Assembly (NCBI RefSeq): GCF_000428945.1
Contig: NZ_AUAX01000006.1
Coordinates: forward strand, 1 to 64,000
Origin: Hamadaea tsunoensis DSM 44101
Lineage (GTDB): Bacteria > Actinomycetota > Actinomycetes > Mycobacteriales > Micromonosporaceae
Length of the DNA: 64,000 bases
Direction of reading: 5' to 3'
Positions 1-64,000 of this stretch are shown piece by piece. Numbering within the stretch: the stretch's first letter is position 1; every line of letters starts with the position of its first letter. Under the pieces are notes generated by a model. It was not told the origin of the DNA. It saw only the letters and a program-made list of their open reading frames with translations, and made no database searches. The position numbers and the translations under genes are program-made.

Positions 1-369
1 GGGCGCCGGGTGCTGATTTCTTGATCGATTGCGGCTGGGGTGTAAATCCGGCCCGATCTGCATGATCGATGACGCGTCAGGTGCAGCAGAAGCCGGTCAA
101 CGCGCTTCAGAACCGTAATCGATCATGCGTCGGGTGGCGGTTTCCGCGCCACGGCCGTCAACGATCACCCCGCGGTCGACGATCTTGCGCGAATGTTTGG
201 GCATTCCGGGTACACCGGACGTAATTCGGGGCATTCGCGCAAGATCGTCGAACATCTCAGGTACGAGTCGGACAGTCGCGACAAAGGCCGGGGTGAAGGG
301 TGAAACGGTCTCCCGCGCGAGGAGCGGAGGCGAGATCGACGAACCCGGGACAAAAAGATCTTGAGATGG
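1..369. other. non-coding region with inverted repeats
   Basis: No convincing gene is seen here; the short frames lack ribosome binding sites and family similarity. The stretch lies downstream of the HTH/deformylase gene and holds two inverted-repeat structures: an imperfect one around ATGATCGAT (about 60-73 with 114-128) and a perfect 20-bp pair described separately. Confidence 0.6.
176..251. repeat. perfect 20-bp inverted repeat
   Basis: Bases 176-195 and 232-251 are exact reverse complements, separated by 36 bases that can form an inner CCGG/CCGG stem. As RNA this is a very stable hairpin. It lies about 120 bases beyond the stop codon of the minus-strand HTH/deformylase gene, so it may end that transcript, though there is no T-run. 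The arm contains GATCTTG, also present in the hairpins at 13270 and 61418. Confidence 0.8.
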
Positions 370-1944
370 TCAGTACGCCCAGGGCTGGGAGGCGTACTCG
401 GAGAGCGGTGTGAGGGCGGCCGCGCCGGGCATGCGGTCGATGTAGAGGCGACCGGACAGATGGTCGACCTCGTGGCTGACGAGGCGCGCGAGCCCCCGCT
501 CGAAGGTGCTGACCACGCGGCCCCCGTCGTAGCGCTGGTGTTCGACCTCGATGCGCAGGGGCCGGCGGACGCCGCCGCGGAAGTCGAAGTAGGACAGACA
601 GCCTTCGGGCTGGTCGTCCTCCTGCGCCGAGGCGTTGACCACGCTGGGGTTGAGCAGCACGATCGGGTCGGAGCGGCCGGGCGGCCAGACGACCGCCGCG
701 CAGGCGTCGATGCCGAGCTGGGGTGCGGCGAGGCCGACGCCCTTGCCGAACAGGTGCATCCGCGTGATCTCGTCGAGCGCCTGCATCAGCTCGGACACGA
801 TCTGGCGGGCCTGGTCCTCCTCGGCCGGCAGGTCGAGCCGGCGGGCCTTCGAGCGCAGCGGATGCCCGGGAAGCGCCGACGTACGCATCTCCGCGGCGGT
901 CGGTACGCGTTGCTCCGGCACCGGCCACTGGACGACGCCGACCGAGGCGAGCCTGTGCGCGTAGGAGTCGGCGGTTCCGTTGATCATGGCCGGCGGCGCC
1001 GACGCGATGGCCCGGAAGCGCCACTGCAAGCGGAAGCGGGCGTTGAGGCTGGGGCTCTCCGTCGTCCAGGTGAAGATCGTCCGGTCACCGTCGGTCTCCC
1101 TCTCGATCAGCGTCCGCAGCGGCGTCTCCTCGGCCGACATCGAGGTTTCCACGCCCCAGACCTGCGGATCGAGCGACGACGGCAGGTCGATGCGGACGGT
1201 CATGCGGCGGGTGGGCAGGCGTACGGCGCGCTGGAACCAGCTGCCCCACTTCTCCTCGCCGACCCGGTAGCTGTAGGTGACCGCCGTACGCTCGCCCGGG
1301 TAGAGCGGGAACCGGCCCTCGCTGTTCTCGAAGAGCAGCCAGATCTCCTTGAACGCGTCGCGGTCCTGCTTGATGCGCCAGTTCATCGGCTCGGCCGCGC
1401 CCGCGTCGCCGCAGGAGGCCTCCAGGCTCAGCTCCTCGATGCTGAGCGGGTGATCGCGGTGGTGGCGGTTGGACCGGTCGGGATCGCCGGGGTACCGGTC
1501 GACGGCCACCCGGATCAGGTAGCGCGACACGGGCTCGGTGCCGGCGTTGTAGAGCGCCCGGCGCACCGTGGTGACGTATTCGCCCCCCACGTACGCGAGC
1601 AGGGCCTCCTCGTGCTCGACGACCAGCCCGGTGCCGGGCGGCAGCCACTGCGGCGGGATCGGCACGTCCTTGGTGATCAGGGCGGTGCCGCCGCGACCGT
1701 GCCGGGCCTCCTCGTACTCCTGGAACCGCTGCCAGATCGCGCCGTTCGCGGCGAGCACGGTCTCCGCCCGGCGGGCGAAGTCCTCGGTGGGGCGGTGGCG
1801 GCGGCCTTCGATGTGGCTGACGTACGACGGGTCGAACCCCATCAGGCCGGCGAGTTGCTTCTTCGACATCCCTCGGTCCATGCGCCAGCGTGCCAATTCG
1901 TTCGCGAACGCTTCCGCGGCCCGATCGACCCCCGACGTCGCCAT
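370..1944 (-). CDS. XRE-type HTH regulator fused to peptide deformylase
   Basis: A 524-aa fusion. Residues about 13-66 form an XRE-like helix-turn-helix (SKKQLAGLMGFDPSYVSHIE). A beta-rich middle region of unknown fold covers about 100-325. The C-terminal third is a complete peptide deformylase: motif I GVGLAAPQ (402-409), motif II EGCLS (447-451) and motif III HEVDH (491-495), so the Cys, two His and Glu of the metal site are all present. Deformylases remove the formyl group from N-terminal methionine; ordinary ones are about 170-200 aa without a DNA-binding domain. The start is the ATG placed 6 bases after GGAGG; an upstream GTG at 1965 would add seven residues. Whether it acts in translation, regulation or both cannot be told from sequence. 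Confidence 0.88.
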   Translation of the reverse strand: MATSGVDRAAEAFANELARWRMDRGMSKKQLAGLMGFDPSYVSHIEGRRHRPTEDFARRAETVLAANGAIWQRFQEYEEARHGRGGTALITKDVPIPPQWLPPGTGLVVEHEEALLAYVGGEYVTTVRRALYNAGTEPVSRYLIRVAVDRYPGDPDRSNRHHRDHPLSIEELSLEASCGDAGAAEPMNWRIKQDRDAFKEIWLLFENSEGRFPLYPGERTAVTYSYRVGEEKWGSWFQRAVRLPTRRMTVRIDLPSSLDPQVWGVETSMSAEETPLRTLIERETDGDRTIFTWTTESPSLNARFRLQWRFRAIASAPPAMINGTADSYAHRLASVGVVQWPVPEQRVPTAAEMRTSALPGHPLRSKARRLDLPAEEDQARQIVSELMQALDEITRMHLFGKGVGLAAPQLGIDACAAVVWPPGRSDPIVLLNPSVVNASAQEDDQPEGCLSYFDFRGGVRRPLRIEVEHQRYDGGRVVSTFERGLARLVSHEVDHLSGRLYIDRMPGAAALTPLSEYASQPWAY

Positions 1945-2151
1945 CCTCATCCTCCGCCGCGACACGCACCCGCAGCGCGGGTCGCGGCGGCCAGATGCGC
2001 GTCGAGAAACTAAGTCTCACGTGGACACCCAGCGACTGGCAGATCATGGCCAATACCCGACAAATCCCTTGACGAACCGCGAAATGATCTCCGGGAACAC
2101 GCGAACAGAACTCGGAAATACGGCACACTCAAGGAGAAAGGTGGGGGTCGG

Positions 2152-2170
2152 TCTGGTAAGGCTAGCCTAA
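2152..2170 (+). promoter_or_regulatory. IdeR/DmdR-type iron box
   Basis: This 19-base site matches the actinobacterial iron-box consensus TTAGGTTAGGCTAACCTAA at 15 of 19 positions (core AAGGCTAGCCTAA). It overlaps a TAGCCT that could be the -10 element of the FhuF-like gene starting at 2228, the arrangement expected for repression when Fe2+ is plentiful. Confidence 0.75.
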
Positions 2171-2227
2171 TGGGGCTACGCTTCCCGGGTTGACTTCCGG
2201 CACGGATTTCTGGAGAGGTGGGCTGGC

Positions 2228-2989
2228 ATGACGGCTGGTGTGCTCGCGCCGCCGCACCTGTCCACCGACGCGTTCTGGGCCCCCGTGCGCAACGCGCTCA
2301 CCGCGATGAACGCGGCTGACGAGATCATGTTCGGTCCCGCCGTCGGCGAATGGCTGCCGGCCTCGGCGCTCGCCGGACCCGCCGGGGTCAAGAGCATGCT
2401 CGACACGGCCGCCCGGCGCTGGCAGGGCACCCCGCACGCGGCCGCCGCGCTCGCCTGGAAGAGCTACAGCTATTGGGCCGCCCTCCCGGTCGTCCTGAGC
2501 TGGGCCGCTACGCGACGCGTACCGCTGCTGACGGCGGACTCCACCTTCGTGCGCTTCCACCACGAGGCCCCGTTCTTGCAGGTCCGCACCACCGACGTGC
2601 CGGTGGCGGTGCTGCCCGACGATCCGCTCGCCCACCAGGGAGCCCTGGTCGCCCCCTCCGAGGAAGCGCTGCTCGGCATGCTGCGCGAAACCCTGCTCGA
2701 CCGGCACTTCGACGGCATCGTCGACGCGCTGCGCGACGAGGTCCGCATCGGCCGGCGTACGCTGCTGGGCTCGGTCGCCTCGGGCGTCTCCTACGGGCTG
2801 ATCCGGGCCACCGACGCGCTGCCCGGCTCGACCCACCAATCCCTGCTCACTCTGCTGGACGCGCTCGACCTCACCGACCTGGTCGACATCTGCGAGACCG
2901 GCAACGGGCTGGACGTGCAGCGGCGTACCTGCTGCCTGGCGTTCACGCTGGAGCAGCCCAAGGTGTGCGGCGGCTGCTGCATCCGCTGA
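2228..2989 (+). CDS. FhuF-like (2Fe-2S) siderophore-iron reductase
   Basis: A 253-aa cytoplasmic protein whose C-terminus carries the FhuF/siderophore-iron-reductase signature C-C-x10-C-x2-C (C235, C236, C247, C250), the ligand set of an unusual 2Fe-2S cluster. Such proteins release iron from ferric siderophores by reducing it. The rest of the protein is the weakly conserved all-purpose fold of the family. The ATG is preceded by GGAGAGG. The iron box just upstream supports a role in iron acquisition and predicts induction by iron starvation. No siderophore transporter or synthesis gene adjoins it, so the substrate siderophore is unknown. Confidence 0.82.
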   Translation: MTAGVLAPPHLSTDAFWAPVRNALTAMNAADEIMFGPAVGEWLPASALAGPAGVKSMLDTAARRWQGTPHAAAALAWKSYSYWAALPVVLSWAATRRVPLLTADSTFVRFHHEAPFLQVRTTDVPVAVLPDDPLAHQGALVAPSEEALLGMLRETLLDRHFDGIVDALRDEVRIGRRTLLGSVASGVSYGLIRATDALPGSTHQSLLTLLDALDLTDLVDICETGNGLDVQRRTCCLAFTLEQPKVCGGCCIR

Positions 2990-3051
2990 TCTCCGGCGAT
3001 CTCCGCTGAATCTCCGGCGATCTCCGAAACATCTTCGTACGGGCGTTCGAG

Positions 3052-3117
3052 TTATCCACACTGTCCACAGGTTTATCCACAGGAACCTGTGTGGTGTGCA
3101 TAACTGCTTGTGGACAG
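3052..3117. promoter_or_regulatory. cluster of five DnaA-like boxes
   Basis: Between converging genes lie TTATCCACA at 3052-3060 and again at 3073-3081 (both perfect), CTGTCCACA at 3061-3069, and on the other strand TTATGCACA (3095-3103) and CTGTCCACA (3109-3117), each one base from a standard box. No dnaA, dnaN or AT-rich unwinding region is near, so this is not a typical oriC. DnaA-box clusters outside oriC that titrate DnaA are known in Streptomyces. Confidence 0.75.
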
Positions 3118-3140
3118 ATCGCATGCGAAGAGTGAGTTGC

Positions 3141-3947
3141 CTAGGCGACGCAGCCGCCCGGCGTACCCATGGGGTGCACGCGCGGGTCGATGCCGGGCGC
3201 GGTCGCCCCGAACCCCTGGGGAACCTTCTTCGCTGCCGCCGCGGCGCCTGCCGGAATCTGCGTACGCGTCCCGTCGACGCCGTCGAGGATCGTGTCGGTG
3301 AGCGTGACCGTTTGCGCGTACGCGCACTTCAGGTTCGTGTGATCCAGCGTGGCCCGGGTCAGATCCGCCTGATCGAGCACAGCGCCTTGCAGGATCGCAT
3401 AGCTGAAGGCCGCATCGGTGAGATCCGTGCCGACGAGGACCGCCCCGGAAAGGTTGGAACCGCTGAAGTCCGCTCCGGCCAGGTGCGCCCCGCTGAGATC
3501 CACGTACATCAGGCAGGTACCGCTGAGGTTGAGACGGTGGCCCTTCGCGCCGGGCGATCGGCTCAGCTTCGTGATCGAGGCGGCCGCCTCCGTCAGGTCC
3601 GCGCTGCCCTTCTCGCTCCAGGACCGGCACTTGAACATGTCGCCGGGCGGGTCGGCCTGCGACCGTCCCCGCAGCAGCCCTTCCAGGAACGACAGGACGT
3701 CTTCGGCGTACCTGTCGTCCTGTTCCGCGATGCGGGTGAGGATGAGTACGCCGCCCAGCCGGATCGCGGCGTCGCCCGAGGCGAGATCCTGGAGGCCTGC
3801 GTTGAAATGCTCGGTCGCCTGGGCCTGGTTGTCACGGTCGGCCTGCTTGAGGGTGCTCCAGAAGGTCAGCCCGGCCACGGCGACGGTGGCGAGGGCGATC
3901 GCACCCGAGAAGATCGCACGGGGCCAGGATTCGCGCTCGTTCGACAT
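3141..3947 (-). CDS. membrane-anchored pentapeptide-repeat protein
   Basis: A 268-aa protein with one N-terminal membrane segment (about residues 10-31), a linker with a short helical region, and about 13 pentapeptide repeats of the A(D/N)LxX type from about 138 to 208 (for example ADFSG, SNLSG, AVLVG, TDLTD). Such repeats fold into a right-handed four-sided beta helix. Family members include DNA-mimic gyrase protectors, but the great majority have no known role, and a membrane anchor makes a gyrase role unlikely. The gene converges on the FhuF-like gene across the DnaA-box cluster. No strong ribosome binding site precedes the ATG. Confidence 0.8.
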   Translation of the reverse strand: MSNERESWPRAIFSGAIALATVAVAGLTFWSTLKQADRDNQAQATEHFNAGLQDLASGDAAIRLGGVLILTRIAEQDDRYAEDVLSFLEGLLRGRSQADPPGDMFKCRSWSEKGSADLTEAAASITKLSRSPGAKGHRLNLSGTCLMYVDLSGAHLAGADFSGSNLSGAVLVGTDLTDAAFSYAILQGAVLDQADLTRATLDHTNLKCAYAQTVTLTDTILDGVDGTRTQIPAGAAAAAKKVPQGFGATAPGIDPRVHPMGTPGGCVA

Positions 3948-4069
3948 GCCTCAGCCAACCAGCCGGCACCGTCCACTGTGCATCACTCAGTCGGGTGAGG
4001 CGGGCAGCTTCGCCGCGAACATGCCGAAGTCGGACATGCGTACGATTGCGAAGTTCGCGGAGTGAGAAG

Positions 4070-4156
4070 CGGAGAGTCAGGGATTCGAACCCTGGAAGAC
4101 ATCGCTGCCTTAGCGGTTTTCAAGACCGCCGCCCTCGGCCACTAGGCGAACTCTCC
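4070..4156 (-). tRNA. tRNA-Ser (anticodon TGA)
   Basis: An 87-base tRNA with the long variable arm of class II tRNAs. The acceptor stem is GGAGAGT with ACTCTCC, the discriminator is G, the anticodon loop CTTGAAA gives TGA (reads UCA/UCG), and the T arm contains GGGTTCGAATCCC. CCA is not encoded. A TAGGCT about 30 bases upstream on the same strand is a plausible -10 element. Confidence 0.96.
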
Positions 4157-4204
4157 TCGCGCCACTCCCGGCGAGTGTGGCGCGCACAGTAGCCTACCCG
4201 ACCC

Positions 4205-4210
4205 CAGAAT
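4205..4210 (+). promoter_or_regulatory. -10 element of leaderless quinone-reductase gene
   Basis: CAGAAT sits 7 bases before the ATG at 4218, so transcription should begin at the start codon. Confidence 0.5.
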
Positions 4211-4217
4211 GGGTTTC

Positions 4218-5144
4218 ATGCGCGCGATGACGGCCGATCTGGTGTGGAGTGAGGTTCCGGAACCGGTGGCGGGCGACGGTGAGGTGCTCCTCGAGGTCGC
4301 CGCGACCGCGGTCAACCGGGCGGACCTGCTGCAGCGGCAGGGGTTCTATCCGCCGCCGCCGGGCGCGCCGCCCTATCTCGGGCTGGAGTGTTCGGGCGTG
4401 GTCGCCGCGGACGCCGGGCCGTGGCGGGCCGGCGACCGGGTGTGCGCGTTGCTGGCCGGCGGCGGGTACGCCGAGCGGGTCGCCGTCCCGATCGGCCAGG
4501 TGCTGCCGGTGCCGGACGGGGTGGACCTCGTCGACGCGGCGGCGCTGCCGGAGGCGGCGTGCACGGTCTGGTCGAACGTGACGATGGTGGGCCGGCTGCG
4601 GGCGGGCGAGCGGCTGCTGGTGCACGGTGGCGGCAGCGGCATCGGCACGTTCGCCGTCCAGTACGCGCGGGCGCTCGGTGCGGAGGTCGTGGCCACCGCG
4701 CGACCGGAGAAGCATGAGCGGCTGCGGGAACTCGGAGCGGTCCGCGTGATCGACTACACCGTGGACGGCTTCGCCGACGTGGCCGCCGATGTGATTCTCG
4801 ACATCATCGGCGGCGCGTACCTGGGGCGGAACCTGGAGGCGCTGGCGCCCGACGGCCGACTCGTGATCATCGGGCTGCAGGGCGGGCGCAAGGCGGAACT
4901 CAACCTGGCCGAACTGCTCGCCCGGCGGGCCACGGTGGCGGGCACCATGCTGCGCGCCCGGCCGCTGGACCAGAAGGCCGCGATCGTCGCCGGTACGCGT
5001 ACCGACGTGTGGCCGATGATCTCGGACGGGCGCGTCCGGCCCGTGGTCGACGAGCGGATGCCGGTCGAGCGGGCGGTGGAGGCGTTCGAGCGGGTCGGCG
5101 CCAACCAGCACTTCGGAAAGGTGGTGCTGACCGTCGGCGGCTAG
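4218..5144 (+). CDS. NAD(P)H quinone oxidoreductase (PIG3/QOR-like MDR family)
   Basis: A 308-aa zinc-free medium-chain dehydrogenase/reductase. The N-terminal catalytic half has the family pattern NRADLLQRQGFYPPPPGAP at about 33-51; the Rossmann half has GGGSGIG at 137-143 followed by YARALGA. Such enzymes reduce quinones with NADPH. The short form with NRADL-RQG resembles PIG3/TP53I3 rather than zeta-crystallin. The start at 4218 is chosen because a -10 element lies 7 bases upstream; an ATG at 4209 would lie inside that element. Its stop overlaps the stop of the converging GT2 gene by three bases. Confidence 0.88.
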   Translation: MRAMTADLVWSEVPEPVAGDGEVLLEVAATAVNRADLLQRQGFYPPPPGAPPYLGLECSGVVAADAGPWRAGDRVCALLAGGGYAERVAVPIGQVLPVPDGVDLVDAAALPEAACTVWSNVTMVGRLRAGERLLVHGGGSGIGTFAVQYARALGAEVVATARPEKHERLRELGAVRVIDYTVDGFADVAADVILDIIGGAYLGRNLEALAPDGRLVIIGLQGGRKAELNLAELLARRATVAGTMLRARPLDQKAAIVAGTRTDVWPMISDGRVRPVVDERMPVERAVEAFERVGANQHFGKVVLTVGG

Positions 5145-5845
5145 CGGTTGACCTGCTTCGGCACCGGCCGGACGCGCTCGCGCATGAGGATCAGCAGCGC
5201 CTCGACACCGTCCATCGCCGTGATCTTCTTGCCCTCTTCGCGCGTACGCGCGTGGTAGCTGATCGGCACCTCGTAGGGGCGCATCCGGCGGCGCAGCAGC
5301 TTGCCGGTGACCTCCGCCTCCATGCCGAAGCCCTTGGACTTGATCTTCAGCGACCGGTAGAGGTCCAGCGGCATGAGCTTGTAGCAGGTCTCCAGGTCGC
5401 CGATGTACGAGTTGTACAGCACGTTGGCGAAGAGGGTCACGCCCTTGTTGCCCATGACGTACCAGAACGAGAACGCCGCGTGCCCGCCGAAGCTCCGGTT
5501 GCCGTAGACGATCTTGGCCTTGCCGTCGAGGACCGGCTCCAGCAGGCGCGGGATGTCCTTCGGGTCGTATTCGAGATCGGCGTCGAGGATGACCATGTAG
5601 TCGCCGTTGGCGGCGTCCACGGCGGTCTTGATCGCGGCGCCCTTGCCCGCGTTGCGCTCGTGGTGGACCGGCCGCAGGCGGCTGTCCTCCCACGCGTCGA
5701 GGATCTCGGCCGTGCGGTCCGCGCTGCCGTCGTTGACGACGACCAGCTCCACCTCGCACGGGTACTCCACAGCGAGCGCCTGCTTCAAGGCTTCAGCCAG
5801 GCGCTCTTCCTCGTTGTAGACCGGCATCAGGATGGACAGCTTCAC
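5141..5845 (-). CDS. GT2 glycosyltransferase, polyprenyl-phosphate mannose/glucose synthase-like
   Basis: A 234-aa single-domain GT-A enzyme. The N-terminus has the nucleotide-sugar fold (LSILMPVYNEE, VVVNDGSADRT), a metal-binding DADLEYDP at 88-95, and the acceptor-loop segment GFGMEAEVTGKLLRRR near 190. This pattern fits dolichol/polyprenyl-phosphate mannose synthases that make lipid-linked sugar donors at the cytoplasmic face of the membrane. There is no C-terminal membrane domain, so a separate partner would be needed for flipping or transfer. A GTG start follows AGGGAG by 5 bases. The donor sugar is inferred from the family only. Confidence 0.85.
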   Translation of the reverse strand: MKLSILMPVYNEEERLAEALKQALAVEYPCEVELVVVNDGSADRTAEILDAWEDSRLRPVHHERNAGKGAAIKTAVDAANGDYMVILDADLEYDPKDIPRLLEPVLDGKAKIVYGNRSFGGHAAFSFWYVMGNKGVTLFANVLYNSYIGDLETCYKLMPLDLYRSLKIKSKGFGMEAEVTGKLLRRRMRPYEVPISYHARTREEGKKITAMDGVEALLILMRERVRPVPKQVNR

Positions 5846-5947
5846 GGCGACTCCCTGTCGAAATTCGGGGAAAGCCTAGCCGGTGGAGCCGCTCAGTGCA
5901 CGCCAGCGCCCGCCCGGCGCCGTGACGGGCGCGTACGCGTACCCTGA

Positions 5948-6523
5948 TCAGGCCTGTCGCAACGGGATCACCAGGAGCCGGGCCACGGCGCCGTCGCCCT
6001 CCTTCGCGCCGGCGATCGCGACCTGGAGGCCGACCGCGACGGCGGACGGCTGGACGGTCCTGCGCTTCTCCACCACCCGCAGCTGGTCGCCGAGCTTCCA
6101 GGTGAGCGTGTAGCCGTCGGTCGATTTCACCGTGACGGTGGAGTCGGTCAGCTCGGTGATGACACCGCGCTGGACGGCGACGGTGACGGTGCCGTTCTTC
6201 GTCTGGACGACCGCCTCGCCGTGCAGCGTGTTCTTGGCCAGCAGCACCTTGAGCGCGCGGCGTCGACGCGGATCGGCGCGGTGATCACCCTTGCCGGGCG
6301 CGGCGGAGCCGCTGGGCGCGGGCGAGGCGCCCACAGCCAGGCCGGCGAGGCCGAAGGCGGGCTCGGCGGCGGCGATGTCCTGCGGGTCGATGCCCATCGC
6401 CGCGAGGGCCTCCCCTTCCGGCGAGAACGAGGTGGCGGCGTCGGCCGACGGTACGCGACCGCAGGCGGCGGTGCCGGTCAGCACGGCCAGACCGAGCAGG
6501 GCGGCGATGAGGATGCGTCTCAT
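5948..6523 (-). CDS. secreted lipoprotein with DUF5666-like domain
   Basis: A 191-aa exported protein. The signal peptide MRRILIAALLGLAVLTGTAAC ends in a lipobox-like TAAC, with Cys21 as the likely lipidated residue. A Gly/Ala/Pro-rich linker follows, then a small beta-barrel-like domain from about 96 (VVQTKNGTVTVAVQRGVITELTDSTVTVKS) resembling DUF5666. The function of that domain is unknown. The ATG at 6523 was chosen over longer readings because it alone gives a clean signal peptide. Confidence 0.75.
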   Translation of the reverse strand: MRRILIAALLGLAVLTGTAACGRVPSADAATSFSPEGEALAAMGIDPQDIAAAEPAFGLAGLAVGASPAPSGSAAPGKGDHRADPRRRRALKVLLAKNTLHGEAVVQTKNGTVTVAVQRGVITELTDSTVTVKSTDGYTLTWKLGDQLRVVEKRRTVQPSAVAVGLQVAIAGAKEGDGAVARLLVIPLRQA

Positions 6524-6647
6524 GGCGACCAGGTTCCCGCCGCCGGGCAACCGGTCGGTCAGTCCACGGTTCGAGGAAGGTAAACACTCGGAAGTGCCAA
6601 AGTGTGGCGTACCGATGTCTCGTGCATCTTGCATTCGTTGAACGAGC

Positions 6648-7136
6648 GTGGATGTGTTCTCCAGAACGTTCCTCCCCGCGACCGCCGAGGCCGGCCTGCC
6701 CATGGCCGCCGTCAGCCGGCACATGCACGTCATGCGCCGGTGTGTCGAGCCCGACGACGGGGCGGTCCTCGTGAGCCGCTGCACCCGTCCCGACCGGCCC
6801 CTCGGCCGGGAGTACCTCATGGTCCTCACGTACAAGCGCCTCGTGGTCACCCAGGAGACGCGCGTGTTGCGCCAGATGCGCCTGCACCTCAACACCGAAC
6901 TGCGTCACCTCGGCAACGTCGTCTGGCACCCCGACCAGCGGCTCGGAGCCGTGGAGTTCGCCGCGACCGCGATCGACGGCGTACGCGAGCGGTTCCTGAT
7001 CAAAGTGGCCCAGCCGAAGCAGGTCTGGCACCTCGACGCCCTGCTCAGCCACGTCTTCAAGCCGAAGACGCCGCTGACTCAGCGCAGTGTCACGATGGAG
7101 CCGCCGCGACTGGTCTCGCCGCTCGGGGCGTACTGA
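6648..7136 (+). CDS. conserved hypothetical protein, possibly PH-like
   Basis: A 162-aa soluble protein that I do not recognise. It is predicted to be rich in beta strands (EYLMVLTYKRLVVTQETRV, FLIKVAQPKQVWHLDALLSHVF) and ends in a helix, a layout compatible with a bacterial PH-like domain, but no decisive motif is visible. No signal peptide or membrane segment. It precedes the OmpR-type two-component genes by 50 bases on the same strand. The ribosome binding site is weak (GAACGAG), so the start could be a downstream ATG at 6702. Confidence 0.6.
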   Translation: MDVFSRTFLPATAEAGLPMAAVSRHMHVMRRCVEPDDGAVLVSRCTRPDRPLGREYLMVLTYKRLVVTQETRVLRQMRLHLNTELRHLGNVVWHPDQRLGAVEFAATAIDGVRERFLIKVAQPKQVWHLDALLSHVFKPKTPLTQRSVTMEPPRLVSPLGAY

Positions 7137-7186
7137 TCTGACCCGCGCCTTACCTGATCCGAACACTGCTCGGACATCATGGGGGC

Positions 7187-7870
7187 GTGAGTGACAAGGG
7201 ACTGATCCTCGTCGTCGAGGACGAGCCGGCGATCTCCGATCTCGTGCGGCTGTACCTGCAGCGCGACGGGTTCGGCGTCCACGTCGAGCGGGACGGGCAG
7301 GCGGGCCTGGCAGCGGCCCGCGGCCTGCGCCCGGTGGCCTGCGTACTGGACATCGCACTGCCCGGCCTGGACGGCACCGAGATCTGCCGTCGGCTGCGCG
7401 CGGCCGACGACTGGACCCCGGTCATCTTCCTCACCGCCCGCGACGACGAGGTCGACCGGATCGTCGGCCTGGAACTCGGCGCCGACGACTACCTCACCAA
7501 GCCGTTCAGTCCCCGCGAGCTGGTCGCCCGGCTGCGGGCCGTCCTCCGGCGCAGCGCCGGGGCACCGGAACCCGACCGCAGCCGGACGATCGGCCGCGTA
7601 CGCCTCGACCCCGTGACGCGTACGGTCACGGTGGCCGGGGCGGAGGTCGGACTGACCGCGACCGAGTTCGACCTGCTGGCCCAGCTGATGGCGCGGCCCG
7701 GTCGGGTGTACACCCGCGAAGAGCTCCTGAGCAGCGTCTGGGGCTACGCGGCGCTGGGCGGGACGCGTACCGTCGACGTCCATGTCGCTCAGGTACGCGC
7801 GAAGCTCGGCGACGACGCGGCCGTCATCCGCACCGTGCGCGGGGTGGGGTACGCGTGCGTGACGAGCTGA
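7187..7870 (+). CDS. OmpR/PhoB-family response regulator
   Basis: A 227-aa regulator. The receiver domain (about 5-118) has the acidic pair E11/D12, phospho-acceptor D55 in VLDIALPGLDG, the T/A switch LTARDDE and K105 in LTKPFSPRELVARLRAVLRR. A winged-helix DNA-binding domain (about 130-226) ends in the typical TVDVHVAQVRAKLG...IRTVRGVGYAC. The histidine kinase gene overlaps its 3' end by 16 bases, so the two are co-translated partners. Start is GTG, with CATCAT six bases upstream as a possible leaderless -10. The signal sensed is unknown. Confidence 0.93.
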   Translation: MSDKGLILVVEDEPAISDLVRLYLQRDGFGVHVERDGQAGLAAARGLRPVACVLDIALPGLDGTEICRRLRAADDWTPVIFLTARDDEVDRIVGLELGADDYLTKPFSPRELVARLRAVLRRSAGAPEPDRSRTIGRVRLDPVTRTVTVAGAEVGLTATEFDLLAQLMARPGRVYTREELLSSVWGYAALGGTRTVDVHVAQVRAKLGDDAAVIRTVRGVGYACVTS

Positions 7871-9264
7871 CCCGCCCGCTGGCCGTCCTGCCCTCGGACC
7901 CGCCGACCGCCGCCCCCACCGGGAAGCGCCATGCCGGACTGGCCACCCGGGCCGCCATCGCCGGTGCCGCCGTGGCTTTCATCTCCGTGCTGGTCACGGC
8001 GCTTGCTGCGATCCCGATCGCGGTGAAGTCCGCGGACACCCGGGCCCGCCAGGCCCTCGCCCAGGAGGCGCAGCTCGTCGCGGAGATCCTCAAGGGCCGC
8101 CTGGACAAGGGGCGTACCGCCGACGAGGACCGGATCGCCAACCAGCTGCGCAAGCGCGACATCGAGGTCGTCCTCATCACCAACGGCACGCCGGACCGCG
8201 CCGGGCTGCCCGACACCGTCGTCCGCCGGATCGCGAACGGCAACGCCGTCTCCCAGCGGCTCATGCTCGACGGCCGGCTCCGGCTCGTCGAGGGCCGCCC
8301 GGTCGGGCCGAAGGACGGGGTCGTCCTGACCTCCCCCGCCGCCACCGGCGCCGGCGTCGCGGTCTTCCGCAGTACCTGGCTTCCCCTGGTGGCCGGCCTG
8401 CTCGCCGGAGTCCTGGCCGGGGTCCTGTTGGCGCGGCGGCTCACCCGGCCGCTGCGGAACGCCGCCGTGGCCGCGGCTCGCATCCGGGCCGGGGACCGGA
8501 CGGTACGCGTACCGGTGGAGTCGCCGCAGGAGATCGCGGACGTCGGGCTGGCCCTCAACGAGCTGGCGTCGGCGCTGGCCGTCTCCGAGGCCCGCCAGCG
8601 CGAGTTCCTGCTGTCCATCTCCCACGAGTTGAAGACACCCCTCACGACCCTGCGCGGATACGCCGAGGCACTCGCCGACGGGGTCGTCCGCGACGCCGAG
8701 ACCGCCCCGGTCGGCACCACCATGCTCGCCGAGGCCGACCATCTCGCCCGGCTCATCGACGACCTGCTCGCGCTGGCCCGGCTGGACGCGGTCGACTTCC
8801 CGCTGCAGACGGCCACCGTCGATCTCGTACCCGTCATCGGTGCCGTGCGGGACGCCTGGCAGCCGCGGTGCACCGCGCACGGCGTACCCCTGAAGGTGGT
8901 GACGCCCGGGGAGCCGCTGGTGCTGCACACGGACGCGGGGCGCGTGCGGCAGGTGGTGGACGGCCTGCTGGAGAACGCGCTGCGGGTGGTGCCGCCCGGC
9001 CGGCCGATCGTGGTCGCGCTGGGCCGTGTGGGGCGCGCCGCGGTGGTCGAGGTCCGCGACGGCGGGCCGGGCTTCACCGACGACGATCTCGCCGTCGCCT
9101 TCGAGCGCGGCGCGCTGCACGAGCGCTATCGAGGTGTACGCAAAGTCGGCAGCGGACTCGGCCTGGCGCTCGCGGCCGGCCTGGTACGCCGGCTCGGCGG
9201 AACGATCAGGGCCGCCCACGCGCCGGAAGGCGGGGCGGCCCTGATCGTGACTCTGCCGGGGTGA
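7855..9264 (+). CDS. sensor histidine kinase, partner of the OmpR-type regulator
   Basis: A 469-aa membrane kinase. Membrane segments at about 33-56 and 175-193 enclose an extracytoplasmic sensor of about 120 residues. A HAMP linker (about 195-245) leads to HisKA with the phosphorylated H257 in SISHELKTPLTTL and an ATPase domain ending in DGGPGF and GSGLGLALAAGLVRRLGG. A clear N box is less obvious (LLENAL near 380). Start is the GTG inside the regulator gene. Like many actinobacterial kinases it probably responds to envelope or small-molecule signals, but nothing nearby names the target genes. Confidence 0.92.
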   Translation: MRDELTRPLAVLPSDPPTAAPTGKRHAGLATRAAIAGAAVAFISVLVTALAAIPIAVKSADTRARQALAQEAQLVAEILKGRLDKGRTADEDRIANQLRKRDIEVVLITNGTPDRAGLPDTVVRRIANGNAVSQRLMLDGRLRLVEGRPVGPKDGVVLTSPAATGAGVAVFRSTWLPLVAGLLAGVLAGVLLARRLTRPLRNAAVAAARIRAGDRTVRVPVESPQEIADVGLALNELASALAVSEARQREFLLSISHELKTPLTTLRGYAEALADGVVRDAETAPVGTTMLAEADHLARLIDDLLALARLDAVDFPLQTATVDLVPVIGAVRDAWQPRCTAHGVPLKVVTPGEPLVLHTDAGRVRQVVDGLLENALRVVPPGRPIVVALGRVGRAAVVEVRDGGPGFTDDDLAVAFERGALHERYRGVRKVGSGLGLALAAGLVRRLGGTIRAAHAPEGGAALIVTLPG

Positions 9265-9268
9265 GCGG

Positions 9269-10210
9269 TCAAGCGGTCGGTGTGATGCTGGCGCTGCGGA
9301 ACAAGGCGATGCCGGCGATGATGACGAGCAGCAGCCCGAGCGATCCGTACTGGATGGCCGTGCGGTTCTTCTGCGGCGCGTACGCGATCCCCAGCGCGGC
9401 GAGCGCACCGGTGAACAGGCCACCGAGGTGGCCGGCGATGGAGATGCCCGGTACGGCGAACGTGAACACGATGTTGATCACGATGAGGCTGAGCAGGCCC
9501 GACGAGTCGCGGCCCACCCGGCGCAGCAGGATGAACAGCGCCGCGAAGAGGCCGAAGATCGCGCCCGACGCGCCGACGGTGTAGCCGGGGCCGTTGAAGA
9601 GGTAGACCGACAGGCTGCCGCCGAGGCCGGCGACCATGTACAGGCTGAGGAACCGGGCCGGGCCGATGGCCTGCTCGATGACGCGGCCGACGACCCACAA
9701 CGCCCACATGTTCAGGGCCAGATGCAGCAGGCCGGAGTGCAGGAACATGCTGGTGACGAAGCGGTAGCCCTCGCCGTCGGCGATGACGTCGATCTGGCAC
9801 ATCACGCGGGCACCCGAGCTGTTGACGCAGGCGAATCCGGGCTGCGACCCGATCATGCCGCCCCACTCGTCCACCTTGGTCGAGCCGCCGAGCAGGCCGC
9901 CCCAGCCACCGCCGAAGAAGGAACCCGCCCCACCGCCGAAGACCACCTTCGCCAGGAGCATGAGGATGTTGATGCCGATGAGCGCTTTTGTCACATAACC
10001 TTGGCCGCCCAGCCGGGCGTCGCTGCCGAACGCTGTGACCGTGGTGCGCTGGCCGCGCTGGCCCTCGCGTACGCAGTCGGGGCACTGATGCCCGACCGAG
10101 GCCGGGATCATGCAGTCCGGGCAGATCGGTCGGCCACACCGCGAGCAGGACAGATACGTCTCGCGATCCGGGTGGCGGTAGCAGACCGGCACCTGGTGGA
10201 CAGAAGTCAT
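9269..10210 (-). CDS. rhomboid-family intramembrane serine protease with N-terminal zinc finger
   Basis: A 313-aa protein. The N-terminus carries a B-box-like zinc site (C10, H13, C21, C24, C30, C33, H41, C43, C46). Six or seven membrane segments follow, with catalytic S215 in GASGAIFG and H261 in the last core helix (AGHLGGLFTGAL), plus the conserved HSGLLHLALNMWAL helix. It should cleave substrates within the membrane. The Gly-rich loop 92-110 is unusually long. It converges on the histidine kinase with only 4 bases between the stops. Confidence 0.93.
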   Translation of the reverse strand: MTSVHQVPVCYRHPDRETYLSCSRCGRPICPDCMIPASVGHQCPDCVREGQRGQRTTVTAFGSDARLGGQGYVTKALIGINILMLLAKVVFGGGAGSFFGGGWGGLLGGSTKVDEWGGMIGSQPGFACVNSSGARVMCQIDVIADGEGYRFVTSMFLHSGLLHLALNMWALWVVGRVIEQAIGPARFLSLYMVAGLGGSLSVYLFNGPGYTVGASGAIFGLFAALFILLRRVGRDSSGLLSLIVINIVFTFAVPGISIAGHLGGLFTGALAALGIAYAPQKNRTAIQYGSLGLLLVIIAGIALFRSASITPTA

Positions 10211-10217
10211 GCCGACC

Positions 10218-10223
10218 AGGCTA
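10218..10223 (-). promoter_or_regulatory. -10 element of leaderless rhomboid gene
   Basis: TAGCCT on the minus strand lies 7 bases before the ATG at 10210. Confidence 0.55.
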
Positions 10224-10282
10224 CGTCAGCGGGCAACCCGCCGACGTAGCCCGGCTTTCGATCTTGGTGACCGGTCGCGATG

Positions 10283-11110
10283 TCAGCCGCGGCGACGACC
10301 GTTGAGCGACGAATCCATGTCCTCGGCGTACTTGTCGTACTTCTCCGAGGCGTCCTCGGCCATGTCGGCCGCCCGCTCGCCCATGCGCTGGGCGTTGTCG
10401 CCCGCCGACCGCATCGAGTCCGAGGTCTTGTCGCCGGCCTTGCGGGCCGCGTCGGACGTCTTGTCACCCATGCTCCGGGCCTTGTCGGACAGGCTGCCCG
10501 CCGCGTCCTTGGCCTTGTCGGAGAGATTGCCGGCCATGTCCTTCGCCTTGCCGCCCAGGCTCTTCGCCGAGTCGGAGGCCTTGTCCCCCAGCCGGCCGGC
10601 GGTCCGCCCGGCCGAGTCCATCGCGTCGGAACCGCGGTCCATCGCGGACTCCAGCGCGTCGGTGGGGTCGTACTCCTCCCATGCCGAGCGACGCCGGCGC
10701 CGCATGACCAGCGCTGCCCCCGCCCCGATCGCCACACCGGCGGCGAGCAACCCGAGTGCCAGCCCCATCCGCTTGCGCGACATGCGTTCCTGCCTCTCCT
10801 GGAGTTTGACGAGCTTGGCCTTTTCCTTGATGGCCACCTCGGTCGCCTCCCGCGCCCCCTGGCGGGCGGCCTCCATGAGCGGTGCCAGCGTTCCGGCCGC
10901 CGATTCCCAGCCCGTGCCGACGGCTGCGCGTACGCGGCCGGTCGTGGGCCCGATCGCGGTTCGCACGGCGTGGGCCCGCGGACCTACGGCGGAACCGACT
11001 CCCCCCGCGGCGTGCGTTGCGGCCTGCATCATGTGATCCCAGCTCGCACCGAACTCTTCCTTCGCGAGTTGACCGTGCGTTTTCGCCGGAGTCCCCCCGA
11101 ATCCGAACAA
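10283..11110 (-). CDS. single-pass membrane protein with LEA/YtxH-like helical repeats
   Basis: A 275-aa protein with a helical N-terminal half, one membrane segment (about 120-140, LALGLLAAGVAIGAGAALVM, followed by RRRRR) and a charged C-terminal half built of imperfect 11-13-residue repeats such as SDKAKDAAGSLSDKARSMGDK. These repeats resemble LEA and YtxH-type stress proteins that form amphipathic helices; the positive-inside rule places them in the cytoplasm. The start is taken as the TTG preceded by GGAGGTGG; an ATG at 11143 would add 11 residues but lacks a comparable site. The role is not known. Confidence 0.7.
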   Translation of the reverse strand: MFGFGGTPAKTHGQLAKEEFGASWDHMMQAATHAAGGVGSAVGPRAHAVRTAIGPTTGRVRAAVGTGWESAAGTLAPLMEAARQGAREATEVAIKEKAKLVKLQERQERMSRKRMGLALGLLAAGVAIGAGAALVMRRRRRSAWEEYDPTDALESAMDRGSDAMDSAGRTAGRLGDKASDSAKSLGGKAKDMAGNLSDKAKDAAGSLSDKARSMGDKTSDAARKAGDKTSDSMRSAGDNAQRMGERAADMAEDASEKYDKYAEDMDSSLNGRRRG

Positions 11111-11279
11111 AACCCCCACCTCCAATGGTGTCCCCGCAAACATCCTGCCCCTTCGGAGACCCTCGCACCACCAGAACAGCGCACATGGGAGGATCTACAG
11201 GGAATTGGACCACCCGCCGCGGGCAGCGCCGGCCCAGTGCGGCTGCCGGTGGCGGGCACTAGCAGACAGGAGCAAGCAC

Positions 11280-11804
11280 GTGGCTGACGCCCGCTACGCA
11301 ACCCTGCACACCAGCCTCGGGCCGATCCGCCTGGAGCTCTTCGGCAACCACGCGCCGAAGACCGTACGCAACTTCGTGGAGCTCGCCGAGGGCACCAAGG
11401 AATACACGGACCCGCGTACCGGACAGCCGGGCAGCGGTCCCTACTACGACGGGACGCCGTTCCACCGCATCATCGACGGCTTCATGATCCAGACCGGTGA
11501 CCCGACCGGCACCGGCCGGGGCGGCCCCGGCTACACGTTCGACGACGAGTTCCACCCGGAGCTGCAGTTCGACAAGCCGTTCCTGCTCGCGATGGCCAAC
11601 GCCGGACCGAAGACCAACGGCTCGCAGTTCTTCATCACCGTCGGCGCGACGGCCTGGCTGAACTTCAAGCACACCATCTTCGGCAAGGTGGCCGACGCCG
11701 CCTCCGAGCAGGTCGTCATGAAGATCGCGACGGCCGAGACCGACCGGTCCGACAAGCCGACGACCCCGATCGTCATCGAGAAGATCGAGATCGAGCGCGC
11801 CTGA
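11280..11804 (+). CDS. ppiA: peptidyl-prolyl cis-trans isomerase (cyclophilin)
   Basis: A 174-aa cytoplasmic cyclophilin, the usual length. It has the core pattern FHRIIDGFMIQTGDPTGTGRGG (catalytic Arg in FHRI), NAGPKTNGSQFFIT and KHTIFGKV; the active-site Trp is present in TAWLN. It speeds folding at proline bonds. The GTG at 11280 is preceded by AGGAG, which settles the start against longer readings. In actinobacteria this gene usually sits near the gyrase-crgA-pknB region close to oriC; here crgA is about 46 kb away, which suggests a rearranged neighbourhood. Confidence 0.95.
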   Translation: MADARYATLHTSLGPIRLELFGNHAPKTVRNFVELAEGTKEYTDPRTGQPGSGPYYDGTPFHRIIDGFMIQTGDPTGTGRGGPGYTFDDEFHPELQFDKPFLLAMANAGPKTNGSQFFITVGATAWLNFKHTIFGKVADAASEQVVMKIATAETDRSDKPTTPIVIEKIEIERA

Positions 11805-11817
11805 ACCGCGACCCGAG

Positions 11818-11847
11818 AGGTCCCGCCGGGCACACCCGGCGGGACCT
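11818..11847. terminator. bidirectional intrinsic terminator
   Basis: A perfect 13-bp stem (AGGTCCCGCCGGG with its complement) around a CACA loop lies between the converging cyclophilin and corA genes. On the plus strand it runs into TTTCC. Confidence 0.92.
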
Positions 11848-11853
11848 TTCCGT

Positions 11854-12990
11854 TCAGAGCCAGCCGGACCGGCGGAAGACGCGGTAGAGGATGATCGAGC
11901 CCGCCACCATCACGGAGAAGATGATCGGGTAGCCGTAGCGCCAGTGGATCTCCGGCATGTTCGGGAAGTTCATGCCGTAGATGCCGGCGACCGCCGTGCA
12001 CCAGGCCGCGATACCGGCCCACGAGGCCATCTTGCGCATGTCGTTGTTCTGCTCCACCGACACCTGCGCCAGGCGCGCCTGCAGGATGGAATTGAGCAGG
12101 TCGTCGAAGCTGGAGATCTGCTCGACCGTACGCGTCAGGTGGTCCTGCACGTCGCGGAAGTAGCGCCGGAGCTCCTTCTTGACCTCGGACGTGTCGCTGA
12201 CCAGGGTCATGAGCGGGCGCTGGAGCGGGACCACGGCCCGCTTGAACTCCACCATCTCCCGCTTGAGCTGATAGATCTGCTGGATGCGGGCCTTGCGCGC
12301 CTCACCCGTACGCGAGAACACGTTCGCCTCGACCGCGTCGAGATCGTCCTCCAGCCGTTCGGCGGCGTCCACGTAGAGGTCGACGACATGGTCCGTGGCC
12401 GCGTACGCGACCGCCCACGGGCCCAGCTCCAGCAGCTGCGGCCGCGCTTCGAGGGACTGCCGGACATCGCGCAGCGTGCACGCGTCGCCGTGGCGTACCG
12501 AGATGACGAAACGGTCGCCGAGCAGCAGCATGACCTGGCCCGTCTCGACCACCTCGGCGTGCTCATGGAGCAGCTCGTGGGTGACGTAGCGGGCGGACCG
12601 CAGGACGAGGAAGGTCAGATCCTCGTACTTCTCCAGCTTCGCCCGCTGGCCGGCGTTCACGATGTCGGAGACGGCCAGCTCGTGCACGTCGAAGACCTCG
12701 GCGATGCCGGCCATCTCCTCGGCACTGGGCGCGTTGAGGCCGAGCCAGACGAAGGACCGCCCGGTCACGTCCTTCCGCGCCGCCGCCAGGGCCGCCCTGT
12801 AGTCGACCGGGCCGCTCTGCTGGCGGATGCCGTCGCGATAGAGGGCGCAGTCCACGACGCCGCTGCGGCCGGGCTCGTTCGGGAGCGGGCCAGGCTCGGA
12901 ACTGCCCAGCATCCGAGTCATGGCGCGGACCGGTGCCGTGGTCCATTTCCGGATCACACCGTGCTCGGGGTTGCCGTTGCGATCTGCCAT
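11854..12990 (-). CDS. corA: CorA-family Mg2+/Co2+ transporter
   Basis: A 378-aa channel subunit. The large cytoplasmic funnel domain runs to about 310, with the long stalk helix including VEANVFSRTGEARKARIQQIYQLKREMVEFKRAV. Two C-terminal membrane helices carry the selectivity motif YGMNF at about 338-342 and end in RVFRRSGWL. CorA forms a pentamer that imports Mg2+. The ATG at 12990 has GAGGTGG upstream; the reading frame extends further upstream, but that part looks non-coding. No Mg2+ riboswitch is visible. Confidence 0.95.
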   Translation of the reverse strand: MADRNGNPEHGVIRKWTTAPVRAMTRMLGSSEPGPLPNEPGRSGVVDCALYRDGIRQQSGPVDYRAALAAARKDVTGRSFVWLGLNAPSAEEMAGIAEVFDVHELAVSDIVNAGQRAKLEKYEDLTFLVLRSARYVTHELLHEHAEVVETGQVMLLLGDRFVISVRHGDACTLRDVRQSLEARPQLLELGPWAVAYAATDHVVDLYVDAAERLEDDLDAVEANVFSRTGEARKARIQQIYQLKREMVEFKRAVVPLQRPLMTLVSDTSEVKKELRRYFRDVQDHLTRTVEQISSFDDLLNSILQARLAQVSVEQNNDMRKMASWAGIAAWCTAVAGIYGMNFPNMPEIHWRYGYPIIFSVMVAGSIILYRVFRRSGWL

Positions 12991-13269
12991 CCGCCACCTC
13001 CCGCCGCCGACCGCGCCGGGTGACAGCGCGCGGAAACAGGCTACGCCACACGGGCCATTCGGCCTTTGGGCGAGAGTGGGCGGGGCCATCGGTGGTCCAT
13101 GCCCTCGGTGGTTGCGGCCCCGGTGGTTGCGGCCATGGGTGGTCCGGGCCTTGGGGGTCGGGCTGGTGAGATTTGTTGCGGTGTGAGGTGGGGCGCTTCC
13201 CCCGGTGGTCGCCGGAAAGGTTATTGCCCGTTCGCCCTTCGGGCGAGACGAGGGCACATCGGCCCTTAT
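12991..13269. other. non-coding region with short tandem repeat
   Basis: No gene seen. It contains a duplicated CGGTGGTTGCGGCC (13106-13119 and 13121-13134) and several further GGTGGT words. It separates corA from the hairpin beyond the aminotransferase gene. Confidence 0.55.
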
Positions 13270-13332
13270 GCGACGTCCGGCAGCACAAGATCCTCAAACT
13301 TCGTTTGCGGATCTTGCACTGCCGGACGTCGC
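13270..13332. terminator. long hairpin downstream of the aminotransferase gene
   Basis: A 63-base near-perfect palindrome: outer arms GCGACGTCCGGCAG, an internal 2-base mismatch, CAAGATCC pairing with GGATCTTG, and an inner CAAAC-TTC-GTTTG hairpin. It lies about 45 bases past the stop of the minus-strand aminotransferase gene. There is no T-run, so factor-assisted or structural termination is likely. It shares TTGCGGATCTTG with the hairpin at 61418. Confidence 0.8.
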
Positions 13333-13377
13333 GGCCGAGTGCGGGTCCCTCGGCTGAGGACTATCGGGTTGGTGGTT

Positions 13378-14472
13378 TCAGCCCCGGACTGCTTCGACGG
13401 CTTCGGCCAGGCGGCGTACGCCTTCGTCGATCTCGTCGACGGTGACTGCCGAGAAGGCCAGGCGGACCGAGTGCTCCCCGCCTTCCAGCAGGAAGTCGGA
13501 GCCCTTGACGATCGCGACGCCCCGGTTCGCGGCTTCCGGCAGGAGCTTGTCGACGTGCACGTCCTCCGGGAAGTCGACCCAGAGGAAGTAGCCGCCGTCG
13601 GGCTCGGTGAACCGAACGCCGGGGATCCGCGTACGCAGGGACTCGCCGAGGATCCGGGCCCGCTCGCCGAGGGCGGCGCTGACGGTCGCGATGGACTTGT
13701 CGACGTCTCCGGAGACGCAGAACTCGTGCACCAGACCCTGCGCGACCTGACCCGCCGAGATGTACAGGTTGGTGGCCTTCTTGGCGATCGGGTCGATCAC
13801 GCCGGCCGGGCCGACCAGGTAGCCGACGCGTACGCCGGGGCAGATCGTCTTGGTGAACGAGCAGGCGTGCACCACGACGCCCTTGGTGTCCAGCGACAGC
13901 ATCGACGGGAGCGCCTCGCCCCGGAACCGGATGTCGGCGTAGGGGTCGTCCTCGAAGATCGTGAAGCCGAACTCCTCGGCCAGAGCCAGCAGCTCGTGCC
14001 GCTTGGCGAGGGACAGCGTCACGCCCGCCGGGTTCTGGTAGTTCGGGATGATGTGCGCCAGCTTGGGGCGTACTCCGCTGTCCAGCAGCGAGCGCAGTTC
14101 GGCGGTGGAGATGCCGTCCGGCTCCAGCGTCACCTGGTGCACCTTCGCGCCGAGCGTACGCAGATTCAGCAGCGTACGGTCGTACGTCGGCTTCTCGACG
14201 ACCACGTCGTCGCCCGGCTTGACCAGGTGGTCGAAGAGGAAGGCGTCGGCCTGGAGGGAACCGTTCGTGATCAGGACGTTCTCGACCGCGACGCCGTGCT
14301 TGTCGGCGATCCACTTTCGCAGGGGCGGATACCCCGTGCTGGTTCCGTACGCCGTCACCCCGGCGGGGTCGGCGTCGAAGGCACGTACGGCGGCCGCCTT
14401 GAGACCGGCGATGTCGATGATGTCGAGCGACGGTGCTCCGCGGGCGAAGGAAATGAGCTGCGCTGGGGACAT
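13378..14472 (-). CDS. PLP-dependent class I/II aminotransferase (LysN/MocR-like catalytic domain)
   Basis: A 364-aa fold-type I aminotransferase without the N-terminal GntR domain of MocR regulators. The substrate region YGTSTGYPPLRKWIA, the PLP-binding ITNGSLQ and YQNPAG, the aspartate in EDDPYADIRF and the Schiff-base lysine in SFTKTICPGVRVGY are all present. The YQNPAG/EDDPY pattern fits 2-aminoadipate/aromatic aminotransferases, but substrate cannot be set from sequence. A TAGTCT lies 8 bases upstream of the ATG, suggesting a leaderless message. Confidence 0.9.
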   Translation of the reverse strand: MSPAQLISFARGAPSLDIIDIAGLKAAAVRAFDADPAGVTAYGTSTGYPPLRKWIADKHGVAVENVLITNGSLQADAFLFDHLVKPGDDVVVEKPTYDRTLLNLRTLGAKVHQVTLEPDGISTAELRSLLDSGVRPKLAHIIPNYQNPAGVTLSLAKRHELLALAEEFGFTIFEDDPYADIRFRGEALPSMLSLDTKGVVVHACSFTKTICPGVRVGYLVGPAGVIDPIAKKATNLYISAGQVAQGLVHEFCVSGDVDKSIATVSAALGERARILGESLRTRIPGVRFTEPDGGYFLWVDFPEDVHVDKLLPEAANRGVAIVKGSDFLLEGGEHSVRLAFSAVTVDEIDEGVRRLAEAVEAVRG

Positions 14473-14617
14473 AGCTGTTGAGACTACCGACGGGCGTCCG
14501 GCCTCGGCCTGCGACTTACCCGCGCGTCCGCATGCTGAGCAGGGAAGTCACCCGGCTTCGTGACCTATGCCACCTCGACCGGGCGACGGAGGACCTCGGC
14601 CGGTCGGATCCGGCGGA

Positions 14618-15016
14618 TCAGATCGACAGCGCGGCTTCGGCCCGGCGCTGCGCCCAGACCCGCATGATGTCGCGCACCGAGATGATCCCCAGCACCTCGT
14701 CGCCCTCGAGGACGACCAGATGCCGGAACCCGCCCCGGGCCATCGCCATCGCGGCCTCCTCCAGGGACCACTCCGGCGTCGCGTAGACGACGTCCCAGGT
14801 GATATGCGAGGTCACAAGCTCGATGTCCGGGTTCTTGCCGGCGCCGATGGCATAGAGCACGTCGCGTTCGGTCATGATGCCCGCGCCCGATCCGTCCGGA
14901 TCCAGCACGATCGCGGAGCCCACCCGGCGCGCGGTCATGAGCTGCGCCGCCTGGCGGAGGGTGTGTTCCGGTCCCACAATCAGTACCGGCTTCGTCATAG
15001 CGTCTCTGACCAGCAT
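14618..15016 (-). CDS. CBS-domain pair protein
   Basis: A 132-aa protein made only of two CBS motifs: MLVRDAMTKPVLIVGPEHTLRQAAQLM with MTERDVLYAIGAG, and VVYATPEWSLEEAAMAMARGGFRHLVV with ISVRDIMRVWAQ. Paired CBS motifs bind adenosyl ligands such as AMP or ATP and act as energy or nucleotide sensors. The start is uncertain: an ATG at 15106 with GGGGAG upstream would add 30 residues that do not look like part of the domain. It follows the GT4 gene on the same strand. Confidence 0.82.
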   Translation of the reverse strand: MLVRDAMTKPVLIVGPEHTLRQAAQLMTARRVGSAIVLDPDGSGAGIMTERDVLYAIGAGKNPDIELVTSHITWDVVYATPEWSLEEAAMAMARGGFRHLVVLEGDEVLGIISVRDIMRVWAQRRAEAALSI

Positions 15017-15133
15017 CGGAGCACCCGCCCTTCGGTCGTTCTCGTCGTTGAAACGAACCGTAAGGACATCTTCGCGCCGTTGGAGGCAACACTCAAGACT
15101 TGACATATTTGGACGATCTCCCCGGACGGGGGA

Positions 15134-16282
15134 TCATCGCAGCGATTCGTAGATCTCCAGTAGGCGGCGTACCACCACGTCGGGGTGGAAGTTGGCCAGG
15201 TAGCGCTCACGCGCCGGGCCGGCCAGGTCCGGTGCCGCCTTGACCGCTTCCGGCAGCGCGGCGGCCAGCGCGTCGGCGGTCGGCTCGACCAGCCAGCCGG
15301 CCTCCCCCACCAGGTAGGGGCTGCCACCCAGGGTCGTGCTGAGCACCGGGCGGCCGTTCGCCAGCGCCTCGATGATCACCGTGGACAGCGGCTCGAACCA
15401 CGTCGACGGCACGCTCACGACGGCACTGCGGCGCATGAGCTCGCGTACGCCGGATCGGTCCGTGGGTCCGAGGTATTCGACGTCGGTACGCGCGGCGGCC
15501 GCAGCCTCGGCGACCGGGCGCAGTTCCCCGTCGCCGGCGATCCGCAGGGTGCCCAGGCTGCCCTCGGGGTGCCGGCGCCAGGCGTCGACCAGGTTGGCCA
15601 GGCCTTTCTCCGGCGAGAGCCGACCGGCGAACAGCACGCCCTCGCCGAGCGGGGCCGGCGGGCCCGGATCCTCGACGGCGTTGGGCTTGATCGCGATGCG
15701 CTCGTCCGGGATCCCGAACGTACGCAGATGCTCGGCGATGTGCCCGGTCAGGGCGATGTACCGGTCGACGGACTTCCAGGTGCCGCGGTGGACGGCGAGG
15801 GTGGTGGCCATGATCGCGCTCTGGGCCGCCGACCCGCGGTAGCACTTGTGCTGGATGGCGGGCAGGGCGAAGGCCCGGCCGCGGCAGTCGGTGCAGATGT
15901 GGCCGTCGCGGAAGAACAGGCCGGGCGCGCAGACCTGCCGGTAGTTGTGCACGGTCTGCACCACCGGAACCCCCGCCCGGTGCGCCGTACGCACGACCGC
16001 CGGCGACAGCAGCGGATAGGGATTGTGTAGGTGCAGGACGTCGGGCCGCTCCCGGCGCAGCAGTTCGGCCAGCGCCCGGGTGGCCGCCGGCGACCAGATC
16101 GGGGCGAGCGGCAGCAGCGCCTTCTGCACGGCGGGCAGTGACGGTATGTCGTCGGAGCTGCGCTGGAACGGCACCACCGTGACGCCCGCCGCGCGGAGCT
16201 GGTCGATCTCCAGGTCGACGATGATGTTCTCCCCGCTGGGAGCATCGGACCGGTAGCGGTTGTGGGCGACGACGACCTTCAC
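15134..16282 (-). CDS. GT4-family glycosyltransferase
   Basis: A 382-aa GT-B glycosyltransferase. The N-terminal acceptor half has VVAHNRYRSDAPSGENI and LHLHNPYPLLSP; the C-terminal donor half has FAGRLSPEKGLANLVDAW and the E-x7-E motif in STWFEPLSTVIIEALANGRPVLST. An unusual Cys-containing insertion (CAPGLFFRDGHICTDCRGR and HKCYRGS, near 115-150) matches GT4 enzymes of capsule or exopolysaccharide loci. Start is GTG with TAGCGT 7 bases upstream. It may act with the glycosylphosphotransferase at 18.4 kb, but the two are 2 kb apart on opposite strands. Confidence 0.88.
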   Translation of the reverse strand: MKVVVAHNRYRSDAPSGENIIVDLEIDQLRAAGVTVVPFQRSSDDIPSLPAVQKALLPLAPIWSPAATRALAELLRRERPDVLHLHNPYPLLSPAVVRTAHRAGVPVVQTVHNYRQVCAPGLFFRDGHICTDCRGRAFALPAIQHKCYRGSAAQSAIMATTLAVHRGTWKSVDRYIALTGHIAEHLRTFGIPDERIAIKPNAVEDPGPPAPLGEGVLFAGRLSPEKGLANLVDAWRRHPEGSLGTLRIAGDGELRPVAEAAAAARTDVEYLGPTDRSGVRELMRRSAVVSVPSTWFEPLSTVIIEALANGRPVLSTTLGGSPYLVGEAGWLVEPTADALAAALPEAVKAAPDLAGPARERYLANFHPDVVVRRLLEIYESLR

Positions 16283-16289
16283 CCGCGAA

Positions 16290-16295
16290 ACGCTA
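16290..16295 (-). promoter_or_regulatory. -10 element of leaderless GT4 gene
   Basis: TAGCGT on the minus strand, 7 bases before the GTG start at 16282. Confidence 0.55.
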
Positions 16296-16366
16296 CCCGT
16301 GCCCTTCCCGGGTTCGGGGATGGGCTTCCCCGTTCGGGAAGCGGCGGCACGGTGGCCGGGAAACCT

Positions 16367-17305
16367 TCAGAGTCGCAGGTCGGCCGCGACCGGCCGGTGG
16401 TCGCTGCCGTCCGCCGGCAGCACCCACGCGTGGGTCGGCGACACGCCCTTGAACAGCACGTGGTCGATCCGGGCCAGCGGGAAGGAGGCCGGCCACGTGA
16501 ACCCGAAGCCCTGCCCCGCCTCGGCCTGCGCCGAGTCCAGCTGCGCGGTGATCGGCGAGAGAGCGCGGTCGTACACGCTGCCGTTGAGGTCGCCCAGCAG
16601 GACGACGCGCGGCTCCGGCTCCGCGGCGATCGCCTCGCCCAGCGCCTCCGCGCTCTCGTCGCGCTGGTCGGCGGTGAAGCCGTTGTCGACGTCCAGGCGT
16701 ACCGAGGGCATGTGCGCCACGTAGACCGCGACGTCGCCGCCGGGCGCATGCACCACCGCGCGCAGCGCCCGATCCCAGCCCAGCCGCAGATCCACCGGGT
16801 GCGCGCCGGTCAAGGGGTACCGGCTCCACAGCCCCACGGTGCCCCGGACCGTCCGATACGGGTACGCGTCCGCGAGCGCGCCCGCCCAGGTGTCCCGCTG
16901 GCTCTCGCTCATCTCCTCCAGCGCGACCACGTCCGGATCGGCCTCGATGATCCGGTGGGCGGTCGCGGAAGGATCGGGGTTGTTGGCGTTCACGTTGTTG
17001 GTCAGCACCCGCAGGTTGTGCTCGCCACCGCCCTTGGCCGGCAGGACGATCTCGCCGAACATGCCCAGCCACAGGATCGCCGGCAGGAAGACCGCGATGC
17101 CGGCCGGGGCGCTGCGGCGTATGACGGCCAGGGTCGCGAGGACCAGGATCGGCAGTCCCAGCCAGGGCAGGAACGTCTCCAGCAGGCTGCCGAGATTGCG
17201 TACGCCGTTGGGGATGAGCGAGTGGAACGCGAGCACCGCGGCGAGCACCAGGGCGCAGCCGGCGACGATCCAACCGCGCCGCCAGGTCCCCGCCAAGTGC
17301 TGCAT
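16367..17305 (-). CDS. membrane endonuclease/exonuclease/phosphatase-family protein
   Basis: A 312-aa protein with three N-terminal membrane segments (within about 8-90) and a C-terminal EEP hydrolase domain from about 105: LTNNVNANN, the metal Glu in VVALEEMSE, the Asp-Asn pair in LLGDLNGSVYD and the catalytic GSDHRPVAADL at the C-terminus. Members act on phosphodiester or phosphoester bonds of lipids, nucleic acids or sugar phosphates; this membrane form is common in actinobacteria and its substrate is unknown. Start chosen at the ATG with TAGGGT 7 bases upstream. Confidence 0.88.
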   Translation of the reverse strand: MQHLAGTWRRGWIVAGCALVLAAVLAFHSLIPNGVRNLGSLLETFLPWLGLPILVLATLAVIRRSAPAGIAVFLPAILWLGMFGEIVLPAKGGGEHNLRVLTNNVNANNPDPSATAHRIIEADPDVVALEEMSESQRDTWAGALADAYPYRTVRGTVGLWSRYPLTGAHPVDLRLGWDRALRAVVHAPGGDVAVYVAHMPSVRLDVDNGFTADQRDESAEALGEAIAAEPEPRVVLLGDLNGSVYDRALSPITAQLDSAQAEAGQGFGFTWPASFPLARIDHVLFKGVSPTHAWVLPADGSDHRPVAADLRL

Positions 17306-17312
17306 CTGCGGA

Positions 17313-17318
17313 ACCCTA
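17313..17318 (-). promoter_or_regulatory. -10 element of leaderless EEP-family gene
   Basis: TAGGGT on the minus strand, 7 bases before the ATG at 17305. With 17354-17359 it forms a divergent promoter pair. Confidence 0.55.
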
Positions 17319-17353
17319 CCGTCTGGCCGCCCCCTGCCCCAGGCCCGGCGCGA

Positions 17354-17359
17354 TACCGT
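17354..17359 (+). promoter_or_regulatory. -10 element of leaderless DNA-glycosylase gene
   Basis: TACCGT, 7 bases before the GTG at 17367, the codon that places the catalytic proline at position 2. Confidence 0.6.
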
Positions 17360-17366
17360 GGTGGAC

Positions 17367-18227
17367 GTGCCCGAGCTGCCGGAAGTGGAAGCGCTCGCCG
17401 CGTTCCTGCGCGAGCGAGTGGTCGGTCGCGTGGTCGACCGGGTCGAGGTCGCGGCGATCTCGGCGCTCAAGACGTTCGATCCTCCTGTGACGAGCGCCGC
17501 CGGGCGGGCCGTGACCGGGGCCGGCCGGCGGGGCAAGTTCCTGGAACTGGCGCTGGGCGACGACCTCCTGCTGGTCACCCACCTGGCTCGGGCCGGCTGG
17601 CTGCATTACCGCGAGAGTTTCCCGGCGACGCTCCCGCTGAAACCCGGCAAGGGACCGATCGCCCTGCGCGTACGCCTGGACGACGGGTCCGGCTTCGACC
17701 TCACCGAGGCCGGTACGCAGAAGAAGCTCGCCGTCTATCTCGTCCGCGACCCGGCCGACGTGCCGGGCATCGCCAAGCTCGGACCCGAGCCGCTGACCCT
17801 GTCCCGGGCGGCGTTCGGCGACCTGCTGAAGGCGCAGAACGGCCAGATCAAGGGGGTGCTGCGCAATCAGCAGATCATCGCCGGCATCGGCAACGCGTAC
17901 TCGGACGAGATCCTGCACGCGGCGAAGCTGTCCCCGTTCGCGATGTCCACGAAGCTGACCGACGACCAGGTCGATCGGCTGTACGAGGCGATGCGGGCGA
18001 TGCTCACCGACGCGATCGGCCGGTCGGTCGGCCAGGGCTCGGCCACGCTCAAGAGCGAGAAGAAAGGCGGGATGCGCGTACACGGCCGGACCGGGCAGGC
18101 CTGTCCGATCTGCGGCGACACCGTACGCGAAGTCTCGTTCGCCGACTCCAGCCTGCAGTACTGCCCGACCTGCCAGACCGGCGGCAAACCGCTGGCCGAC
18201 CGGCGGCTGTCCAAGCTGCTGCGGTAG
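17367..18227 (+). CDS. Fpg/Nei-family DNA glycosylase/AP lyase
   Basis: A 286-aa base-excision repair enzyme. It begins MPELPEVE, giving catalytic P2 and E3; the H2TH region holds GVLRNQQIIAGIGNAYSDEILHAA, and the C-terminal zinc finger is C-P-I-C-x16-C-P-T-C. It removes oxidised bases and cleaves the abasic site by beta/delta elimination. Two in-frame GTG codons lie just upstream, but only the one at 17367 exposes the proline needed for chemistry and has the right promoter spacing. Whether it favours 8-oxoguanine (MutM) or oxidised pyrimidines (Nei) is unclear. Confidence 0.92.
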   Translation: MPELPEVEALAAFLRERVVGRVVDRVEVAAISALKTFDPPVTSAAGRAVTGAGRRGKFLELALGDDLLLVTHLARAGWLHYRESFPATLPLKPGKGPIALRVRLDDGSGFDLTEAGTQKKLAVYLVRDPADVPGIAKLGPEPLTLSRAAFGDLLKAQNGQIKGVLRNQQIIAGIGNAYSDEILHAAKLSPFAMSTKLTDDQVDRLYEAMRAMLTDAIGRSVGQGSATLKSEKKGGMRVHGRTGQACPICGDTVREVSFADSSLQYCPTCQTGGKPLADRRLSKLLR

Positions 18228-18452
18228 TCCGGTCGGGGATACAGGGCGTTCAGCAGCGGTAGCTTGGAGTCATCTGAGGATCAAGCCTCTTCCGCACCCA
18301 TCAAACGTCGGTATAGTGACACGCCGGGGAGCGTGCCGGACCGCTGGCGCGAGCCGCCAGGTGCGGCCGGCGCGGGCCGCCCGACGTCCGGCCGGTGCCC
18401 ACTCTGACCGCATGCGCTCCAATGCCGGTCGGGGAATGGAAGACTGGCGAAT

Positions 18453-20147
<1,695 letters not shown>

Positions 20148-20161
20148 CCGGGCGGCGGCGC

Positions 20162-21361
20162 GTGCCCACGGCCCTCGCCGCCGTCGCCCTCCTGGTCGCG
20201 CTCGGCCTCGCCGTCGGCGCCGTCTTCCGGCTCCGGCGGCGCCCGCGGATCGCGACCGCCACCCAGCGCGCCACCTACGAAGTGCTGCACGCCGCCGGCC
20301 TCGCCGCGGAACCGTTGCGCGCCGGGCTCACCACCGCCTCCGCCACCAAGGCCGTACGCCTGCTCCGCCCCCTGATCGGCGCGATCGGGCTCGCCCTGTT
20401 CGACGTGAACGAGCAACTCGCCCTGGACGGGGTCGGCTCGCATCACGCGGGTCATCTCGCGGCCGCCGCCCAGCAGACGGTGCGTACCGGCCGGACGACC
20501 GTGCTCGACGCCGGCGACCTGCCCTGCGACCGGCTCGACTGCCCGGTACGCGGAGCCGTGGTCGTTCCACTGAGCGGCGGCGGCTCGATGCCCATCGCCG
20601 CCCTGGCCGCCGTCACCGACGACCGCCCGGCCCCCGGCCTGGTGCAGGCGTCCCTGGAAACGGCCCGCTGGGTGTCCGCCCAGCTGTCCCTGGCCGAGCT
20701 GGACAGTTCGCGGGAACGCCTCGCCCGTGCGGAGGTACGCGCCCTCCGGGCCCAGATCAGCCCGCACTTCATCTACAACGCGCTGACGGCGATCGCCTCG
20801 TTCGTGCGTACCGACCCGGACCGGGCCCGGGAGCTGCTGGAGGAGTTCGCCGAGTTCACCCGCTACTCGTTCCGGGCGCACGGGGAGTTCACGACGCTCG
20901 CCGAGGAACTGCGCTCGATCGACCGGTACCTCACCATCGAACGGGCCCGGTTCGGCGACCGCCTCCAGGTACGCCTGCGCATCGCGCCCGAGGTGCTCCC
21001 GGTGACGCTGCCGTTCCTCTGCCTGCAGCCGCTCGTCGAGAACGCCGTACGCCACGGGCTGTCGCGGAAACCCGGCGTCGGTAGTCTGCGCATCGAGGCG
21101 GAGGACGCCGGCTCGGAGTGCCACATCACCGTCGAGGACGACGGGGTCGGGATGGATCCGCAGGTGCTGTCCCGGCGCGCGAGCGGGCACGACGTGGCCG
21201 AGGACGACGAGGCGGGACAACACGTGGGTCTGGCGAATGTGGACGAACGGCTCCGATCGGTCTTCGGCGACCGGTTCGGCCTGGTCGTCGAGACCGCGCT
21301 CGGCGCCGGCACGAAGGTCAGCCTGCGGATTCCCAAATTCCGCCCCGGGGTACGAGCATGA
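20162..21361 (+). CDS. LytS-type sensor histidine kinase
   Basis: A 399-aa kinase with one N-terminal membrane helix (about 3-20), a GAF-like region (about 40-180) with a Cys pair in DAGDLPCDRLDCPVRG, and the His-kinase domain with the phospho-His in LRAQISPHFIYNALTAIASFV and an ATPase domain with LQPLVENAVRHG and VGLANVDERL. The HFxxN pattern identifies the LytS/YpdA/BtsS family. It begins 14 bases after the previous gene and shares an ATGA junction with the LytTR regulator. The two cysteines could bind metal or sense redox state; this is inference. Confidence 0.92.
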   Translation: MPTALAAVALLVALGLAVGAVFRLRRRPRIATATQRATYEVLHAAGLAAEPLRAGLTTASATKAVRLLRPLIGAIGLALFDVNEQLALDGVGSHHAGHLAAAAQQTVRTGRTTVLDAGDLPCDRLDCPVRGAVVVPLSGGGSMPIAALAAVTDDRPAPGLVQASLETARWVSAQLSLAELDSSRERLARAEVRALRAQISPHFIYNALTAIASFVRTDPDRARELLEEFAEFTRYSFRAHGEFTTLAEELRSIDRYLTIERARFGDRLQVRLRIAPEVLPVTLPFLCLQPLVENAVRHGLSRKPGVGSLRIEAEDAGSECHITVEDDGVGMDPQVLSRRASGHDVAEDDEAGQHVGLANVDERLRSVFGDRFGLVVETALGAGTKVSLRIPKFRPGVRA

Positions 21362-22128
21362 GCGAGGTTCCGGCGTTTCTCAGGGTGCTGGCCGTGGACG
21401 ACGAGCCGCCGGCGCTGGACGAGCTCGCGTACCTGCTGCGGGCCGATCCGCGCATCGCCCGGCTGCACACCGCCGGGGACGCCACCGACGCCCTGCGCAT
21501 CCTGCGTGATCACGAGGTCGATGCGGTCTTCCTGGACATCCGCATGCCGGGCCTGGACGGGCTCGAACTCGCCCGCGTCCTGCGCCGGTTCGCCCGGCCG
21601 CCGGCCGTGGTCTTCGTGACCGCGTACGAGGACGCGGCCGTGGACGCCTTCGATCTCGGTGTCATCGACTACGTCCGCAAGCCGATCCGGGCCGACCGCC
21701 TCGCCGAGTCCGTACGCCGGGTCGTGGCCCGCCTGGTGCTCCCGATCGCGCCCGCCCCGTCGGCCGGTGCCGACGTGTCGATCCCCGTCGAGCTGGCCGG
21801 CGTGACGAAGCTGCTGCCCAGATCCGCCGTACGCTGGGTCGAGGCGCAGGGCGACTACGCGCGGCTGCACACCTCGGGCGGCTCGCACCTGGTCCGCGTA
21901 CCCCTGGCGACGCTGGCGGAACGCTGGGCGGACGCGGGCTTCGTGCGGATCCACCGGTCCTATCTCGTGCAGATCCGGCTCATCGGCGAGCTTCGCCTGA
22001 CCGGCAACGGCTACGTGGTGATCGTGGACGGTGCCGAGCTGCCGGTGAGCCGGCGGCACACCCGGGAACTCAAGGACCGTCTGGTTCGGGCGGCCAAACA
22101 GGGCTGGCAACGAGGGACACCAAACTGA
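21358..22128 (+). CDS. LytTR-family response regulator
   Basis: A 256-aa regulator: a receiver domain with phospho-Asp in AVFLDIRMPGLDG and K in VRKPIRADRL, then a LytTR DNA-binding domain (about 140-250) with VRWVEAQGDYARLHT, FVRIHRSYLVQ and LPVSRRHTRELKDRL. LytTR proteins bind direct repeats about 21 bases apart; such a repeat is found before the DUF485/symporter pair 2.2 kb downstream, suggesting that this kinase/regulator pair controls solute uptake as related pairs (BtsSR, YpdAB) do. Confidence 0.93.
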   Translation: MSEVPAFLRVLAVDDEPPALDELAYLLRADPRIARLHTAGDATDALRILRDHEVDAVFLDIRMPGLDGLELARVLRRFARPPAVVFVTAYEDAAVDAFDLGVIDYVRKPIRADRLAESVRRVVARLVLPIAPAPSAGADVSIPVELAGVTKLLPRSAVRWVEAQGDYARLHTSGGSHLVRVPLATLAERWADAGFVRIHRSYLVQIRLIGELRLTGNGYVVIVDGAELPVSRRHTRELKDRLVRAAKQGWQRGTPN

Positions 22129-22140
22129 ACATGTTCGGGT

Positions 22141-22146
22141 TAGAGT
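22141..22146 (+). promoter_or_regulatory. -10 element of leaderless DUF4173 gene
   Basis: TAGAGT, 6 bases before the ATG at 22153. Confidence 0.6.
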
Positions 22147-22152
22147 CTCCGA

Positions 22153-24318
22153 ATGTCGGAGACGCCAGAGCCCACCGCTGAGCAGCCGCCTGCCCAGCCC
22201 GCCGCGGCCCAGCCACCGCCCGAAGCACCCCTCACCGCAACACCAGTGGAATCGTCGGCGGCCGCCCCGCCCGCCAAGCGCACCCCCGCGAAGCGTGCCC
22301 CCGCGAAGCGTGCCCCCGCCAAGAAGGCACCGGCCAAGGCCGCCCCGGACGCGGAGACCGCCGGCGACGCCGCCGCACCGGTCAAGCGCGTACCCGCGAA
22401 GCGCGCTCCGGCGAAGAAGGCGGCTGCGCCCGCCGCGACGGAACAGCCCGCACCCGAAGCCGAGGCCCCGGAAGCGGTGGCCCCGGAAGCGGTCGCCCCG
22501 GAAGCGGTCGCACCCGTCGAGGAAGCCGTCGCGACGGCGGCCGAGAGTCCGGCGGAGGTGGCGGCGATCCCCGCGCCCTCCCCCGCACCCGTGGCCGAGC
22601 AGTCCGTCGCGCTCCCGGTCGCCCCGCCGGTCGCCGTCGGAGCGGGGAACGCGCCGCCCGCGTACCGGGGGGTGCCGCAGGGTTACGCGGCTCAGCCCGG
22701 CTACGGGCCACAGCCCGTCCTGGTACGCCGGCCCGCCCCGCCGGGATTCCTGCAGACGCGCTGGCCGGCGCCCGTGAGCCCGGCCTCGATCGGTGCCCTG
22801 ATCGGCATTCTGATCGGCGGCCTCGGGTTCGCCCTCACGCTGCCGCCGGACCGGCCCGGCATCGGCTGGCCGGTGGCCGGTCTGCTGGCCGCCCTCGCCG
22901 TCGGGTACGCGGCCTTCCGCAGCGACGCCGAAGTGTCCACCTGGGACCGGATCATGCGAGCGGTCTGGGGCGTCGCCGCGATCGTCCTGCTGAGTTTCAG
23001 CGCGATCCGGTCTTCGGGCCTGCTGACCTTCTGGTGCGTCCTCGCCGCCATCGGCTGTGCCTCGCTGGCCGCGGCCGGCGGACGTTCGCTGCGGGCGCTG
23101 CTGTTCGGCCTGATCGCAGCGCCGATCGCCGGTTTCCGCAGCCTGCCGTGGATCGCCGCCGGTATCGGCGCGCTCGGTGCCGCCCGCCGGGCCCGCGCGG
23201 AAGCGGCCGCCGGTGGCGGGGCGGACGCCAAGGCCGCCATGATCGCCCGCAGCCAGCGGCGCGGCCGCCTCACGCTGTCCGTGGTGATCACAGTGGTCCT
23301 GCTGGTGGTCTTCGGCGCGCTCTTCGCCTCCGCGGACGCCGTGTTCGCCCACTACCTGGGCGCGTTCTTCAGCCGCATCGGCAAGCTGTTCCCGAGCGCG
23401 GACGCCGGCAACATCATCCTGCGCCTGTTCCTGCTCGGCGTCGGTGTGATCATGACGGCCGGCGGCGTCTTCCTGGCGACCCGGCCGCCGAACCTGCGCG
23501 GCATGGAGACCCAGGCCAAGTCCACTCTCGGCCGTGACCTGCTGGTCCTGCCGCTGGGCGGGCTCCTGCTGCTGTTCGTCGGCTTCGTGGCCGTGCAGTT
23601 CACCGCCCTGTTCGGCGGCAACGACTACGTCCTGAAGCACTCCCAGATCAACTACTCCACGTACGCGGTCAGCGGCTTCAAGCAGCTCGTGGCGGTCGCC
23701 ATCCTGACCTTGATCGTGGTCGGCGTGGCCGCCCGGTGGGGCCGGAAGGAGACGGGCGGCGACCGGCTGGCGCTGCGCGTACTGCTGGGCGGGCTTTGCG
23801 GGCTGAGCATCGTCATCGTCGTGTCGGCGCTGACCCGGCTCCAGCTCTACGTGGACACGTACGGGCTGACCCGGATGCGGTTCGCCGTCGCGATGCTGGA
23901 GCTCTTCCTCGCCGCGATGTTCGCGCTCGTCCTGTTGGCCGGAATCAAGATGAAGGCGCCGTGGCTGCCCCAGGCGGTCCTCGGCGTCGGCGTCCTCATT
24001 CTGGTGAGCGCGTGCGTGATGAACCCCGAGCGGTACATCGCCCAGCACAACATCGACCGCTACAAGGCGGGCGAGAAGATCGACCTCTACTACCTGTCGG
24101 CGCTCACGGCCGACGCGGTTCCCGCCCTGGTCAACCTGCCCGACGATCCGCGCAACTGCGTCCTCGGGCGGCTGCGGACGGACCTGCGCGACAGCCCGGA
24201 CGAGTGGTACCAGTGGAACTGGGCCCGCGAGAACGCCCGCAAGGTGCTCGCGAGCGACTTCCCCAACGGCCTCGGCAAGTGCACCGGCCGCCGCCCGTAC
24301 GACTATTCCTCCAGGTAA
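22153..24318 (+). CDS. DUF4173-type polytopic membrane protein with histone-H1-like tail
   Basis: A 721-aa protein. Residues about 36-100 form a Lys/Ala/Pro tail of repeated PAKR/PAKKAP units resembling bacterial histone-H1-like tails, followed by a Pro/Ala/Glu-rich linker to about 205. From about 215 there are roughly ten membrane helices and a soluble C-terminus (YIAQHNIDRYKAGEKIDLYYLSALTADAVPAL) typical of DUF4173/DUF4153 proteins, whose function is unknown. The basic tail should be cytoplasmic and could bind nucleic acid, anionic lipid or a partner protein. Codon use is as in the neighbours. Confidence 0.85.
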   Translation: MSETPEPTAEQPPAQPAAAQPPPEAPLTATPVESSAAAPPAKRTPAKRAPAKRAPAKKAPAKAAPDAETAGDAAAPVKRVPAKRAPAKKAAAPAATEQPAPEAEAPEAVAPEAVAPEAVAPVEEAVATAAESPAEVAAIPAPSPAPVAEQSVALPVAPPVAVGAGNAPPAYRGVPQGYAAQPGYGPQPVLVRRPAPPGFLQTRWPAPVSPASIGALIGILIGGLGFALTLPPDRPGIGWPVAGLLAALAVGYAAFRSDAEVSTWDRIMRAVWGVAAIVLLSFSAIRSSGLLTFWCVLAAIGCASLAAAGGRSLRALLFGLIAAPIAGFRSLPWIAAGIGALGAARRARAEAAAGGGADAKAAMIARSQRRGRLTLSVVITVVLLVVFGALFASADAVFAHYLGAFFSRIGKLFPSADAGNIILRLFLLGVGVIMTAGGVFLATRPPNLRGMETQAKSTLGRDLLVLPLGGLLLLFVGFVAVQFTALFGGNDYVLKHSQINYSTYAVSGFKQLVAVAILTLIVVGVAARWGRKETGGDRLALRVLLGGLCGLSIVIVVSALTRLQLYVDTYGLTRMRFAVAMLELFLAAMFALVLLAGIKMKAPWLPQAVLGVGVLILVSACVMNPERYIAQHNIDRYKAGEKIDLYYLSALTADAVPALVNLPDDPRNCVLGRLRTDLRDSPDEWYQWNWARENARKVLASDFPNGLGKCTGRRPYDYSSR

Positions 24319-24320
24319 AG

Positions 24321-24352
24321 AAGTCTCGGCCTCCGGACGCGAGGTCTCGCCG
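24321..24352 (+). promoter_or_regulatory. candidate LytTR binding site (21-bp direct repeat)
   Basis: AAGTCTCGGC at 24321-24330 and AGGTCTCGCC at 24342-24351 repeat with a 21-base period, two helical turns, in the same orientation. The site ends 18 bases before the -10 at 24370. LytTR regulators bind such paired direct repeats, and one is encoded 2.2 kb upstream. Confidence 0.55.
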
Positions 24353-24369
24353 GGGGTGGTGATCGTCGA

Positions 24370-24375
24370 TAGTAT
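24370..24375 (+). promoter_or_regulatory. -10 element of the DUF485/symporter operon
   Basis: TAGTAT, 6 bases before the ATG at 24382, predicting a leaderless message. Confidence 0.6.
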
Positions 24376-24381
24376 GCGGCG

Positions 24382-24765
24382 ATGCCACCCCCGGAACCGC
24401 CGGAGCGTACGCGGATCGTCCTGTCGGAGATCCCGCGCGACGACAGTGCGGCCCCGGCCGGTGGCCCCGGTGTCGAGGACGTCCTGATCCGCGGCCTGGT
24501 ACGCGCCCAACTCGCGCTCGCGTTGCGCCTGGCGGCCGTGGTGCTCGCCGGACTGGGTTCGCTGCCGCTCCTGTTCAGTCTCGCGCCCAAGTTCGGCGAG
24601 GTCGAGATCGCCGGATTCCGGCTGCCGTGGGTGCTGCTCGGCGTGCTCGCGTACCCGTTCCTGATCGGGGTCGGGGTGGCCTTCGTGCGGCTCGCCGACC
24701 GCAACGAGCACGACTTCACCGCCCTGCAGCGGCGGGAACTGCCGGCCCAGCGGGAGAAGGCATGA
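24382..24765 (+). CDS. DUF485-like small membrane protein, symporter partner
   Basis: A 127-aa protein with a polar N-terminus and two membrane helices (about 46-70 and 80-103) and a short charged tail. Its size, topology and position directly before a sodium:solute symporter (ATGA overlap) match the DUF485/YjcH partners of acetate- and pyruvate-type symporters. The sequence itself is only weakly DUF485-like, so the family call rests mainly on context. Confidence 0.7.
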   Translation: MPPPEPPERTRIVLSEIPRDDSAAPAGGPGVEDVLIRGLVRAQLALALRLAAVVLAGLGSLPLLFSLAPKFGEVEIAGFRLPWVLLGVLAYPFLIGVGVAFVRLADRNEHDFTALQRRELPAQREKA

Positions 24766-26234
24766 CCAACCCGTACGTGCTGCCGGCCATCGGTGCGGTG
24801 ACCCTGGCGACGCTGGCCATCGGCGCGTACGGACTGCGGCTGGCCAGGACGACCAGCGACTTCCTGGTGGCGTCGCGGGTGATCAGCCCGACCTGGAACG
24901 CCGCGGCGATCGGCGGCGAGTACCTCAGCGCGGCCAGCTTCCTCGGCGTCGCGGGCCTGATCCTGCGCAACGGCGTCGACATGCTCTGGTATCCGGTCGG
25001 GTTCGCCGCCGGCTACCTGGCGCTGCTGCTGTTCGTGGCCGCGCCGCTGCGCCGGTCGGGCGCCTTCACCCTGCCGGACTTCTGCGAGCTGCGGCTGGGC
25101 TCGCGGCGACTGCGCAAGCTCGCCACCGGCTTCGTGGTGTTCATCGGATTCCTCTATCTCGTACCGCAGCTGCAGGGCGCCGGGCTGACCCTGTCCACTC
25201 TCACCGGTGCGCCGGAGTGGGTCGGGTCGGCGCTGGTCGGCGGGGTCGTGACGGCCAACGTGGCGTTTGGCGGGATGCGGGCGATCACCTTCGTGCAGGC
25301 GTTCCAGTACTGGCTCAAGCTCACCGCGCTGGCCCTGCCGGCGATCCTGCTGTTGATGCACTGGCGGTCGGTCGGGCACCCGGGCGTGGTCGCGCCGCTC
25401 GAATGGCTGCTGCCGAGCGAGGGCGGCCATCGTGGACTGTTCAGCACCTACTCCCTGATGCTGGCCACGTTCCTCGGCACCATGGGCCTCCCCCACGTCC
25501 TCGTACGCTTCTACACCAATCCCGACGGCGCGGCGGCCCGGCGTACGACGCTGGTCGTGCTGGGGCTGGTCGGCACCTTCTACCTCTTTCCCACGCTGTA
25601 CGGCGTACTGGGGCGGATCTGGACGCCGGAACTGATCGAGGGACGCTCCGACGCCGTGGTGCTGCTGCTGCCCGGCCGGGCGCTCGGCGACGGGCCGCTC
25701 GGCCAGCTCCTCGGCGCGCTCGTGGCGGCCGGCGCGTTCGCGGCCTTCCTGTCCACCGCGTCCGGACTGCTGACGGCCGTCGCCGGGGTGCTCGCGACCG
25801 ACGTCCTGCGCCGCGACTCCGTACGCGGGTTCCGCATCGCGGCGGTCCTGGGCGGCGGCGTACCGCTGGCGCTGGCCCTGCACGTCACCGGCTTGAACAC
25901 GTCGCAAGTGGTGGGACTGGCCTTCGCCGTGGCGGCGTCCAGCTTCTGCCCGCTGCTCATCCTGGGCACCTGGTGGCGCGGACTCACCGATCTCGGTGCG
26001 GCCGCGGGCATCCTGGCGGGGGGCGGCGCGGCGGCGGGTTCGGTGCTCGTGACCGTCTTCGGACCGCCGCTGACCGGCGCGGCCGGCGAGCTCATCGCCG
26101 AACCCGCGGCGTGGACGGTGCCGCTGGCGTTCGCCGTGATGGTGACCGTCTCGCTGGCGACGTCGCGGCGCGTACCGATGGATGTCGGTCAGATCATGTT
26201 CCGGCTGCATGCCCCGGATGCGTTGAGATCGTAG
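24762..26234 (+). CDS. sodium:solute symporter (SSS family, acetate/pyruvate-type)
   Basis: A 490-aa transporter with about 13 membrane helices. It shows the SSS features of the ActP/MctC branch: SDFLVASRVISPTWNAAAIGGEYLSAASFLGVAGLI near the N-terminus, TFLGTMGLPHVLVRFYTNPD in the middle and AFAAFLSTASGLLTAVAGVLATDVLRR, including Na+-site Ser/Thr residues. These import short monocarboxylates with Na+ or H+. It overlaps the small partner gene by four bases. Control by the upstream LytS/LytTR pair is likely from the direct repeat. The exact substrate is not fixed by sequence. Confidence 0.9.
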   Translation: MTNPYVLPAIGAVTLATLAIGAYGLRLARTTSDFLVASRVISPTWNAAAIGGEYLSAASFLGVAGLILRNGVDMLWYPVGFAAGYLALLLFVAAPLRRSGAFTLPDFCELRLGSRRLRKLATGFVVFIGFLYLVPQLQGAGLTLSTLTGAPEWVGSALVGGVVTANVAFGGMRAITFVQAFQYWLKLTALALPAILLLMHWRSVGHPGVVAPLEWLLPSEGGHRGLFSTYSLMLATFLGTMGLPHVLVRFYTNPDGAAARRTTLVVLGLVGTFYLFPTLYGVLGRIWTPELIEGRSDAVVLLLPGRALGDGPLGQLLGALVAAGAFAAFLSTASGLLTAVAGVLATDVLRRDSVRGFRIAAVLGGGVPLALALHVTGLNTSQVVGLAFAVAASSFCPLLILGTWWRGLTDLGAAAGILAGGGAAAGSVLVTVFGPPLTGAAGELIAEPAAWTVPLAFAVMVTVSLATSRRVPMDVGQIMFRLHAPDALRS

Positions 26235-26237
26235 TCT
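26232..26237 (+). promoter_or_regulatory. -10 element of the leaderless ABC transporter operon
   Basis: TAGTCT, 6 bases before the GTG at 26244; its first three bases are the stop codon of the symporter gene. Confidence 0.55.
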
Positions 26238-26243
26238 GCAAGC

Positions 26244-26990
26244 GTGACCGCACTCGAACTTCGGGGCCTCGTCAAGCGTTTCGACCGGAAGGTCGCCGTC
26301 GCCGGCATCGACCTCCAGGTGCCCACCGGCAGCTTCTTCGGCCTGCTCGGCCCGAACGGCGCCGGCAAGACCACCACACTCAGCATGGCCGTCGGCCTCC
26401 TGCGGCCGGACGCCGGCACCGCGGTCGTCCTCGACCACGACGTGTGGGCCGACCCGGTCGCCGCCAAGCGCCTGCTCGGCGTCATGCCCGACGGCGTACG
26501 CCTCTTCGACCGCCTCGACGGCGCGGAGCTGCTCGCGTACACCGGAATGCTGCGGGGCATGGATCGCGCGGTGGTGGACCAGCGGGCGAAGGAGCTGCTC
26601 GACGTGCTCGCGCTGGCCGACGCCGGCCGGACGCTGGTGGTGGACTACTCCGCAGGCATGAAGAAGAAGATCGGGCTGGCCAGCGCGCTGCTGCACGCGC
26701 CGCGGCTGCTCGTGCTGGACGAGCCGTTCGAGGCGGTGGACCCGGTGAGCGGTTCGCTGATCCGCGACATCCTGCAGCGGTACGTGCACGGCGGCGGGAC
26801 GGTGATCTTCTCCAGCCACGTGATGGAGGTGGTCGAGCGGCTCTGCAGCCACGTGGCGATCATGGCCGACGGTGCCATCAAGACCGTCGGTACGCTCGCC
26901 GAGGTCACCGGCGGGCGCGAGCTGGAAGAGGTGTTCGTCGAGGTCGTCGGCGGGCGCACGGCCACCGGTGAGGAATTGTCGTGGCTGTAG
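26244..26990 (+). CDS. ABC transporter ATP-binding protein
   Basis: A 248-aa ATPase with Walker A GPNGAGKTT (about 37-45), a Q-loop position occupied by M in GVMPDGVRLFDRL, signature YSAGMKKKIG in place of the usual LSGGQ, Walker B LLVLDEPFEAVDP and H-loop SSHVMEVVERL. The S-A-G-M signature is common in export-type ABC-2 ATPases. It overlaps the permease gene by 10 bases and must pair with it. GTG start. Confidence 0.92.
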   Translation: MTALELRGLVKRFDRKVAVAGIDLQVPTGSFFGLLGPNGAGKTTTLSMAVGLLRPDAGTAVVLDHDVWADPVAAKRLLGVMPDGVRLFDRLDGAELLAYTGMLRGMDRAVVDQRAKELLDVLALADAGRTLVVDYSAGMKKKIGLASALLHAPRLLVLDEPFEAVDPVSGSLIRDILQRYVHGGGTVIFSSHVMEVVERLCSHVAIMADGAIKTVGTLAEVTGGRELEEVFVEVVGGRTATGEELSWL

Positions 26991-28660
26991 AGCAGGCCGC
27001 CGAACCGCAGCGCCGGATCGGCCCGGGCATCTTCGCCGGGATGAAACTGCGCGTCCTGCGCAACGGCTTCCGGGGCAAGACCGTCCGGATCGTCATGTTC
27101 GTCCTGTCGATCTTCCTCGGCGTGTGGTTCGGCGGTTTCGGCTGCCTCGCCATGGTCAGCTCGATGACGCCGAAGTACCCGGAGCTCACCGACCTGATCC
27201 CGGCCCTGGGCGGGGCGCTGCTGACGATCGGCTGGCTGCTCGGGCCGCTGGTCTGGTTCGGCGTCGACGAGACCCTCGATCCGGCCCGGTTCGCGCTGCT
27301 GCCGCTGCCCCGCCGGACGCTCATCGGGGGGCTGTTCGCGGCGGCGCTGATCGGCGTACCGGCGGCGGCGACCCTGCTGGCCACGTCCGGCCTCGCGATC
27401 GGCGCCGGCATCTGGTACGGCATCGGGCCGGCCCTGGCCGCCCTGGCCGGCGTCCTGCTCGGCGTCTTCGTCTGCGTCGCCCTCTCCCGGTCCATGACCA
27501 GCGCCTTCGCGAACCTGCTGCGGTCGCGTCGCGTCCGGGACCTGGCGGCCGTCGGGCTCGCCCTGATCGCCGCCCTGGTCGGCCCGCTGCAGATCTTCGG
27601 CGTCGCCGCCGTGCAGAAGGCCGACTTCGGCCAGCTGCGGCACTTCGCCGCCGTGGTCGGCTGGACCCCGCTCGGCGCACCCTGGACCGTCGGGGTGGAG
27701 GCCAGCCGCGGCCACTGGGTCGCGGCCGCCGCCAAGCTGCTCATCGCGGCCGCCACCGTGGTTCTCCTGCTGCGGTGGTGGTCGCACACCATCGAGACCG
27801 CCATGGTCGGCGCCACGTCCAACGGCACCTCGCGCCGCGTCGTCGACGGCGTCGCGCCGGTCGCCCGCCTCTACGGCCGCCTGCGCTGGCTGCCGGCCAA
27901 CGCCACCGGCGCGATGGTGGTACGCGAAGCGCGCTACTGGTGGCGCGACGCCCGCCGCCGGGCCAACCTGATCACCTTCTCCGTCATCGGCGTGTTCCTG
28001 CCGGTCGTGCTGAACTTCGCGGGTTCGAGCGGCTCCTTCTCGACCGGCACCGGGTTCTCGACGTTCACCGCCGCCGGCCCCGGCATGCGCGGCATCGCGA
28101 TGATCTCGGTCGGGGTGATCGCCGCCGTCGGCCTGGCCAACCAGTTCGGCTACGACGGGACGGCGTACGCGCTGCACTTGACGGCCGGCGTACCGGGGCG
28201 GCTGGAGATGCGCACCCGGGTGGCGGGCTACTCCCTGTACATGGTCCCGTTGATGCTGTTGATCTCCGTAGCGGTGAGCTTCATCACCGGCGACCTCGGC
28301 GACCTCGGCCTCCGGCTCGGTACGCTGCTCGGCGCCTTCGGGGTCGGCGCAGCGGTCAACCTGACGCTGAGCGTCTACGGCGCCTACTCGCTGCCGGAGA
28401 CGTCCAACCCGTTCGCGGTGAAGACCGGCGGCGGCTTCGCCAAGAGCCTGCTCGGCATCGGTGCGCTGATCGCCTCGCTGGGGCTCGCGGCTCCACTCTT
28501 CTTGGGCGCCTTGGTTCTCGGCGAGATCTGGCGCTGGATCGCCCTGCCGGTCGGGCTCGCGTACGGGCTGGGTGCGGTGCTGCTCGGCATCCAGATCGCG
28601 GGCGACGCCGCCGACCGGCGAGGCCCTGAACTGCTGGCCGCGGTCACCCCACGCGACTGA
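26981..28660 (+). CDS. ABC transporter permease, ABC-2 type
   Basis: A 559-aa integral membrane protein with about 12 predicted helices in two halves, beginning with a cytoplasmic N-terminus (to about 37). Its pattern, paired with an ABC-2 ATPase by gene overlap, fits an exporter of lipids, drugs or surface molecules; no solute-binding protein gene is present, consistent with export. The substrate is unknown. A GTG start lies inside the ATPase gene and is preceded by GGTGAGGAA. Confidence 0.85.
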   Translation: MAVEQAAEPQRRIGPGIFAGMKLRVLRNGFRGKTVRIVMFVLSIFLGVWFGGFGCLAMVSSMTPKYPELTDLIPALGGALLTIGWLLGPLVWFGVDETLDPARFALLPLPRRTLIGGLFAAALIGVPAAATLLATSGLAIGAGIWYGIGPALAALAGVLLGVFVCVALSRSMTSAFANLLRSRRVRDLAAVGLALIAALVGPLQIFGVAAVQKADFGQLRHFAAVVGWTPLGAPWTVGVEASRGHWVAAAAKLLIAAATVVLLLRWWSHTIETAMVGATSNGTSRRVVDGVAPVARLYGRLRWLPANATGAMVVREARYWWRDARRRANLITFSVIGVFLPVVLNFAGSSGSFSTGTGFSTFTAAGPGMRGIAMISVGVIAAVGLANQFGYDGTAYALHLTAGVPGRLEMRTRVAGYSLYMVPLMLLISVAVSFITGDLGDLGLRLGTLLGAFGVGAAVNLTLSVYGAYSLPETSNPFAVKTGGGFAKSLLGIGALIASLGLAAPLFLGALVLGEIWRWIALPVGLAYGLGAVLLGIQIAGDAADRRGPELLAAVTPRD

Positions 28661-28794
28661 GTCGACCTGGCACTTTCGGGTGTACGCGTTCCACCAGGCC
28701 AACCCCGGCAACTGACTATGTTGGCCAGCTACCCGGGTTCCGGTCGGGGCTGCGGACCGGTACGGTACGACGCGTACGTGAAGGAGGCGCGCGA

Positions 28795-31326
28795 ATGACG
28801 TCCGAGGGCTACCCCGAGACCCGCCCGAGCGACGCGGCAACGAACGATCGTGGGTACGGCGTGTTCGAACCACCGCCGGCCGTACCCGACGACTTTCCGA
28901 TCTTCACGCCGTCGACGCCGGTCGCACGCTCGCCGTTCCCCACTTTCGGTGAGGAGGAACCGGCCCCGGCCGAACCCGCAGCCGCGGCGTACGACAGCTC
29001 TTCCGGGTACGACTCCCCGGGCAGCTCGGCGTACGACAACGCCGGCTATGACAGCACCGGGTACGACAATGCCGGCCGTACCCAGCCGCCGCCCGGGTAC
29101 GAGCAGGTCACCCCGCCGCCCGCGTACGAGCAGGTGACGCCCCCGCCTGGATACGAGCAGGTCACGCCGCCCCCGGCGTTCGGCGGCTTCCCGCCGGACG
29201 TGGCCGAGGAGCCCGTGTTCCCGCCGCAGCAGCACACCTCGTTCGCGCCGCAGCCGGGCGAGTCGGTCTACGTGCCGGCGCCGGCGGTCGTGCCGTTCCC
29301 GAGCCAGCAGAGCACCTCGCCGGCCGAGCCCCCCGCCCCGGAGCCGTCCCGCCCGGCCGAGCAGGCGCCCTCGTGGCAGTCGTTCGCGCCGAGCGCCCCG
29401 CCGGTCGAGGAGCCGCGCACGGGCAGCTGGGCGTTCGAGATCCCGGAGGCCAACAGCAGCGGCTGGTCGCCGTTCGGCGGCGGCGGTGAGGCCGCGCGCC
29501 CGCCGGCCGAGGACTACGCCCCGCGCGAGTACACGTCGGTCTTCGACACGCCCGCGGCCGCCCCGGCGGAGCCCGCGCGTACCGAGCCTTCCTCGGTCTA
29601 CGGCGAGCCGCCGGCGTACGAGCCGTCGTATCAGGCGCCGCCGCAGCCGGAGTCGCCGTTCGCCGAGGCGAAGACGACCTACCCGTCGGTCGAGTCGTAC
29701 CAGCAGGACGCGTACAAGGCCGACTCCTACCAGGCAGACTCTTACAAGGCCGACTCCTACGAGCCGGCGGCGGCCGAGTCGTATCCGGCGTCGGACGCGT
29801 ACCAGGCGGACTCGTACAAGGCAGACTCGTACCAGGCGGACTCGTACAAGGCTTCCGATGCGTACGCGGCTTCGGACTCGTACCAGGCTGAGTCCTACCA
29901 GTCGGATTCGTACCAGCCGGACTCCTACCAGGCGGACTCGTACAAGGCGGACTCCTATCAGCCGGCGGCCGAGTCGTACGCGCCGAGCGAGTCGCCGTTC
30001 GCCGAGGCCAAGTCCACGTACCCGCAGGCGGACGCCCCGTACGGCGCCCCGCCCGAGCCGGCCTATCAGGAGTCGGCTTATCAGGAATCGGCGTACCAGG
30101 CCGAGCCGGTCTCCGCCGAGCCCGCGTACGCCGCCGCGCCGGAGCCGGTGCAGCCGCCCGCGTCCGCCACGCCGGCCGGTGTCGCCGCGGTCGCCAAGGC
30201 TTCGGTGCCGGTGGCCAGCCGTATCGCTCCGCCGTCCGAGAGCCCTGCCACGACCCGCCCCGCGACGGGCGGCCGGGTCTACGGTTCGTCCTCGGTGCAG
30301 ACGCCGGCCGCGCAGACGAGTGGCGCCCCGGCGACCTACCCGCCCGCGAGCACGTACGCCGCCGCTCAGACGAGTGGCGCGCCGGCGGCTCAGACGAGTG
30401 GTGCCCCGGTCGGCCAGGTCAGCCCGGCCGCGCCGGCGATCCCGAGCCAGGCGCAGCCGCCGGCCGCCGAGTCGACCGGCCGGCCGCAGGCCTCGGCGCG
30501 GGCGAGCGTCTCCGTCGGGCGGGTCACCCCGGCCGAGGTGCCGCCACCCGCCCAGCCCGGACAGCCCACGGTCTACGGCCGCCCCGCGCAGGCGACGGTC
30601 TACGGTTCGCCCGCCGGAAACGGTGAGGCGCCCCAGTCCTCCGTCTACGGTTCGTCCGCCGGCACCACCGAGGCCCCGAAGCCCACGGTCTACGGCGCGC
30701 CCGCCGGTGGCGGCGAGGCGCCGAGGTCCACCGTGTACGGCAGCTCCGCGCCGGCCGCGGCGCCCGCCGAACCGGCCGCCCAGGCCCCGGCTCCGACCAG
30801 CCCGTTCGCGCCGCCGGCGAGCACCGGTACGCAGCAGCCGTCCGGCCGCGGCGCCGGCATGTCGGCGTACAGCGATCTGCTCGGACCGGCCCCGACGCCG
30901 GCCGCCCCGCAGCCCGCGGCGACCGCGCCCGCCATCCCGGCGCAGCGTGAGCCGCAGCCGGCCGGGGACTCGGCCCAGAACCGGTTCGACAGCTTCAAGC
31001 CGGAGGCCGACCCGGTGGCGCCGCCGAAGTCCGGCGGCACGGCGAAGGTCCTGGTCATGGTGATCGCGGCCTGCGTACTGCTCATCGGTCTCGCCTTCGG
31101 CGCGCTGTGGGTCGTCGGCAAGCTCGTCGGCGGCGGCAGCCCCGCTCTCGCGGTCGGCCAGTGCGTGCAGCCCAAGGATTCCACCGCTGTCGTCGTGGAC
31201 TGCACGGCGGCGGGCAGCCTCAAGATCGTCAAGAAGGTCGCGGACCAGAACGACTGCCCGGACCCCCAGGCCCGCGCGCTCGTCCAGGGCAGCGACGTCT
31301 TCTGCCTGGAGGAACCGAACAAGTAG
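28795..31326 (+). CDS. repetitive Tyr/Pro-rich single-pass membrane protein
   Basis: An 843-aa low-complexity protein. About 750 cytoplasmic residues are disordered and repetitive: GYEQVTPPP (x3, near 100-128), a run of [KQ]ADSY pentads (about 302-395), QTSGAP units near 505-540 and TVYGxPAGxxEAP units near 590-650. One membrane helix follows (about 752-774), then a small extracytoplasmic domain with four cysteines (GQCVQPKDSTAVVVDC, NDCPD, VFCLEE), resembling the LppU-type domain of actinobacteria. The start has a strong GAAGGAGG. Function unknown; the architecture resembles Tyr/Pro-rich scaffolds that condense or bind partners. Confidence 0.82.
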   Translation: MTSEGYPETRPSDAATNDRGYGVFEPPPAVPDDFPIFTPSTPVARSPFPTFGEEEPAPAEPAAAAYDSSSGYDSPGSSAYDNAGYDSTGYDNAGRTQPPPGYEQVTPPPAYEQVTPPPGYEQVTPPPAFGGFPPDVAEEPVFPPQQHTSFAPQPGESVYVPAPAVVPFPSQQSTSPAEPPAPEPSRPAEQAPSWQSFAPSAPPVEEPRTGSWAFEIPEANSSGWSPFGGGGEAARPPAEDYAPREYTSVFDTPAAAPAEPARTEPSSVYGEPPAYEPSYQAPPQPESPFAEAKTTYPSVESYQQDAYKADSYQADSYKADSYEPAAAESYPASDAYQADSYKADSYQADSYKASDAYAASDSYQAESYQSDSYQPDSYQADSYKADSYQPAAESYAPSESPFAEAKSTYPQADAPYGAPPEPAYQESAYQESAYQAEPVSAEPAYAAAPEPVQPPASATPAGVAAVAKASVPVASRIAPPSESPATTRPATGGRVYGSSSVQTPAAQTSGAPATYPPASTYAAAQTSGAPAAQTSGAPVGQVSPAAPAIPSQAQPPAAESTGRPQASARASVSVGRVTPAEVPPPAQPGQPTVYGRPAQATVYGSPAGNGEAPQSSVYGSSAGTTEAPKPTVYGAPAGGGEAPRSTVYGSSAPAAAPAEPAAQAPAPTSPFAPPASTGTQQPSGRGAGMSAYSDLLGPAPTPAAPQPAATAPAIPAQREPQPAGDSAQNRFDSFKPEADPVAPPKSGGTAKVLVMVIAACVLLIGLAFGALWVVGKLVGGGSPALAVGQCVQPKDSTAVVVDCTAAGSLKIVKKVADQNDCPDPQARALVQGSDVFCLEEPNK
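29698..29980 (+). repeat. coding [KQ]ADSY pentad repeats
   Basis: Imperfect 15-base units encoding xADSY, about fifteen copies with codon variation (TCC/TCG/TCT for Ser), within the Tyr/Pro-rich membrane protein. Synonymous drift between units suggests the amino-acid pattern is selected. Confidence 0.85.
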
Positions 31327-31440
31327 GCGCGCCTGGCGGAGCCGGTCGCACCGACCGGCAAAGGTAAGGCATCTGTGGCTGGGGTCACCCTTACGTAAAT
31401 GGGTGGCCCTTTGTCATACCCCCTCGTCAGGATGGGGGCC

Positions 31441-32805
31441 ATGGTCCACAACCTGCTCCCCCGGCGCGTAGAGGCTCGACGCATCCTCTTCGCGACCCTG
31501 TTCTCGGCGACCGGCCGAGGGCTGACGCTGCCGTTCATGTTCATCTATCTCACCAAGGTCCGGGACCTCTCCGCCACCACGGCCGGCCTGGTGATCGCGT
31601 GGATGGCCGTCTGCTCCCTGGTCATCGGGCCGATCGGCGGCTGGGCGGTGGACCGGTTCGGCGTACGCCGGATCATCCTGCCGATGCTGCTCGTCGAGGC
31701 GTGCGGAGTGGCCTCGATGAGCCTGGTACGCGACCCCTGGCAGGCGTTCGGATCGGTGACCCTGATCGGCGTCGGCGGCGGTGTCATCTGGGCGGCGTTC
31801 ACGACGCTGCTCTCCTCGGTGACCTCCGCCGAGGAGCGGCAGAAGACCTTCGGACTCAATTTCGCCCTGCTCAACCTGGGTATCGGCACCGGAACGGTGA
31901 TCGCCGGATCGATCGTGGACCTCGACCGGCCGGGCACCTTCCAGCTGATCTACCTCATCGACGCGGCGATGTACCTCGTGCCGTTCTTCAATCTGCTGAC
32001 GATGCGCCGCGTCGGCCTGCGAGTGATCTCCGAGGCCGCGGCGCAGGTCGCCGACACCGTCCGTAAGCCGGGCTACCGTGAGGTCTTCGCCCACCGCGGC
32101 TTCCGCCGTCTGCTGCTGTTCAGCATCGTGCTCACCATCAGCGGGTACGCGCAGATCGAGGTCGGCTTCAACGCCTTCGCGATCAACGTGGCGCACGTGA
32201 GCCCGCGGGTGATCGCGTTCGCGTTCACGGCCAACACGCTCGTCATCGTGATCGCGCAGCTGTTCGTGCTCCGGTTGATCGAGGGCCGCAGCCGGACCCG
32301 GATGCTGGCCGTCGTCGGCTTGATCATGGCTTTCTCCTGGCTGATCCTGGGCATCGCGGGCGCGGTCGACGGCCGCAACGCCGTGATCTCCGCCGCCGCC
32401 GTCATCGCTTGTGCCGCGGTGTTCGCCAGCGGCGAGACGATCCTGTCGCCGGTGAACCCGACCCTGCTCAACTCGCTCGCGACGGACGAGCTGCGCGGCC
32501 GGTTCAACGCGCTCGGCTCGATGGTGTGGAGCATCTCCGGCATCGTCGGCCCGGTGACCGCCGCGCCTCTGATCGGCGACGGCAGGAGCCCGGGGCACTC
32601 GGGCATCTGGCTGGCACTGATCGTCGGCGGCTGCCTGCTGGCCTCGCTGCTGTCCCTCTCGCTGCGCCGGCTCATCACCCCGGAGCAGGACGGCCGCGTG
32701 GCATCGATCGTCACCACCGAACCGGGAGCCGGCGGATCCCCGAGCAGTGGACCCGCGGTCGGCGAGGCGGACACGGATCCCCGACCGGAGCGCGTCGGCG
32801 CCTGA
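31441..32805 (+). CDS. MFS transporter
   Basis: A 454-aa permease with 12 predicted membrane helices. The loop between helices 2 and 3 has the MFS motif A variant GGWAVDRFGVRRI, and the second half repeats a similar loop. It is closest in pattern to actinobacterial drug/metabolite exporters; no substrate can be assigned. The ATG at 31441 follows a G-rich GGATGGGGG; an ATG at 31399 would add 14 residues. It ends in a polar Gly/Ser/Pro tail of about 40 residues. Confidence 0.85.
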   Translation: MVHNLLPRRVEARRILFATLFSATGRGLTLPFMFIYLTKVRDLSATTAGLVIAWMAVCSLVIGPIGGWAVDRFGVRRIILPMLLVEACGVASMSLVRDPWQAFGSVTLIGVGGGVIWAAFTTLLSSVTSAEERQKTFGLNFALLNLGIGTGTVIAGSIVDLDRPGTFQLIYLIDAAMYLVPFFNLLTMRRVGLRVISEAAAQVADTVRKPGYREVFAHRGFRRLLLFSIVLTISGYAQIEVGFNAFAINVAHVSPRVIAFAFTANTLVIVIAQLFVLRLIEGRSRTRMLAVVGLIMAFSWLILGIAGAVDGRNAVISAAAVIACAAVFASGETILSPVNPTLLNSLATDELRGRFNALGSMVWSISGIVGPVTAAPLIGDGRSPGHSGIWLALIVGGCLLASLLSLSLRRLITPEQDGRVASIVTTEPGAGGSPSSGPAVGEADTDPRPERVGA

Positions 32806-32874
32806 TCCGGGCGTCACCCCGGCGGATGTCGCACGTTGGCGCAGGTAGACGGACCGACGCCGAGGGAGTACGCC

Positions 32875-33702
32875 GTGACCGCACCCGCCATTCTCGTCGG
32901 GGTCGACGGCTCCCCGCCGAGCCTGGAGGCGTTCGACCTGGCGGTGGCCGCCGCCCGGCTGCGCCGCCGACCCGTACGCGCCGTCTACGCCGATCCGTGG
33001 GCCGGCCATGCCGCCTGGGCGAACCAGGATCCCGATCCCCAATCCGAACCGCAGCTGGCGATCCGGGCGGTCACCGAGCGGGCGGTCGACGCCGGCGTAC
33101 CGGTGACGGCGGAGATCATCGCGGGCGAACCGTCGAAGGTGCTGATCTCCGCCGCCGAGAGCAGTGATCTGCTGTTCCTCGGGCACCGGGGCAGGGGCGG
33201 GTTTCCCCAGCTCCTCCTCGGTTCGGTCGCGAGCAAGGTGGCCGCGCACGCCGCGTGCACGGTCGTGGTCACCCGGGGTCAGGCGGCACCGGCGCACACC
33301 ACGATCGTCGTCGGTGTCGATGGAACCCCGGCCAACCAGGACGCGGTCGAGTTCGCCTTCGCGGAGGCCGAGCTGCGTGGCGTACCGCTGCGGGCCGTCC
33401 AGGCCGGCCCGGGGCCGACCGGCCCTTCGGATCTGCTGCTCGAGGGCGGGGATGCCGGGGAAGAGGCTCTCGACAAGGCGCTGGAGCCCGCCCGGCACCG
33501 CCATCCCGGCGTGGCGGTGGTTCCCGTGCTGATCGAGGGCCGGCCGGCGTACGAGCTGATCGACGCGAGCCACACGGCCGCACTGGTGGTGCTCGGCGCC
33601 CACACGCCCGGCTTCCTCCCGGGTACGCGTCTCGGTACCGTCAGCGCGACCGTCCTCCAGCACGCGGCCTGCCCGGTGGCGATCGCCCGATCGATGCCGT
33701 GA
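32875..33702 (+). CDS. tandem universal stress protein
   Basis: A 275-aa protein with two USP domains. Domain 1 (about 1-140) begins ILVGVDGSPPS and has the ATP-site segment GHRGRGGFPQLLLGSVASKV; domain 2 (about 143-275) begins IVVGVDGTPANQ and has GAHTPGFLPGTRLGTVSATV. Domain 1 keeps the G-x2-G-x9-G-S pattern for ATP binding more clearly than domain 2. Such proteins are usually induced in stationary phase or hypoxia in actinobacteria. GTG start with GAGGGAG upstream. Confidence 0.92.
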   Translation: MTAPAILVGVDGSPPSLEAFDLAVAAARLRRRPVRAVYADPWAGHAAWANQDPDPQSEPQLAIRAVTERAVDAGVPVTAEIIAGEPSKVLISAAESSDLLFLGHRGRGGFPQLLLGSVASKVAAHAACTVVVTRGQAAPAHTTIVVGVDGTPANQDAVEFAFAEAELRGVPLRAVQAGPGPTGPSDLLLEGGDAGEEALDKALEPARHRHPGVAVVPVLIEGRPAYELIDASHTAALVVLGAHTPGFLPGTRLGTVSATVLQHAACPVAIARSMP

Positions 33703-33766
33703 CACGAAAAGATCTCCGGGTCACACCCGTTGGGCGGCCCCGGTCCGGGCCGGGCAGAATGATCGT

Positions 33767-35563
33767 GTGGCACGAGTACGCGCACCCGAGCTCCGCGGTC
33801 GAGGCTGGCTGAACACCGGCGGCAAGGATCTGCACCTCGCGGACTTCCGCGGGAAGATCCTTCTGCTGGACTTCTGGACCTTCTGCTGCATCAACTGCCT
33901 GCACGTGCTGGACGAGCTGCGGCCGCTGGAGGAGAAGTACGGCGACGTGCTCACGATCGTCGGCGTGCACTCGCCGAAGTTCGAGCACGAGCGCGACCCG
34001 GACGCGCTGGTCGCCGCGGTCGAGCGCTACGAGGTCGCCCATCCCGTTCTCGACGACCCGCAGCTGCTGATGTGGAACGAGTACGCGGCCAAGGCGTGGC
34101 CGACCCTGTCGATCGTCGATCCCGAGGGCTACCTGGTCGCGAGCATGGCCGGCGAGGGCCACGCGGAGGGCCTGGCCCGGCTGATCGACAAGATCGTCGA
34201 GGAGCACGAGGCCAAGGGCACCCTGCACCGGGGCGACGGACCGTACGTGCCGCCGCCGCCGAGCACCACGACGCTGCGGTTCCCCGGCAAGGCACTCGCC
34301 CTCGTGAACGGGAACATCCTGGTCAGCGACTCGGCGCGACACTCGATCGTCGAGCTGGCCCCCGACGCCGAAACCGTGGTACGCCGGATCGGCACCGGCG
34401 AGCGTGGCCGCACCGACGGCGCCGAGCCCTCGTTCTCGGAGCCGCAGGGCCTCTGCGTCCTGCCAGAGAAGCTGGCCGGCCAGGTCGGGTACGACGTCGT
34501 CGTGGCCGACACCGTCAACCACCTGCTGCGCGGGATCGACACCGCGACCGGCGTGGTCACCACGATCGCGGGCAGCGGCCGGCAGTGGCGTTCGACCGTG
34601 GACTTCCGGGCGCACGACGCGCTCAGTGTCGACCTGTCCTCGCCGTGGGACGTCGCGTACTACGAGGGTCGCGTGATCATCGCGATGGCCGGCATCCACC
34701 AGCTCTGGTGGTTCGACCCGGCGAAGCGGACGGCCGGCGCGTACGCGGGCACGACCGTCGAGTCTCTCAAGGACGGTGACCCCCAGCAGGCCTGGCTGTC
34801 GCAGCCGAGCGGCCTGTCGGTGACGCCGGACGGGCGCCGGTTGTGGTTCGCCGACTCCGAGTCCAGCGCGCTGCGGTTCGTCGAGGACGGGCAGCTGCAC
34901 ACCGCCGTCGGCCAGGGCCTCTTCGACTTCGGCCACGTGGACGGCATCGCCGCCGACGCCCTGCTCCAGCACCCGCTCGGGGTCTGCGCGCTCGCGGACG
35001 GCTCGGTGCTGATCGCCGACACCTACAACGGCGCGGTCCGCCGGTTCGCCGACGGCGAGGTCACCACCGTCGCGAGCGGCCTGGCCGAGCCGAGCGACGT
35101 GATCGTCACGGCCGCCGGCGACGTGCTGGTCGTCGAGTCGGCCGCGCATCAGCTGACGCGGCTCGCGCCCGGCGTCGTCGCCTCGATCGACAAGGGCCGC
35201 CTGCAGGTCGAACGGCCGCCGACGCCGCTGCGCGCGGGGGAGGTCACGCTGGAGATCCTGTTCAGCCCGCCGCCCGGTCAGAAGCTCGACGACACCTACG
35301 GCCCGTCGACCCGCCTCGAGATCTCCGCCGCCCCGCCCGAGCTGCTGCTCGAAGGCCAGGGCGTCACGACCGACCTCACCCGCCGGCTCGTCGTCAATCC
35401 CGAGATCACCTCGGGCATCCTCCAGGTGGTCGCCCAGGCCGCCACCTGCGACGCCGACATCGAGCACGCCGCCTGCCACCTCACCCGGCAGGACTGGGGC
35501 GTACCGGTCACGATCTCCGCGGACGCTCCGGACCGCCTGCCGCTCGCGCTTCTCGCCCACTGA
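33767..35563 (+). CDS. NHLRC2-like thioredoxin/NHL-repeat protein
   Basis: A 598-aa cytoplasmic protein. The N-terminal thioredoxin-like domain (about 10-150) has the active site FCCINC (C41-I-N-C44) and the cis-proline region KAWPTLSIVDP. A six-bladed NHL beta-propeller follows (about 170-465) and a small C-terminal beta-sandwich domain. This three-domain layout and the CCINC motif are those of NHLRC2, whose molecular function is unresolved. Start GTG with CAGAAT six bases upstream. Its last 56 bases overlap the converging pxpA gene. Confidence 0.9.
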   Translation: MARVRAPELRGRGWLNTGGKDLHLADFRGKILLLDFWTFCCINCLHVLDELRPLEEKYGDVLTIVGVHSPKFEHERDPDALVAAVERYEVAHPVLDDPQLLMWNEYAAKAWPTLSIVDPEGYLVASMAGEGHAEGLARLIDKIVEEHEAKGTLHRGDGPYVPPPPSTTTLRFPGKALALVNGNILVSDSARHSIVELAPDAETVVRRIGTGERGRTDGAEPSFSEPQGLCVLPEKLAGQVGYDVVVADTVNHLLRGIDTATGVVTTIAGSGRQWRSTVDFRAHDALSVDLSSPWDVAYYEGRVIIAMAGIHQLWWFDPAKRTAGAYAGTTVESLKDGDPQQAWLSQPSGLSVTPDGRRLWFADSESSALRFVEDGQLHTAVGQGLFDFGHVDGIAADALLQHPLGVCALADGSVLIADTYNGAVRRFADGEVTTVASGLAEPSDVIVTAAGDVLVVESAAHQLTRLAPGVVASIDKGRLQVERPPTPLRAGEVTLEILFSPPPGQKLDDTYGPSTRLEISAAPPELLLEGQGVTTDLTRRLVVNPEITSGILQVVAQAATCDADIEHAACHLTRQDWGVPVTISADAPDRLPLALLAH

Positions 35564-36287
35564 AATTCTCCAGGGGTACGCCGGCCGCGGCCAGCGCTGC
35601 GCGTACCGACCGGGCGATGGTGACGGCTCCGGGCGTGTCCCCGTGTACGCAGATCGAGTCGACGTTGTGCGGGACGACCGTGCCGTCCACGGCGATGACG
35701 CGCTGGTCGACGGCCATGATCAGGGCTCGGGCGACGACCTCCTCGGTGTCGCCGATCACCGCGCCCGGCTTGTCCCGCGGGAGCAGGGTTCCGTCCGGCC
35801 GGTACGCCCGGTCGGCGAACCCTTCGAACACGACCCGGATGTTGGCGTCCCCGGCCGCCGTGGCCAGCACGGATTCGGGCGCGCACAGCACCGGCAGTCC
35901 GACCTCGATGGCCGCCTCGACGATGGCGGGCACGTGTTCGACGGAGTGGTAGAGCGCGCCGTGCGGCTTGAGGTACCGCACCGCGACCCCCTCGGTACGC
36001 GCGACCGCCACGAGCGCGCCGACCTGGTAGATGAGCTCGTCCCGGAGTTGCGGCAGCTCGTACGCGATCTTCCGCCGGCCGAATCCGGCGAGGTCCCGGT
36101 AGCCGACCTGCGCCCCGACGGCGACCCCGTGCTCGGCCGCGCCGGCGCAGACCCGGCGCATGATCCCGGCGTCCCCCGCATGAAAGCCGCAGGCCACGTT
36201 CGCACTGGTCACGAGGGCGAGCAGGCCGTCATCGTCGCCCAGGCTCCACTGGCCGAAGCCCTCGCCGAGGTCCGCGTTGAGATCCAT
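35508..36287 (-). CDS. pxpA: 5-oxoprolinase subunit PxpA (LamB/YcsF family)
   Basis: A 259-aa protein starting MDLNADLGEGFG, with the family segments SANVACGFHAGD, GAQVGYRDLAGFGRR, VRYLKPHGALYH and SICVHGDTPGA. With PxpB and PxpC it opens 5-oxoproline to glutamate using ATP, a metabolite-repair reaction. Its partners are encoded together at 38.2-39.6 kb on the other strand, so the three genes are split around trhA and prs. The Arg/Gly-rich C-terminal end lies in the 56-base overlap with the NHL gene. Confidence 0.95.
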   Translation of the reverse strand: MDLNADLGEGFGQWSLGDDDGLLALVTSANVACGFHAGDAGIMRRVCAGAAEHGVAVGAQVGYRDLAGFGRRKIAYELPQLRDELIYQVGALVAVARTEGVAVRYLKPHGALYHSVEHVPAIVEAAIEVGLPVLCAPESVLATAAGDANIRVVFEGFADRAYRPDGTLLPRDKPGAVIGDTEEVVARALIMAVDQRVIAVDGTVVPHNVDSICVHGDTPGAVTIARSVRAALAAAGVPLENFSGREARAAGGPERPRRS

Positions 36288-36293
36288 GCGCCC

Positions 36294-36299
36294 AGCCTA
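36294..36299 (-). promoter_or_regulatory. -10 element of leaderless pxpA
   Basis: TAGGCT on the minus strand, 6 bases before the ATG at 36287; it lies 8 bases past the stop of trhA. Confidence 0.55.
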
Positions 36300-36307
36300 G
36301 GCGGGCC

Positions 36308-36985
36308 TCACGAGTAGAGCGCGAAGTAGATCGCGATGTGGTGGCAGATGGCGGCGATGAGCGTACAGGCGTGGAAGAACTCGTGGTGGCCGAAGACGGT
36401 GGGCCAGGGATTGGGCCGGCGCAGGGCGTAGAACACCGCCCCCACCGTGTACGCGGCCCCGCCGGCGAGCAGCAGGACGAGCGCCGCGACCCCGCCGTTG
36501 TGCAGGATCGTGGGCAGGACGGCGATCGCCACCCAGCCGAGCGCGATGTACATCGGCGCGGAGACCCAGCGTGGGGCGTGCGGCCAGACGATCGACACGG
36601 TCGCGCCCGCGGCGGCGCCCGCCCAGACCAGGCTGAGCAGCAGGGTCGCCTCGCCTGACGGGAGCAGCAGCGCGCAGAACGGCGTATAGGTCCCGGCGAT
36701 GAAAATGAAGATCATCGCGTGGTCGAGCCGCCGCATCAGCTGGTACCCGCGCTCGCTCCAGACGCGGCGGTGGTAGAGCGCGCTGATCCCGAACAGCCCG
36801 CACACGGTGAGGCTGTAGATCGCGACGCTCACCACCGGGGCGGTTCCCGGCCGGAACGCGGCCAGCGTGATGAGCACGGCACCGCAGGCGAGCGCGACGA
36901 AGAACGCGTACGCGTGCAGCCACCCGCGCAGGCGCGGTTTGCCGATGTCGACGGGGCGCAGACGGCGGGGAGCCTCGACGGTCAT
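36308..36985 (-). CDS. trhA: hemolysin III / TrhA (PAQR family membrane protein)
   Basis: A 225-aa protein with seven membrane helices. It has the PAQR metal-site pattern: SALYHRR after helix 2 and the C-terminal GHHEFFHACTLIAAICHHIAIYF with the paired histidines, plus LDHAMIFIFIAGTYTPF. The superfamily includes alkaline ceramidase-like hydrolases and, in bacteria, TrhA proteins linked to membrane-lipid homeostasis. The promoter is leaderless and overlaps a TTAC-N6-GTAA palindrome shared with beta-oxidation genes here. Confidence 0.92.
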   Translation of the reverse strand: MTVEAPRRLRPVDIGKPRLRGWLHAYAFFVALACGAVLITLAAFRPGTAPVVSVAIYSLTVCGLFGISALYHRRVWSERGYQLMRRLDHAMIFIFIAGTYTPFCALLLPSGEATLLLSLVWAGAAAGATVSIVWPHAPRWVSAPMYIALGWVAIAVLPTILHNGGVAALVLLLAGGAAYTVGAVFYALRRPNPWPTVFGHHEFFHACTLIAAICHHIAIYFALYS

Positions 36986-36991
36986 GCCTCC

Positions 36992-36997
36992 AGGTTA
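36992..36997 (-). promoter_or_regulatory. -10 element of leaderless trhA
   Basis: TAACCT on the minus strand, 6 bases before the ATG at 36985; it shares bases with the palindromic operator at 36995. Confidence 0.6.
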
Positions 36998-37023
36998 CGG
37001 AACCGTAAGTTACTAGCAAGTAG
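36995..37023. promoter_or_regulatory. two TTAC-N6-GTAA operators at the trhA promoter
   Basis: TTACGGAACCGTAA (36995-37008, both 6-base arms perfect) overlaps the -10 element of trhA, and TTACTAGCAAGTAG (37010-37023, one base from the motif) follows directly. Both resemble the sites before the acyl-CoA dehydrogenase and EtfD-like genes. The position predicts repression. Confidence 0.6.
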
Positions 37024-37242
37024 GAACGCGGTGAACTTCGTTACTCCCACCATCGCGGCACCCTCGCAGCACCCTCGCGACGCCTCCGCGGGACGGCCGC
37101 TCGAATTGCCGGCAACCGGCGGACGCTGATTTCGAGCGTGGAACAGTTTCCGTATTGCCGGTTATAGCCGCCGAGAATAGGGCGAAAGGCCGGAAAAAAT
37201 ACCCCTTGGGACGCCGACACCGAGTGGGGGTCCGGGCTCCCC

Positions 37243-37248
37243 TACGAT
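37243..37248 (+). promoter_or_regulatory. -10 element of prs
   Basis: TACGAT lies 7 bases before a GTG at 37256 and overlaps the ATG at 37247, favouring leaderless initiation at the GTG. Confidence 0.45.
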
Positions 37249-38200
37249 GACAGACGTGCGCGACATCGCCGTGTTCAGCGGAAGTGCCCACCCCGAACTC
37301 GCCGACGAGGTCTGTACGCAACTGGGGACGCCGCTGTCCCCGGTCCGCGTCAACCGGTTCGCGAACGACTGCCTCGAAGTGCAATTGCAGGCCAATTGCC
37401 GGGAGCGCGACGTCTACCTGATCCAGCCGCTGGTGGCCCCGGTCCAGGAGCACCTCGTCGAACTGCTGCTCATGTGCGACGCCGCCCGGGGTGCGTCGGC
37501 CGGGCGGATCACGGTGGTGATGCCGCACTACGCGTACGCGCGGTCGGACAAGAAGGACATGCCCCGGATCTCGATCGGCGGCCGGCTCGTCGCCGACCTG
37601 CTCGCGACCGCCGGGGCGGGCCGCGTCCTGACGATGACGATGCACTCCCCACAGGTGCACGGGTTCTTCTCCGTTCCCGTGGACCATCTGCACGCCCTGC
37701 GCGAACTGGCCGGGCACTTCCGCGGGCTGGATCTCTCGCGTACCACCGTGGTGTCGCCCGACCTCGGCAACGCCAAGGAGGCCGCGGCCTTCGCGCGGCT
37801 GCTCGGCGTACCGGTGGCGTTCGGGGCGAAGCAGCGCTTCCCCGACGACGTCGTCAAGATCGGGGCGATCGTCGGCGACGTGGCCGGCCGCGACATCATC
37901 GTGCTCGACGACGAGATCGCCAAGGGCAGCACGATCATCGAGCTCCTGGATCGCCTGCGCGAAGGCGGTTGCGCCTCCGTACGCGTCGCCTGCACGCACG
38001 GCCTCTTCTCGGCAGGGGCGCTGCAGCGGCTGGCCGCCGAGCCCGACGTGCTGGAGATCGTCTGCACCAACACGGTCCCCATCCCGCACGAGGACCGGCC
38101 CAAGAAGGCCACCGTGCTGTCGATCGCGCCCGCGCTGGCCGAGGCGATCCGCCGCATCCACAACGGAGAGTCGGTCAGCGCGCTGTTCGCCCAGGCCTGA
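37247..38200 (+). CDS. prs: ribose-phosphate pyrophosphokinase (PRPP synthetase)
   Basis: A 317-aa enzyme making PRPP from ribose 5-phosphate and ATP. It has the flexible-loop and regulatory features of the family: NRFANDCLEVQ, MPHYAYARSDKKDMPRISIGGRLVADLL and the PRPP-binding loop DIIVLDDEIAKGSTI (about 218-232). The DDEIAKGST loop differs from the classical VDDMIDTAGT, so this may be a second, divergent copy; the usual prs next to glmU is not in this window. GTG 37256 is an alternative start. pxpB begins one base after its stop, so the three genes form an operon. Confidence 0.92.
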   Translation: MTDVRDIAVFSGSAHPELADEVCTQLGTPLSPVRVNRFANDCLEVQLQANCRERDVYLIQPLVAPVQEHLVELLLMCDAARGASAGRITVVMPHYAYARSDKKDMPRISIGGRLVADLLATAGAGRVLTMTMHSPQVHGFFSVPVDHLHALRELAGHFRGLDLSRTTVVSPDLGNAKEAAAFARLLGVPVAFGAKQRFPDDVVKIGAIVGDVAGRDIIVLDDEIAKGSTIIELLDRLREGGCASVRVACTHGLFSAGALQRLAAEPDVLEIVCTNTVPIPHEDRPKKATVLSIAPALAEAIRRIHNGESVSALFAQA

Positions 38201-38201
38201 G

Positions 38202-38783
38202 ATGGAGATCCGGCGGGTGGGTGAAGGTGGCCTCCTGTTGGAGGTCGCCCAGCCGTACCGCTGGTTCGTGGCGCTGTGCGCGGCCCGGGATCGTGGCGAG
38301 TTCGACTGCGTCGAGATCGTTCCCGCCGCGTCGACGGTCCTCCTCGACGGCATCGCCGATCTCGGCCGGACGCTTCGGGTGCTCCGCGACCTTGAACCTG
38401 CCGACATCGAGACTCAGGCGACCGCGGTGGAGATCCCGGTCCGCTGGGACGGCGACGATACCGCTGCGACGGCCGCGCTGTGGGGTCGCGATCCGGCCGC
38501 CGTTCTCCGCGAGACCGTCTTCACCGTCGCCTTCTGCGGCTTCGCGCCGGGATTCGCCTACCTGGCGGGCCTTCCGGTGGAGCTGCGGCTTCCGCGCCGC
38601 GCGACGCCCCGGGCCCGCGTCCCGGCCGGCTCCGTCGCCACCGCCGGCGAGTGGGTGGGGATCTATCCCCGCGCGACTCCCGGCGGCTGGCACCTTCTCG
38701 GCAGCACATCGTTTCCCCTCTTCAATCTTGAGAAGACCCCGCCGCTGACGCCAGGCACCGTCGTTCGGTTCGTCGATGAATGA
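38202..38783 (+). CDS. pxpB: 5-oxoprolinase subunit PxpB (KipI family)
   Basis: A 193-aa protein of the KipI/allophanate-hydrolase subunit 1 family, with the signature FCGFAPGFAYLAGLP at about 110-124 and the C-terminal GGWHLLGST. It pairs with PxpC to form the ATP-using part of 5-oxoprolinase. It starts one base after prs and overlaps pxpC by eight bases. The N-terminus is somewhat shorter than usual. Confidence 0.93.
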   Translation: MEIRRVGEGGLLLEVAQPYRWFVALCAARDRGEFDCVEIVPAASTVLLDGIADLGRTLRVLRDLEPADIETQATAVEIPVRWDGDDTAATAALWGRDPAAVLRETVFTVAFCGFAPGFAYLAGLPVELRLPRRATPRARVPAGSVATAGEWVGIYPRATPGGWHLLGSTSFPLFNLEKTPPLTPGTVVRFVDE

Positions 38784-39633
38784 GATCTCCGTAATACGCG
38801 TATCGGGGCAGACGAGTCTGCAGGACCAGGGCCGGCCCGGACTGGCGCATCTCGGGATCCCCCCGTCCGGGGCGGTCGACGGGCCGAGCCTCGCCGCCGC
38901 CAACCGATTGGTGGGCAACCCTTCGGGGCTGGCCGGACTGGAGATCACCGTCGGCGGCCTGATCCTCGCGTCGGCTGCGCCCGTCGTCGTGGCACTGACC
39001 GGCGCACCGGGCCCGTTGACAGTGGACGATCGGCCCGCACCGCTCTGTACGCCCGTCTGCGGTCGGCGGTTCTCGGTCGGCCTCGCGGCTTCCGGGCTGC
39101 GCCGCTATCTCGCTGTGGCGGGCGGCTTTGACGTTCCGGCGGTGTTCGGGTCGCGGAGTACGGACACGTTGAGCGGGCTCGGGCCGGAACCGCTGAAGAC
39201 CGGCGACGTGCTGCCGGTGGGTGATCCGGCCGGGCTTCCGTCCGGTGTGGACTGGCTGCCGGTCAGCGTGCCGCCCGCGGAGCTGACGATCGGGGTCCGC
39301 TTCGGGCCGCGCGACGACTGGTTCGCCGAACCGGACCGGCTGCTCCGCGACGCGTACACCGTGAGTGTGATGAGCGACCGGGTGGGCGCGCGACTGGAAG
39401 GGCCGGCCCTGACCCGCGCGAAGGCCGGGGAACTGCCGAGCGAGCCGGTCGTGACCGGTGCGGTGCAGGTACCCGCGGACGGCAAGCCGCTGATCTTCCT
39501 GAGCGACCACCCCACCACCGGGGGCTATCCGGTGATCGCGGTGGTGGCGAAGGAAGAGGTGCCGAGGCTGGCCCAAGCCCGCCCCGGCACCTCGATCAGA
39601 TTTGTCAGAACGACGCCTCGTCCAGCTCCATGA
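38776..39633 (+). CDS. pxpC: 5-oxoprolinase subunit PxpC (KipA family)
   Basis: A 285-aa protein of the KipA/allophanate-hydrolase subunit 2 family. Conserved segments are [53 protein letters not shown] and [13 protein letters not shown]. It completes 5-oxoprolinase with PxpB and PxpA. Its last 29 bases overlap the 3' end of the converging acyl-CoA dehydrogenase gene. Confidence 0.94.
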
Positions 39634-41455
39634 GCTCGGTGGACGCGCTCTCGACGATCCGGCGGTCGGCGCCGATACGCGGCAGCACCTCGGTGGCGAA
39701 GAAGCGCGCCGCCGCGACCTTGCCGGTGTAGAAGGCCCGGTCGGCGTCGGAGACCTCGCCGCGCAGGGCAGCCAGGGCGACCGCGGCCTGACGCTGCAGC
39801 AGCCAGCCGATGAGCAGGTCGCCGAGGGCCAGCAGGAACCGGCGGGAGTGCAGGCCGACCTTGTAGATCGCGTCGCCGTCGCCGCCGCCGACCTCGGCCA
39901 GCCACCCGGTCATCGTGCCCAGCATGCGCTGGATCTCGGTGGCCGCGCGGCCCAGGGACTCGCGCTCCTCCTTCAGCTCGCCGCTCTCGTTCTCGGCGGT
40001 GACGAACTCGGAGATCTCGCCGGCCACGGTCAGCAGCGCCTTGCCGTTGTCCCGCACGATCTTGCGGAAGAACAGGTCGAGGCTCTGGATCGCGGTGGTT
40101 CCCTCGTACAGGGAGTCGATCTTCGAGTCGCGGACGTACTGCTCCAGCGGGTAGTCCTGCAGGAAGCCGGAGCCGCCGAAGGTCTGCAGCGCCTCGGAGC
40201 CCAGCAGCTCGAACGCCCGCTCGGAGCCGACCGCCTTCACCAGCGGCAGGAGCAGATCGTTGATCTTGGTGGCTTTGGCGGTCGCCTTCTCGTCACCGGC
40301 GGCCTCGGCGATGCGCGCCTTGTCGGCCCACTGCGCCGCGTAGACGTAGAGCGCCCGCAGGCCCTCCGCGTACGCCTTCTGCAGCATCAGCGACCGCCGG
40401 ACGTCCGGGTGGTGGGTGATCGTGACCCGGGGCGCCGACTTGTCGGTCATGCTCTTCATGTCCGACCCCTGTACGCGCTCCTTGGCGTACTCCAGGGCGT
40501 TCAGGTAGCCGGTCGACAGGGTCGAGATCGCCTTGGTGCCGACCATCATCCGGGCGTTCTCGATGATCAGGAACATCTGCCGGATGCCCTCGTGCACCTC
40601 GCCGAGCAGCCAGCCCTTCGCCGGTACGCCATGCCCGCCGAAGGTCATCTCGCAGGTCGCGGAGACCTTGAGGCCCATCTTGTGCTCGACGTTGGTGGCG
40701 AAGACGCCGTTGCGCTCGCCCAGCTCACCGGTCTCCGCGTCGAAGTGGAACTTCGGCACGACGAACAGCGACAGGCCCTTGGTGCCGGGGCCGCCCGCAC
40801 CGGGCGTGTCGACCGGCCGGGCCAGTACGTAGTGCACGATGTTCTCGGTCATGTCCTGGTCGCCCGAGGTGATGAACCGCTTGACGCCCTCGATGTGCCA
40901 GGAGCCGTCGGCCTGCGGAATCGCCTTGGTACGCCCCGCGCCGACGTCCGAGCCGGCGTCCGGCTCCGTCAGCACCATCGTCGAGCCCCAGCGGCGGTCG
41001 ATGAACAGCCGCGCCCACTTCTTCTGCTCCGGGGTGCCCTCGATGAGCAGCGTGTGCGCGAAGGAGGGACCGGAGGAGTACATCCAGATCGCCGGGTTCG
41101 CGCCGAGGATCATCTCCGCCAGCGACCACCACAGGCCGCGCGGGGCGAGTGTGCCACCGACCTCGGCGGGCAGGTCGAGACGCCAGAACTCGGAGTCCAT
41201 GAAGGCGGCGAACGACTTCTTGAAGCCGTCCGGGACCTTCACGCTGTGCGTCTGCGGGTCGAACACCGGCGGCGTACGGTCGCCCTCGGCGAAGCTGGCC
41301 GCCAGATCGACGCGCGCCAGGCGGTCGACCTCGGCGAGCACGCTGCGCGCGGTGTCGGCGTCGACGTCAGCGTAGGGGCCGGTGCCGAAGGGGACGTCGA
41401 ACACCTCGAAGAGGTTGAACTCCTGGTCCCGAAGGTTGCTTTTGTAGTGCGTCAT
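39605..41455 (-). CDS. acyl-CoA dehydrogenase (FadE, long C-terminal form)
   Basis: A 616-aa FAD enzyme of fatty-acid beta-oxidation. It begins [19 protein letters not shown], typical of the FadE5-like subfamily, has [17 protein letters not shown] for FAD/substrate binding, [34 protein letters not shown] for the C-terminal FAD region and an extra helical domain beyond about 460 (AcdC-type). Electrons pass to ETF and then, probably, to the EtfD-like protein at 52.6-54.8 kb. GGGGAAG precedes the ATG. Two palindromic operators flank its promoter. Confidence 0.95.
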
Positions 41456-41471
41456 CGCTTCCCCAAGACTC

Positions 41472-41487
41472 GTTACTGGTCGGTAAC
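41472..41487. promoter_or_regulatory. operator 1 before the acyl-CoA dehydrogenase gene
   Basis: GTTACTGGTCGGTAAC has 5-base perfect arms around six bases and covers the predicted transcription start (-10 TACAGT at 41492-41497, minus strand). The form TTAC-N6-GTAA resembles TetR-family operators controlling fatty-acid catabolism in actinobacteria. Confidence 0.65.
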
Positions 41488-41491
41488 CTCG

Positions 41492-41497
41492 ACTGTA
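41492..41497 (-). promoter_or_regulatory. -10 element of the acyl-CoA dehydrogenase gene
   Basis: TACAGT on the minus strand, between the two operators; it predicts a leader of about 30 bases carrying the GGGGAAG ribosome binding site. Confidence 0.5.
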
Positions 41498-41508
41498 GCG
41501 CGTGACTA

Positions 41509-41522
41509 TTACCCGCGGGTAA
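41509..41522. promoter_or_regulatory. operator 2 before the acyl-CoA dehydrogenase gene
   Basis: TTACCCGCGGGTAA is a perfect 14-base palindrome, 36 bases centre-to-centre from operator 1, and covers the expected -35 region. Confidence 0.7.
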
Positions 41523-41700
41523 CCCGTACTCGGAAATTGCGAGAATTTTGTCCATTTAGAAGCTACTTGTGGCGATAAGTGAGTAGCAGATCCGATCGCA
41601 GGGCAACCCGACACGCCGCCTTTGCGTCACCTTCCTGTGTCGGTGTCGTTCCCCAGGGTGACTCGGGAGGGCACCCGGCCACCAAGGGGGAGGAATAACC

Positions 41701-41835
41701 ATGAAGGTCATCATCAACCGACTGTTCGAGCCGCGGTACCCGGCGCGTTACATCGGCCGCCACCGGGCGCCGAGCAGTCTTCCCGCGCTGTCGATGACCA
41801 CGCTGCGACGGGCACGACTGGCGAAGGCCGCCTGA
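41701..41835 (+). CDS. 44-aa basic small protein
   Basis: An ATG frame of 44 codons plus TGA, preceded at 7 bases by GGGGGAGGAAT, one of the strongest ribosome binding sites in the window. The product, starting MKVIINRLFEPRYPARYIGR, has twelve Lys/Arg/His residues and no obvious membrane helix; the C-terminal part (LRRARLAKAA) could form a basic amphipathic helix. I do not recognise it. It is divergent from the acyl-CoA dehydrogenase gene and shares the intergenic region holding the two operators. A possible GGGTG/CACCC hairpin (41656-41676) sits in its leader. Binding to nucleic acid or anionic membrane is conceivable but unproven. Confidence 0.65.
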   Translation: MKVIINRLFEPRYPARYIGRHRAPSSLPALSMTTLRRARLAKAA

Positions 41836-41842
41836 TCCGGCG

Positions 41843-43003
41843 CTACGGCGTCGTCGCGCCCTCGGGACTGGCGGCGCTGGGTCCGGACGGGGCGTTGCCC
41901 GTCTCCCAGCTCGGCGTGGGTCCCGACGCCTGCGGGCCGGTGTACTCCATGAGTACCAAGGCGATGTCGTCGTCGAGGCGGCCGTGCACCCATTCGATGA
42001 GCGCGGCCTCGATCGAGGCCAGGCCGTCGCCGACCTTGCCGTGGCCGAGCAGCCGCCAGGCCCGCTCGCCGATCGGGAAGAAGTCGCCGTCGCGGCGGGC
42101 CTCCGCGAGACCGTCCGTGAAGATCAGCAGCCGGTCGCCCGGTTCCAGCCGCTCCACCCGCGGCTTCGCCGACGGCATGAAGCCCAGCGGCGGCGCGGGC
42201 GAGGGCGGCTCAAGTGTGATCACCGCGCCCCGGCGCAGCAGCAGCGGCGCGGGATGGCCGCAGTTGACCACGGTCAGCGTCCCGCCGCGCTCCTCGACGA
42301 GGACCGCGGTGACGAAGTCCTCCTCGCTCACGCTGCGGGCGACCGCCCGGTCCAGGTCGCGCACGATCGCCGGCAGGTCGGCCCGGTCGAACGCCACGTG
42401 CCGGTAGGAGCCGAGCACGATGCTCGCGAGGCGTACCGCGTCGAGGCCCTTGCCCCGCACGTCGCCCACGATGATCCGCACCCCGTACGCCGTCTCGACC
42501 GCCTCGTAGAGGTCGCCGCCGATGTCGGCCGCGGCGGTCGCCGAGATGTAGCGGCCGGCCACCGACAGGCCGCCGACGATCGGGCCCAGCGGACGCAGGA
42601 CGGCCTGCTGCGCGATGGTCGCGAGATGGGAGAGCTCGGCGATGCGCTCGGCCTGCCGCTGGCGTACCGCGGCGGCCGCGGCGGCGAGACCGGTCGCGAG
42701 CGCGATGCCGATGACGTTCAGCATGGTCGCCCCGCCGTGCGGGCGGCTCCAGATCGCGAAGGCGAGCCCGGCCGCGGTCGCGAGACCACCCGCCACCAGC
42801 ACCGACCGCCATGGCGCGAACGCCGCCGCGAGGAAGGGCGCCGTCGCCATCAGGCCGATGTAGTGCGACTCGGGACCGTCGGCGTACTCGATCAGGGACA
42901 GCAAAATGAGCAGGACGACGGCCGCGCCGACACCGGCGCGGGTCCCTGGGGTCAGTGGCCGTCGAGTCGACCACAGCAGTCGTTCGAGTACGCGAACCAG
43001 CAT
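41843..43003 (-). CDS. membrane-bound SpoIIE-type PP2C phosphatase
   Basis: A 386-aa protein with four to five N-terminal membrane helices (about 18-118), a short helical linker and a PPM/SpoIIE phosphatase domain (about 145-365). The metal-site residues are in ATAAADIGGDLYEA and GDVRGKGLDA, with later DGLAEARR and DDDIALVLMEY. Such enzymes commonly dephosphorylate anti-sigma-factor antagonists. No anti-sigma or STAS gene is adjacent. The start is uncertain; upstream codons at 43081 or 43114 are possible. Confidence 0.88.
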   Translation of the reverse strand: MLVRVLERLLWSTRRPLTPGTRAGVGAAVVLLILLSLIEYADGPESHYIGLMATAPFLAAAFAPWRSVLVAGGLATAAGLAFAIWSRPHGGATMLNVIGIALATGLAAAAAAVRQRQAERIAELSHLATIAQQAVLRPLGPIVGGLSVAGRYISATAAADIGGDLYEAVETAYGVRIIVGDVRGKGLDAVRLASIVLGSYRHVAFDRADLPAIVRDLDRAVARSVSEEDFVTAVLVEERGGTLTVVNCGHPAPLLLRRGAVITLEPPSPAPPLGFMPSAKPRVERLEPGDRLLIFTDGLAEARRDGDFFPIGERAWRLLGHGKVGDGLASIEAALIEWVHGRLDDDIALVLMEYTGPQASGPTPSWETGNAPSGPSAASPEGATTP

Positions 43004-43126
43004 GCCGGATCGGGGCCGCAACGACGATGAGGTTGGCCCGACAGACGACCGGAATCTGACCGGCCGGAGGAGGGTCCCCATGAAAAGCGCTTGTCCGGAT
43101 CGGCCCTGCCGCACACCATGGTCGCC

Positions 43127-43774
43127 ATGCTCGCCGATCTCGTACCGATCTTCGGACTACGCCTGCGCACACCGGATCTCGAACTGCGCCTGCCCACCAT
43201 GGCAGAGCTCGGTGATCTCGGCGCCGTCGCGGAGGACGGCGTCCACGACCCCGCGTTCATGCCGTTCTTCGTGCCCTGGACCGAGTTCCCGAACCCCGGC
43301 CGGGGCATCGTCCTGCACTATCTGCGTACGCTGGGCGCCTGGACGCCGCGGGACTGGCACCTGGACATGGTCGCCTATTCGGACGGTGCGCCGGTCGGCA
43401 AGCAGACCATGTCCGCCAAGGACTTCGCCGTCATCCGCGAGGTGCACACCGGATCCTGGATGGGCCGCCGCCACCACGGTCGCGGCCTCGGTACGCAGAT
43501 GCGCGCCGCCCTGCTCGCCCTCGCCTTCGACGGCCTGGGCGCCACCTCGGCCCGCTCCGCCGCGTTCGAGGACAATCCGTCGTCGTTGCGGGTGTCGGAG
43601 AAACTCGGCTACCGGCCCGACGGCATCGAGATCTACGCGCGGCGGGGTGTGGCCGCCCGGACCCAGCGGCTCCGGCTCGATCTCGCGGACTGGCGCGCCG
43701 TGGTACGCGTACCCGTGGAGATCGAAGGCTTGGAGCCGTGCCTGCCGATGTTCGGCCTGGAGCCGAAGGCTTAG
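43127..43774 (+). CDS. GNAT-family N-acetyltransferase
   Basis: A 215-aa RimJ/RimL-type acetyltransferase. It has [13 protein letters not shown] at the N-terminus, the acetyl-CoA pyrophosphate loop as [25 protein letters not shown] and the C-terminal [17 protein letters not shown]. Members acetylate N-terminal amines of ribosomal proteins or small-molecule amines; the target here is unknown. ATG 43118 or TTG 43091 are alternative starts. Its stop overlaps that of dcd by four bases. Confidence 0.88.
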
Positions 43775-44349
43775 CGGGTGGGCCAGGTGCGCCAGTTCTG
43801 CCAGGAGCGGCTCGGCGTCGGGCCGCGCTGCCCCTGGTAGCGCGATCCGTAGACGGCGGAACCGTACGGGTGCTCGGCGGGCGACGACAGCCGGAAGAGG
43901 CAGAGCTGGCCGATCTTCATGCCCGGCCACAGCGTGATCGGTAGATTGGCCACATTGGACAGCTCCAGCGTGACGTGCCCGGAGAAGCCGGGGTCGATGA
44001 AGCCTGCGGTCGAGTGCGTGAGCAGCCCGAGCCGGCCGAGCGAGGACTTGCCCTCCAGGCGGCCGGCCAGCTGATCGCCGAGCGTGACGACCTCCAAAGT
44101 GGAGGCCAGCACGAACTCGCCGGGATGCAGCACGAAGGGCTCCCCCTCGGCGACGTCCACCAGCGAGGTCAGGTCGTCCTGCTGCAACGCGGGGTCGATG
44201 TGCGTGTACAGATGGTTGTTGAACACGCGGAAGAGCCGGTCCAGCCGAACGTCGATGCTCGACGGCTGCACGAGATCGTGGTCGAACGGCTCCAGCTGGA
44301 GCTGACCGTTCTTGATCTCCAGCATGAGGTCGCGATCCGAGAGCAGCAC
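43771..44349 (-). CDS. dcd: dCTP deaminase
   Basis: A 192-aa enzyme of the Dcd/Dut trimer family, full length. It begins MLLSDRDL and has [49 protein letters not shown] and the C-terminal lid [10 protein letters not shown]. It deaminates dCTP to dUTP; actinobacterial homologues can also hydrolyse dUTP to dUMP. GTG start with TAGTCT six bases upstream. Confidence 0.97.
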
Positions 44350-44355
44350 CTGAGC

Positions 44356-44361
44356 AGACTA
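44356..44361 (-). promoter_or_regulatory. -10 element of leaderless dcd
   Basis: TAGTCT on the minus strand, 6 bases before the GTG at 44349. Confidence 0.6.
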
Positions 44362-44513
44362 CCGTCTCTACTGCGTGACGCCACTGCTCGGGTTTCCCGT
44401 GTTTCGCCGGTTTTGCTGGGTTTCCGCTATCACACTCCGTCGCGCTCATCGCACCCTTCGCGAAGGTTTCACCCGCGGCGGCGTTTCCGCTATTGAATCG
44501 TACATTTGTTCTA

Positions 44514-44519
44514 TACAGT
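44514..44519 (+). promoter_or_regulatory. -10 element of the leaderless flavin-reductase-like gene
   Basis: TACAGT, 6 bases before the ATG at 44526, in a locally AT-rich stretch (44490-44519). Confidence 0.6.
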
Positions 44520-44525
44520 GGCCGC

Positions 44526-45053
44526 ATGGCTACCTGGAACCAGTTCGCCGCCGCCTCACCGCAGCTCGCGGAACAGATCCGCGCGCTGTTCCACCAGTAC
44601 GGCCCCGGCCTCGGCTACCTCGCCACGGTCCGGGCCGACGGCGGCCCCCGGGTGCATCCCGTCTCCCCCGTCATCACCGACGAGGGCCTCTACTGCTTCC
44701 TCATCGACTCCCCCAAGCGTCGCGACATCGAACGCGACGGCCGGTACGCGTTGCACGCTTTTCCGGCCGAGGAGAGCGACGTCGAGGCGTACCTGACGGG
44801 GCACGCGGTGCCCGTGACCGACGCGGCGACGATCGCCCGCGTGGTCGTCCGCGCCGGGGCGACCACCGCCCTCTCCTGGCGGCTCTTCGAACTGCGCATC
44901 GACACCGCGATGCTGCACTCTCCGCTCGGTCCCACATCAGACGGCCGGGCCCGCGCCGGCGTCGCGCAGGTCTGGCGTACCGCCGGCTATGCGCGACCCA
45001 GCCCCCGCCGCCGGGAGTGGCGACGGGGGCACGTTCCGGCGCTCGCGGCCTGA
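44526..45053 (+). CDS. pyridoxamine 5'-phosphate oxidase-like flavin/F420-binding protein
   Basis: A 175-aa split-barrel protein. The core GLGYLATVRADGGPRVHPVSPVITDEGLYCFLIDSPKRRDIERDGRYALHAF is the usual PPOX-like fold binding FMN or F420. F420-dependent members are common in actinobacteria, but cofactor and substrate cannot be read here. The start is chosen by the promoter; a frame 33 bases longer has no ribosome binding site. The C-terminus is Arg-rich. Confidence 0.82.
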   Translation: MATWNQFAAASPQLAEQIRALFHQYGPGLGYLATVRADGGPRVHPVSPVITDEGLYCFLIDSPKRRDIERDGRYALHAFPAEESDVEAYLTGHAVPVTDAATIARVVVRAGATTALSWRLFELRIDTAMLHSPLGPTSDGRARAGVAQVWRTAGYARPSPRRREWRRGHVPALAA

Positions 45054-45126
45054 CCTACCGCGCTCGGGCACGCCCGGTTAGTCGTTGCGTGCCGCGGGGG
45101 CGGACCTGGTAGAGTCGGCGACGCCC

Positions 45127-45200
45127 GCGGGTGTAGTTCAATGGCAGAACATCAGCTTCCCAAGCTGACAGTGCGAGTTCGATTCTCGTCACCCGCTCCA
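45127..45200 (+). tRNA. tRNA-Gly (anticodon CCC)
   Basis: Acceptor stem GCGGGTG with CACCCGC, D arm with GTTCAATGGCAGAAC, anticodon loop TTCCCAA giving CCC (reads GGG), T arm GAGTTCGATTCTC. CCA is encoded (45198-45200). A TTGCGT/TAGAGT pair (45085, 45110) could be the promoter. Confidence 0.96.
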
Positions 45201-45208
45201 ACACAAAG

Positions 45209-45240
45209 GCCCTGCTCATCAGTGATCTGATGGACAGGGC
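45209..45240 (+). terminator. terminator hairpin after tRNA-Gly
   Basis: GCCCTG-C-TCATCAG, TGAT loop, CTGATGG-A-CAGGGC: a stem of 13 pairs with one G-T pair and one mismatch, 8 bases after the tRNA. Confidence 0.75.
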
Positions 45241-45396
45241 TTCACTGTTTCCCCACCTCAGAGTCCGGCACATGTCGGAGTGGTGAAGCTTTCCGGGATG
45301 CATTCGCTGAACTTGGTCGTCTTACTGTGTGGAAGACGACAGGGTGAAGCGTCCCGCCACCGCCCTGCCCGCCGGACAAACTCCCGCCGCCTGTCC

Positions 45397-45402
45397 TAAC
45401 CT
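45397..45402 (+). promoter_or_regulatory. -10 element of the leaderless CutA-like gene
   Basis: TAACCT, 6 bases before the GTG at 45409. Confidence 0.5.
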
Positions 45403-45408
45403 GCGATG

Positions 45409-45741
45409 GTGACCGGCCTGCTGAATGTGACTACCACGACCGAGACCCCCGACTCGGCGACCAAGCTTGCGAACGATGCCGTACGCGCCCGGTTGGCCGC
45501 TTCGGCTCACGTTGTCGGCCCGGTGGCGGTGGCCGCCTGGCAGCTGGGCGACTTCTTCGCCGGTGAGCAGTGGACGACCACTTTCATCACCACCGAGGAA
45601 CGGTACGCCGACCTGGAGAACTTCCTGCTGGACCGGCATCCGGAGAAGAATCCGCAGATCACCGCGATCGTGGTGGCGGAGGCGGCTTCGGCGTACCGGG
45701 CCGGGGTGCGGCAGGCGACGGATTGGCCCGGCTCCGCGTAG
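45409..45741 (+). CDS. CutA-like protein
   Basis: A 110-aa protein with the ferredoxin-like CutA1 layout: an N-terminal strand with T-rich turn, SATKLANDAVRARLAASAHVVGPV, WTTTFITTEERYADLENFLLDRHPEKNPQITAIVV and a final helix. CutA1 proteins form trimers and were named for copper tolerance, though their function remains unclear. The typical central W-W pair is only partly kept (AAWQLG). The GTG at 45409 fits the promoter better than the ATG three bases before it. Confidence 0.75.
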   Translation: MTGLLNVTTTTETPDSATKLANDAVRARLAASAHVVGPVAVAAWQLGDFFAGEQWTTTFITTEERYADLENFLLDRHPEKNPQITAIVVAEAASAYRAGVRQATDWPGSA

Positions 45742-45753
45742 CAGAGCCGGGCC
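45725..45753. terminator. bidirectional hairpin between cutA-like and NlpC genes
   Basis: A perfect 10-bp stem GGCCCGGCTC/GAGCCGGGCC around a 9-base loop that contains the stop codon of the CutA-like gene, between converging genes. No T-run. Confidence 0.75.
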
Positions 45754-45760
45754 GGAGTCG

Positions 45761-46759
45761 TCAGGCGCCGTAGGGCCGCCCGTATCCGTAGATCGAGGCC
45801 GCGTCGATGTCTCGCATCCGGATCGGTACGCCGGCCATCGAGGCGTGCACGATCCAGCCGTCTCCGGCGTACAGCGCCACATGGTGGATGTCGCTGTAGT
45901 AGAAGACGAGATCGCCGATCTTCAGGTTCGCCCGTGAGACGTGCTGGACGGAAGACCACTGCTGCCGGGCGTTGTGCGGCAACGAGATCCCGGCCTGCGC
46001 CCAGGCCGCGAGCACCAGGCCCGAGCAGTCGAAGCTGCCCGGCCCGTCGGCGCCCCAGACGTAGGGCTTGCCGATCTGGGCGCACGCGTACTTGATCGCG
46101 ATACCGGCTTTGCCACCCGGGTAGGTGTAGGGGCACGGCGACGGCCGCAGGCTGCCGAGGCCGCCCGTGCTCGCGTACAGCTTGGTGACCTGCTTCTGCA
46201 GGCTGTCGATCTGGGCATTGAAGGCGGCGGCCTGGGCGGCGAGGTCCTTCTCGGCGGCGTCGAGGGCGGCGACCTTGTCGGCGATGGGCTTCTTGCGCGC
46301 TTCGAGGTCGTCGCGCTTGGCCATCACCGCGGCGAGGCTTTCGCGCTGCATCCGGGAGAACTGGTCGAGCAGCACGAGCTGATTGGTGACGTCGTCGGGT
46401 GACTTGGCGTCCAGCATCGCGTTGATCTCGGAGGCACCGCCGCCGACGTAGAGGTATGAGGCGAAGTCGCCGACCCGCGCCATCGCGAGGTCGAGCTGGA
46501 GTTTGAGGGGGTCCAGCTGCTTCTCGAGCGCGTCCACCTTCTTGCGCTCGTTCGCGAGCTGGGCCTTGGTCGCGTTGTGCTGTTCCAGCAGGGGTTCCAG
46601 CTTGTTCCAGGTCGCGTCGATCTGCTTTTCGAGATCGCCGATCGACGGATCTGCGCGGACGGCCTCGCTGCTCAGCAGCATCCCCATGGTCGCGACCACG
46701 CTCAGGACGAGCGTGATCAGGGCGCGCGAGCGGCGGACCGAGCGGGTATGGCTGACCAC
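45761..46759 (-). CDS. secreted NlpC/P60 peptidoglycan hydrolase 1 (RipA-like)
   Basis: A 332-aa exported protein: signal peptide (about 1-36), a long coiled coil (about 42-200, with a short loop) and a C-terminal NlpC/P60 domain with catalytic C245 in FDCSG, H293 in HHVALYAG and H305. It should cut the D-Glu-diaminopimelate bond of the peptide stem; the coiled coil resembles those that restrain RipA-type enzymes. GTG start behind AGAGGAG. A c-di-AMP riboswitch covers the leader, so expression should fall or rise with c-di-AMP, a link between cell-wall turnover and this messenger known in actinobacteria. Confidence 0.95.
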   Translation of the reverse strand: MVSHTRSVRRSRALITLVLSVVATMGMLLSSEAVRADPSIGDLEKQIDATWNKLEPLLEQHNATKAQLANERKKVDALEKQLDPLKLQLDLAMARVGDFASYLYVGGGASEINAMLDAKSPDDVTNQLVLLDQFSRMQRESLAAVMAKRDDLEARKKPIADKVAALDAAEKDLAAQAAAFNAQIDSLQKQVTKLYASTGGLGSLRPSPCPYTYPGGKAGIAIKYACAQIGKPYVWGADGPGSFDCSGLVLAAWAQAGISLPHNARQQWSSVQHVSRANLKIGDLVFYYSDIHHVALYAGDGWIVHASMAGVPIRMRDIDAASIYGYGRPYGA

Positions 46760-46779
46760 CGGTCTCCTCTTCCCACTGG

Positions 46780-46932
46780 GGACGGAGGTCCCCACCGCCT
46801 ACCGGGTTAGCTGACGGATTCGCGCTGGAAGATAGCGCTACCGCGGTCGCCCGCGGATTCACCCCCTGAGGCGGTTGCCTCGCCTGACCTGGTTCCCCGG
46901 TTCAACGGGCCCGCGACCTGCGAGACCGTCGA
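46780..46932 (-). ncRNA. c-di-AMP riboswitch (ydaO-yuaA class)
   Basis: The leader of the NlpC/P60 gene carries the conserved blocks of this riboswitch on the minus strand: GAACCGGGGAACC (46891-46903), GGGGGTGAATCC (46855-46866) and GCGAATCCGTCAGCTAACC through GGTAGGC (46798-46824). This class binds c-di-AMP and in actinobacteria typically precedes cell-wall hydrolase genes. The outer boundaries are approximate. Confidence 0.88.
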
Positions 46933-47055
46933 TTCGGCGGCGACGCCGAGGCCGTCCTGGTTGGGCGGCCGATTCACGGCGTCTTAGTGAGAGTAGAAGC
47001 GGCGTTATCGAACCGCAACCCACGGCTACCATGCACTTCGATACGTGTCAAGGTT

Positions 47056-47823
47056 CTAACCCACCGTGACGTAGACATCGTCCAGCTCACCGTGGAACTG
47101 ATCGTTCCAGGGGCCGATTCCTTTTCCGCCCAAACGCAGTGGATCAGGGTTCACAATGGAGAGTGCCACCGGCACCGTCACCCCGGCCCGTAACTGTCCG
47201 TCAACGTACAGGGACAGGTTACCCAAATGGCGTACGCAGTCGAGCTTGTGCCAGGTGCCGTCGGCGACGGAGATGTTCCACTGCGCCACGTAGATCTGGT
47301 TGAGTCCGGCATCGGGGCCGGCCACGACACAGCTGGCGAGTCCGCCGAAATGGTCGACCTGGAGCTTGAACTGCGTGCCCTGCGTGGAAAAGCCCTTCTG
47401 CACGACGTTCTCGCCGTCCGTGGTCGACTGCGGCGGCAGGACCACCTGCGCACCCCAACGCACGTCGCGTACGCCGGGGTTCAGCCAGGGGGCCGGGTCG
47501 CTCTCCAGGATCGCCCGCGGGCACTCGGGCTCCGCCGTCCGGCACGGCGCGGGGAAGGCCGCCGCGTAGCCGGTTCCGCGCCGCTGTGCGCGTACCGCAC
47601 CGTCGCGGGCGCCCAACGCCCGCAAACGCAGCAGCCGCGCGTCGTCCCAGACCGCCGGCCCGACTCCCGCGTCGAAGTGGTATCGCACACTCACATTCGC
47701 CGGTACGCCGGCCGGGGCGCTCGGATCCGTCGGTCCGGTCGGCGCGGCGGCCTGGCCCGGCAAGGCGAGCACCGAGGTCAGTAGGCCGACGGCGAGGGCG
47801 GCGCCGAGGCGTACTCGTCTCAT
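47056..47823 (-). CDS. secreted LamG/concanavalin-like domain protein
   Basis: A 255-aa protein with a signal peptide (about 1-26, cleavage after GQAAA) and one LamG-like beta-sandwich: VSVRYHFDAGVG at the start, WGAQVVLPPQ, QGTQFKLQVDHFGG, GTWHKLDCVRHLGNLSLYVDGQLRAG and the final GELDDVYV. Four cysteines could form disulfides. Such domains bind sugars or proteins outside the cell. No enzymatic domain is attached. The ATG at 47823 is supported by CAGAAT seven bases upstream. Confidence 0.85.
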   Translation of the reverse strand: MRRVRLGAALAVGLLTSVLALPGQAAAPTGPTDPSAPAGVPANVSVRYHFDAGVGPAVWDDARLLRLRALGARDGAVRAQRRGTGYAAAFPAPCRTAEPECPRAILESDPAPWLNPGVRDVRWGAQVVLPPQSTTDGENVVQKGFSTQGTQFKLQVDHFGGLASCVVAGPDAGLNQIYVAQWNISVADGTWHKLDCVRHLGNLSLYVDGQLRAGVTVPVALSIVNPDPLRLGGKGIGPWNDQFHGELDDVYVTVG

Positions 47824-47830
47824 TCGGACA

Positions 47831-47836
47831 ATTCTG
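47831..47836 (-). promoter_or_regulatory. -10 element of the leaderless LamG gene
   Basis: CAGAAT on the minus strand, 7 bases before the ATG at 47823. Confidence 0.5.
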
Positions 47837-47908
47837 CACAATTAACGTCCGGATTTCCCGCAGGCAGGGCGGTTGCCGGTCGCGTACACCGGTGTTCATG
47901 ATCGTGGG

Positions 47909-49135
47909 GTGATTTCGGGGAGCTACGGCCGCGTGCTGCGGCAGCCTGTGCTGCGGCGGATCCTGCCGGCGATGGCGGTGTCCGCGCTCGGCGACGGGAT
48001 GAGCCTGGTCGCGGTCGCGTGGCTGCCGGTGCAGATCGCGCCCGCCGGGCAGGCCGGAGTGTGGACCGGTCTGGCCGTGGCCGCCTACGCGCTTCCGTCG
48101 ACGGTCGGCGCCGCCCTGCTCGGCCGCTGGGTACGCCGTTTCTCCGGGGCCCGGCTCGTCGTCGTGGACTCGGCGCTGCGGGCGGTCGCGCTCGGCACGG
48201 TCGCCGTCCTCGCGATCTCGGGCGCGCTGAGCCCGACGGGCTACGTCCTGCTGCTCGCCGGCTCGTCGCTGCTGCACGCGTGGGGCAACGCCGGCGCGTA
48301 CACGCTGGTCGCCGAGGTGCTGCCGGACGAGGACCGGGTCGCGGGCAACGCCCTCGTCGCCACGTTCCAGCAGTCCGCCTGGATCATCGGGCCGGCGCTG
48401 GCCGGCGTACTGACGGCGGTGTCCGGGCCGGGCTGGGTGATCGGGGTGGACGCGGTCAGCTTCGCCGTCCTCGCCGCCACCGCGGCCCGCCAGGCCAACC
48501 GGGTCCCGCCGGTGCCGACCGAGGTCGACACGGCGGGCGGATGGCGTACCGTGCTCGGCCAACCGCAGCTCGTCGGGCTGCTCGCCGTCACGTGCGTGTT
48601 CTTCTTCCTCTACGGGCCGGTCGAGGTCGCCCTGCCGATCCACGTCGCCCGCGAGCTGCACGGATCGTCGGGGCTGCTGGGCGCGTACTGGGCGGTGTTC
48701 AGTGTCGGAGCGGTCGCCGGCGGGCTGTCGGCCAACGCGCTGCGGCACCGGCCGCTGTGGGTGATCGTCGTCGCGATCATCGTCGGCTGGGGCGCGGCCC
48801 TGCTGCCGCTCGGGCTCAGCGACACCGTGACGCCCGGCCTGATCGGGTTCGGCCTCGGCGGGCTGATCTACGGGCCCTTCACGGCCATCTGCACCTCGCT
48901 GTTCCAGCGGCTGAGCCCGGCCCATCTGCTGAGCCGGGTGCTGGCGACGCGTACGGCCCTGACGACACCGGCCACCGCGCTCGGCACGCTGATCGGCGGC
49001 CCGCTGACGGAAGCGGCCGGAGGTCAGCGGACTCTGCTGATCTCCGGCCTGCTCACGATCGTTCTGGGGGTGCTGGTCGCCGCCGCGGTCGGGTCGGTCC
49101 GGCTCAGAGCACCGATCTCGTCCCGCTCGGAGTGA
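47909..49135 (+). CDS. MFS transporter
   Basis: A 408-aa permease with 12 predicted helices, of the actinobacterial DHA3-like type (ALGDGMSLVAVAWLPVQ in helix 1, LLGRWVRRFSGARLVVVDS as motif A, and the EVLPDEDRVAGNALVATFQQ loop). Members export drugs or metabolites; no substrate can be named. The GTG at 47909 has CATGAT six bases upstream. The 3' end overlaps the converging NlpC gene by 32 bases. Confidence 0.87.
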   Translation: MISGSYGRVLRQPVLRRILPAMAVSALGDGMSLVAVAWLPVQIAPAGQAGVWTGLAVAAYALPSTVGAALLGRWVRRFSGARLVVVDSALRAVALGTVAVLAISGALSPTGYVLLLAGSSLLHAWGNAGAYTLVAEVLPDEDRVAGNALVATFQQSAWIIGPALAGVLTAVSGPGWVIGVDAVSFAVLAATAARQANRVPPVPTEVDTAGGWRTVLGQPQLVGLLAVTCVFFFLYGPVEVALPIHVARELHGSSGLLGAYWAVFSVGAVAGGLSANALRHRPLWVIVVAIIVGWGAALLPLGLSDTVTPGLIGFGLGGLIYGPFTAICTSLFQRLSPAHLLSRVLATRTALTTPATALGTLIGGPLTEAAGGQRTLLISGLLTIVLGVLVAAAVGSVRLRAPISSRSE

Positions 49136-50081
49136 TCGGCATGTTGGATATGTACGCCATGCGTACCTGATCACCGCTGTGTGGCGCGTGCACCATCAGC
49201 CCGTTGCCTATGTATATGCCGACATGATGATGGTCGCCGTAGAAGAAGACCAGATCGCCGGGTTGCAGCGAGGCCTTGGGCACGTAATGGGACTGGCCCC
49301 ATTGATCACCGGTGAAGTGGTCGAGCGAGATCCCGGCCGCCGCCCAGGCCGCCTTCGTCAGGCCGGAGCAGTCGTAGGAGTTCGGCCCGTCGGAGCCCCA
49401 GACGTACGGCTTGCCAATGAGTGAGCAGGCCTTCTTGACCGCCGTGGCGCGCTTGCCCGAGGGCAGCACCGGCGGGCAGACCCCGATGCGCAGGCTGCCG
49501 CCCACGGTCGACGTCCCGTACGCCTGGATGCGCAGCTTCTGCAGCCGGTCCATCTCGGCCTGGATGACCTTCTTCTGCGCGGCGAGCGTGGCGTCCTGCT
49601 GCTTCTGCTGCGCGATGAGGGCGTCGAGCTGTTCCTTCTGCCCGTCGTAGACGCTCTTCTGCTTGCTGACGCCCTCGATCGCCTCCTGCTGCTGCGAGGC
49701 GATCTCGTTGAGGAAGCCCAGCTGGTCGAGGAACTGGTCGGGCGACTTCGCGTTCAGCAGGGCCGTCAGCCGCGACGCGGCGCCCACCATGTAGAACTGG
49801 CTCGCCATGTCGCCGACCTGGCCGAGCGACACGTCGACCTGCAGGGCCAGGGGCGCGATCCGCTTGCTCAGATCGGACGCCTTCTTCTGGTTCTTCTGCA
49901 GCGCGGTATGGACCTTGTTGTACTGCTCGACGAGCGGTTCCAGCTTCTGCCACTCCTCGTCGATCTGCTTCTCGATCTCGGAGACGCTGGGGGCCGCGTA
50001 CACCGCAGTCGGCGCGAGGCCGATGACTACGGCGCCGAGCAGCGCGATCAGTCCACGATAGACGGTGCGGAGGGGAGGCAC
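49104..50081 (-). CDS. secreted NlpC/P60 peptidoglycan hydrolase 2
   Basis: A 325-aa paralogue of the hydrolase at 45.8 kb with the same plan: signal peptide (about 1-29), coiled coil (about 33-190) and NlpC/P60 domain with C238 in YDCSG, H286 in HHHVGIYIG and H298. The two share long matching segments such as GKPYVWGxDGP and GDLVFxY. Unlike copy 1 it has no visible c-di-AMP riboswitch; TAGGGT 8 bases upstream of the GTG suggests a leaderless message. The copies may therefore serve different growth conditions. Confidence 0.94.
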   Translation of the reverse strand: MPPLRTVYRGLIALLGAVVIGLAPTAVYAAPSVSEIEKQIDEEWQKLEPLVEQYNKVHTALQKNQKKASDLSKRIAPLALQVDVSLGQVGDMASQFYMVGAASRLTALLNAKSPDQFLDQLGFLNEIASQQQEAIEGVSKQKSVYDGQKEQLDALIAQQKQQDATLAAQKKVIQAEMDRLQKLRIQAYGTSTVGGSLRIGVCPPVLPSGKRATAVKKACSLIGKPYVWGSDGPNSYDCSGLTKAAWAAAGISLDHFTGDQWGQSHYVPKASLQPGDLVFFYGDHHHVGIYIGNGLMVHAPHSGDQVRMAYISNMPITPSGTRSVL

Positions 50082-50156
50082 AGCTCACAACCCTAGGGGG
50101 GCGTGTTAGTTGAAAGCAACCTCATCGCGAGGAAACTTCACCCTGCTCACGGGCGT

Positions 50157-51215
50157 TCACGCACGGTTTCCGCCGGTCGCGGCCGGCACGGCACGGTCCG
50201 GCCGGCGCTCGTCCCGCCCGTAGACGGCCGCGAGCACGTCGTCGAGGGTCACCACGCCGAGCGGCTGGCGGCCGTCGCTGACCAGCACCATGTGCCGCCG
50301 CTCGCGGCGCATGCCGAGCAGCAGGTCGGCCAGGCTCCGGTCGGGCGGCACCACGGCGAGCGGCCGGATGACGTCGGCCGGGATGGGACCGCGGCGGGCC
50401 GCGCCGCTCATCCCGATGACGTCCTTGATGTGCACGAACCCGAGTACGCGACGCGTCGTGCGCTGCACCACCGGGAACCGCGACCGCCCGGTACGCGTCG
50501 CCAGCACCTCCAGCGAGGCCGGCGAGGTGTCGTCGGTGGCCAGGTCGACCTCGGCCCACGGGCGCAGGGCGTCGGCCGCGGTGCGCTCGTGCATCGCCAG
50601 CGCGCCCGAGATCCGGGCGTGCTGTTCCGGCGCGAGCAGTCCTTCGTGCCGGGCCTGGGTCACCAGTCCGGCGAGTTCCTCGGCCGTGAAGACGGACTTC
50701 ACCGCGTCCACCGCCTGTACGCGCCACAGCGCCAGCGTCTTGCGGGCCAGCCACTTCATGACCACGAGCAGCGGCTTGGTGACCGTGCAGAAGAGCAGCA
50801 TCGGCGGGCCGAGCCACACGACGGTGTTCTCCGGCCCGGCGAGCGTGATGTTCTTCGGCACCATCTCGCCCAGCACGGTGTGCAGGTAGACCACGATGGT
50901 CAGGGCGAACACGAAGGCCACCGGGTGCACGAACTGCTCGGGCAGGTGCACGAACTCGAACACCGGCAGGATCAGGTGCGCCAGGGCGGGTTCGGCGATG
51001 GCACCGAGCAGGATCGAGCAGATCTGGATGCCCAGCTGCGCACCGGCGATCATGAGCGGGATCTCGCCCATCGCGCTGAGCGCCCAGCGTACGCGCCGCG
51101 ACGACCCGGCCCGCGGTTCCAGCACGGTACGCCGCGACGCGATCAGCGCGAACTCGGCGGCGACGAAGAATCCGTTGCCCAGCAGCAGGAGGAACATGAC
51201 GAGGATGCCGCTCAT
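50157..51215 (-). CDS. CNNM/CorC-family membrane protein, short form
   Basis: A 352-aa protein: DUF21 membrane domain with about four helices (1-150; LLGNGFFVAAEFALIASRR, HTVLGEMVPKN) and a CBS pair (about 205-335; RFPVV, VLGFVHIKDV, DGRQPLGVVTLDDVLAAVYG). It lacks the C-terminal CorC/HlyC domain of its neighbour. Members are thought to move or regulate Mg2+/Co2+. It shares an ATGA junction with the longer paralogue upstream, suggesting a two-subunit unit. Confidence 0.92.
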   Translation of the reverse strand: MSGILVMFLLLLGNGFFVAAEFALIASRRTVLEPRAGSSRRVRWALSAMGEIPLMIAGAQLGIQICSILLGAIAEPALAHLILPVFEFVHLPEQFVHPVAFVFALTIVVYLHTVLGEMVPKNITLAGPENTVVWLGPPMLLFCTVTKPLLVVMKWLARKTLALWRVQAVDAVKSVFTAEELAGLVTQARHEGLLAPEQHARISGALAMHERTAADALRPWAEVDLATDDTSPASLEVLATRTGRSRFPVVQRTTRRVLGFVHIKDVIGMSGAARRGPIPADVIRPLAVVPPDRSLADLLLGMRRERRHMVLVSDGRQPLGVVTLDDVLAAVYGRDERRPDRAVPAATGGNRA

Positions 51216-52537
51216 GACGCGGTGTCCTCCTCGTCCTCGTGGTCCTCGGGCAGTTCGGGGCGGACCACGCGGACCTGTTCGACCCGGTGCCGATCCGTTT
51301 CCACGACGGTGAACTCCCAGCCGTTCTCGCGTACGGTCTCGCCGACGCTCGGGATGTGGCCGAGGCGGGCCATGAGGAAGCCGGCGAGCGTCTCGTAGGG
51401 GCCTTCCGGCAGCCGGAATCCGGTCTGCTCGCGCAGTTCGTCCTCCCGCAGTACGCCGTCGACCAGGTGCTCGCGGGCGTCGGCCGGGGCCGTCAGCCCC
51501 AGTTCGACCGCGTCCGCCTCGGAGTCGTGCTCGTCGGCGATCTCCCCGACCATCTCCTCGATCAGGTCCTCGACGGTGACGACGCCGTCGGTGCCGCCGT
51601 ACTCGTCGACGACCACGGCGAGGTCCGATCGGCCGGCGCGCAGGGCGGCCCAGACCGCGTCCAGGTCCAGCGACTCCGGCACCAGCACAGGTTCGCGGGC
51701 GACCGCGTTCACGCTGGTCACCGCACGCCGGTGGGGCGGGACGGCGAGCGCGTCGGTGATCGCCACGACGCCGGTGATGTTGTCGAGCGTCTCGACGTAG
51801 ACCGGGAACCTGCTGAAGCCCGTCTCGATCGACGTCGTGATCAGCTCCGCGATCGTGTCCGACGCCGTCAGCCCGACCACGTCCACGCGCGGCGTCATCG
51901 CCTCGGCGGCCCGCTTCTCGCCGAAGCGTACGGTGCGCTGGAGCAACAGGGCGGTGTCCGTCGGCAGGGCGCCGGCCCGGGCGGAGATCGCCGCGAGCAG
52001 GCCCAGTTCCTCGGGCGACCGGGCGCTGGCCAGTTCCTCCTGCGGCTCGATCCCGAGGCGGCGGACGAGGAAGTTGGCGCTGCCGTTGAGGGCCGCGATG
52101 AGCCAGGTGAACATCCGCGAGAAGACCCGCAGCGGGCCGGCCGTCGTCAGGGCCAGCGGCATCGGCTTGGCCAGCGCGGCGTTCTTGGGCACGAGCTCGC
52201 CGTAGAGCATCGACAACAGGGTCGCCAGCGCGAGTGCGATCGCGTGGTTGGCGCCGGCCGGCAGCCCGAGGCCGCGCAGCAGCACGTCGAACGCGGGCTG
52301 GGCGATGTAACCGGTCAGCAGGGCGGTGATCGTGATACCGAGCTGGGCGCCGGACAGCTGGAAGCTCAGTGCCCGCAGGGCGCGCCGGACGGTCCGAGCC
52401 CTGCGGTCGCCGGCCTCGGCCAGCTCGTCGATCTCCGCCCGGTCGACCGTGACCAACGAGAACTCGGCCGCGACGAAAAAGGCGTTACCCGCCGTGAGCA
52501 GCACGAACAGCAACAACGGCAACAGCAGGGAGAGCAA
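51212..52537 (-). CDS. CNNM/CorC-family membrane protein, long form
   Basis: A 441-aa protein with the DUF21 membrane domain (about 1-190), CBS pair (about 205-330; FSRFPVYVETLDNITGVVAITDAL, VVVDEYGGTDGVVTVEDLIEEMVGEI) and a C-terminal CorC/HlyC domain (about 345-430; GFRLPEGPYETLAGFLMARLGHIPSVGE). It is a likely Mg2+/Co2+ efflux or homeostasis protein. The predicted start is TTG, since no ATG or GTG occurs between it and an upstream stop; a GTG 11 codons inside is an alternative. Confidence 0.92.
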   Translation of the reverse strand: MLSLLLPLLLFVLLTAGNAFFVAAEFSLVTVDRAEIDELAEAGDRRARTVRRALRALSFQLSGAQLGITITALLTGYIAQPAFDVLLRGLGLPAGANHAIALALATLLSMLYGELVPKNAALAKPMPLALTTAGPLRVFSRMFTWLIAALNGSANFLVRRLGIEPQEELASARSPEELGLLAAISARAGALPTDTALLLQRTVRFGEKRAAEAMTPRVDVVGLTASDTIAELITTSIETGFSRFPVYVETLDNITGVVAITDALAVPPHRRAVTSVNAVAREPVLVPESLDLDAVWAALRAGRSDLAVVVDEYGGTDGVVTVEDLIEEMVGEIADEHDSEADAVELGLTAPADAREHLVDGVLREDELREQTGFRLPEGPYETLAGFLMARLGHIPSVGETVRENGWEFTVVETDRHRVEQVRVVRPELPEDHEDEEDTAS

Positions 52538-52615
52538 TAGGTCGTCGATGCGGTGATCTTACCCGGCGGGCGCGAGCGCGAATCAGGTCGTCCGCACCCA
52601 CGCCCACCGGCCTCG

Positions 52616-54769
52616 TCAGCTCGCGGCGGGCTCCGGTTTCACCGACCGCAGCAGCACCGTGGCGACGTCCACGACCTCGACCTTGTCGGTGTTGCCGGTG
52701 GCGTTGACGCCGTCGGTGATCATCGTCGAGCAGAACGGGCAGCCGACCGCGATCGTGGCCGCACCGGTCGCGACGGCCTCCTCGGTACGCTCGACGTTGA
52801 TCCGCTTGCCGATGCGCTCCTCCATCCACATGCGGGCGCCGCCGGCACCGCAGCAGAAGGAGCGCTCGCTGTTGCGGGGCATCTCCGTGATGGGCTTGGT
52901 ACCCAGCGCGGCGCCGAGGACCTCGCGCGGCGGGGTGAAGACCCGGTTGTGCCGGCCGAGGTAGCACGGGTCGTGGTAGGTCAGGCCGCCGTCGACCGGT
53001 GCGACCGGGGTGAGCTTGCCGGTCTTGACCAGGTGGGCGAGCAGTTCGGTGTGGTGCACGACCTCGACGTCCAGGCCGAGCTGCTTGTACTCGTTGCCGA
53101 TGCTGTTGAAGCAGTGCGGGCAGGTCGCCACGATCTTGAGGACGCCGGCTTCCTTGATCGTCTCGACGTTCTGCTGGGCGAGCATCTGGAAGACGAACTC
53201 GTTGCCGATACGCCGGGCGGGGTCGCCGGTGCACGTCTCGTTGTTGCCGAGGATGGCGAACCGGACGCCGGCCTCGTTCAGCAGCGTGGCGACCGCGCGG
53301 GTGGTCTTCTTCGCCTTGTCCTCGAAGGCGCCGGCGCAGCCGACCCAGAACAGGTACTCGAACTCCGCCCCGTCGGCCACGCGCGGCACCGCGAAGTCGA
53401 GGCCCTTGGTCCAGTCCTCGCGGGTGTTGGGCGGCGCGCCCCAGGGGTTGCCCTTGTTCTCCAGGTTGCGCAGCATGACGCCGGCCTCGGCCGGGAACGA
53501 CGACTCGATCATCACCTGGTAGCGACGCATGTCGACGATGTGGTCGACGTGCTCGATGTCCACCGGGCACTGCTCCACGCAGGCTCCGCAGGTCGTGCAC
53601 GACCACAGCACGTCGGGGTCGATGACGCCGTTGAGGTCGACGCCGCCGATCAGCGGCCGCTCCGCCTCGGCCAGGGCGAGCACGTTCACGCCGGCCAGCT
53701 GCTCCTGGGTGGCCTTCTCCTCGCCCGCCATGTCCTTGCCGCCGCCCGCGAGCAGATAGGGCGCCTTCGCGTACGCGTGGTCGCGCAGGCTGGTGATCAG
53801 CAGCTTCGGGGACAGCGGCTTGGCGGTGTTCCAGGCCGGGCACTGCGACTGGCAGCGGCCGCACTCGGTGCACGTGGTGAAGTCCAGCAGGCCCTTCCAC
53901 GTGAAATGCTCGACCTGCGCCACGCCGAACAGGTCCTTCTCCGGGTCGGCCTCCTCGAAGTTCAGCGGCTGACCGGTGGAGTCCGTCATCGGCTTGAGCG
54001 CGCCGAGAGCCGGGGCGGACGAGCCGGAGCGCTTGAAGAAGATGTTGAAGAACGCGGCGAACCGGTGCCAGGCCACGCCCATCGTGACGTTCAGGCCGAT
54101 CACGATGGCCCAGGTCATCGAGATCACGATCTTGACGAGGGCGACGATCGACACCGCGTTCGCGGACGCCGGGAGGATGTCGCCGAGCGCGTGCGAGACG
54201 GGGGCGGCCCACGTCGGATAGGGCAGGTGGCCGTTGGCCGCCTTGAAGCCGCGGATCAGCATGCCGCACACCAGGACGAGCAGGACCACCCACTCGACGA
54301 AGTAGCCCTGCCACATCGTCGAGCCGGCGAAGCGCGAGCGGCGGCCTGCCCGGTTGGGCCGATTCGTGAGCCGGACGTACATCAGATACAGGATGGCCGG
54401 AATGCCGAGGACGCCGACCCACTCCGTGACGAAGCCGAACAGCCCCCAGCCGCCGATGACGGGCAGCTCGCCGGTCGGCGAGACCACCTCGAAGTAGGCC
54501 TCCAGGACCAGCGACGACAGCAGGACGAAGCCGACCATCACGAACCAGTGCGCGATGCCGACGGGTGTCCACTTGAGCATGCGGGTGTGCCCGACCGTCT
54601 CGGCCAGCATCACCTTCAGGCGGGCACCCTTGTCACGCGTACGCGTGGGGTCGGGTTGGCCCAGCTTGATCACCGCCAGCATGCGGACCACCGCCCGCCA
54701 GACCAGCACCACCGCGACCACGGTGATCGCGAAGGCCAGCACCGTGGTGACGATCTGCACGCCGCCCAT
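52616..54769 (-). CDS. EtfD/FadF-like membrane Fe-S oxidoreductase
   Basis: A 717-aa protein. The N-terminal part (about 1-250) has six membrane helices of the nitrate-reductase-gamma type; two 4Fe-4S sites follow (CTECGRCQSQCP and CTTCGACVEQCP), then two heterodisulfide-reductase CCG-type domains (CPHCFNS, DPCYLGRHN, FCCGAGGARMWMEE, VGCPFCS). The same layout is seen in M. tuberculosis EtfD (Rv0338c), which re-oxidises ETF during beta-oxidation, and in Bacillus FadF. It therefore probably passes electrons from acyl-CoA dehydrogenases to menaquinone. The ATG at 54769 follows AGGAG. A TTAC-N6-GTAA operator lies at its promoter. Confidence 0.93.
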   Translation of the reverse strand: MGGVQIVTTVLAFAITVVAVVLVWRAVVRMLAVIKLGQPDPTRTRDKGARLKVMLAETVGHTRMLKWTPVGIAHWFVMVGFVLLSSLVLEAYFEVVSPTGELPVIGGWGLFGFVTEWVGVLGIPAILYLMYVRLTNRPNRAGRRSRFAGSTMWQGYFVEWVVLLVLVCGMLIRGFKAANGHLPYPTWAAPVSHALGDILPASANAVSIVALVKIVISMTWAIVIGLNVTMGVAWHRFAAFFNIFFKRSGSSAPALGALKPMTDSTGQPLNFEEADPEKDLFGVAQVEHFTWKGLLDFTTCTECGRCQSQCPAWNTAKPLSPKLLITSLRDHAYAKAPYLLAGGGKDMAGEEKATQEQLAGVNVLALAEAERPLIGGVDLNGVIDPDVLWSCTTCGACVEQCPVDIEHVDHIVDMRRYQVMIESSFPAEAGVMLRNLENKGNPWGAPPNTREDWTKGLDFAVPRVADGAEFEYLFWVGCAGAFEDKAKKTTRAVATLLNEAGVRFAILGNNETCTGDPARRIGNEFVFQMLAQQNVETIKEAGVLKIVATCPHCFNSIGNEYKQLGLDVEVVHHTELLAHLVKTGKLTPVAPVDGGLTYHDPCYLGRHNRVFTPPREVLGAALGTKPITEMPRNSERSFCCGAGGARMWMEERIGKRINVERTEEAVATGAATIAVGCPFCSTMITDGVNATGNTDKVEVVDVATVLLRSVKPEPAAS

Positions 54770-54813
54770 GCGCAACTCCTCGAAACGTCGATGTTCCGCT
54801 CAGCCTAACGCCT

Positions 54814-54819
54814 AGGTTA
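54814..54819 (-). promoter_or_regulatory. possible -10 element of the EtfD-like gene
   Basis: TAACCT on the minus strand, overlapping the operator at 54817; TAGGCT at 54802-54807 is an alternative. Confidence 0.4.
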
Positions 54820-54830
54820 CCGCTGAGTAA
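54817..54830. promoter_or_regulatory. operator before the EtfD-like gene
   Basis: TTACCGCTGAGTAA matches the TTAC-N6-GTAA form of the two sites before the acyl-CoA dehydrogenase gene and overlaps a likely -10 element 45 bases upstream of the start codon. Confidence 0.6.
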
Positions 54831-54964
54831 TATCGGCTTGGCCACAGCTTACGGTCAGCCTACGGGCCGCGCACGGCGGAGCGGCCGGGGACGGGGCAGC
54901 ATGGTCGCGCACCGGTTCATAGACTCGGGACTGCTCCTCCCTCCCTCACACCCCCAGGACTCTC

Positions 54965-57601
54965 GTGAAGACACGCACCAGCGTGGCGATCATCGCCGCG
55001 GGCGTGGCGCTGAGCGCTGTCGCCGTCACCGCCGTACTCGGCGGGACCGGAACCTCCGTGGTGGGCCTCTTGCCGGGACGCCCCGTGGCCCAGACCACGG
55101 CACCCAGCCCGGCCTCCTCCACCGGCGCCGCCGGCGTACCGGCGAAGCCGCCCAAGGGCGCGCTCCCGGCCGCCACCGGCGTCTCCGAACTGCGTACGAG
55201 CGGGACGAAGAAGCCCAGCATCGTGCTCGCGCCCAGCGGCGCCATCCGCACCGTCACGGCGCAGCCCAGCGAGACGCTCGGCAAGTCCGGCACCGACGAG
55301 TTCGTCGGCCGGTACGCCGGATCGTTCGGCCTGAGCGACGCGTACTCCCTGAAGAAGAGCGAGACCCGGCAGCTGCCCGGCGGCGACACCGTGACCCGGT
55401 ACGCGCAGACGGCCGGCGGCCTGCCGGTGCTCGGCGGCGAGGTGATCGTGACCAGCCGCGGCGCGGCGGTACGCGCGGCGGTGGCCGAGACGACGCAGCA
55501 GAAGCCGGGCGGCGGCGCGAAGCTGTCCGAGGCGGACGCGGTGGCGAAGGCGATCCCCCCGGCGGCCGACAAGCTGCAGCTGGACGCGGCCGGCCTGCGG
55601 GCCGGCGAGACGAAGCTGTGGCTGTACGACCCGGCCCTGATCGGCGCGCCCGCGGGCCCGACGGGCGCCCGGCCGACCTGGTCGGTGTCGGTGACCGACG
55701 AGAACGGCGGCGACGTGGCGCAGGTGCTGGTCGACGCGGTCGACGGCACCGTCCGCCTGACGATCAACGAGCGGGAGTACGCGAACAACCGGATCATCTG
55801 CGATCTCGCCAACCGGCGGGTCAACCTGAACACCAGCGCCAACTACCTGTGCACCGCCACGAGCTTCCTCGGTTTGCAGTCGACGACCCGGACCGAGGGC
55901 GGCGCGGCCTCCTCGGTCGCCGACGTGAACTCGGTCTACACCATGATCGGCAAGACCGAGGACTTCTACCGGGCGAAGTTCGGCCTGGACTCGTTCGACG
56001 GCCAAGGCGCCCAGGTCCGGGCCACGGTCCGCGCCTGCCACACCAGCGGCAGCTGCCCGTACCAGAACGCGTACTGGGAGGGGACGCAGTTCGTCTTCGG
56101 CCAGGGCTTCGCGACCGACGACGTGGTGGCGCACGAGTACACGCACGGCGTGACCGAGCACTCCGCCGGCCTCATGTACGCCTACCAGAGCGGCGCGATC
56201 AACGAGGCGCTCTCGGACATCATGGGCGAACTGATCGACCAGGCCGACAACCCGTCGAAGTCCGCGGCCGACAAGTGGCTCATGGGCGAGACGCTGCCGA
56301 TCGGCGCGATCCGCAGCATGAAGCAGCCCGAGCTCTACGGCCAGCCGTCCTGCTACGGCTGCACCTACTGGGAGACCGACCCGCAGCTGCTGGACAACGG
56401 CGGCGTACACACGAACTCCGGCCCGGCCAACTACGCGGCGTACCTGATCGCGACGGGGATGTCCGGTGACGGCAACGCCAAGTCGGCCCAGCTGTGGTAC
56501 CGCGTACAGCACCTGCTGCCGTCGGGCGCCGACTACCCGCTGCTCGGCTCGACCCTGGCGAGCGCCTGCTCCCAGCTCATCGGCCACTACGGGGTCACGC
56601 TCGCCGACTGCGGCGTGGTCGCCAACGCGATCACCACCACGAAGATGCTCGACCCGACGGTCGACGGCGGCTCGTTCCCGACCCGGATCAAGTTCTGCCC
56701 GCAGTCGAACCAGCCGCTGAACACGGTGTACTACGAGGGCTTCGAGAAGCCCGGCACCTGGGACGTCACCAACGCGCCCTACTGGCTGACCCTGCCGGAC
56801 CCGATCGCGCCCTACGAGTACGCGTACACCGGGGCCGGCTCGCTCAACGGCTGGACCACGACCGCGGGCGCCGGCAACGGGGCGACGGCCACCATGAAGA
56901 ACGCCGTCACGGTGCCGGCCGGCTCCACCTACCTGAGCCTGATGGCAGGCGCCCTGACCCGGGACAGCCAGGGCATCCCGTACCTGGAGTACAGCGTCAA
57001 CGGCGGGGCGTGGACCGGAGCGGCCTTCCCGGTCGCGGACGGGTTCGCGTTCGGCGGCGGCGGCGCGATGCCGGAACTCGACGGCTACAACGCCACCCGG
57101 CTCGACATCTCGTCGCTGGCCGGCAAGTCGGTGAAGTTCCGGTTCCGGCTCCAGTCGGTGGCCCCCAGCGCGTACCGCAGCGGCGGGCTGGACTTCTACG
57201 TCGACGACTTCCGGGTCTACCAGTGCGCGGCCCGCCCCTCCGCCCCCGCCGGGTACGCGTACCTGGACGGCGGCACGGGCACGGTCGGCGTCACCACGGT
57301 CTACGGCGTCGGTGACGCGGGCGGCTACTCGGTGTCGGGCGACCCCGTCGACCACTTCGAGGTTCAGTTCACCCCGCCGATCCCCGGCGCGCCGACCACG
57401 TTCGCCCCGGGTTCGGAGCTCACCGTGACCAACGCCCCGCCGTACAACTACACGGTTCTGGTACGCGCGGTCAGCGGGGCAGGCGTACCGAGCGACTGGA
57501 CGACGCTGTTCATGAGCACCACCGGGCCGACGTCGTGCCAGACGCTGACCTACTCGGGCGGCCGCCCGGTCTGCCTGCCGGCGGGACACACCCGGCGCTG
57601 A
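54965..57601 (+). CDS. secreted M4-family (thermolysin-like) metalloprotease
   Basis: An 878-aa exported preproprotein: signal peptide (about 1-30), FTP and PepSY-type propeptide (about 60-260), M4 catalytic domain with zinc ligands H390 and H394 in HEYTH and the third ligand Glu in NEALSD (about 414), the catalytic HTNSGPANYAAYLI region, then C-terminal beta-sandwich domains (from about 590, YYEGFEKPGTWDV, and a fibronectin-like end). It degrades extracellular protein after the propeptide is removed. GTG start. Six or more cysteines in the catalytic part suggest disulfides. Confidence 0.94.
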   Translation: MKTRTSVAIIAAGVALSAVAVTAVLGGTGTSVVGLLPGRPVAQTTAPSPASSTGAAGVPAKPPKGALPAATGVSELRTSGTKKPSIVLAPSGAIRTVTAQPSETLGKSGTDEFVGRYAGSFGLSDAYSLKKSETRQLPGGDTVTRYAQTAGGLPVLGGEVIVTSRGAAVRAAVAETTQQKPGGGAKLSEADAVAKAIPPAADKLQLDAAGLRAGETKLWLYDPALIGAPAGPTGARPTWSVSVTDENGGDVAQVLVDAVDGTVRLTINEREYANNRIICDLANRRVNLNTSANYLCTATSFLGLQSTTRTEGGAASSVADVNSVYTMIGKTEDFYRAKFGLDSFDGQGAQVRATVRACHTSGSCPYQNAYWEGTQFVFGQGFATDDVVAHEYTHGVTEHSAGLMYAYQSGAINEALSDIMGELIDQADNPSKSAADKWLMGETLPIGAIRSMKQPELYGQPSCYGCTYWETDPQLLDNGGVHTNSGPANYAAYLIATGMSGDGNAKSAQLWYRVQHLLPSGADYPLLGSTLASACSQLIGHYGVTLADCGVVANAITTTKMLDPTVDGGSFPTRIKFCPQSNQPLNTVYYEGFEKPGTWDVTNAPYWLTLPDPIAPYEYAYTGAGSLNGWTTTAGAGNGATATMKNAVTVPAGSTYLSLMAGALTRDSQGIPYLEYSVNGGAWTGAAFPVADGFAFGGGGAMPELDGYNATRLDISSLAGKSVKFRFRLQSVAPSAYRSGGLDFYVDDFRVYQCAARPSAPAGYAYLDGGTGTVGVTTVYGVGDAGGYSVSGDPVDHFEVQFTPPIPGAPTTFAPGSELTVTNAPPYNYTVLVRAVSGAGVPSDWTTLFMSTTGPTSCQTLTYSGGRPVCLPAGHTRR

Positions 57602-57616
57602 CCACCTTTCGACACG

Positions 57617-57650
57617 ACGAAGCCGCGGTCCACTCGGGCCGCGGCTTCGT
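57617..57650. terminator. bidirectional terminator between protease gene and crgA
   Basis: A perfect 12-bp stem (ACGAAGCCGCGG with its complement) around a 10-base loop, lying between the converging protease and crgA genes and followed by TTGG. Confidence 0.88.
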
Positions 57651-57714
57651 TGGTCTTGACGTGCGTACTGGTGACTTCTGGCCGGATGGGGCCGGCTGCC
57701 TCAGCGCGAACGCG

Positions 57715-57978
57715 TCAGCGCCACTTGGACAGCAGGCCGAGCGCGACGACCATGGCGCCGAAGCCGACCGCGATGTTCCAGTACTGCCAGCTCATGACCG
57801 GGTACTCGCCCTGGGAGAGGTAGTACACGACAAGCCACGCGATGCCCAGGACGATCAGCACGACCGCCGTCACGGGCAGCCACACCGGGCTCGGACGCTT
57901 CTCCGCCATCGCGGCGGTCGGCCGCACGTCGGTCGGCGGTGTGTAAACCTTCTTCTTGCGTACCTGCGACTTGGGCAT
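57715..57978 (-). CDS. crgA: cell division protein CrgA
   Basis: An 87-aa protein with a basic N-terminus (MPKSQVRKKKVYTPP), two membrane helices (about 32-53 and 67-84) and the conserved NIAVGFGAMVVALGLLSKWR end. CrgA is a divisome component of actinobacteria that interacts with FtsZ, FtsQ and penicillin-binding proteins, and in Streptomyces it affects sporulation septation. GGGAGAAC precedes the ATG. It is divergent from the DUF881 gene. Confidence 0.97.
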   Translation of the reverse strand: MPKSQVRKKKVYTPPTDVRPTAAMAEKRPSPVWLPVTAVVLIVLGIAWLVVYYLSQGEYPVMSWQYWNIAVGFGAMVVALGLLSKWR

Positions 57979-58014
57979 CGAAAGTTCTCCCTGGGCTGGT
58001 CTGACCCGAAATAT

Positions 58015-58027
58015 GTGACCGGGTCAC
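58015..58027. promoter_or_regulatory. 13-bp palindrome between crgA and DUF881 genes
   Basis: GTGACC-G-GGTCAC is a perfect palindrome in the divergent intergenic region, 37 bases before the crgA ATG. It is a candidate operator; I cannot match it safely to a known regulator. Confidence 0.45.
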
Positions 58028-58114
58028 CGCACCGGAGGATGCCGACGCGGACCGGCCTGAATAATGTTCAACAGCTAGCGTAGTCACATCGACGCGACAA
58101 GACGAGAAGGGGGA

Positions 58115-58927
58115 GTGGTGGAGTACACATCCGGCTCTTCGTCGTGGCGGCGAGCAGTCCGTCGAGCCGTGGGGGTACTGCGCCCGTCCCGGCGTCCGGG
58201 ACGCTCGATCGGATGGTCGCTGGGCGTGCCCGCGATCATGATCGCGGCCGGTGTGCTCTTCACCACCAGCGCCAATACGGCTTCCGGCACCGCCCTGCGC
58301 GAGGACCGGCGGCCGCAGATGGCCCAGGTCATCCAGCAGCAGCAGGCCCGGATCGCCGCCGAGGAACAGACCGCCCGCAGCCTGCGCAACGATGTTGATC
58401 AAGAAACCGCGGGCCTAGCGGGCACCGACACCCCGCTCGCCCAGGCGCGGGCCCGGGGTGACGCCTCGTTGCAGGCCGCCGGGCTGACCGCCCTGCAGGG
58501 GCCGGGCCTGACCGTACGCCTCAACGACGCGCCCACCCCGCAGAAGGGCAGCCGCTCCGACCAGGTGTCGAACGACGATCTCGTCGTCCACCAGCAGGAC
58601 GTGCAGTCGGTGGTGAACGCGCTGTGGGCCGGCGGGGCGGAGGCTATGACGATCATGGGCATCCGGTTGATCTCCACCAGTGCGGTCCGCTGCGTCGGCA
58701 ACACGCTGCTGCTGCAGGGCCAGGTGTACTCGCCGCCATTCGTGATCAAGGCGATCGGCGATCCCGGCCGAATGCGTGCGGCGCTCTCCGCCGACCCCGG
58801 CGTCCAAGCCTTCGAGCAGGCGGTACGCGACTTCGGGCTGGGTTACCAGGTGTCCGACGAGTCGAAGATCGTGGCGCCGGCGTACACCGGTTCCATCGAT
58901 CTGAGCCACGCCGAGGTGGCCAAGTGA
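58115..58927 (+). CDS. DUF881-family envelope protein
   Basis: A 270-aa protein with one N-terminal membrane helix (about 32-54), a coiled-coil stretch (QVIQQQQARIAAEEQTARSLRNDVDQE) and a DUF881 domain (about 125-265: GLTVRLNDAP, LVVHQQDVQSVVNALWAGGAEAMTIMGIRLIS, YSPPFVIKAIGDPGRM). The family is common next to division and wall genes but has no proven activity. It shares a GTGA junction with the sortase gene, so both are probably made together. GTG start. Confidence 0.9.
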   Translation: MVEYTSGSSSWRRAVRRAVGVLRPSRRPGRSIGWSLGVPAIMIAAGVLFTTSANTASGTALREDRRPQMAQVIQQQQARIAAEEQTARSLRNDVDQETAGLAGTDTPLAQARARGDASLQAAGLTALQGPGLTVRLNDAPTPQKGSRSDQVSNDDLVVHQQDVQSVVNALWAGGAEAMTIMGIRLISTSAVRCVGNTLLLQGQVYSPPFVIKAIGDPGRMRAALSADPGVQAFEQAVRDFGLGYQVSDESKIVAPAYTGSIDLSHAEVAK

Positions 58928-60486
58928 GCCGGCATCGCGCCTCCGATCCGAACGACGAGACCTCGATCATTCCCCGGGTCGGTGACGGCCCGCAGGAGTC
59001 GCGGCCGAAGCCCAAGGGACGGCCACGACCGGCCGGTGCACCGCAGGCCGCGGCGCCACCGGGCGCGGAGGCGGACGAGCCGGTGCACACCGTGGCGCCG
59101 CCCGCGACCCAGGTGCCGATCTCGGCTCCGCCGGTCGCTCCGCCCGGCCGCCCGCCGGCCGCCCCGACCGATGAGACGGCGTTCATCCCGCCCGTGACGG
59201 ATGCGGCGCCTTCCGACGATTCCGGGCCTGAAAGTCCTGAAACTTCCGCGCCGGCCTCTACCGAATTCCTCCCGCTGGGCTCCGCCCGCTGGCCCGACAG
59301 CCGGCCGTTCATCCCGCCGGCGAATCCCCCGATGATCGGGGAGCCCGGCTTCGCGCCGCCGAGCGGGGACAACCGGAACGCGACCTACCTGCCGTACGGC
59401 GTACCGACCGCGGCCACGCCGCCGGCCCGGCCGGCACCGAGACCGCCGGCGGCACCGCCCGTGGATCTCGACGCGACCGGGGTCATTCCGCGCATCGAGG
59501 ACGGCGTTCCGGCCCCGGTTCCAGCTCCCGGACCGGTTCCGGTTGTGGCGGTTCCGGTTGTGGCGGTTCCGCCGCCGGACATCGACGCCACGGCCACCAT
59601 TCCCCGGATCGAAGCGGACGCCACGGCCACGCTGCCACGCGTACCGGCGGAGGGGGCCGAACCCGCGTGGGCGGAGCCGACCGGGCTGATCGGCAAGATC
59701 CCCGATGTTCCCGCCCCCGAGCCGGAGGACGCGAAGCCCCGGCGCCGCGACACCTCCGGCGCACCCATCCGCGCGGTACGCATGAAGGGCGCGTACGCGT
59801 CGGCGTACTCGGACTACACCCGGGTCACCGTCGGGTCGGTGGTGCGGACGAGTCTGCGTACCGTCGGCGAAATCATGATCACGTGTGGCCTCGTGGTGCT
59901 GCTGTTCGCCGCGTACGAGGTGTGGGGCAAGACCGCGATCGTCGACGCCCACCAGGACACGTTGAACCAGCAGCTCGCCCAGAACTGGGACCAGCCTTCG
60001 GCCAAGCCGTCGGCGCCCGGCGGCAAGGAGCTCCCGCCCCCGCCCGGCGACGCGATCGGCCGCCTCTACATCCCGCGGCTGAACAAGCACTGGGTCGTCG
60101 TCGAAGGAGTGGCACCCGACGACATCCGGTACGCCCCCGGCCACTACCCGAACAGCGCGATGCCCGGCGAGGAGGGCAACTTCGCGATGGCCGGGCACCG
60201 GATGCGCTCGGTCTTCTGGGACCTGGACCAGGTCGAGGTGGGCGACAAGATCGTCGTCGAGACCCGGTCGACCTGGTACGTGTACGCGGTCGTCAAGGAG
60301 CGCATCGTCAAGCCGACGCAGGTGGAGGTCGTCTCGCCGACGCCGCCCGGGGTCGAGCCCGGCAAGCTGCTGACCCTGACGACGTGCAACCCGAAATGGG
60401 ACAACTACCAGCGCCTGATCATCCACGCGTCCCTGGTCGGGCAGCAGTCCCGGGCCGACGGACCGCCGCCGGAGCTGGGAGGCTGA
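58924..60486 (+). CDS. class E sortase with long Thr-motif-rich cytoplasmic tail
   Basis: A 520-aa protein. The cytoplasmic tail (1-310) is Pro/Ala-rich and carries repeated sites: DETSIIPRV (11-19), DETAFIPPV (83-91), STEFLP (112-117), DATGVIPRI (183-191), DATATIPRI (221-229) and DATATLPRV (232-240). A membrane helix (about 314-331) leads to the extracellular sortase domain with H425 in AMAGHRM, catalytic C488 in TLTTCNP and R497. Class E sortases attach surface proteins bearing LAxTG-type signals. The tail motifs fit the acidic-Thr-x-x-hydrophobic-Pro preference of mycobacterial Ser/Thr kinases, and pknB/pknA are three genes away. Confidence 0.93.
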   Translation: MSRHRASDPNDETSIIPRVGDGPQESRPKPKGRPRPAGAPQAAAPPGAEADEPVHTVAPPATQVPISAPPVAPPGRPPAAPTDETAFIPPVTDAAPSDDSGPESPETSAPASTEFLPLGSARWPDSRPFIPPANPPMIGEPGFAPPSGDNRNATYLPYGVPTAATPPARPAPRPPAAPPVDLDATGVIPRIEDGVPAPVPAPGPVPVVAVPVVAVPPPDIDATATIPRIEADATATLPRVPAEGAEPAWAEPTGLIGKIPDVPAPEPEDAKPRRRDTSGAPIRAVRMKGAYASAYSDYTRVTVGSVVRTSLRTVGEIMITCGLVVLLFAAYEVWGKTAIVDAHQDTLNQQLAQNWDQPSAKPSAPGGKELPPPPGDAIGRLYIPRLNKHWVVVEGVAPDDIRYAPGHYPNSAMPGEEGNFAMAGHRMRSVFWDLDQVEVGDKIVVETRSTWYVYAVVKERIVKPTQVEVVSPTPPGVEPGKLLTLTTCNPKWDNYQRLIIHASLVGQQSRADGPPPELGG

Positions 60487-60489
60487 CGC

Positions 60490-60744
60490 ATGTACGCCTG
60501 GATCTGGCGCCGCCTGCCCGGCCCCTGGTGGGCCCGGTTGGCCGCCGCGTTCGCCCTGACCGGCGGCGTGGTCGCGCTGCTGTGGTACTTCGCGTTCCCG
60601 TGGGCCGAACCGCTGCTGCCCTTCGACGACGTCCAGGTGGGCAACCCCGTCGACGTGGTGCCCGGCCAGGACGTCGTGCCGTATCCCACCGTGGACAACT
60701 CCCAACCCGGCACGCCACAGCCGTCCGCTTCCGTGGCAGGGTGA
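60490..60744 (+). CDS. small single-pass membrane protein
   Basis: An 84-aa protein with one membrane helix (about 15-40, LAAAFALTGGVVALLWYFAFPW) and an extracellular Pro/Asp-rich tail containing DVVPGQDVVPYPTVDN. It lies between the sortase (3 bases after) and the amidotransferase gene (TGATG overlap). The same gene order seems usual in this group, but I know of no assigned function. Confidence 0.8.
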   Translation: MYAWIWRRLPGPWWARLAAAFALTGGVVALLWYFAFPWAEPLLPFDDVQVGNPVDVVPGQDVVPYPTVDNSQPGTPQPSASVAG

Positions 60745-61415
60745 TGGACATGCGCGTACTCGTGATCGACAACTACGACTCGTTCGTCTACAACCTGGTC
60801 CAGTACCTCGGCCAGCTGGGCGTCGAGTGCGACGTACGCCGCAACGACGAGGTCTCGCTCGCCGAGATCGGCCGGCTGGACGTGGCCGGCATCCTGCTCT
60901 CCCCCGGGCCGGGCGCGCCGGAGAGCGCCGGGGTCTGCCTCGACGTGCTCCGCTCCTGCGGCGGCGACGTCCCGATCTTCGGCGTGTGCCTCGGCCACCA
61001 GGCCTTCGGAGCCGCCTTCGGGGCGACGGTCAACCGCGCACCGGAACTCCTGCACGGGAAGACGTCACTGGTCACGCACCTGGGGGTCGGCGTACTCGAA
61101 GGATTGCCGGAACCGTTCACCGCGACGCGCTACCACTCGCTGGCCGTCGTGGAGTCGACGATCCCGGACGAGATCGAGGTGACCGGCTGGACCTTGCCGG
61201 CGAGCGGCTCGGGCCGCGGCGTGGTGATGGCGATGCGGCACCGCACGCTGCCGATCGAGGGTGTGCAGTTCCACCCCGAGTCGGTGCTCACGCAGGGCGG
61301 CCACATCATGCTCGCGAACTGGCTGGCCGCGTGCGGCCGGCCCGACGCCCGGGAGCTGGCACCGGCCCTCGCCGCCGAGGTGGACAGCCGCCGCCTGGCC
61401 GCCTTCGCCCAGTAA
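60744..61415 (+). CDS. aminodeoxychorismate/anthranilate synthase component II (glutamine amidotransferase)
   Basis: A 223-aa class I glutamine amidotransferase with the oxyanion strand SPGPGAPESAG, nucleophile C82 in GVCLGHQAFG, and H177/E179 in GVQFHPESVLT. It supplies ammonia to an anthranilate or 4-amino-4-deoxychorismate synthase; in actinobacteria the copy beside pknB is annotated as trpG or pabA and may serve folate synthesis. No component I gene is nearby. The ATG overlaps the stop of the small membrane gene. Confidence 0.94.
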   Translation: MDMRVLVIDNYDSFVYNLVQYLGQLGVECDVRRNDEVSLAEIGRLDVAGILLSPGPGAPESAGVCLDVLRSCGGDVPIFGVCLGHQAFGAAFGATVNRAPELLHGKTSLVTHLGVGVLEGLPEPFTATRYHSLAVVESTIPDEIEVTGWTLPASGSGRGVVMAMRHRTLPIEGVQFHPESVLTQGGHIMLANWLAACGRPDARELAPALAAEVDSRRLAAFAQ

Positions 61416-61417
61416 CA

Positions 61418-61450
61418 TCAAGATCCGCAAGCGATGCTTGCGGATCTTGA
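61418..61450. terminator. bidirectional terminator between trpG-type gene and pknB
   Basis: A perfect 15-bp stem (TCAAGATCCGCAAGC with its complement) around a GAT loop, between converging genes, 3 bases after the amidotransferase stop. It shares TTGCGGATCTTG with the hairpin at 13270. Confidence 0.9.
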
Positions 61451-61470
61451 CTAGCTGGTACGCGTCCGCG

Positions 61471-63171
61471 CTACGGCGTGTTCGTCGGCTCCGGCGAGGC
61501 GGACTGGGACGGGCTCGTCGTCGCGGCGTAGTCCACCGAGATCTTGACCTTGGAATTCTTGAGGACCAGCGTGTCCTTGCGAGGGGTCTGGTCGCTGACC
61601 TTGCCGGCGTCCTCGGGGGCGACCTCCTGGCCCAGGACGACCTGAGCCTCCAGCCCGTAACCCTTGAGGGTGTTGATGGCCTGTTCCTGGGTCATGCCGA
61701 TGACGTTCGGGACGGCGACCTTGTTGTTGAGCGAGATCGCGACCTCGACCGTCGACCCCCGCTCCACGCTGGTGCCGGGCGCCGGGTTCGAGGAGAGGAC
61801 CTGGTCCTTGGGCTTCTCGCTGTCGACCGGCACGAACTTCGCCTGCAGCCCGGCTCCGGCCAGCGCCGCCTCGGCGTCCGACCGGCTCAGGTTGACCAGC
61901 GGCGGCACCTTGGTGGTACCGGGACCGGTGCACAGCACGACGGTCACGGTCGACCGCTCCTCGGCCTTCTGCCCGCCGGGCGGCGTCTGCGACACGACCC
62001 GGTCCTTGTCGCAGTCGGCACTCGTATCCGGCGCACCGTACGCGATCCCGAAGTTGTCGTGCTTGAGCATGGCTTCGGCCTGGTCCTTCGTCATCCCGAC
62101 GACCCGCGGCACGTCCACCTTGGTCGGCTGGTTGAGCAGGATCAGGCCGGCGGCGACGGCGACCACGGCCAGCACGCCGAGGAACGACAGGACGGCGATG
62201 GCGGCCCCGGAGGTCCGCTTCCGCTTGCCGTTGCCGACCCGGGCGCCGTTGCGGTTGCCGTTCGTACGCGGTGCCGCCGTCATCGGCACCGTCTCCTCCT
62301 CGCGCAGCACCGGGGTGGCCAGGACCGGCCGGCCGGAGGCGGCGCGCAGGAGGTCGGCGCGCATCTCGGCGGCCGACTGGTAACGGTTGGCGGGGTTCTT
62401 GGCGAGCGCCTTGAGCACGATCGCGTCGATGTCCGGCGTGACGTCGCGGTTGCTGGTCGACGGCGGCCGCGGATCCTCCCGCACGTGCTGGTACGCCACC
62501 GCCACCGGCGAGTCGCCGACGAACGGCGGGTGCCCGCAGAGCAGCTCGAACAGCACGCAGCCGGCCGCGTAGACGTCGGAACGGGCGTCCACCGCCTCGC
62601 CCCGGGCCTGCTCCGGCGACAGGTACTGGGCGGTGCCGATGACCGCCGAGGTCTGCGTCATCGTGGTCGCGCCGCTGGCCAGGGCCCGCGCGATGCCGAA
62701 GTCCATCACCTTGACCTGGCCGTTGGGCGTCAGCATGACGTTGCCCGGCTTGATGTCGCGGTGGATGATGCCGTGCCGGTGGCTGAACTCGAGGGCGGCG
62801 CAGATGTCGGCGGTGATCTCCAGCGCGCGGCGCGGCATGAGCCGGCCCTCGGCGGCGAGCACCTCCTTCAGCGTGCGCCCCGCCACGAACTCCATGACGA
62901 TGTAGGGCAGGACCTCGTTGGTGGCCCCGCGCTCCTCGCCGGTGTCGTAGACGGCGACGATCGCCGGATGATTCAGCGCGGCGGCATTCTGCGCCTCGCG
63001 GCGGAACCGCATCTGGAAGGTGTTGTCCCGGGCCAGGTCGGTACGCAGCATCTTGATCGCGACATCGCGCCCCAGGCGCAGATCGCGCCCGCGGTGCACC
63101 TCGGCCATGCCGCCGTAGCCGAGCAGCTCGCCGACCTGGTATCTGCCACCCAGCAGCCGGGCCTGCGTCAT
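61471..63171 (-). CDS. pknB: Ser/Thr protein kinase PknB with three PASTA domains
   Basis: A 566-aa transmembrane kinase. The kinase domain (about 11-275) has the glycine loop LGYGGMAEV, K40, D139 in HRDIKPGN, DFG 157-159 and activation-loop Thr 172 and 174 in MTQTSAVIGTAQYLSPE. A juxtamembrane linker leads to one membrane helix (about 322-346) and three extracellular PASTA domains (about 351-420, 421-487, 488-552) that bind muropeptides or lipid II. M. tuberculosis PknB has four PASTA units. It controls wall growth and division. The Ser/Pro/Thr tail is short. It overlaps pknA by four bases. Confidence 0.97.
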   Translation of the reverse strand: MTQARLLGGRYQVGELLGYGGMAEVHRGRDLRLGRDVAIKMLRTDLARDNTFQMRFRREAQNAAALNHPAIVAVYDTGEERGATNEVLPYIVMEFVAGRTLKEVLAAEGRLMPRRALEITADICAALEFSHRHGIIHRDIKPGNVMLTPNGQVKVMDFGIARALASGATTMTQTSAVIGTAQYLSPEQARGEAVDARSDVYAAGCVLFELLCGHPPFVGDSPVAVAYQHVREDPRPPSTSNRDVTPDIDAIVLKALAKNPANRYQSAAEMRADLLRAASGRPVLATPVLREEETVPMTAAPRTNGNRNGARVGNGKRKRTSGAAIAVLSFLGVLAVVAVAAGLILLNQPTKVDVPRVVGMTKDQAEAMLKHDNFGIAYGAPDTSADCDKDRVVSQTPPGGQKAEERSTVTVVLCTGPGTTKVPPLVNLSRSDAEAALAGAGLQAKFVPVDSEKPKDQVLSSNPAPGTSVERGSTVEVAISLNNKVAVPNVIGMTQEQAINTLKGYGLEAQVVLGQEVAPEDAGKVSDQTPRKDTLVLKNSKVKISVDYAATTSPSQSASPEPTNTP

Positions 63172-64000
63172 CTCGTCCGTCGTCCTTCGGTCGTCGGCTC
63201 CGGGCTCGTCGCCCGGAACTCCGTCAGCTTTACCCGGGCCGAGTCAGCTTGCCAAATCCCCGCCGGTCTTGTCACGTTCTGGGGCGCGTCGATGTGACCG
63301 GAACCACCCCAGACCGAATTTCGCGTCACGCTGTACCCGATGTACCCCGCACACGCAACAATGGCCGCCATAGCCACAAAAACCAGCAAAATCATCCAAA
63401 AGGTACGCCATGCCCCGCCCGTAGGTTGCACGGCGGTCTTCGTTTCCGTGGCGCGTACGGGGGTGGGGCCGGGTACGCCGACACCGCCTCCGCTGGACGG
63501 ACCCGGTTGCCCGCTGACCTGCGCCGGTACGCGATTCGGCAACCCGCCGCCGTTGGGCGCCCCGACATGCGACAAGGGCGGAGCGCCCTTCTGGGCCGGA
63601 GTCGGCGTCGGATTGCCGGTGGCCACGGACGCGCGGCCGGGCGACACGGGCGCCGGCGAGTACGGCATCGGCGAGACCGGCGAACCGACCGGCGCCCGGC
63701 CGGACTGGTCGCCGCTCAGCACCGCCGCCGCCTGCCGGGCCGCCGCGCCGAAGATGGCCGCGCTCGGCCACCGGGCACCGGGGTCCTTGGCCATCGCCCG
63801 CTCGACGATCGCCCGCACGGCCGGCGGAACATCGGGCGGGAGCGGGGCCGGGGCGAGGCGTACGTGCTTCATCGCGATCTCGATGGGGTTGTCCCCCTCG
63901 AACGGCCGCCGCCCCGACAGGCACTGGTACGCGACCACGCCCAGCGAGTAGACGTCGGAAGCGGCCGTCGCGGTCTGGCCGGACGCCTGCTCGGGCGCCA
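63168..64000 (-). CDS. pknA: Ser/Thr protein kinase PknA (5' part outside window)
   Basis: The C-terminal 276 codons of a kinase that enters from beyond the right edge. The last part of the catalytic domain is visible (APEQASGQTATAASDVYSLGVVAYQCLSGRRPFEGDNPIEIAMKHV), then a long Pro/Gly-rich linker, one membrane helix (WMILLVFVAMAAIVACAGYIGY) and a short extracellular tail of about 55 residues without PASTA domains, as in PknA. It shares an ATGA junction with pknB. The frame is open to the window end; the activation loop and ATP site are not visible. Confidence 0.93.
   Translation of the reverse strand, partial: APEQASGQTATAASDVYSLGVVAYQCLSGRRPFEGDNPIEIAMKHVRLAPAPLPPDVPPAVRAIVERAMAKDPGARWPSAAIFGAAARQAAAVLSGDQSGRAPVGSPVSPMPYSPAPVSPGRASVATGNPTPTPAQKGAPPLSHVGAPNGGGLPNRVPAQVSGQPGPSSGGGVGVPGPTPVRATETKTAVQPTGGAWRTFWMILLVFVAMAAIVACAGYIGYSVTRNSVWGGSGHIDAPQNVTRPAGIWQADSARVKLTEFRATSPEPTTEGRRTR

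Follow-up and report, generated by a model that had tools for sequence, protein, structure and literature searches.

A conserved array of T-x-x-[IL]-P threonines in the N-terminal tail of the Hamadaea tsunoensis class E sortase: candidate phospho-acceptor sites

The N-terminal tail of the class E sortase (SrtE) encoded in the window (the whole stretch of DNA analysed, 64,000 nucleotides of contig NZ_AUAX01000006.1 from Hamadaea tsunoensis DSM 44101) carries six T-x-x-[IL]-P sites, a motif that is conserved among orthologous tails, specific for threonine, and shared with part of the MurJ and PASTA-protein relatives. Judging from sequence, we consider it fairly probable that these threonines are phosphorylated by the kinases PknA and PknB and recognized by FHA proteins, an arrangement that would couple the sortase to growth of the envelope. 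If true, protein anchoring would come under the PknA/PknB-FhaA switch, as peptidoglycan synthesis does, and the motif could be used to list further clients of that switch in filamentous actinobacteria, in which sortase E is required for sporangia, aerial hyphae, and the control of exploratory growth. The need for the cytoplasmic tail of SrtE1 was left open by the 2016 study of Streptomyces coelicolor (PMC5148588), and a conserved threonine box would provide a precise, testable answer.

The sortase gene (58924-60486, plus strand; 520 aa) begins with a GTG at 58924 that overlaps, as GTGA, the stop of a DUF881 protein gene on the same strand (58115-58927; Pfam PF05949, E 1.4e-46). Downstream lies a pabA/trpG-type glutamine amidotransferase gene (60750-61415, plus strand; Pfam), which served as a synteny marker, its motif DNYDSF being found downstream in 80/80 loci. 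The product is assigned to class E by similarity: Pfam Sortase PF04203 matches aa 381-505 (113 bits, E 9.6e-33), the catalytic residues His425, Cys488, and Arg497 are invariant in 19 aligned proteins, and a Streptomyces-type relative retrieved with the same query matches the solved SrtE1. In an AlphaFold2 model that is weak as a whole (mean pLDDT 54, pTM 0.34), the tail (aa 1-302; 58924-59829, plus strand) is devoid of secondary structure, with pLDDT of 34-53 per block of ten residues, and is followed by a predicted helix (aa 303-354; 59830-59985, plus strand) with the membrane anchor within it. By inferred topology, the catalytic domain (60064-60438, plus strand; Pfam) is extracytoplasmic and the tail, predicted to be disordered, is cytoplasmic.

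Translation bore out the original prediction that T13, T85, T113, T185, T223, and T234 each have Ile or Leu at +3 and Pro at +4, and that five of the six have Asp at −2. The sites, all on the plus strand, are D11-E-T13-S-I-I-P17 (58954-58974), inside a conserved N-terminal RHR block; D83-E-T85-A-F-I-P89 (59170-59190); A111-S-T113-E-F-L-P117 (59254-59274), the exception with Ala at −2; D183-A-T185-G-V-I-P189 (59470-59490); D221-A-T223-A-T-I-P227 (59584-59604); and D232-A-T234-A-T-L-P238 (59617-59637). A degenerate unit, D125-S-R-P-F-I-P131 (59296-59316, plus strand), has Arg replacing Thr and shares an 18-nt DNA repeat (D5) with site 2, and a seventh threonine nearer the membrane, T253-G-L-I-G-K-I-P (59680-59703, plus strand), preceded by E-P, has Ile at +3 and Gly at +4. 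Shuffling the tail (314 aa) gave a mean of 0.32 T-x-x-[IL]-P and 0.02 D-x-T-x-x-[IL]-P matches, and none of 20,000 shuffles reached six of the former or five of the latter; threonine at seven alternative offsets, 1 to 8 residues before [IL]P, occurs only 0 to 2 times each. At the DNA level, site 6 repeats site 5 with 83% identity, and over 29 nt sites 1, 2, 4, and 5 match one another at 66-76%; the array may thus be partly of local-duplication origin. Tandem repeats as the entire explanation were rejected on the conservation counts and the DNA repeat comparison.

The array also stands out within its genome. A crude script called 369 genes over 464 kb of the Hamadaea genome; apart from the sortase, none of them has more than two T-x-x-[IL]-P sites, and the remaining Pro-rich stretches of the sample hold 0.23 sites per 315 aa. 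Clusters of at least three D-[ADE]-T-x-x-[ILM]-P are found in the sortase only, with two copies in the lipid II flippase MurJ, while a kinase-less PASTA protein has an array similar to that of the sortase. None of the sortase's five paralogues in this genome has the motif (0/5), and we rejected the idea that it is common to all sortases there.

Across orthologues, at least one site is found in 65 of the 66 uncut tails and at least two in 63, 14 of the 80 loci being left out as their tails are cut by a contig end. These 66 tails hold 188 sites, compared with 16 after shuffling. A second, overlapping set, in which the longer tail was taken as the choice of start codon is unsure for several loci, has the motif in 49 of 54 tails (126 sites vs 10.7 shuffled); the five motif-free tails are 18 to 116 aa long, some of them cut or mis-started, and the open frame of one (L029) does hold motifs. 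As expected of FHA ligands, Thr is strictly preferred over Ser, at 188 to 3 in the first set, whose total content is 1653 Thr and 1282 Ser, and at 126 to 3 in the second, where Thr at alternative offsets reaches at most 31 compared with 126. Asp or Glu occupies −2 in 62 of 121 unique sites, a hydrophobic residue at +2 and Val or Ile at +6 are conserved as well, and the membrane-near T-x-[LIMV]-[MILV]-G recurs in 58 of 66 tails. Which individual columns rank highest depends on the rows: with 19 sequences (A2), R3, H4, and P238 are near-invariant and A6 is invariant, whereas after removal of L248 (a masked stretch) and L215 (a start placed too early) the near-invariant tail columns are A6, T13, T223, and P227, the last three at least 90% conserved, as they are not in A2. 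Loss of the motif from a retained linker, which the original prediction named as grounds for abandoning it, is the reverse of what we see, since motifs are kept and linkers are hardly alignable; the motif count itself did not hold up as a conserved feature, copy number varying from 0 to 8 in the 54-tail set, along with the linkers.

What, then, of the neighborhood? A PknB-type Ser/Thr kinase gene with PASTA domains (61471-63171, minus strand; Pfam Pkinase plus three PASTA stretches), a candidate writer, has its end 1.0 kb away from the stop codon of the sortase gene; the PknA-type gene (63168-64000, minus strand; Pfam) lies 2.7 kb from that codon and runs beyond the window to C6:64535, and it is followed by FhaB-like and FhaA genes (C6:69197-69682 and 69688-70437, minus strand; Pfam). 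Both kinase genes are convergent with the sortase gene and outside its operon. The proximity invoked in the original prediction did not survive as evidence, because motif and location dissociate in either direction: sortases of the window's family without pabA downstream keep the motif in 7/7 cases, and other-family sortases with pabA downstream have it in 0/28 (chosen starts) or 1/28 (longest possible frame). Nor is the array general to class E sortases, an idea rejected for our sample: with six Streptomyces-type loci and a repeat locus (L108) set aside, T-x-x-[IL]-P occurs in 2 of 55 other-family frames (54 loci), one of the two a Gly-rich, chance-like match, and in 3 of 55 when frames are read from the first possible start. 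The Streptomyces-type SrtE1 tails have a D-[DE]-E-T-[VIM]-[AG]-L-R box (DDETVALR-like) in 28 of 30, and T-x-x-[IL]-P is also present in 14 of 30. In S. coelicolor SrtE1, deletion of residues 15-79 is null-like, whereas residues 82-90 in the basic patch can be removed without harm; the authors speculate on a protein interaction for the deleted region and consider a role in stability possible (PMC5148588). With its position judged from relatives, the box probably falls within the acidic stretch essential to this protein.

The fit to known kinase sites is close in part. Threonines phosphorylated in vivo in Mycobacterium tuberculosis have the same shape in PknB T309 (R-pT-D-P-L-P), Rv0227c (E-pT-E-K-L-P), Rv0497 (L-pT-G-E-I-P), and AnsP1 (H-pT-G-P-F-P), and GltA2 has D-D-pT-A-T-L-R (PMC4322841, Table 1). 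On the other side, a hydrophobic residue at +3 marks only 18 of 40 mycobacterial pThr sites (vs 7 of 39 remaining Thr of those peptides), and the +3 rule for FHA domains has been doubted (PMC4037201). The original prediction cited a reported preference of mycobacterial kinases for acidic residues upstream, a hydrophobic +3, and Pro at +4. The PknA depletion logo, as given in the accessible part of its source (PMC7164672), upholds the first two, with acidic residues at −1 and −3 to −6 and Leu/Val at +3, but has Lys/Arg at +4 and places Pro at −1 and +2. The T-x-x-[IL]-P sites agree with it in their acidic bias upstream and, by construction of the motif, in Ile/Leu at +3, and depart from it in Pro at +4; the DDETVALR-like box fits the logo (acidic upstream, Leu +3, Arg +4) and also the in vivo GltA2 site. 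A literature search found no evidence of phosphorylation on any SrtE, the S. coelicolor SrtE1 paper does not mention kinases or phosphorylation (PMC5148588), the text of the Actinoplanes missouriensis SrtE paper mentions neither phosphorylation nor PknB (PMC13251363), and no mention of PknA or PknB was found in the accessible part of Chou 2012. What stands of the phospho-acceptor array is a real, conserved, Thr-specific array absent from five paralogues; the kinase wording, the adjacency, and a constant copy number do not.

The misfit at +4 matters for an alternative that we regard as unlikely, namely that T-x-h-[IL]-P-x-[VI] docks, free of phosphorylation, onto a scaffold or membrane partner, with Thr serving packing or a hydrogen bond and repeats raising avidity. 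The conserved hydrophobic +2 and Val/Ile +6 go beyond the logo or the FHA +3 rule and resemble beta-strand docking, Pro +4 is missing from the logo (PMC7164672, accessible part), and the S. coelicolor deletion phenotype is compatible with any docking role (PMC5148588); however, Ser hardly ever takes the place of Thr, and the acidic bias at −2/−3 and the DDETVALR form resemble kinase sites. We also find it rather improbable that the tail is a kinase substrate with no FHA reader, in which added charge alters sortase clustering, localization, or turnover. The motif evidence for this reading is identical, and charge switches are typically multisite disordered tails, but a reader specific for pThr accounts better for a preference for Thr over Ser of 188 to 3, and FhaA partners include some mycobacterial proteins with like sites. 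That the motif is a by-product, without selected function, of a Pro/Ala/Thr-rich tail expanding by slippage is very improbable: sites 5 and 6 resemble each other as DNA repeats and copy number runs from 0 to 8, yet the motif is kept in 65/66 tails, shuffled tails yield about one-tenth of the sites, and neither the alternative offsets nor the other Pro-rich stretches of the genome come near the observed counts.

Under the favored phospho-acceptor reading, the tail would be a cytoplasmic, disordered, multivalent arm whose D-x-T-x-x-[IL]-P threonines are phosphorylated by PknA and/or PknB and bound by FhaA, perhaps FhaB, of the same conserved cluster. FHA binding would then keep the sortase where the envelope grows, beside MurJ and a PASTA membrane protein bearing the same motif. 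This motif is found in 6 of 13 MurJ N-tails in the family (0.63 after shuffling), in 12 of 26 Streptomyces-type MurJ (a match inside the MurJ core excluded), and in 10 of 12 PASTA proteins compared. Its presence in under half of the MurJ of the family, and in just 1 of 16 MurJ elsewhere in the order, counts against this reading. One MurJ locus, L177, was dropped, its frame not being found. Sortases attach proteins to lipid II, for which MurJ is the proposed flippase; the likely purpose would therefore be to position the anchoring enzyme, subject to control by the kinases, at the point where lipid II appears. Only tentatively do we suggest that one pThr code, D-x-pT-x-x-[IL]-P/R, set by PknA/PknB and recognized by FhaA, labels a group of Micromonosporaceae envelope proteins that includes at least SrtE, MurJ, and the PASTA protein. 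It would bring the flippase and the lipid II-using sortase together in one kinase-controlled assembly, in which protein anchoring is coordinated with growth of the wall or with signals for sporulation.

Several known systems come close to the proposed one. The mycobacterial ABC transporter Rv1747, which is reported to cluster, is phosphorylated in a linker close to its FHA domains; there the FHA domains are built into the transporter, whereas in Hamadaea the array would be read by a different protein. In mycobacteria, as described in the accessible parts of PMC6180346 and PMC11898655, kinase-written pThr on CwlM and on MurJ/MviN is bound by FhaA, and CwlM T382 (P-pT-G-T-F) has a hydrophobic +3 as in the Hamadaea sites; that system differs in having neither a sortase nor an array, and its FhaA site in MurJ lies in the pseudokinase domain rather than in the N-terminal tail. 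Staphylococcus aureus SrtA is likewise a sortase under a Ser/Thr kinase, Stk1, but with at least 28 sites in its catalytic part, including Cys184, and no mention of a tail array or FHA protein in the accessible part of the report (PMC9928477). Among class E sortases, the 792-aa SrtE of the related A. missouriensis is needed for sporangium formation and suppression of exploratory growth (PMC13251363, accessible part). SrtE1 of S. coelicolor likewise has a variable cytoplasmic extension in which a region with an acidic segment is required (PMC5148588); its Streptomyces-type relatives differ in that most have a single box, in which +4 is Arg, in place of the Hamadaea array with Pro at +4.

The class E sortase gene (58924-60486) encodes 520 residues with a Pfam Sortase domain at residues 381-505, and its translated N-terminal tail carries the array as originally predicted: T13, T85, T113, T185, T223 and T234 each have Ile or Leu at +3 and Pro at +4, and five of the six have Asp at -2. 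None of 20,000 shuffles of the 314-residue tail reached six T-x-x-[IL]-P sites (shuffled mean 0.32). Searched against all 9.48 Mb of the genome, the strict DNA pattern D-[ADEGV]-T-x-x-[IL]-P-[NKSRHQ]-[VIM], in which Leu is allowed as CTC or CTT only, occurs at five places, three of them inside the sortase tail, versus none for the reversed pattern used as control. When relaxed to D-[ADE]-T-x-x-[ILM]-P, the pattern occurs at 49 places versus 22 for its control; five cluster in the sortase tail, two open the gene for MurJ at a distance of 138 bp from each other, and no other pair in the genome is closer than 9 kb. Of 369 crudely called genes (464 kb), the sortase is alone in exceeding two T-x-x-[IL]-P, and two sites with acidic -2 are otherwise confined to MurJ and a PASTA protein. 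AlphaFold2, run on an alignment of 17, gives residues 1-302 no secondary structure (pLDDT 34-53 per block); because the whole model is weak (mean pLDDT 54.4, pTM 0.34), the disorder of the tail counts as a prediction.

Of 208 confirmed relatives in named genomes, the top 80 were kept; they come from Hamadaea and from Catellatospora, Micromonospora, Phytohabitans, Dactylosporangium, Plantactinospora, Virgisporangium and others, which we take to be Micromonosporaceae genera; in these 80, pabA lies downstream in all and an opposite-strand kinase motif is present in 75. Among the 66 tails uncut by a contig end, 63 have at least two T-x-x-[IL]-P, and the 188 sites compare with 16 on average after shuffling (at most 27 in 300 shuffles). 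A second family set, which has genomes in common with the first and is not independent of it, has the motif in 49 of 54 tails, with 126 sites versus 10.7 shuffled (maximum 22, 500 shuffles). The spacing is exact: two residues separate Thr from [IL]P 126 times, and other gaps from 0 to 6 occur 7 to 31 times in these 54 tails; Ser replaces the site Thr three times in each set. In an unbiased search of 2430 gapped triplets, those shared by six or more of 23 tails, T-x-[IL]-[IL], T-x-x-[IL]-x-x-V and [DE]-x-T-x-x-[IL] rank third, fifth and sixth amid triplets from the RHR block, the conserved tail start, and T-x-x-[IL]-P is found in 20 of the 23 (3.2 shuffled). The consensus of 121 unique 14-mers has Asp (50) or Glu (12) at -2, Ala/Pro at -1, Ala/Thr at +1, a hydrophobic residue at +2, Ile/Leu at +3, Pro at +4, Ala/Arg/Lys at +5 and Val/Ile at +6. 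The original prediction looked to orthologues for a conserved motif count; what they keep is the motif (at least one copy in 65 of the 66 tails), and the count varies from 0 to 8 in the 54-tail set and from 0 to 5 in the named set, with linkers that align poorly.

Nearer the membrane, a Thr site of the form T-x-[LM]-[MLI]-G-x-[VI]-P (59680-59703), kept in 58 of 66 orthologous tails, has a hydrophobic +3 yet Gly at +4. A strongly conserved juxtamembrane block, Y-x-S-x-Y-S-x-x-T-R-x-T (59794-59829, residues 291-302), has Y291, S293, T299 and R300 invariant in 19 aligned proteins. Between the sortase and pabA, an open frame of 84 residues (60490-60744, plus strand) has a hydrophobic start and no Pfam match was found for it.

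The array is not a general class E sortase trait in our sample: with Streptomyces-type loci kept separate, T-x-x-[IL]-P occurs in 2 of 55 frames (54 other-family loci) at chosen starts and in 3 of 55 read from the first possible start, tails being under 60 residues in 31 or 14 cases, respectively. In family f8 of the same order, a match to this sortase at E 1e-20 is absent from many genomes, among the 20 listed of 66 without a match, and present in two. One long-tailed other-family sortase (locus L104) has three T-E-x-I-[RK]-P copies, which recall the in vivo M. tuberculosis site P-pT-E-V-I-R of Rv2536. The nearby kinase genes, pknB and part of pknA within the window, were part of the original case for a phospho-acceptor array. 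Genes for an FhaB-like protein and for FhaA (FhaA_N plus FHA) are found 5-6 kb beyond the window end. Since all seven family loci without pabA downstream of the sortase retain the motif and none of 28 other-family sortases with pabA downstream carries it (one does when the longest frame is read), motif and location are separable, and closeness to the kinases is neither required nor sufficient.

The motif recurs in two other envelope proteins. The lipid II flippase MurJ (C6:153866-156133 on the window's own contig, minus strand; locus L176) has an N-terminal tail with D-A-T-x-x-[IL]-P, its extension containing D-P-D-A-T-M-M-L-P-Q, N-D-A-T-T-V-L-R-P and D-D-A-T-T-I-L-P-A. Among MurJ tails, T-x-x-[IL]-P is present in 6 of 13 from the family (0.63 on average and at most 3 in 500 shuffles), in 1 of 16 from other families of the order and, for Streptomyces-type loci, in 12 of 26. 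A PASTA protein that crosses the membrane once and lacks a kinase domain (C6:80154-81083, equivalently L129:16154-17083, plus strand) has an N-terminal array of five copies, and ten in a relative (G013, locus L326); T-x-x-[ILVM]-P occurs in the tails of 10 of 12 matched genomes, and the other 19 of the 31 genomes covered gave no match to the protein.

Read most economically, the tail is a candidate Thr-phosphorylation site array with FHA proteins as proposed readers: the site threonines would be phosphorylated, FHA proteins would bind them, and this state would affect anchoring. Published mycobacterial data bear on both writers and readers. In peptides losing pThr on PknA depletion, acidic residues were over-represented at -1 and -3 to -6, as were Pro at -1 and at +2, Leu/Val at +3 and Lys/Arg at +4; PknB enrichments did not reach significance (PMC7164672). 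Among 40 localized M. tuberculosis pThr sites with +3 visible (PMC4322841), one of them CwlM T382 (PMC6180346), T-x-x-[ILVF]-P fits four (PknB T309, Rv0227c, Rv0497 and AnsP1), and +3 is hydrophobic in 18 of 40, as against 7 of the 39 further Thr that these peptides contain. Phosphosites favor acidic surroundings, and many sites altered by PstP knockdown lie close to the N-terminus (PMC6554272). The FHA domain of FhaA binds CwlM phospho-T382 (PMC6180346), and the FhaA interactome has PgfA (Rv0227c) as its most abundant protein and Mvin as a further partner (PMC11898655). Between its kinase domain and its membrane segment, the window's PknB (61471-63171, minus strand) itself contains E-E-E-T-V-P-M, which, with acidic residues upstream, Pro at +2 and a hydrophobic +3, comes close to a PknA-type site. 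A phospho-array leaves the conserved hydrophobic +2 and +6 and Pro +4 unaccounted for, and a docking motif working without phosphorylation therefore stays the main rival.

The Streptomyces-type loci belong to family f33, genus g102, taken to be Streptomyces partly for its abundance and its paired class E sortases; 59 of its 61 genomes gave a match, and the 30 best loci were sampled. Over 93 residues, a segment of one SrtE1 aligns with the solved structure of SrtE1, 5cuw, at E 1.6e-45. A box of the form [DEA]-T-[VIML]-[AG]-[LIV]-R, most often D-[DE]-E-T-V-A-L-R, occurs in 28 of these 30 loci, 20 to 55 residues ahead of a basic patch, and 14 additionally have T-x-x-[IL]-P. According to Kattke et al. 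(PMC5148588), S. coelicolor SrtE1 has acidic D50-E60 and basic R82-R92 segments; without residues 15-79 its phenotype equals the null, a stability effect not being excluded by the authors for the deletion, and without 82-90 function is restored. Judged by position in relatives, the box should be the acidic D50-E60 segment.

In the open-access literature searched, we found no report of class E sortase phosphorylation or of a sortase tail with a Thr array. A kinase is already known to control one sortase, S. aureus SrtA (PMC9928477), and pThr-FHA control of envelope proteins is already known in mycobacteria; their combination, a kinase-controlled sortase with pThr-FHA control of an envelope protein, appears to be new.
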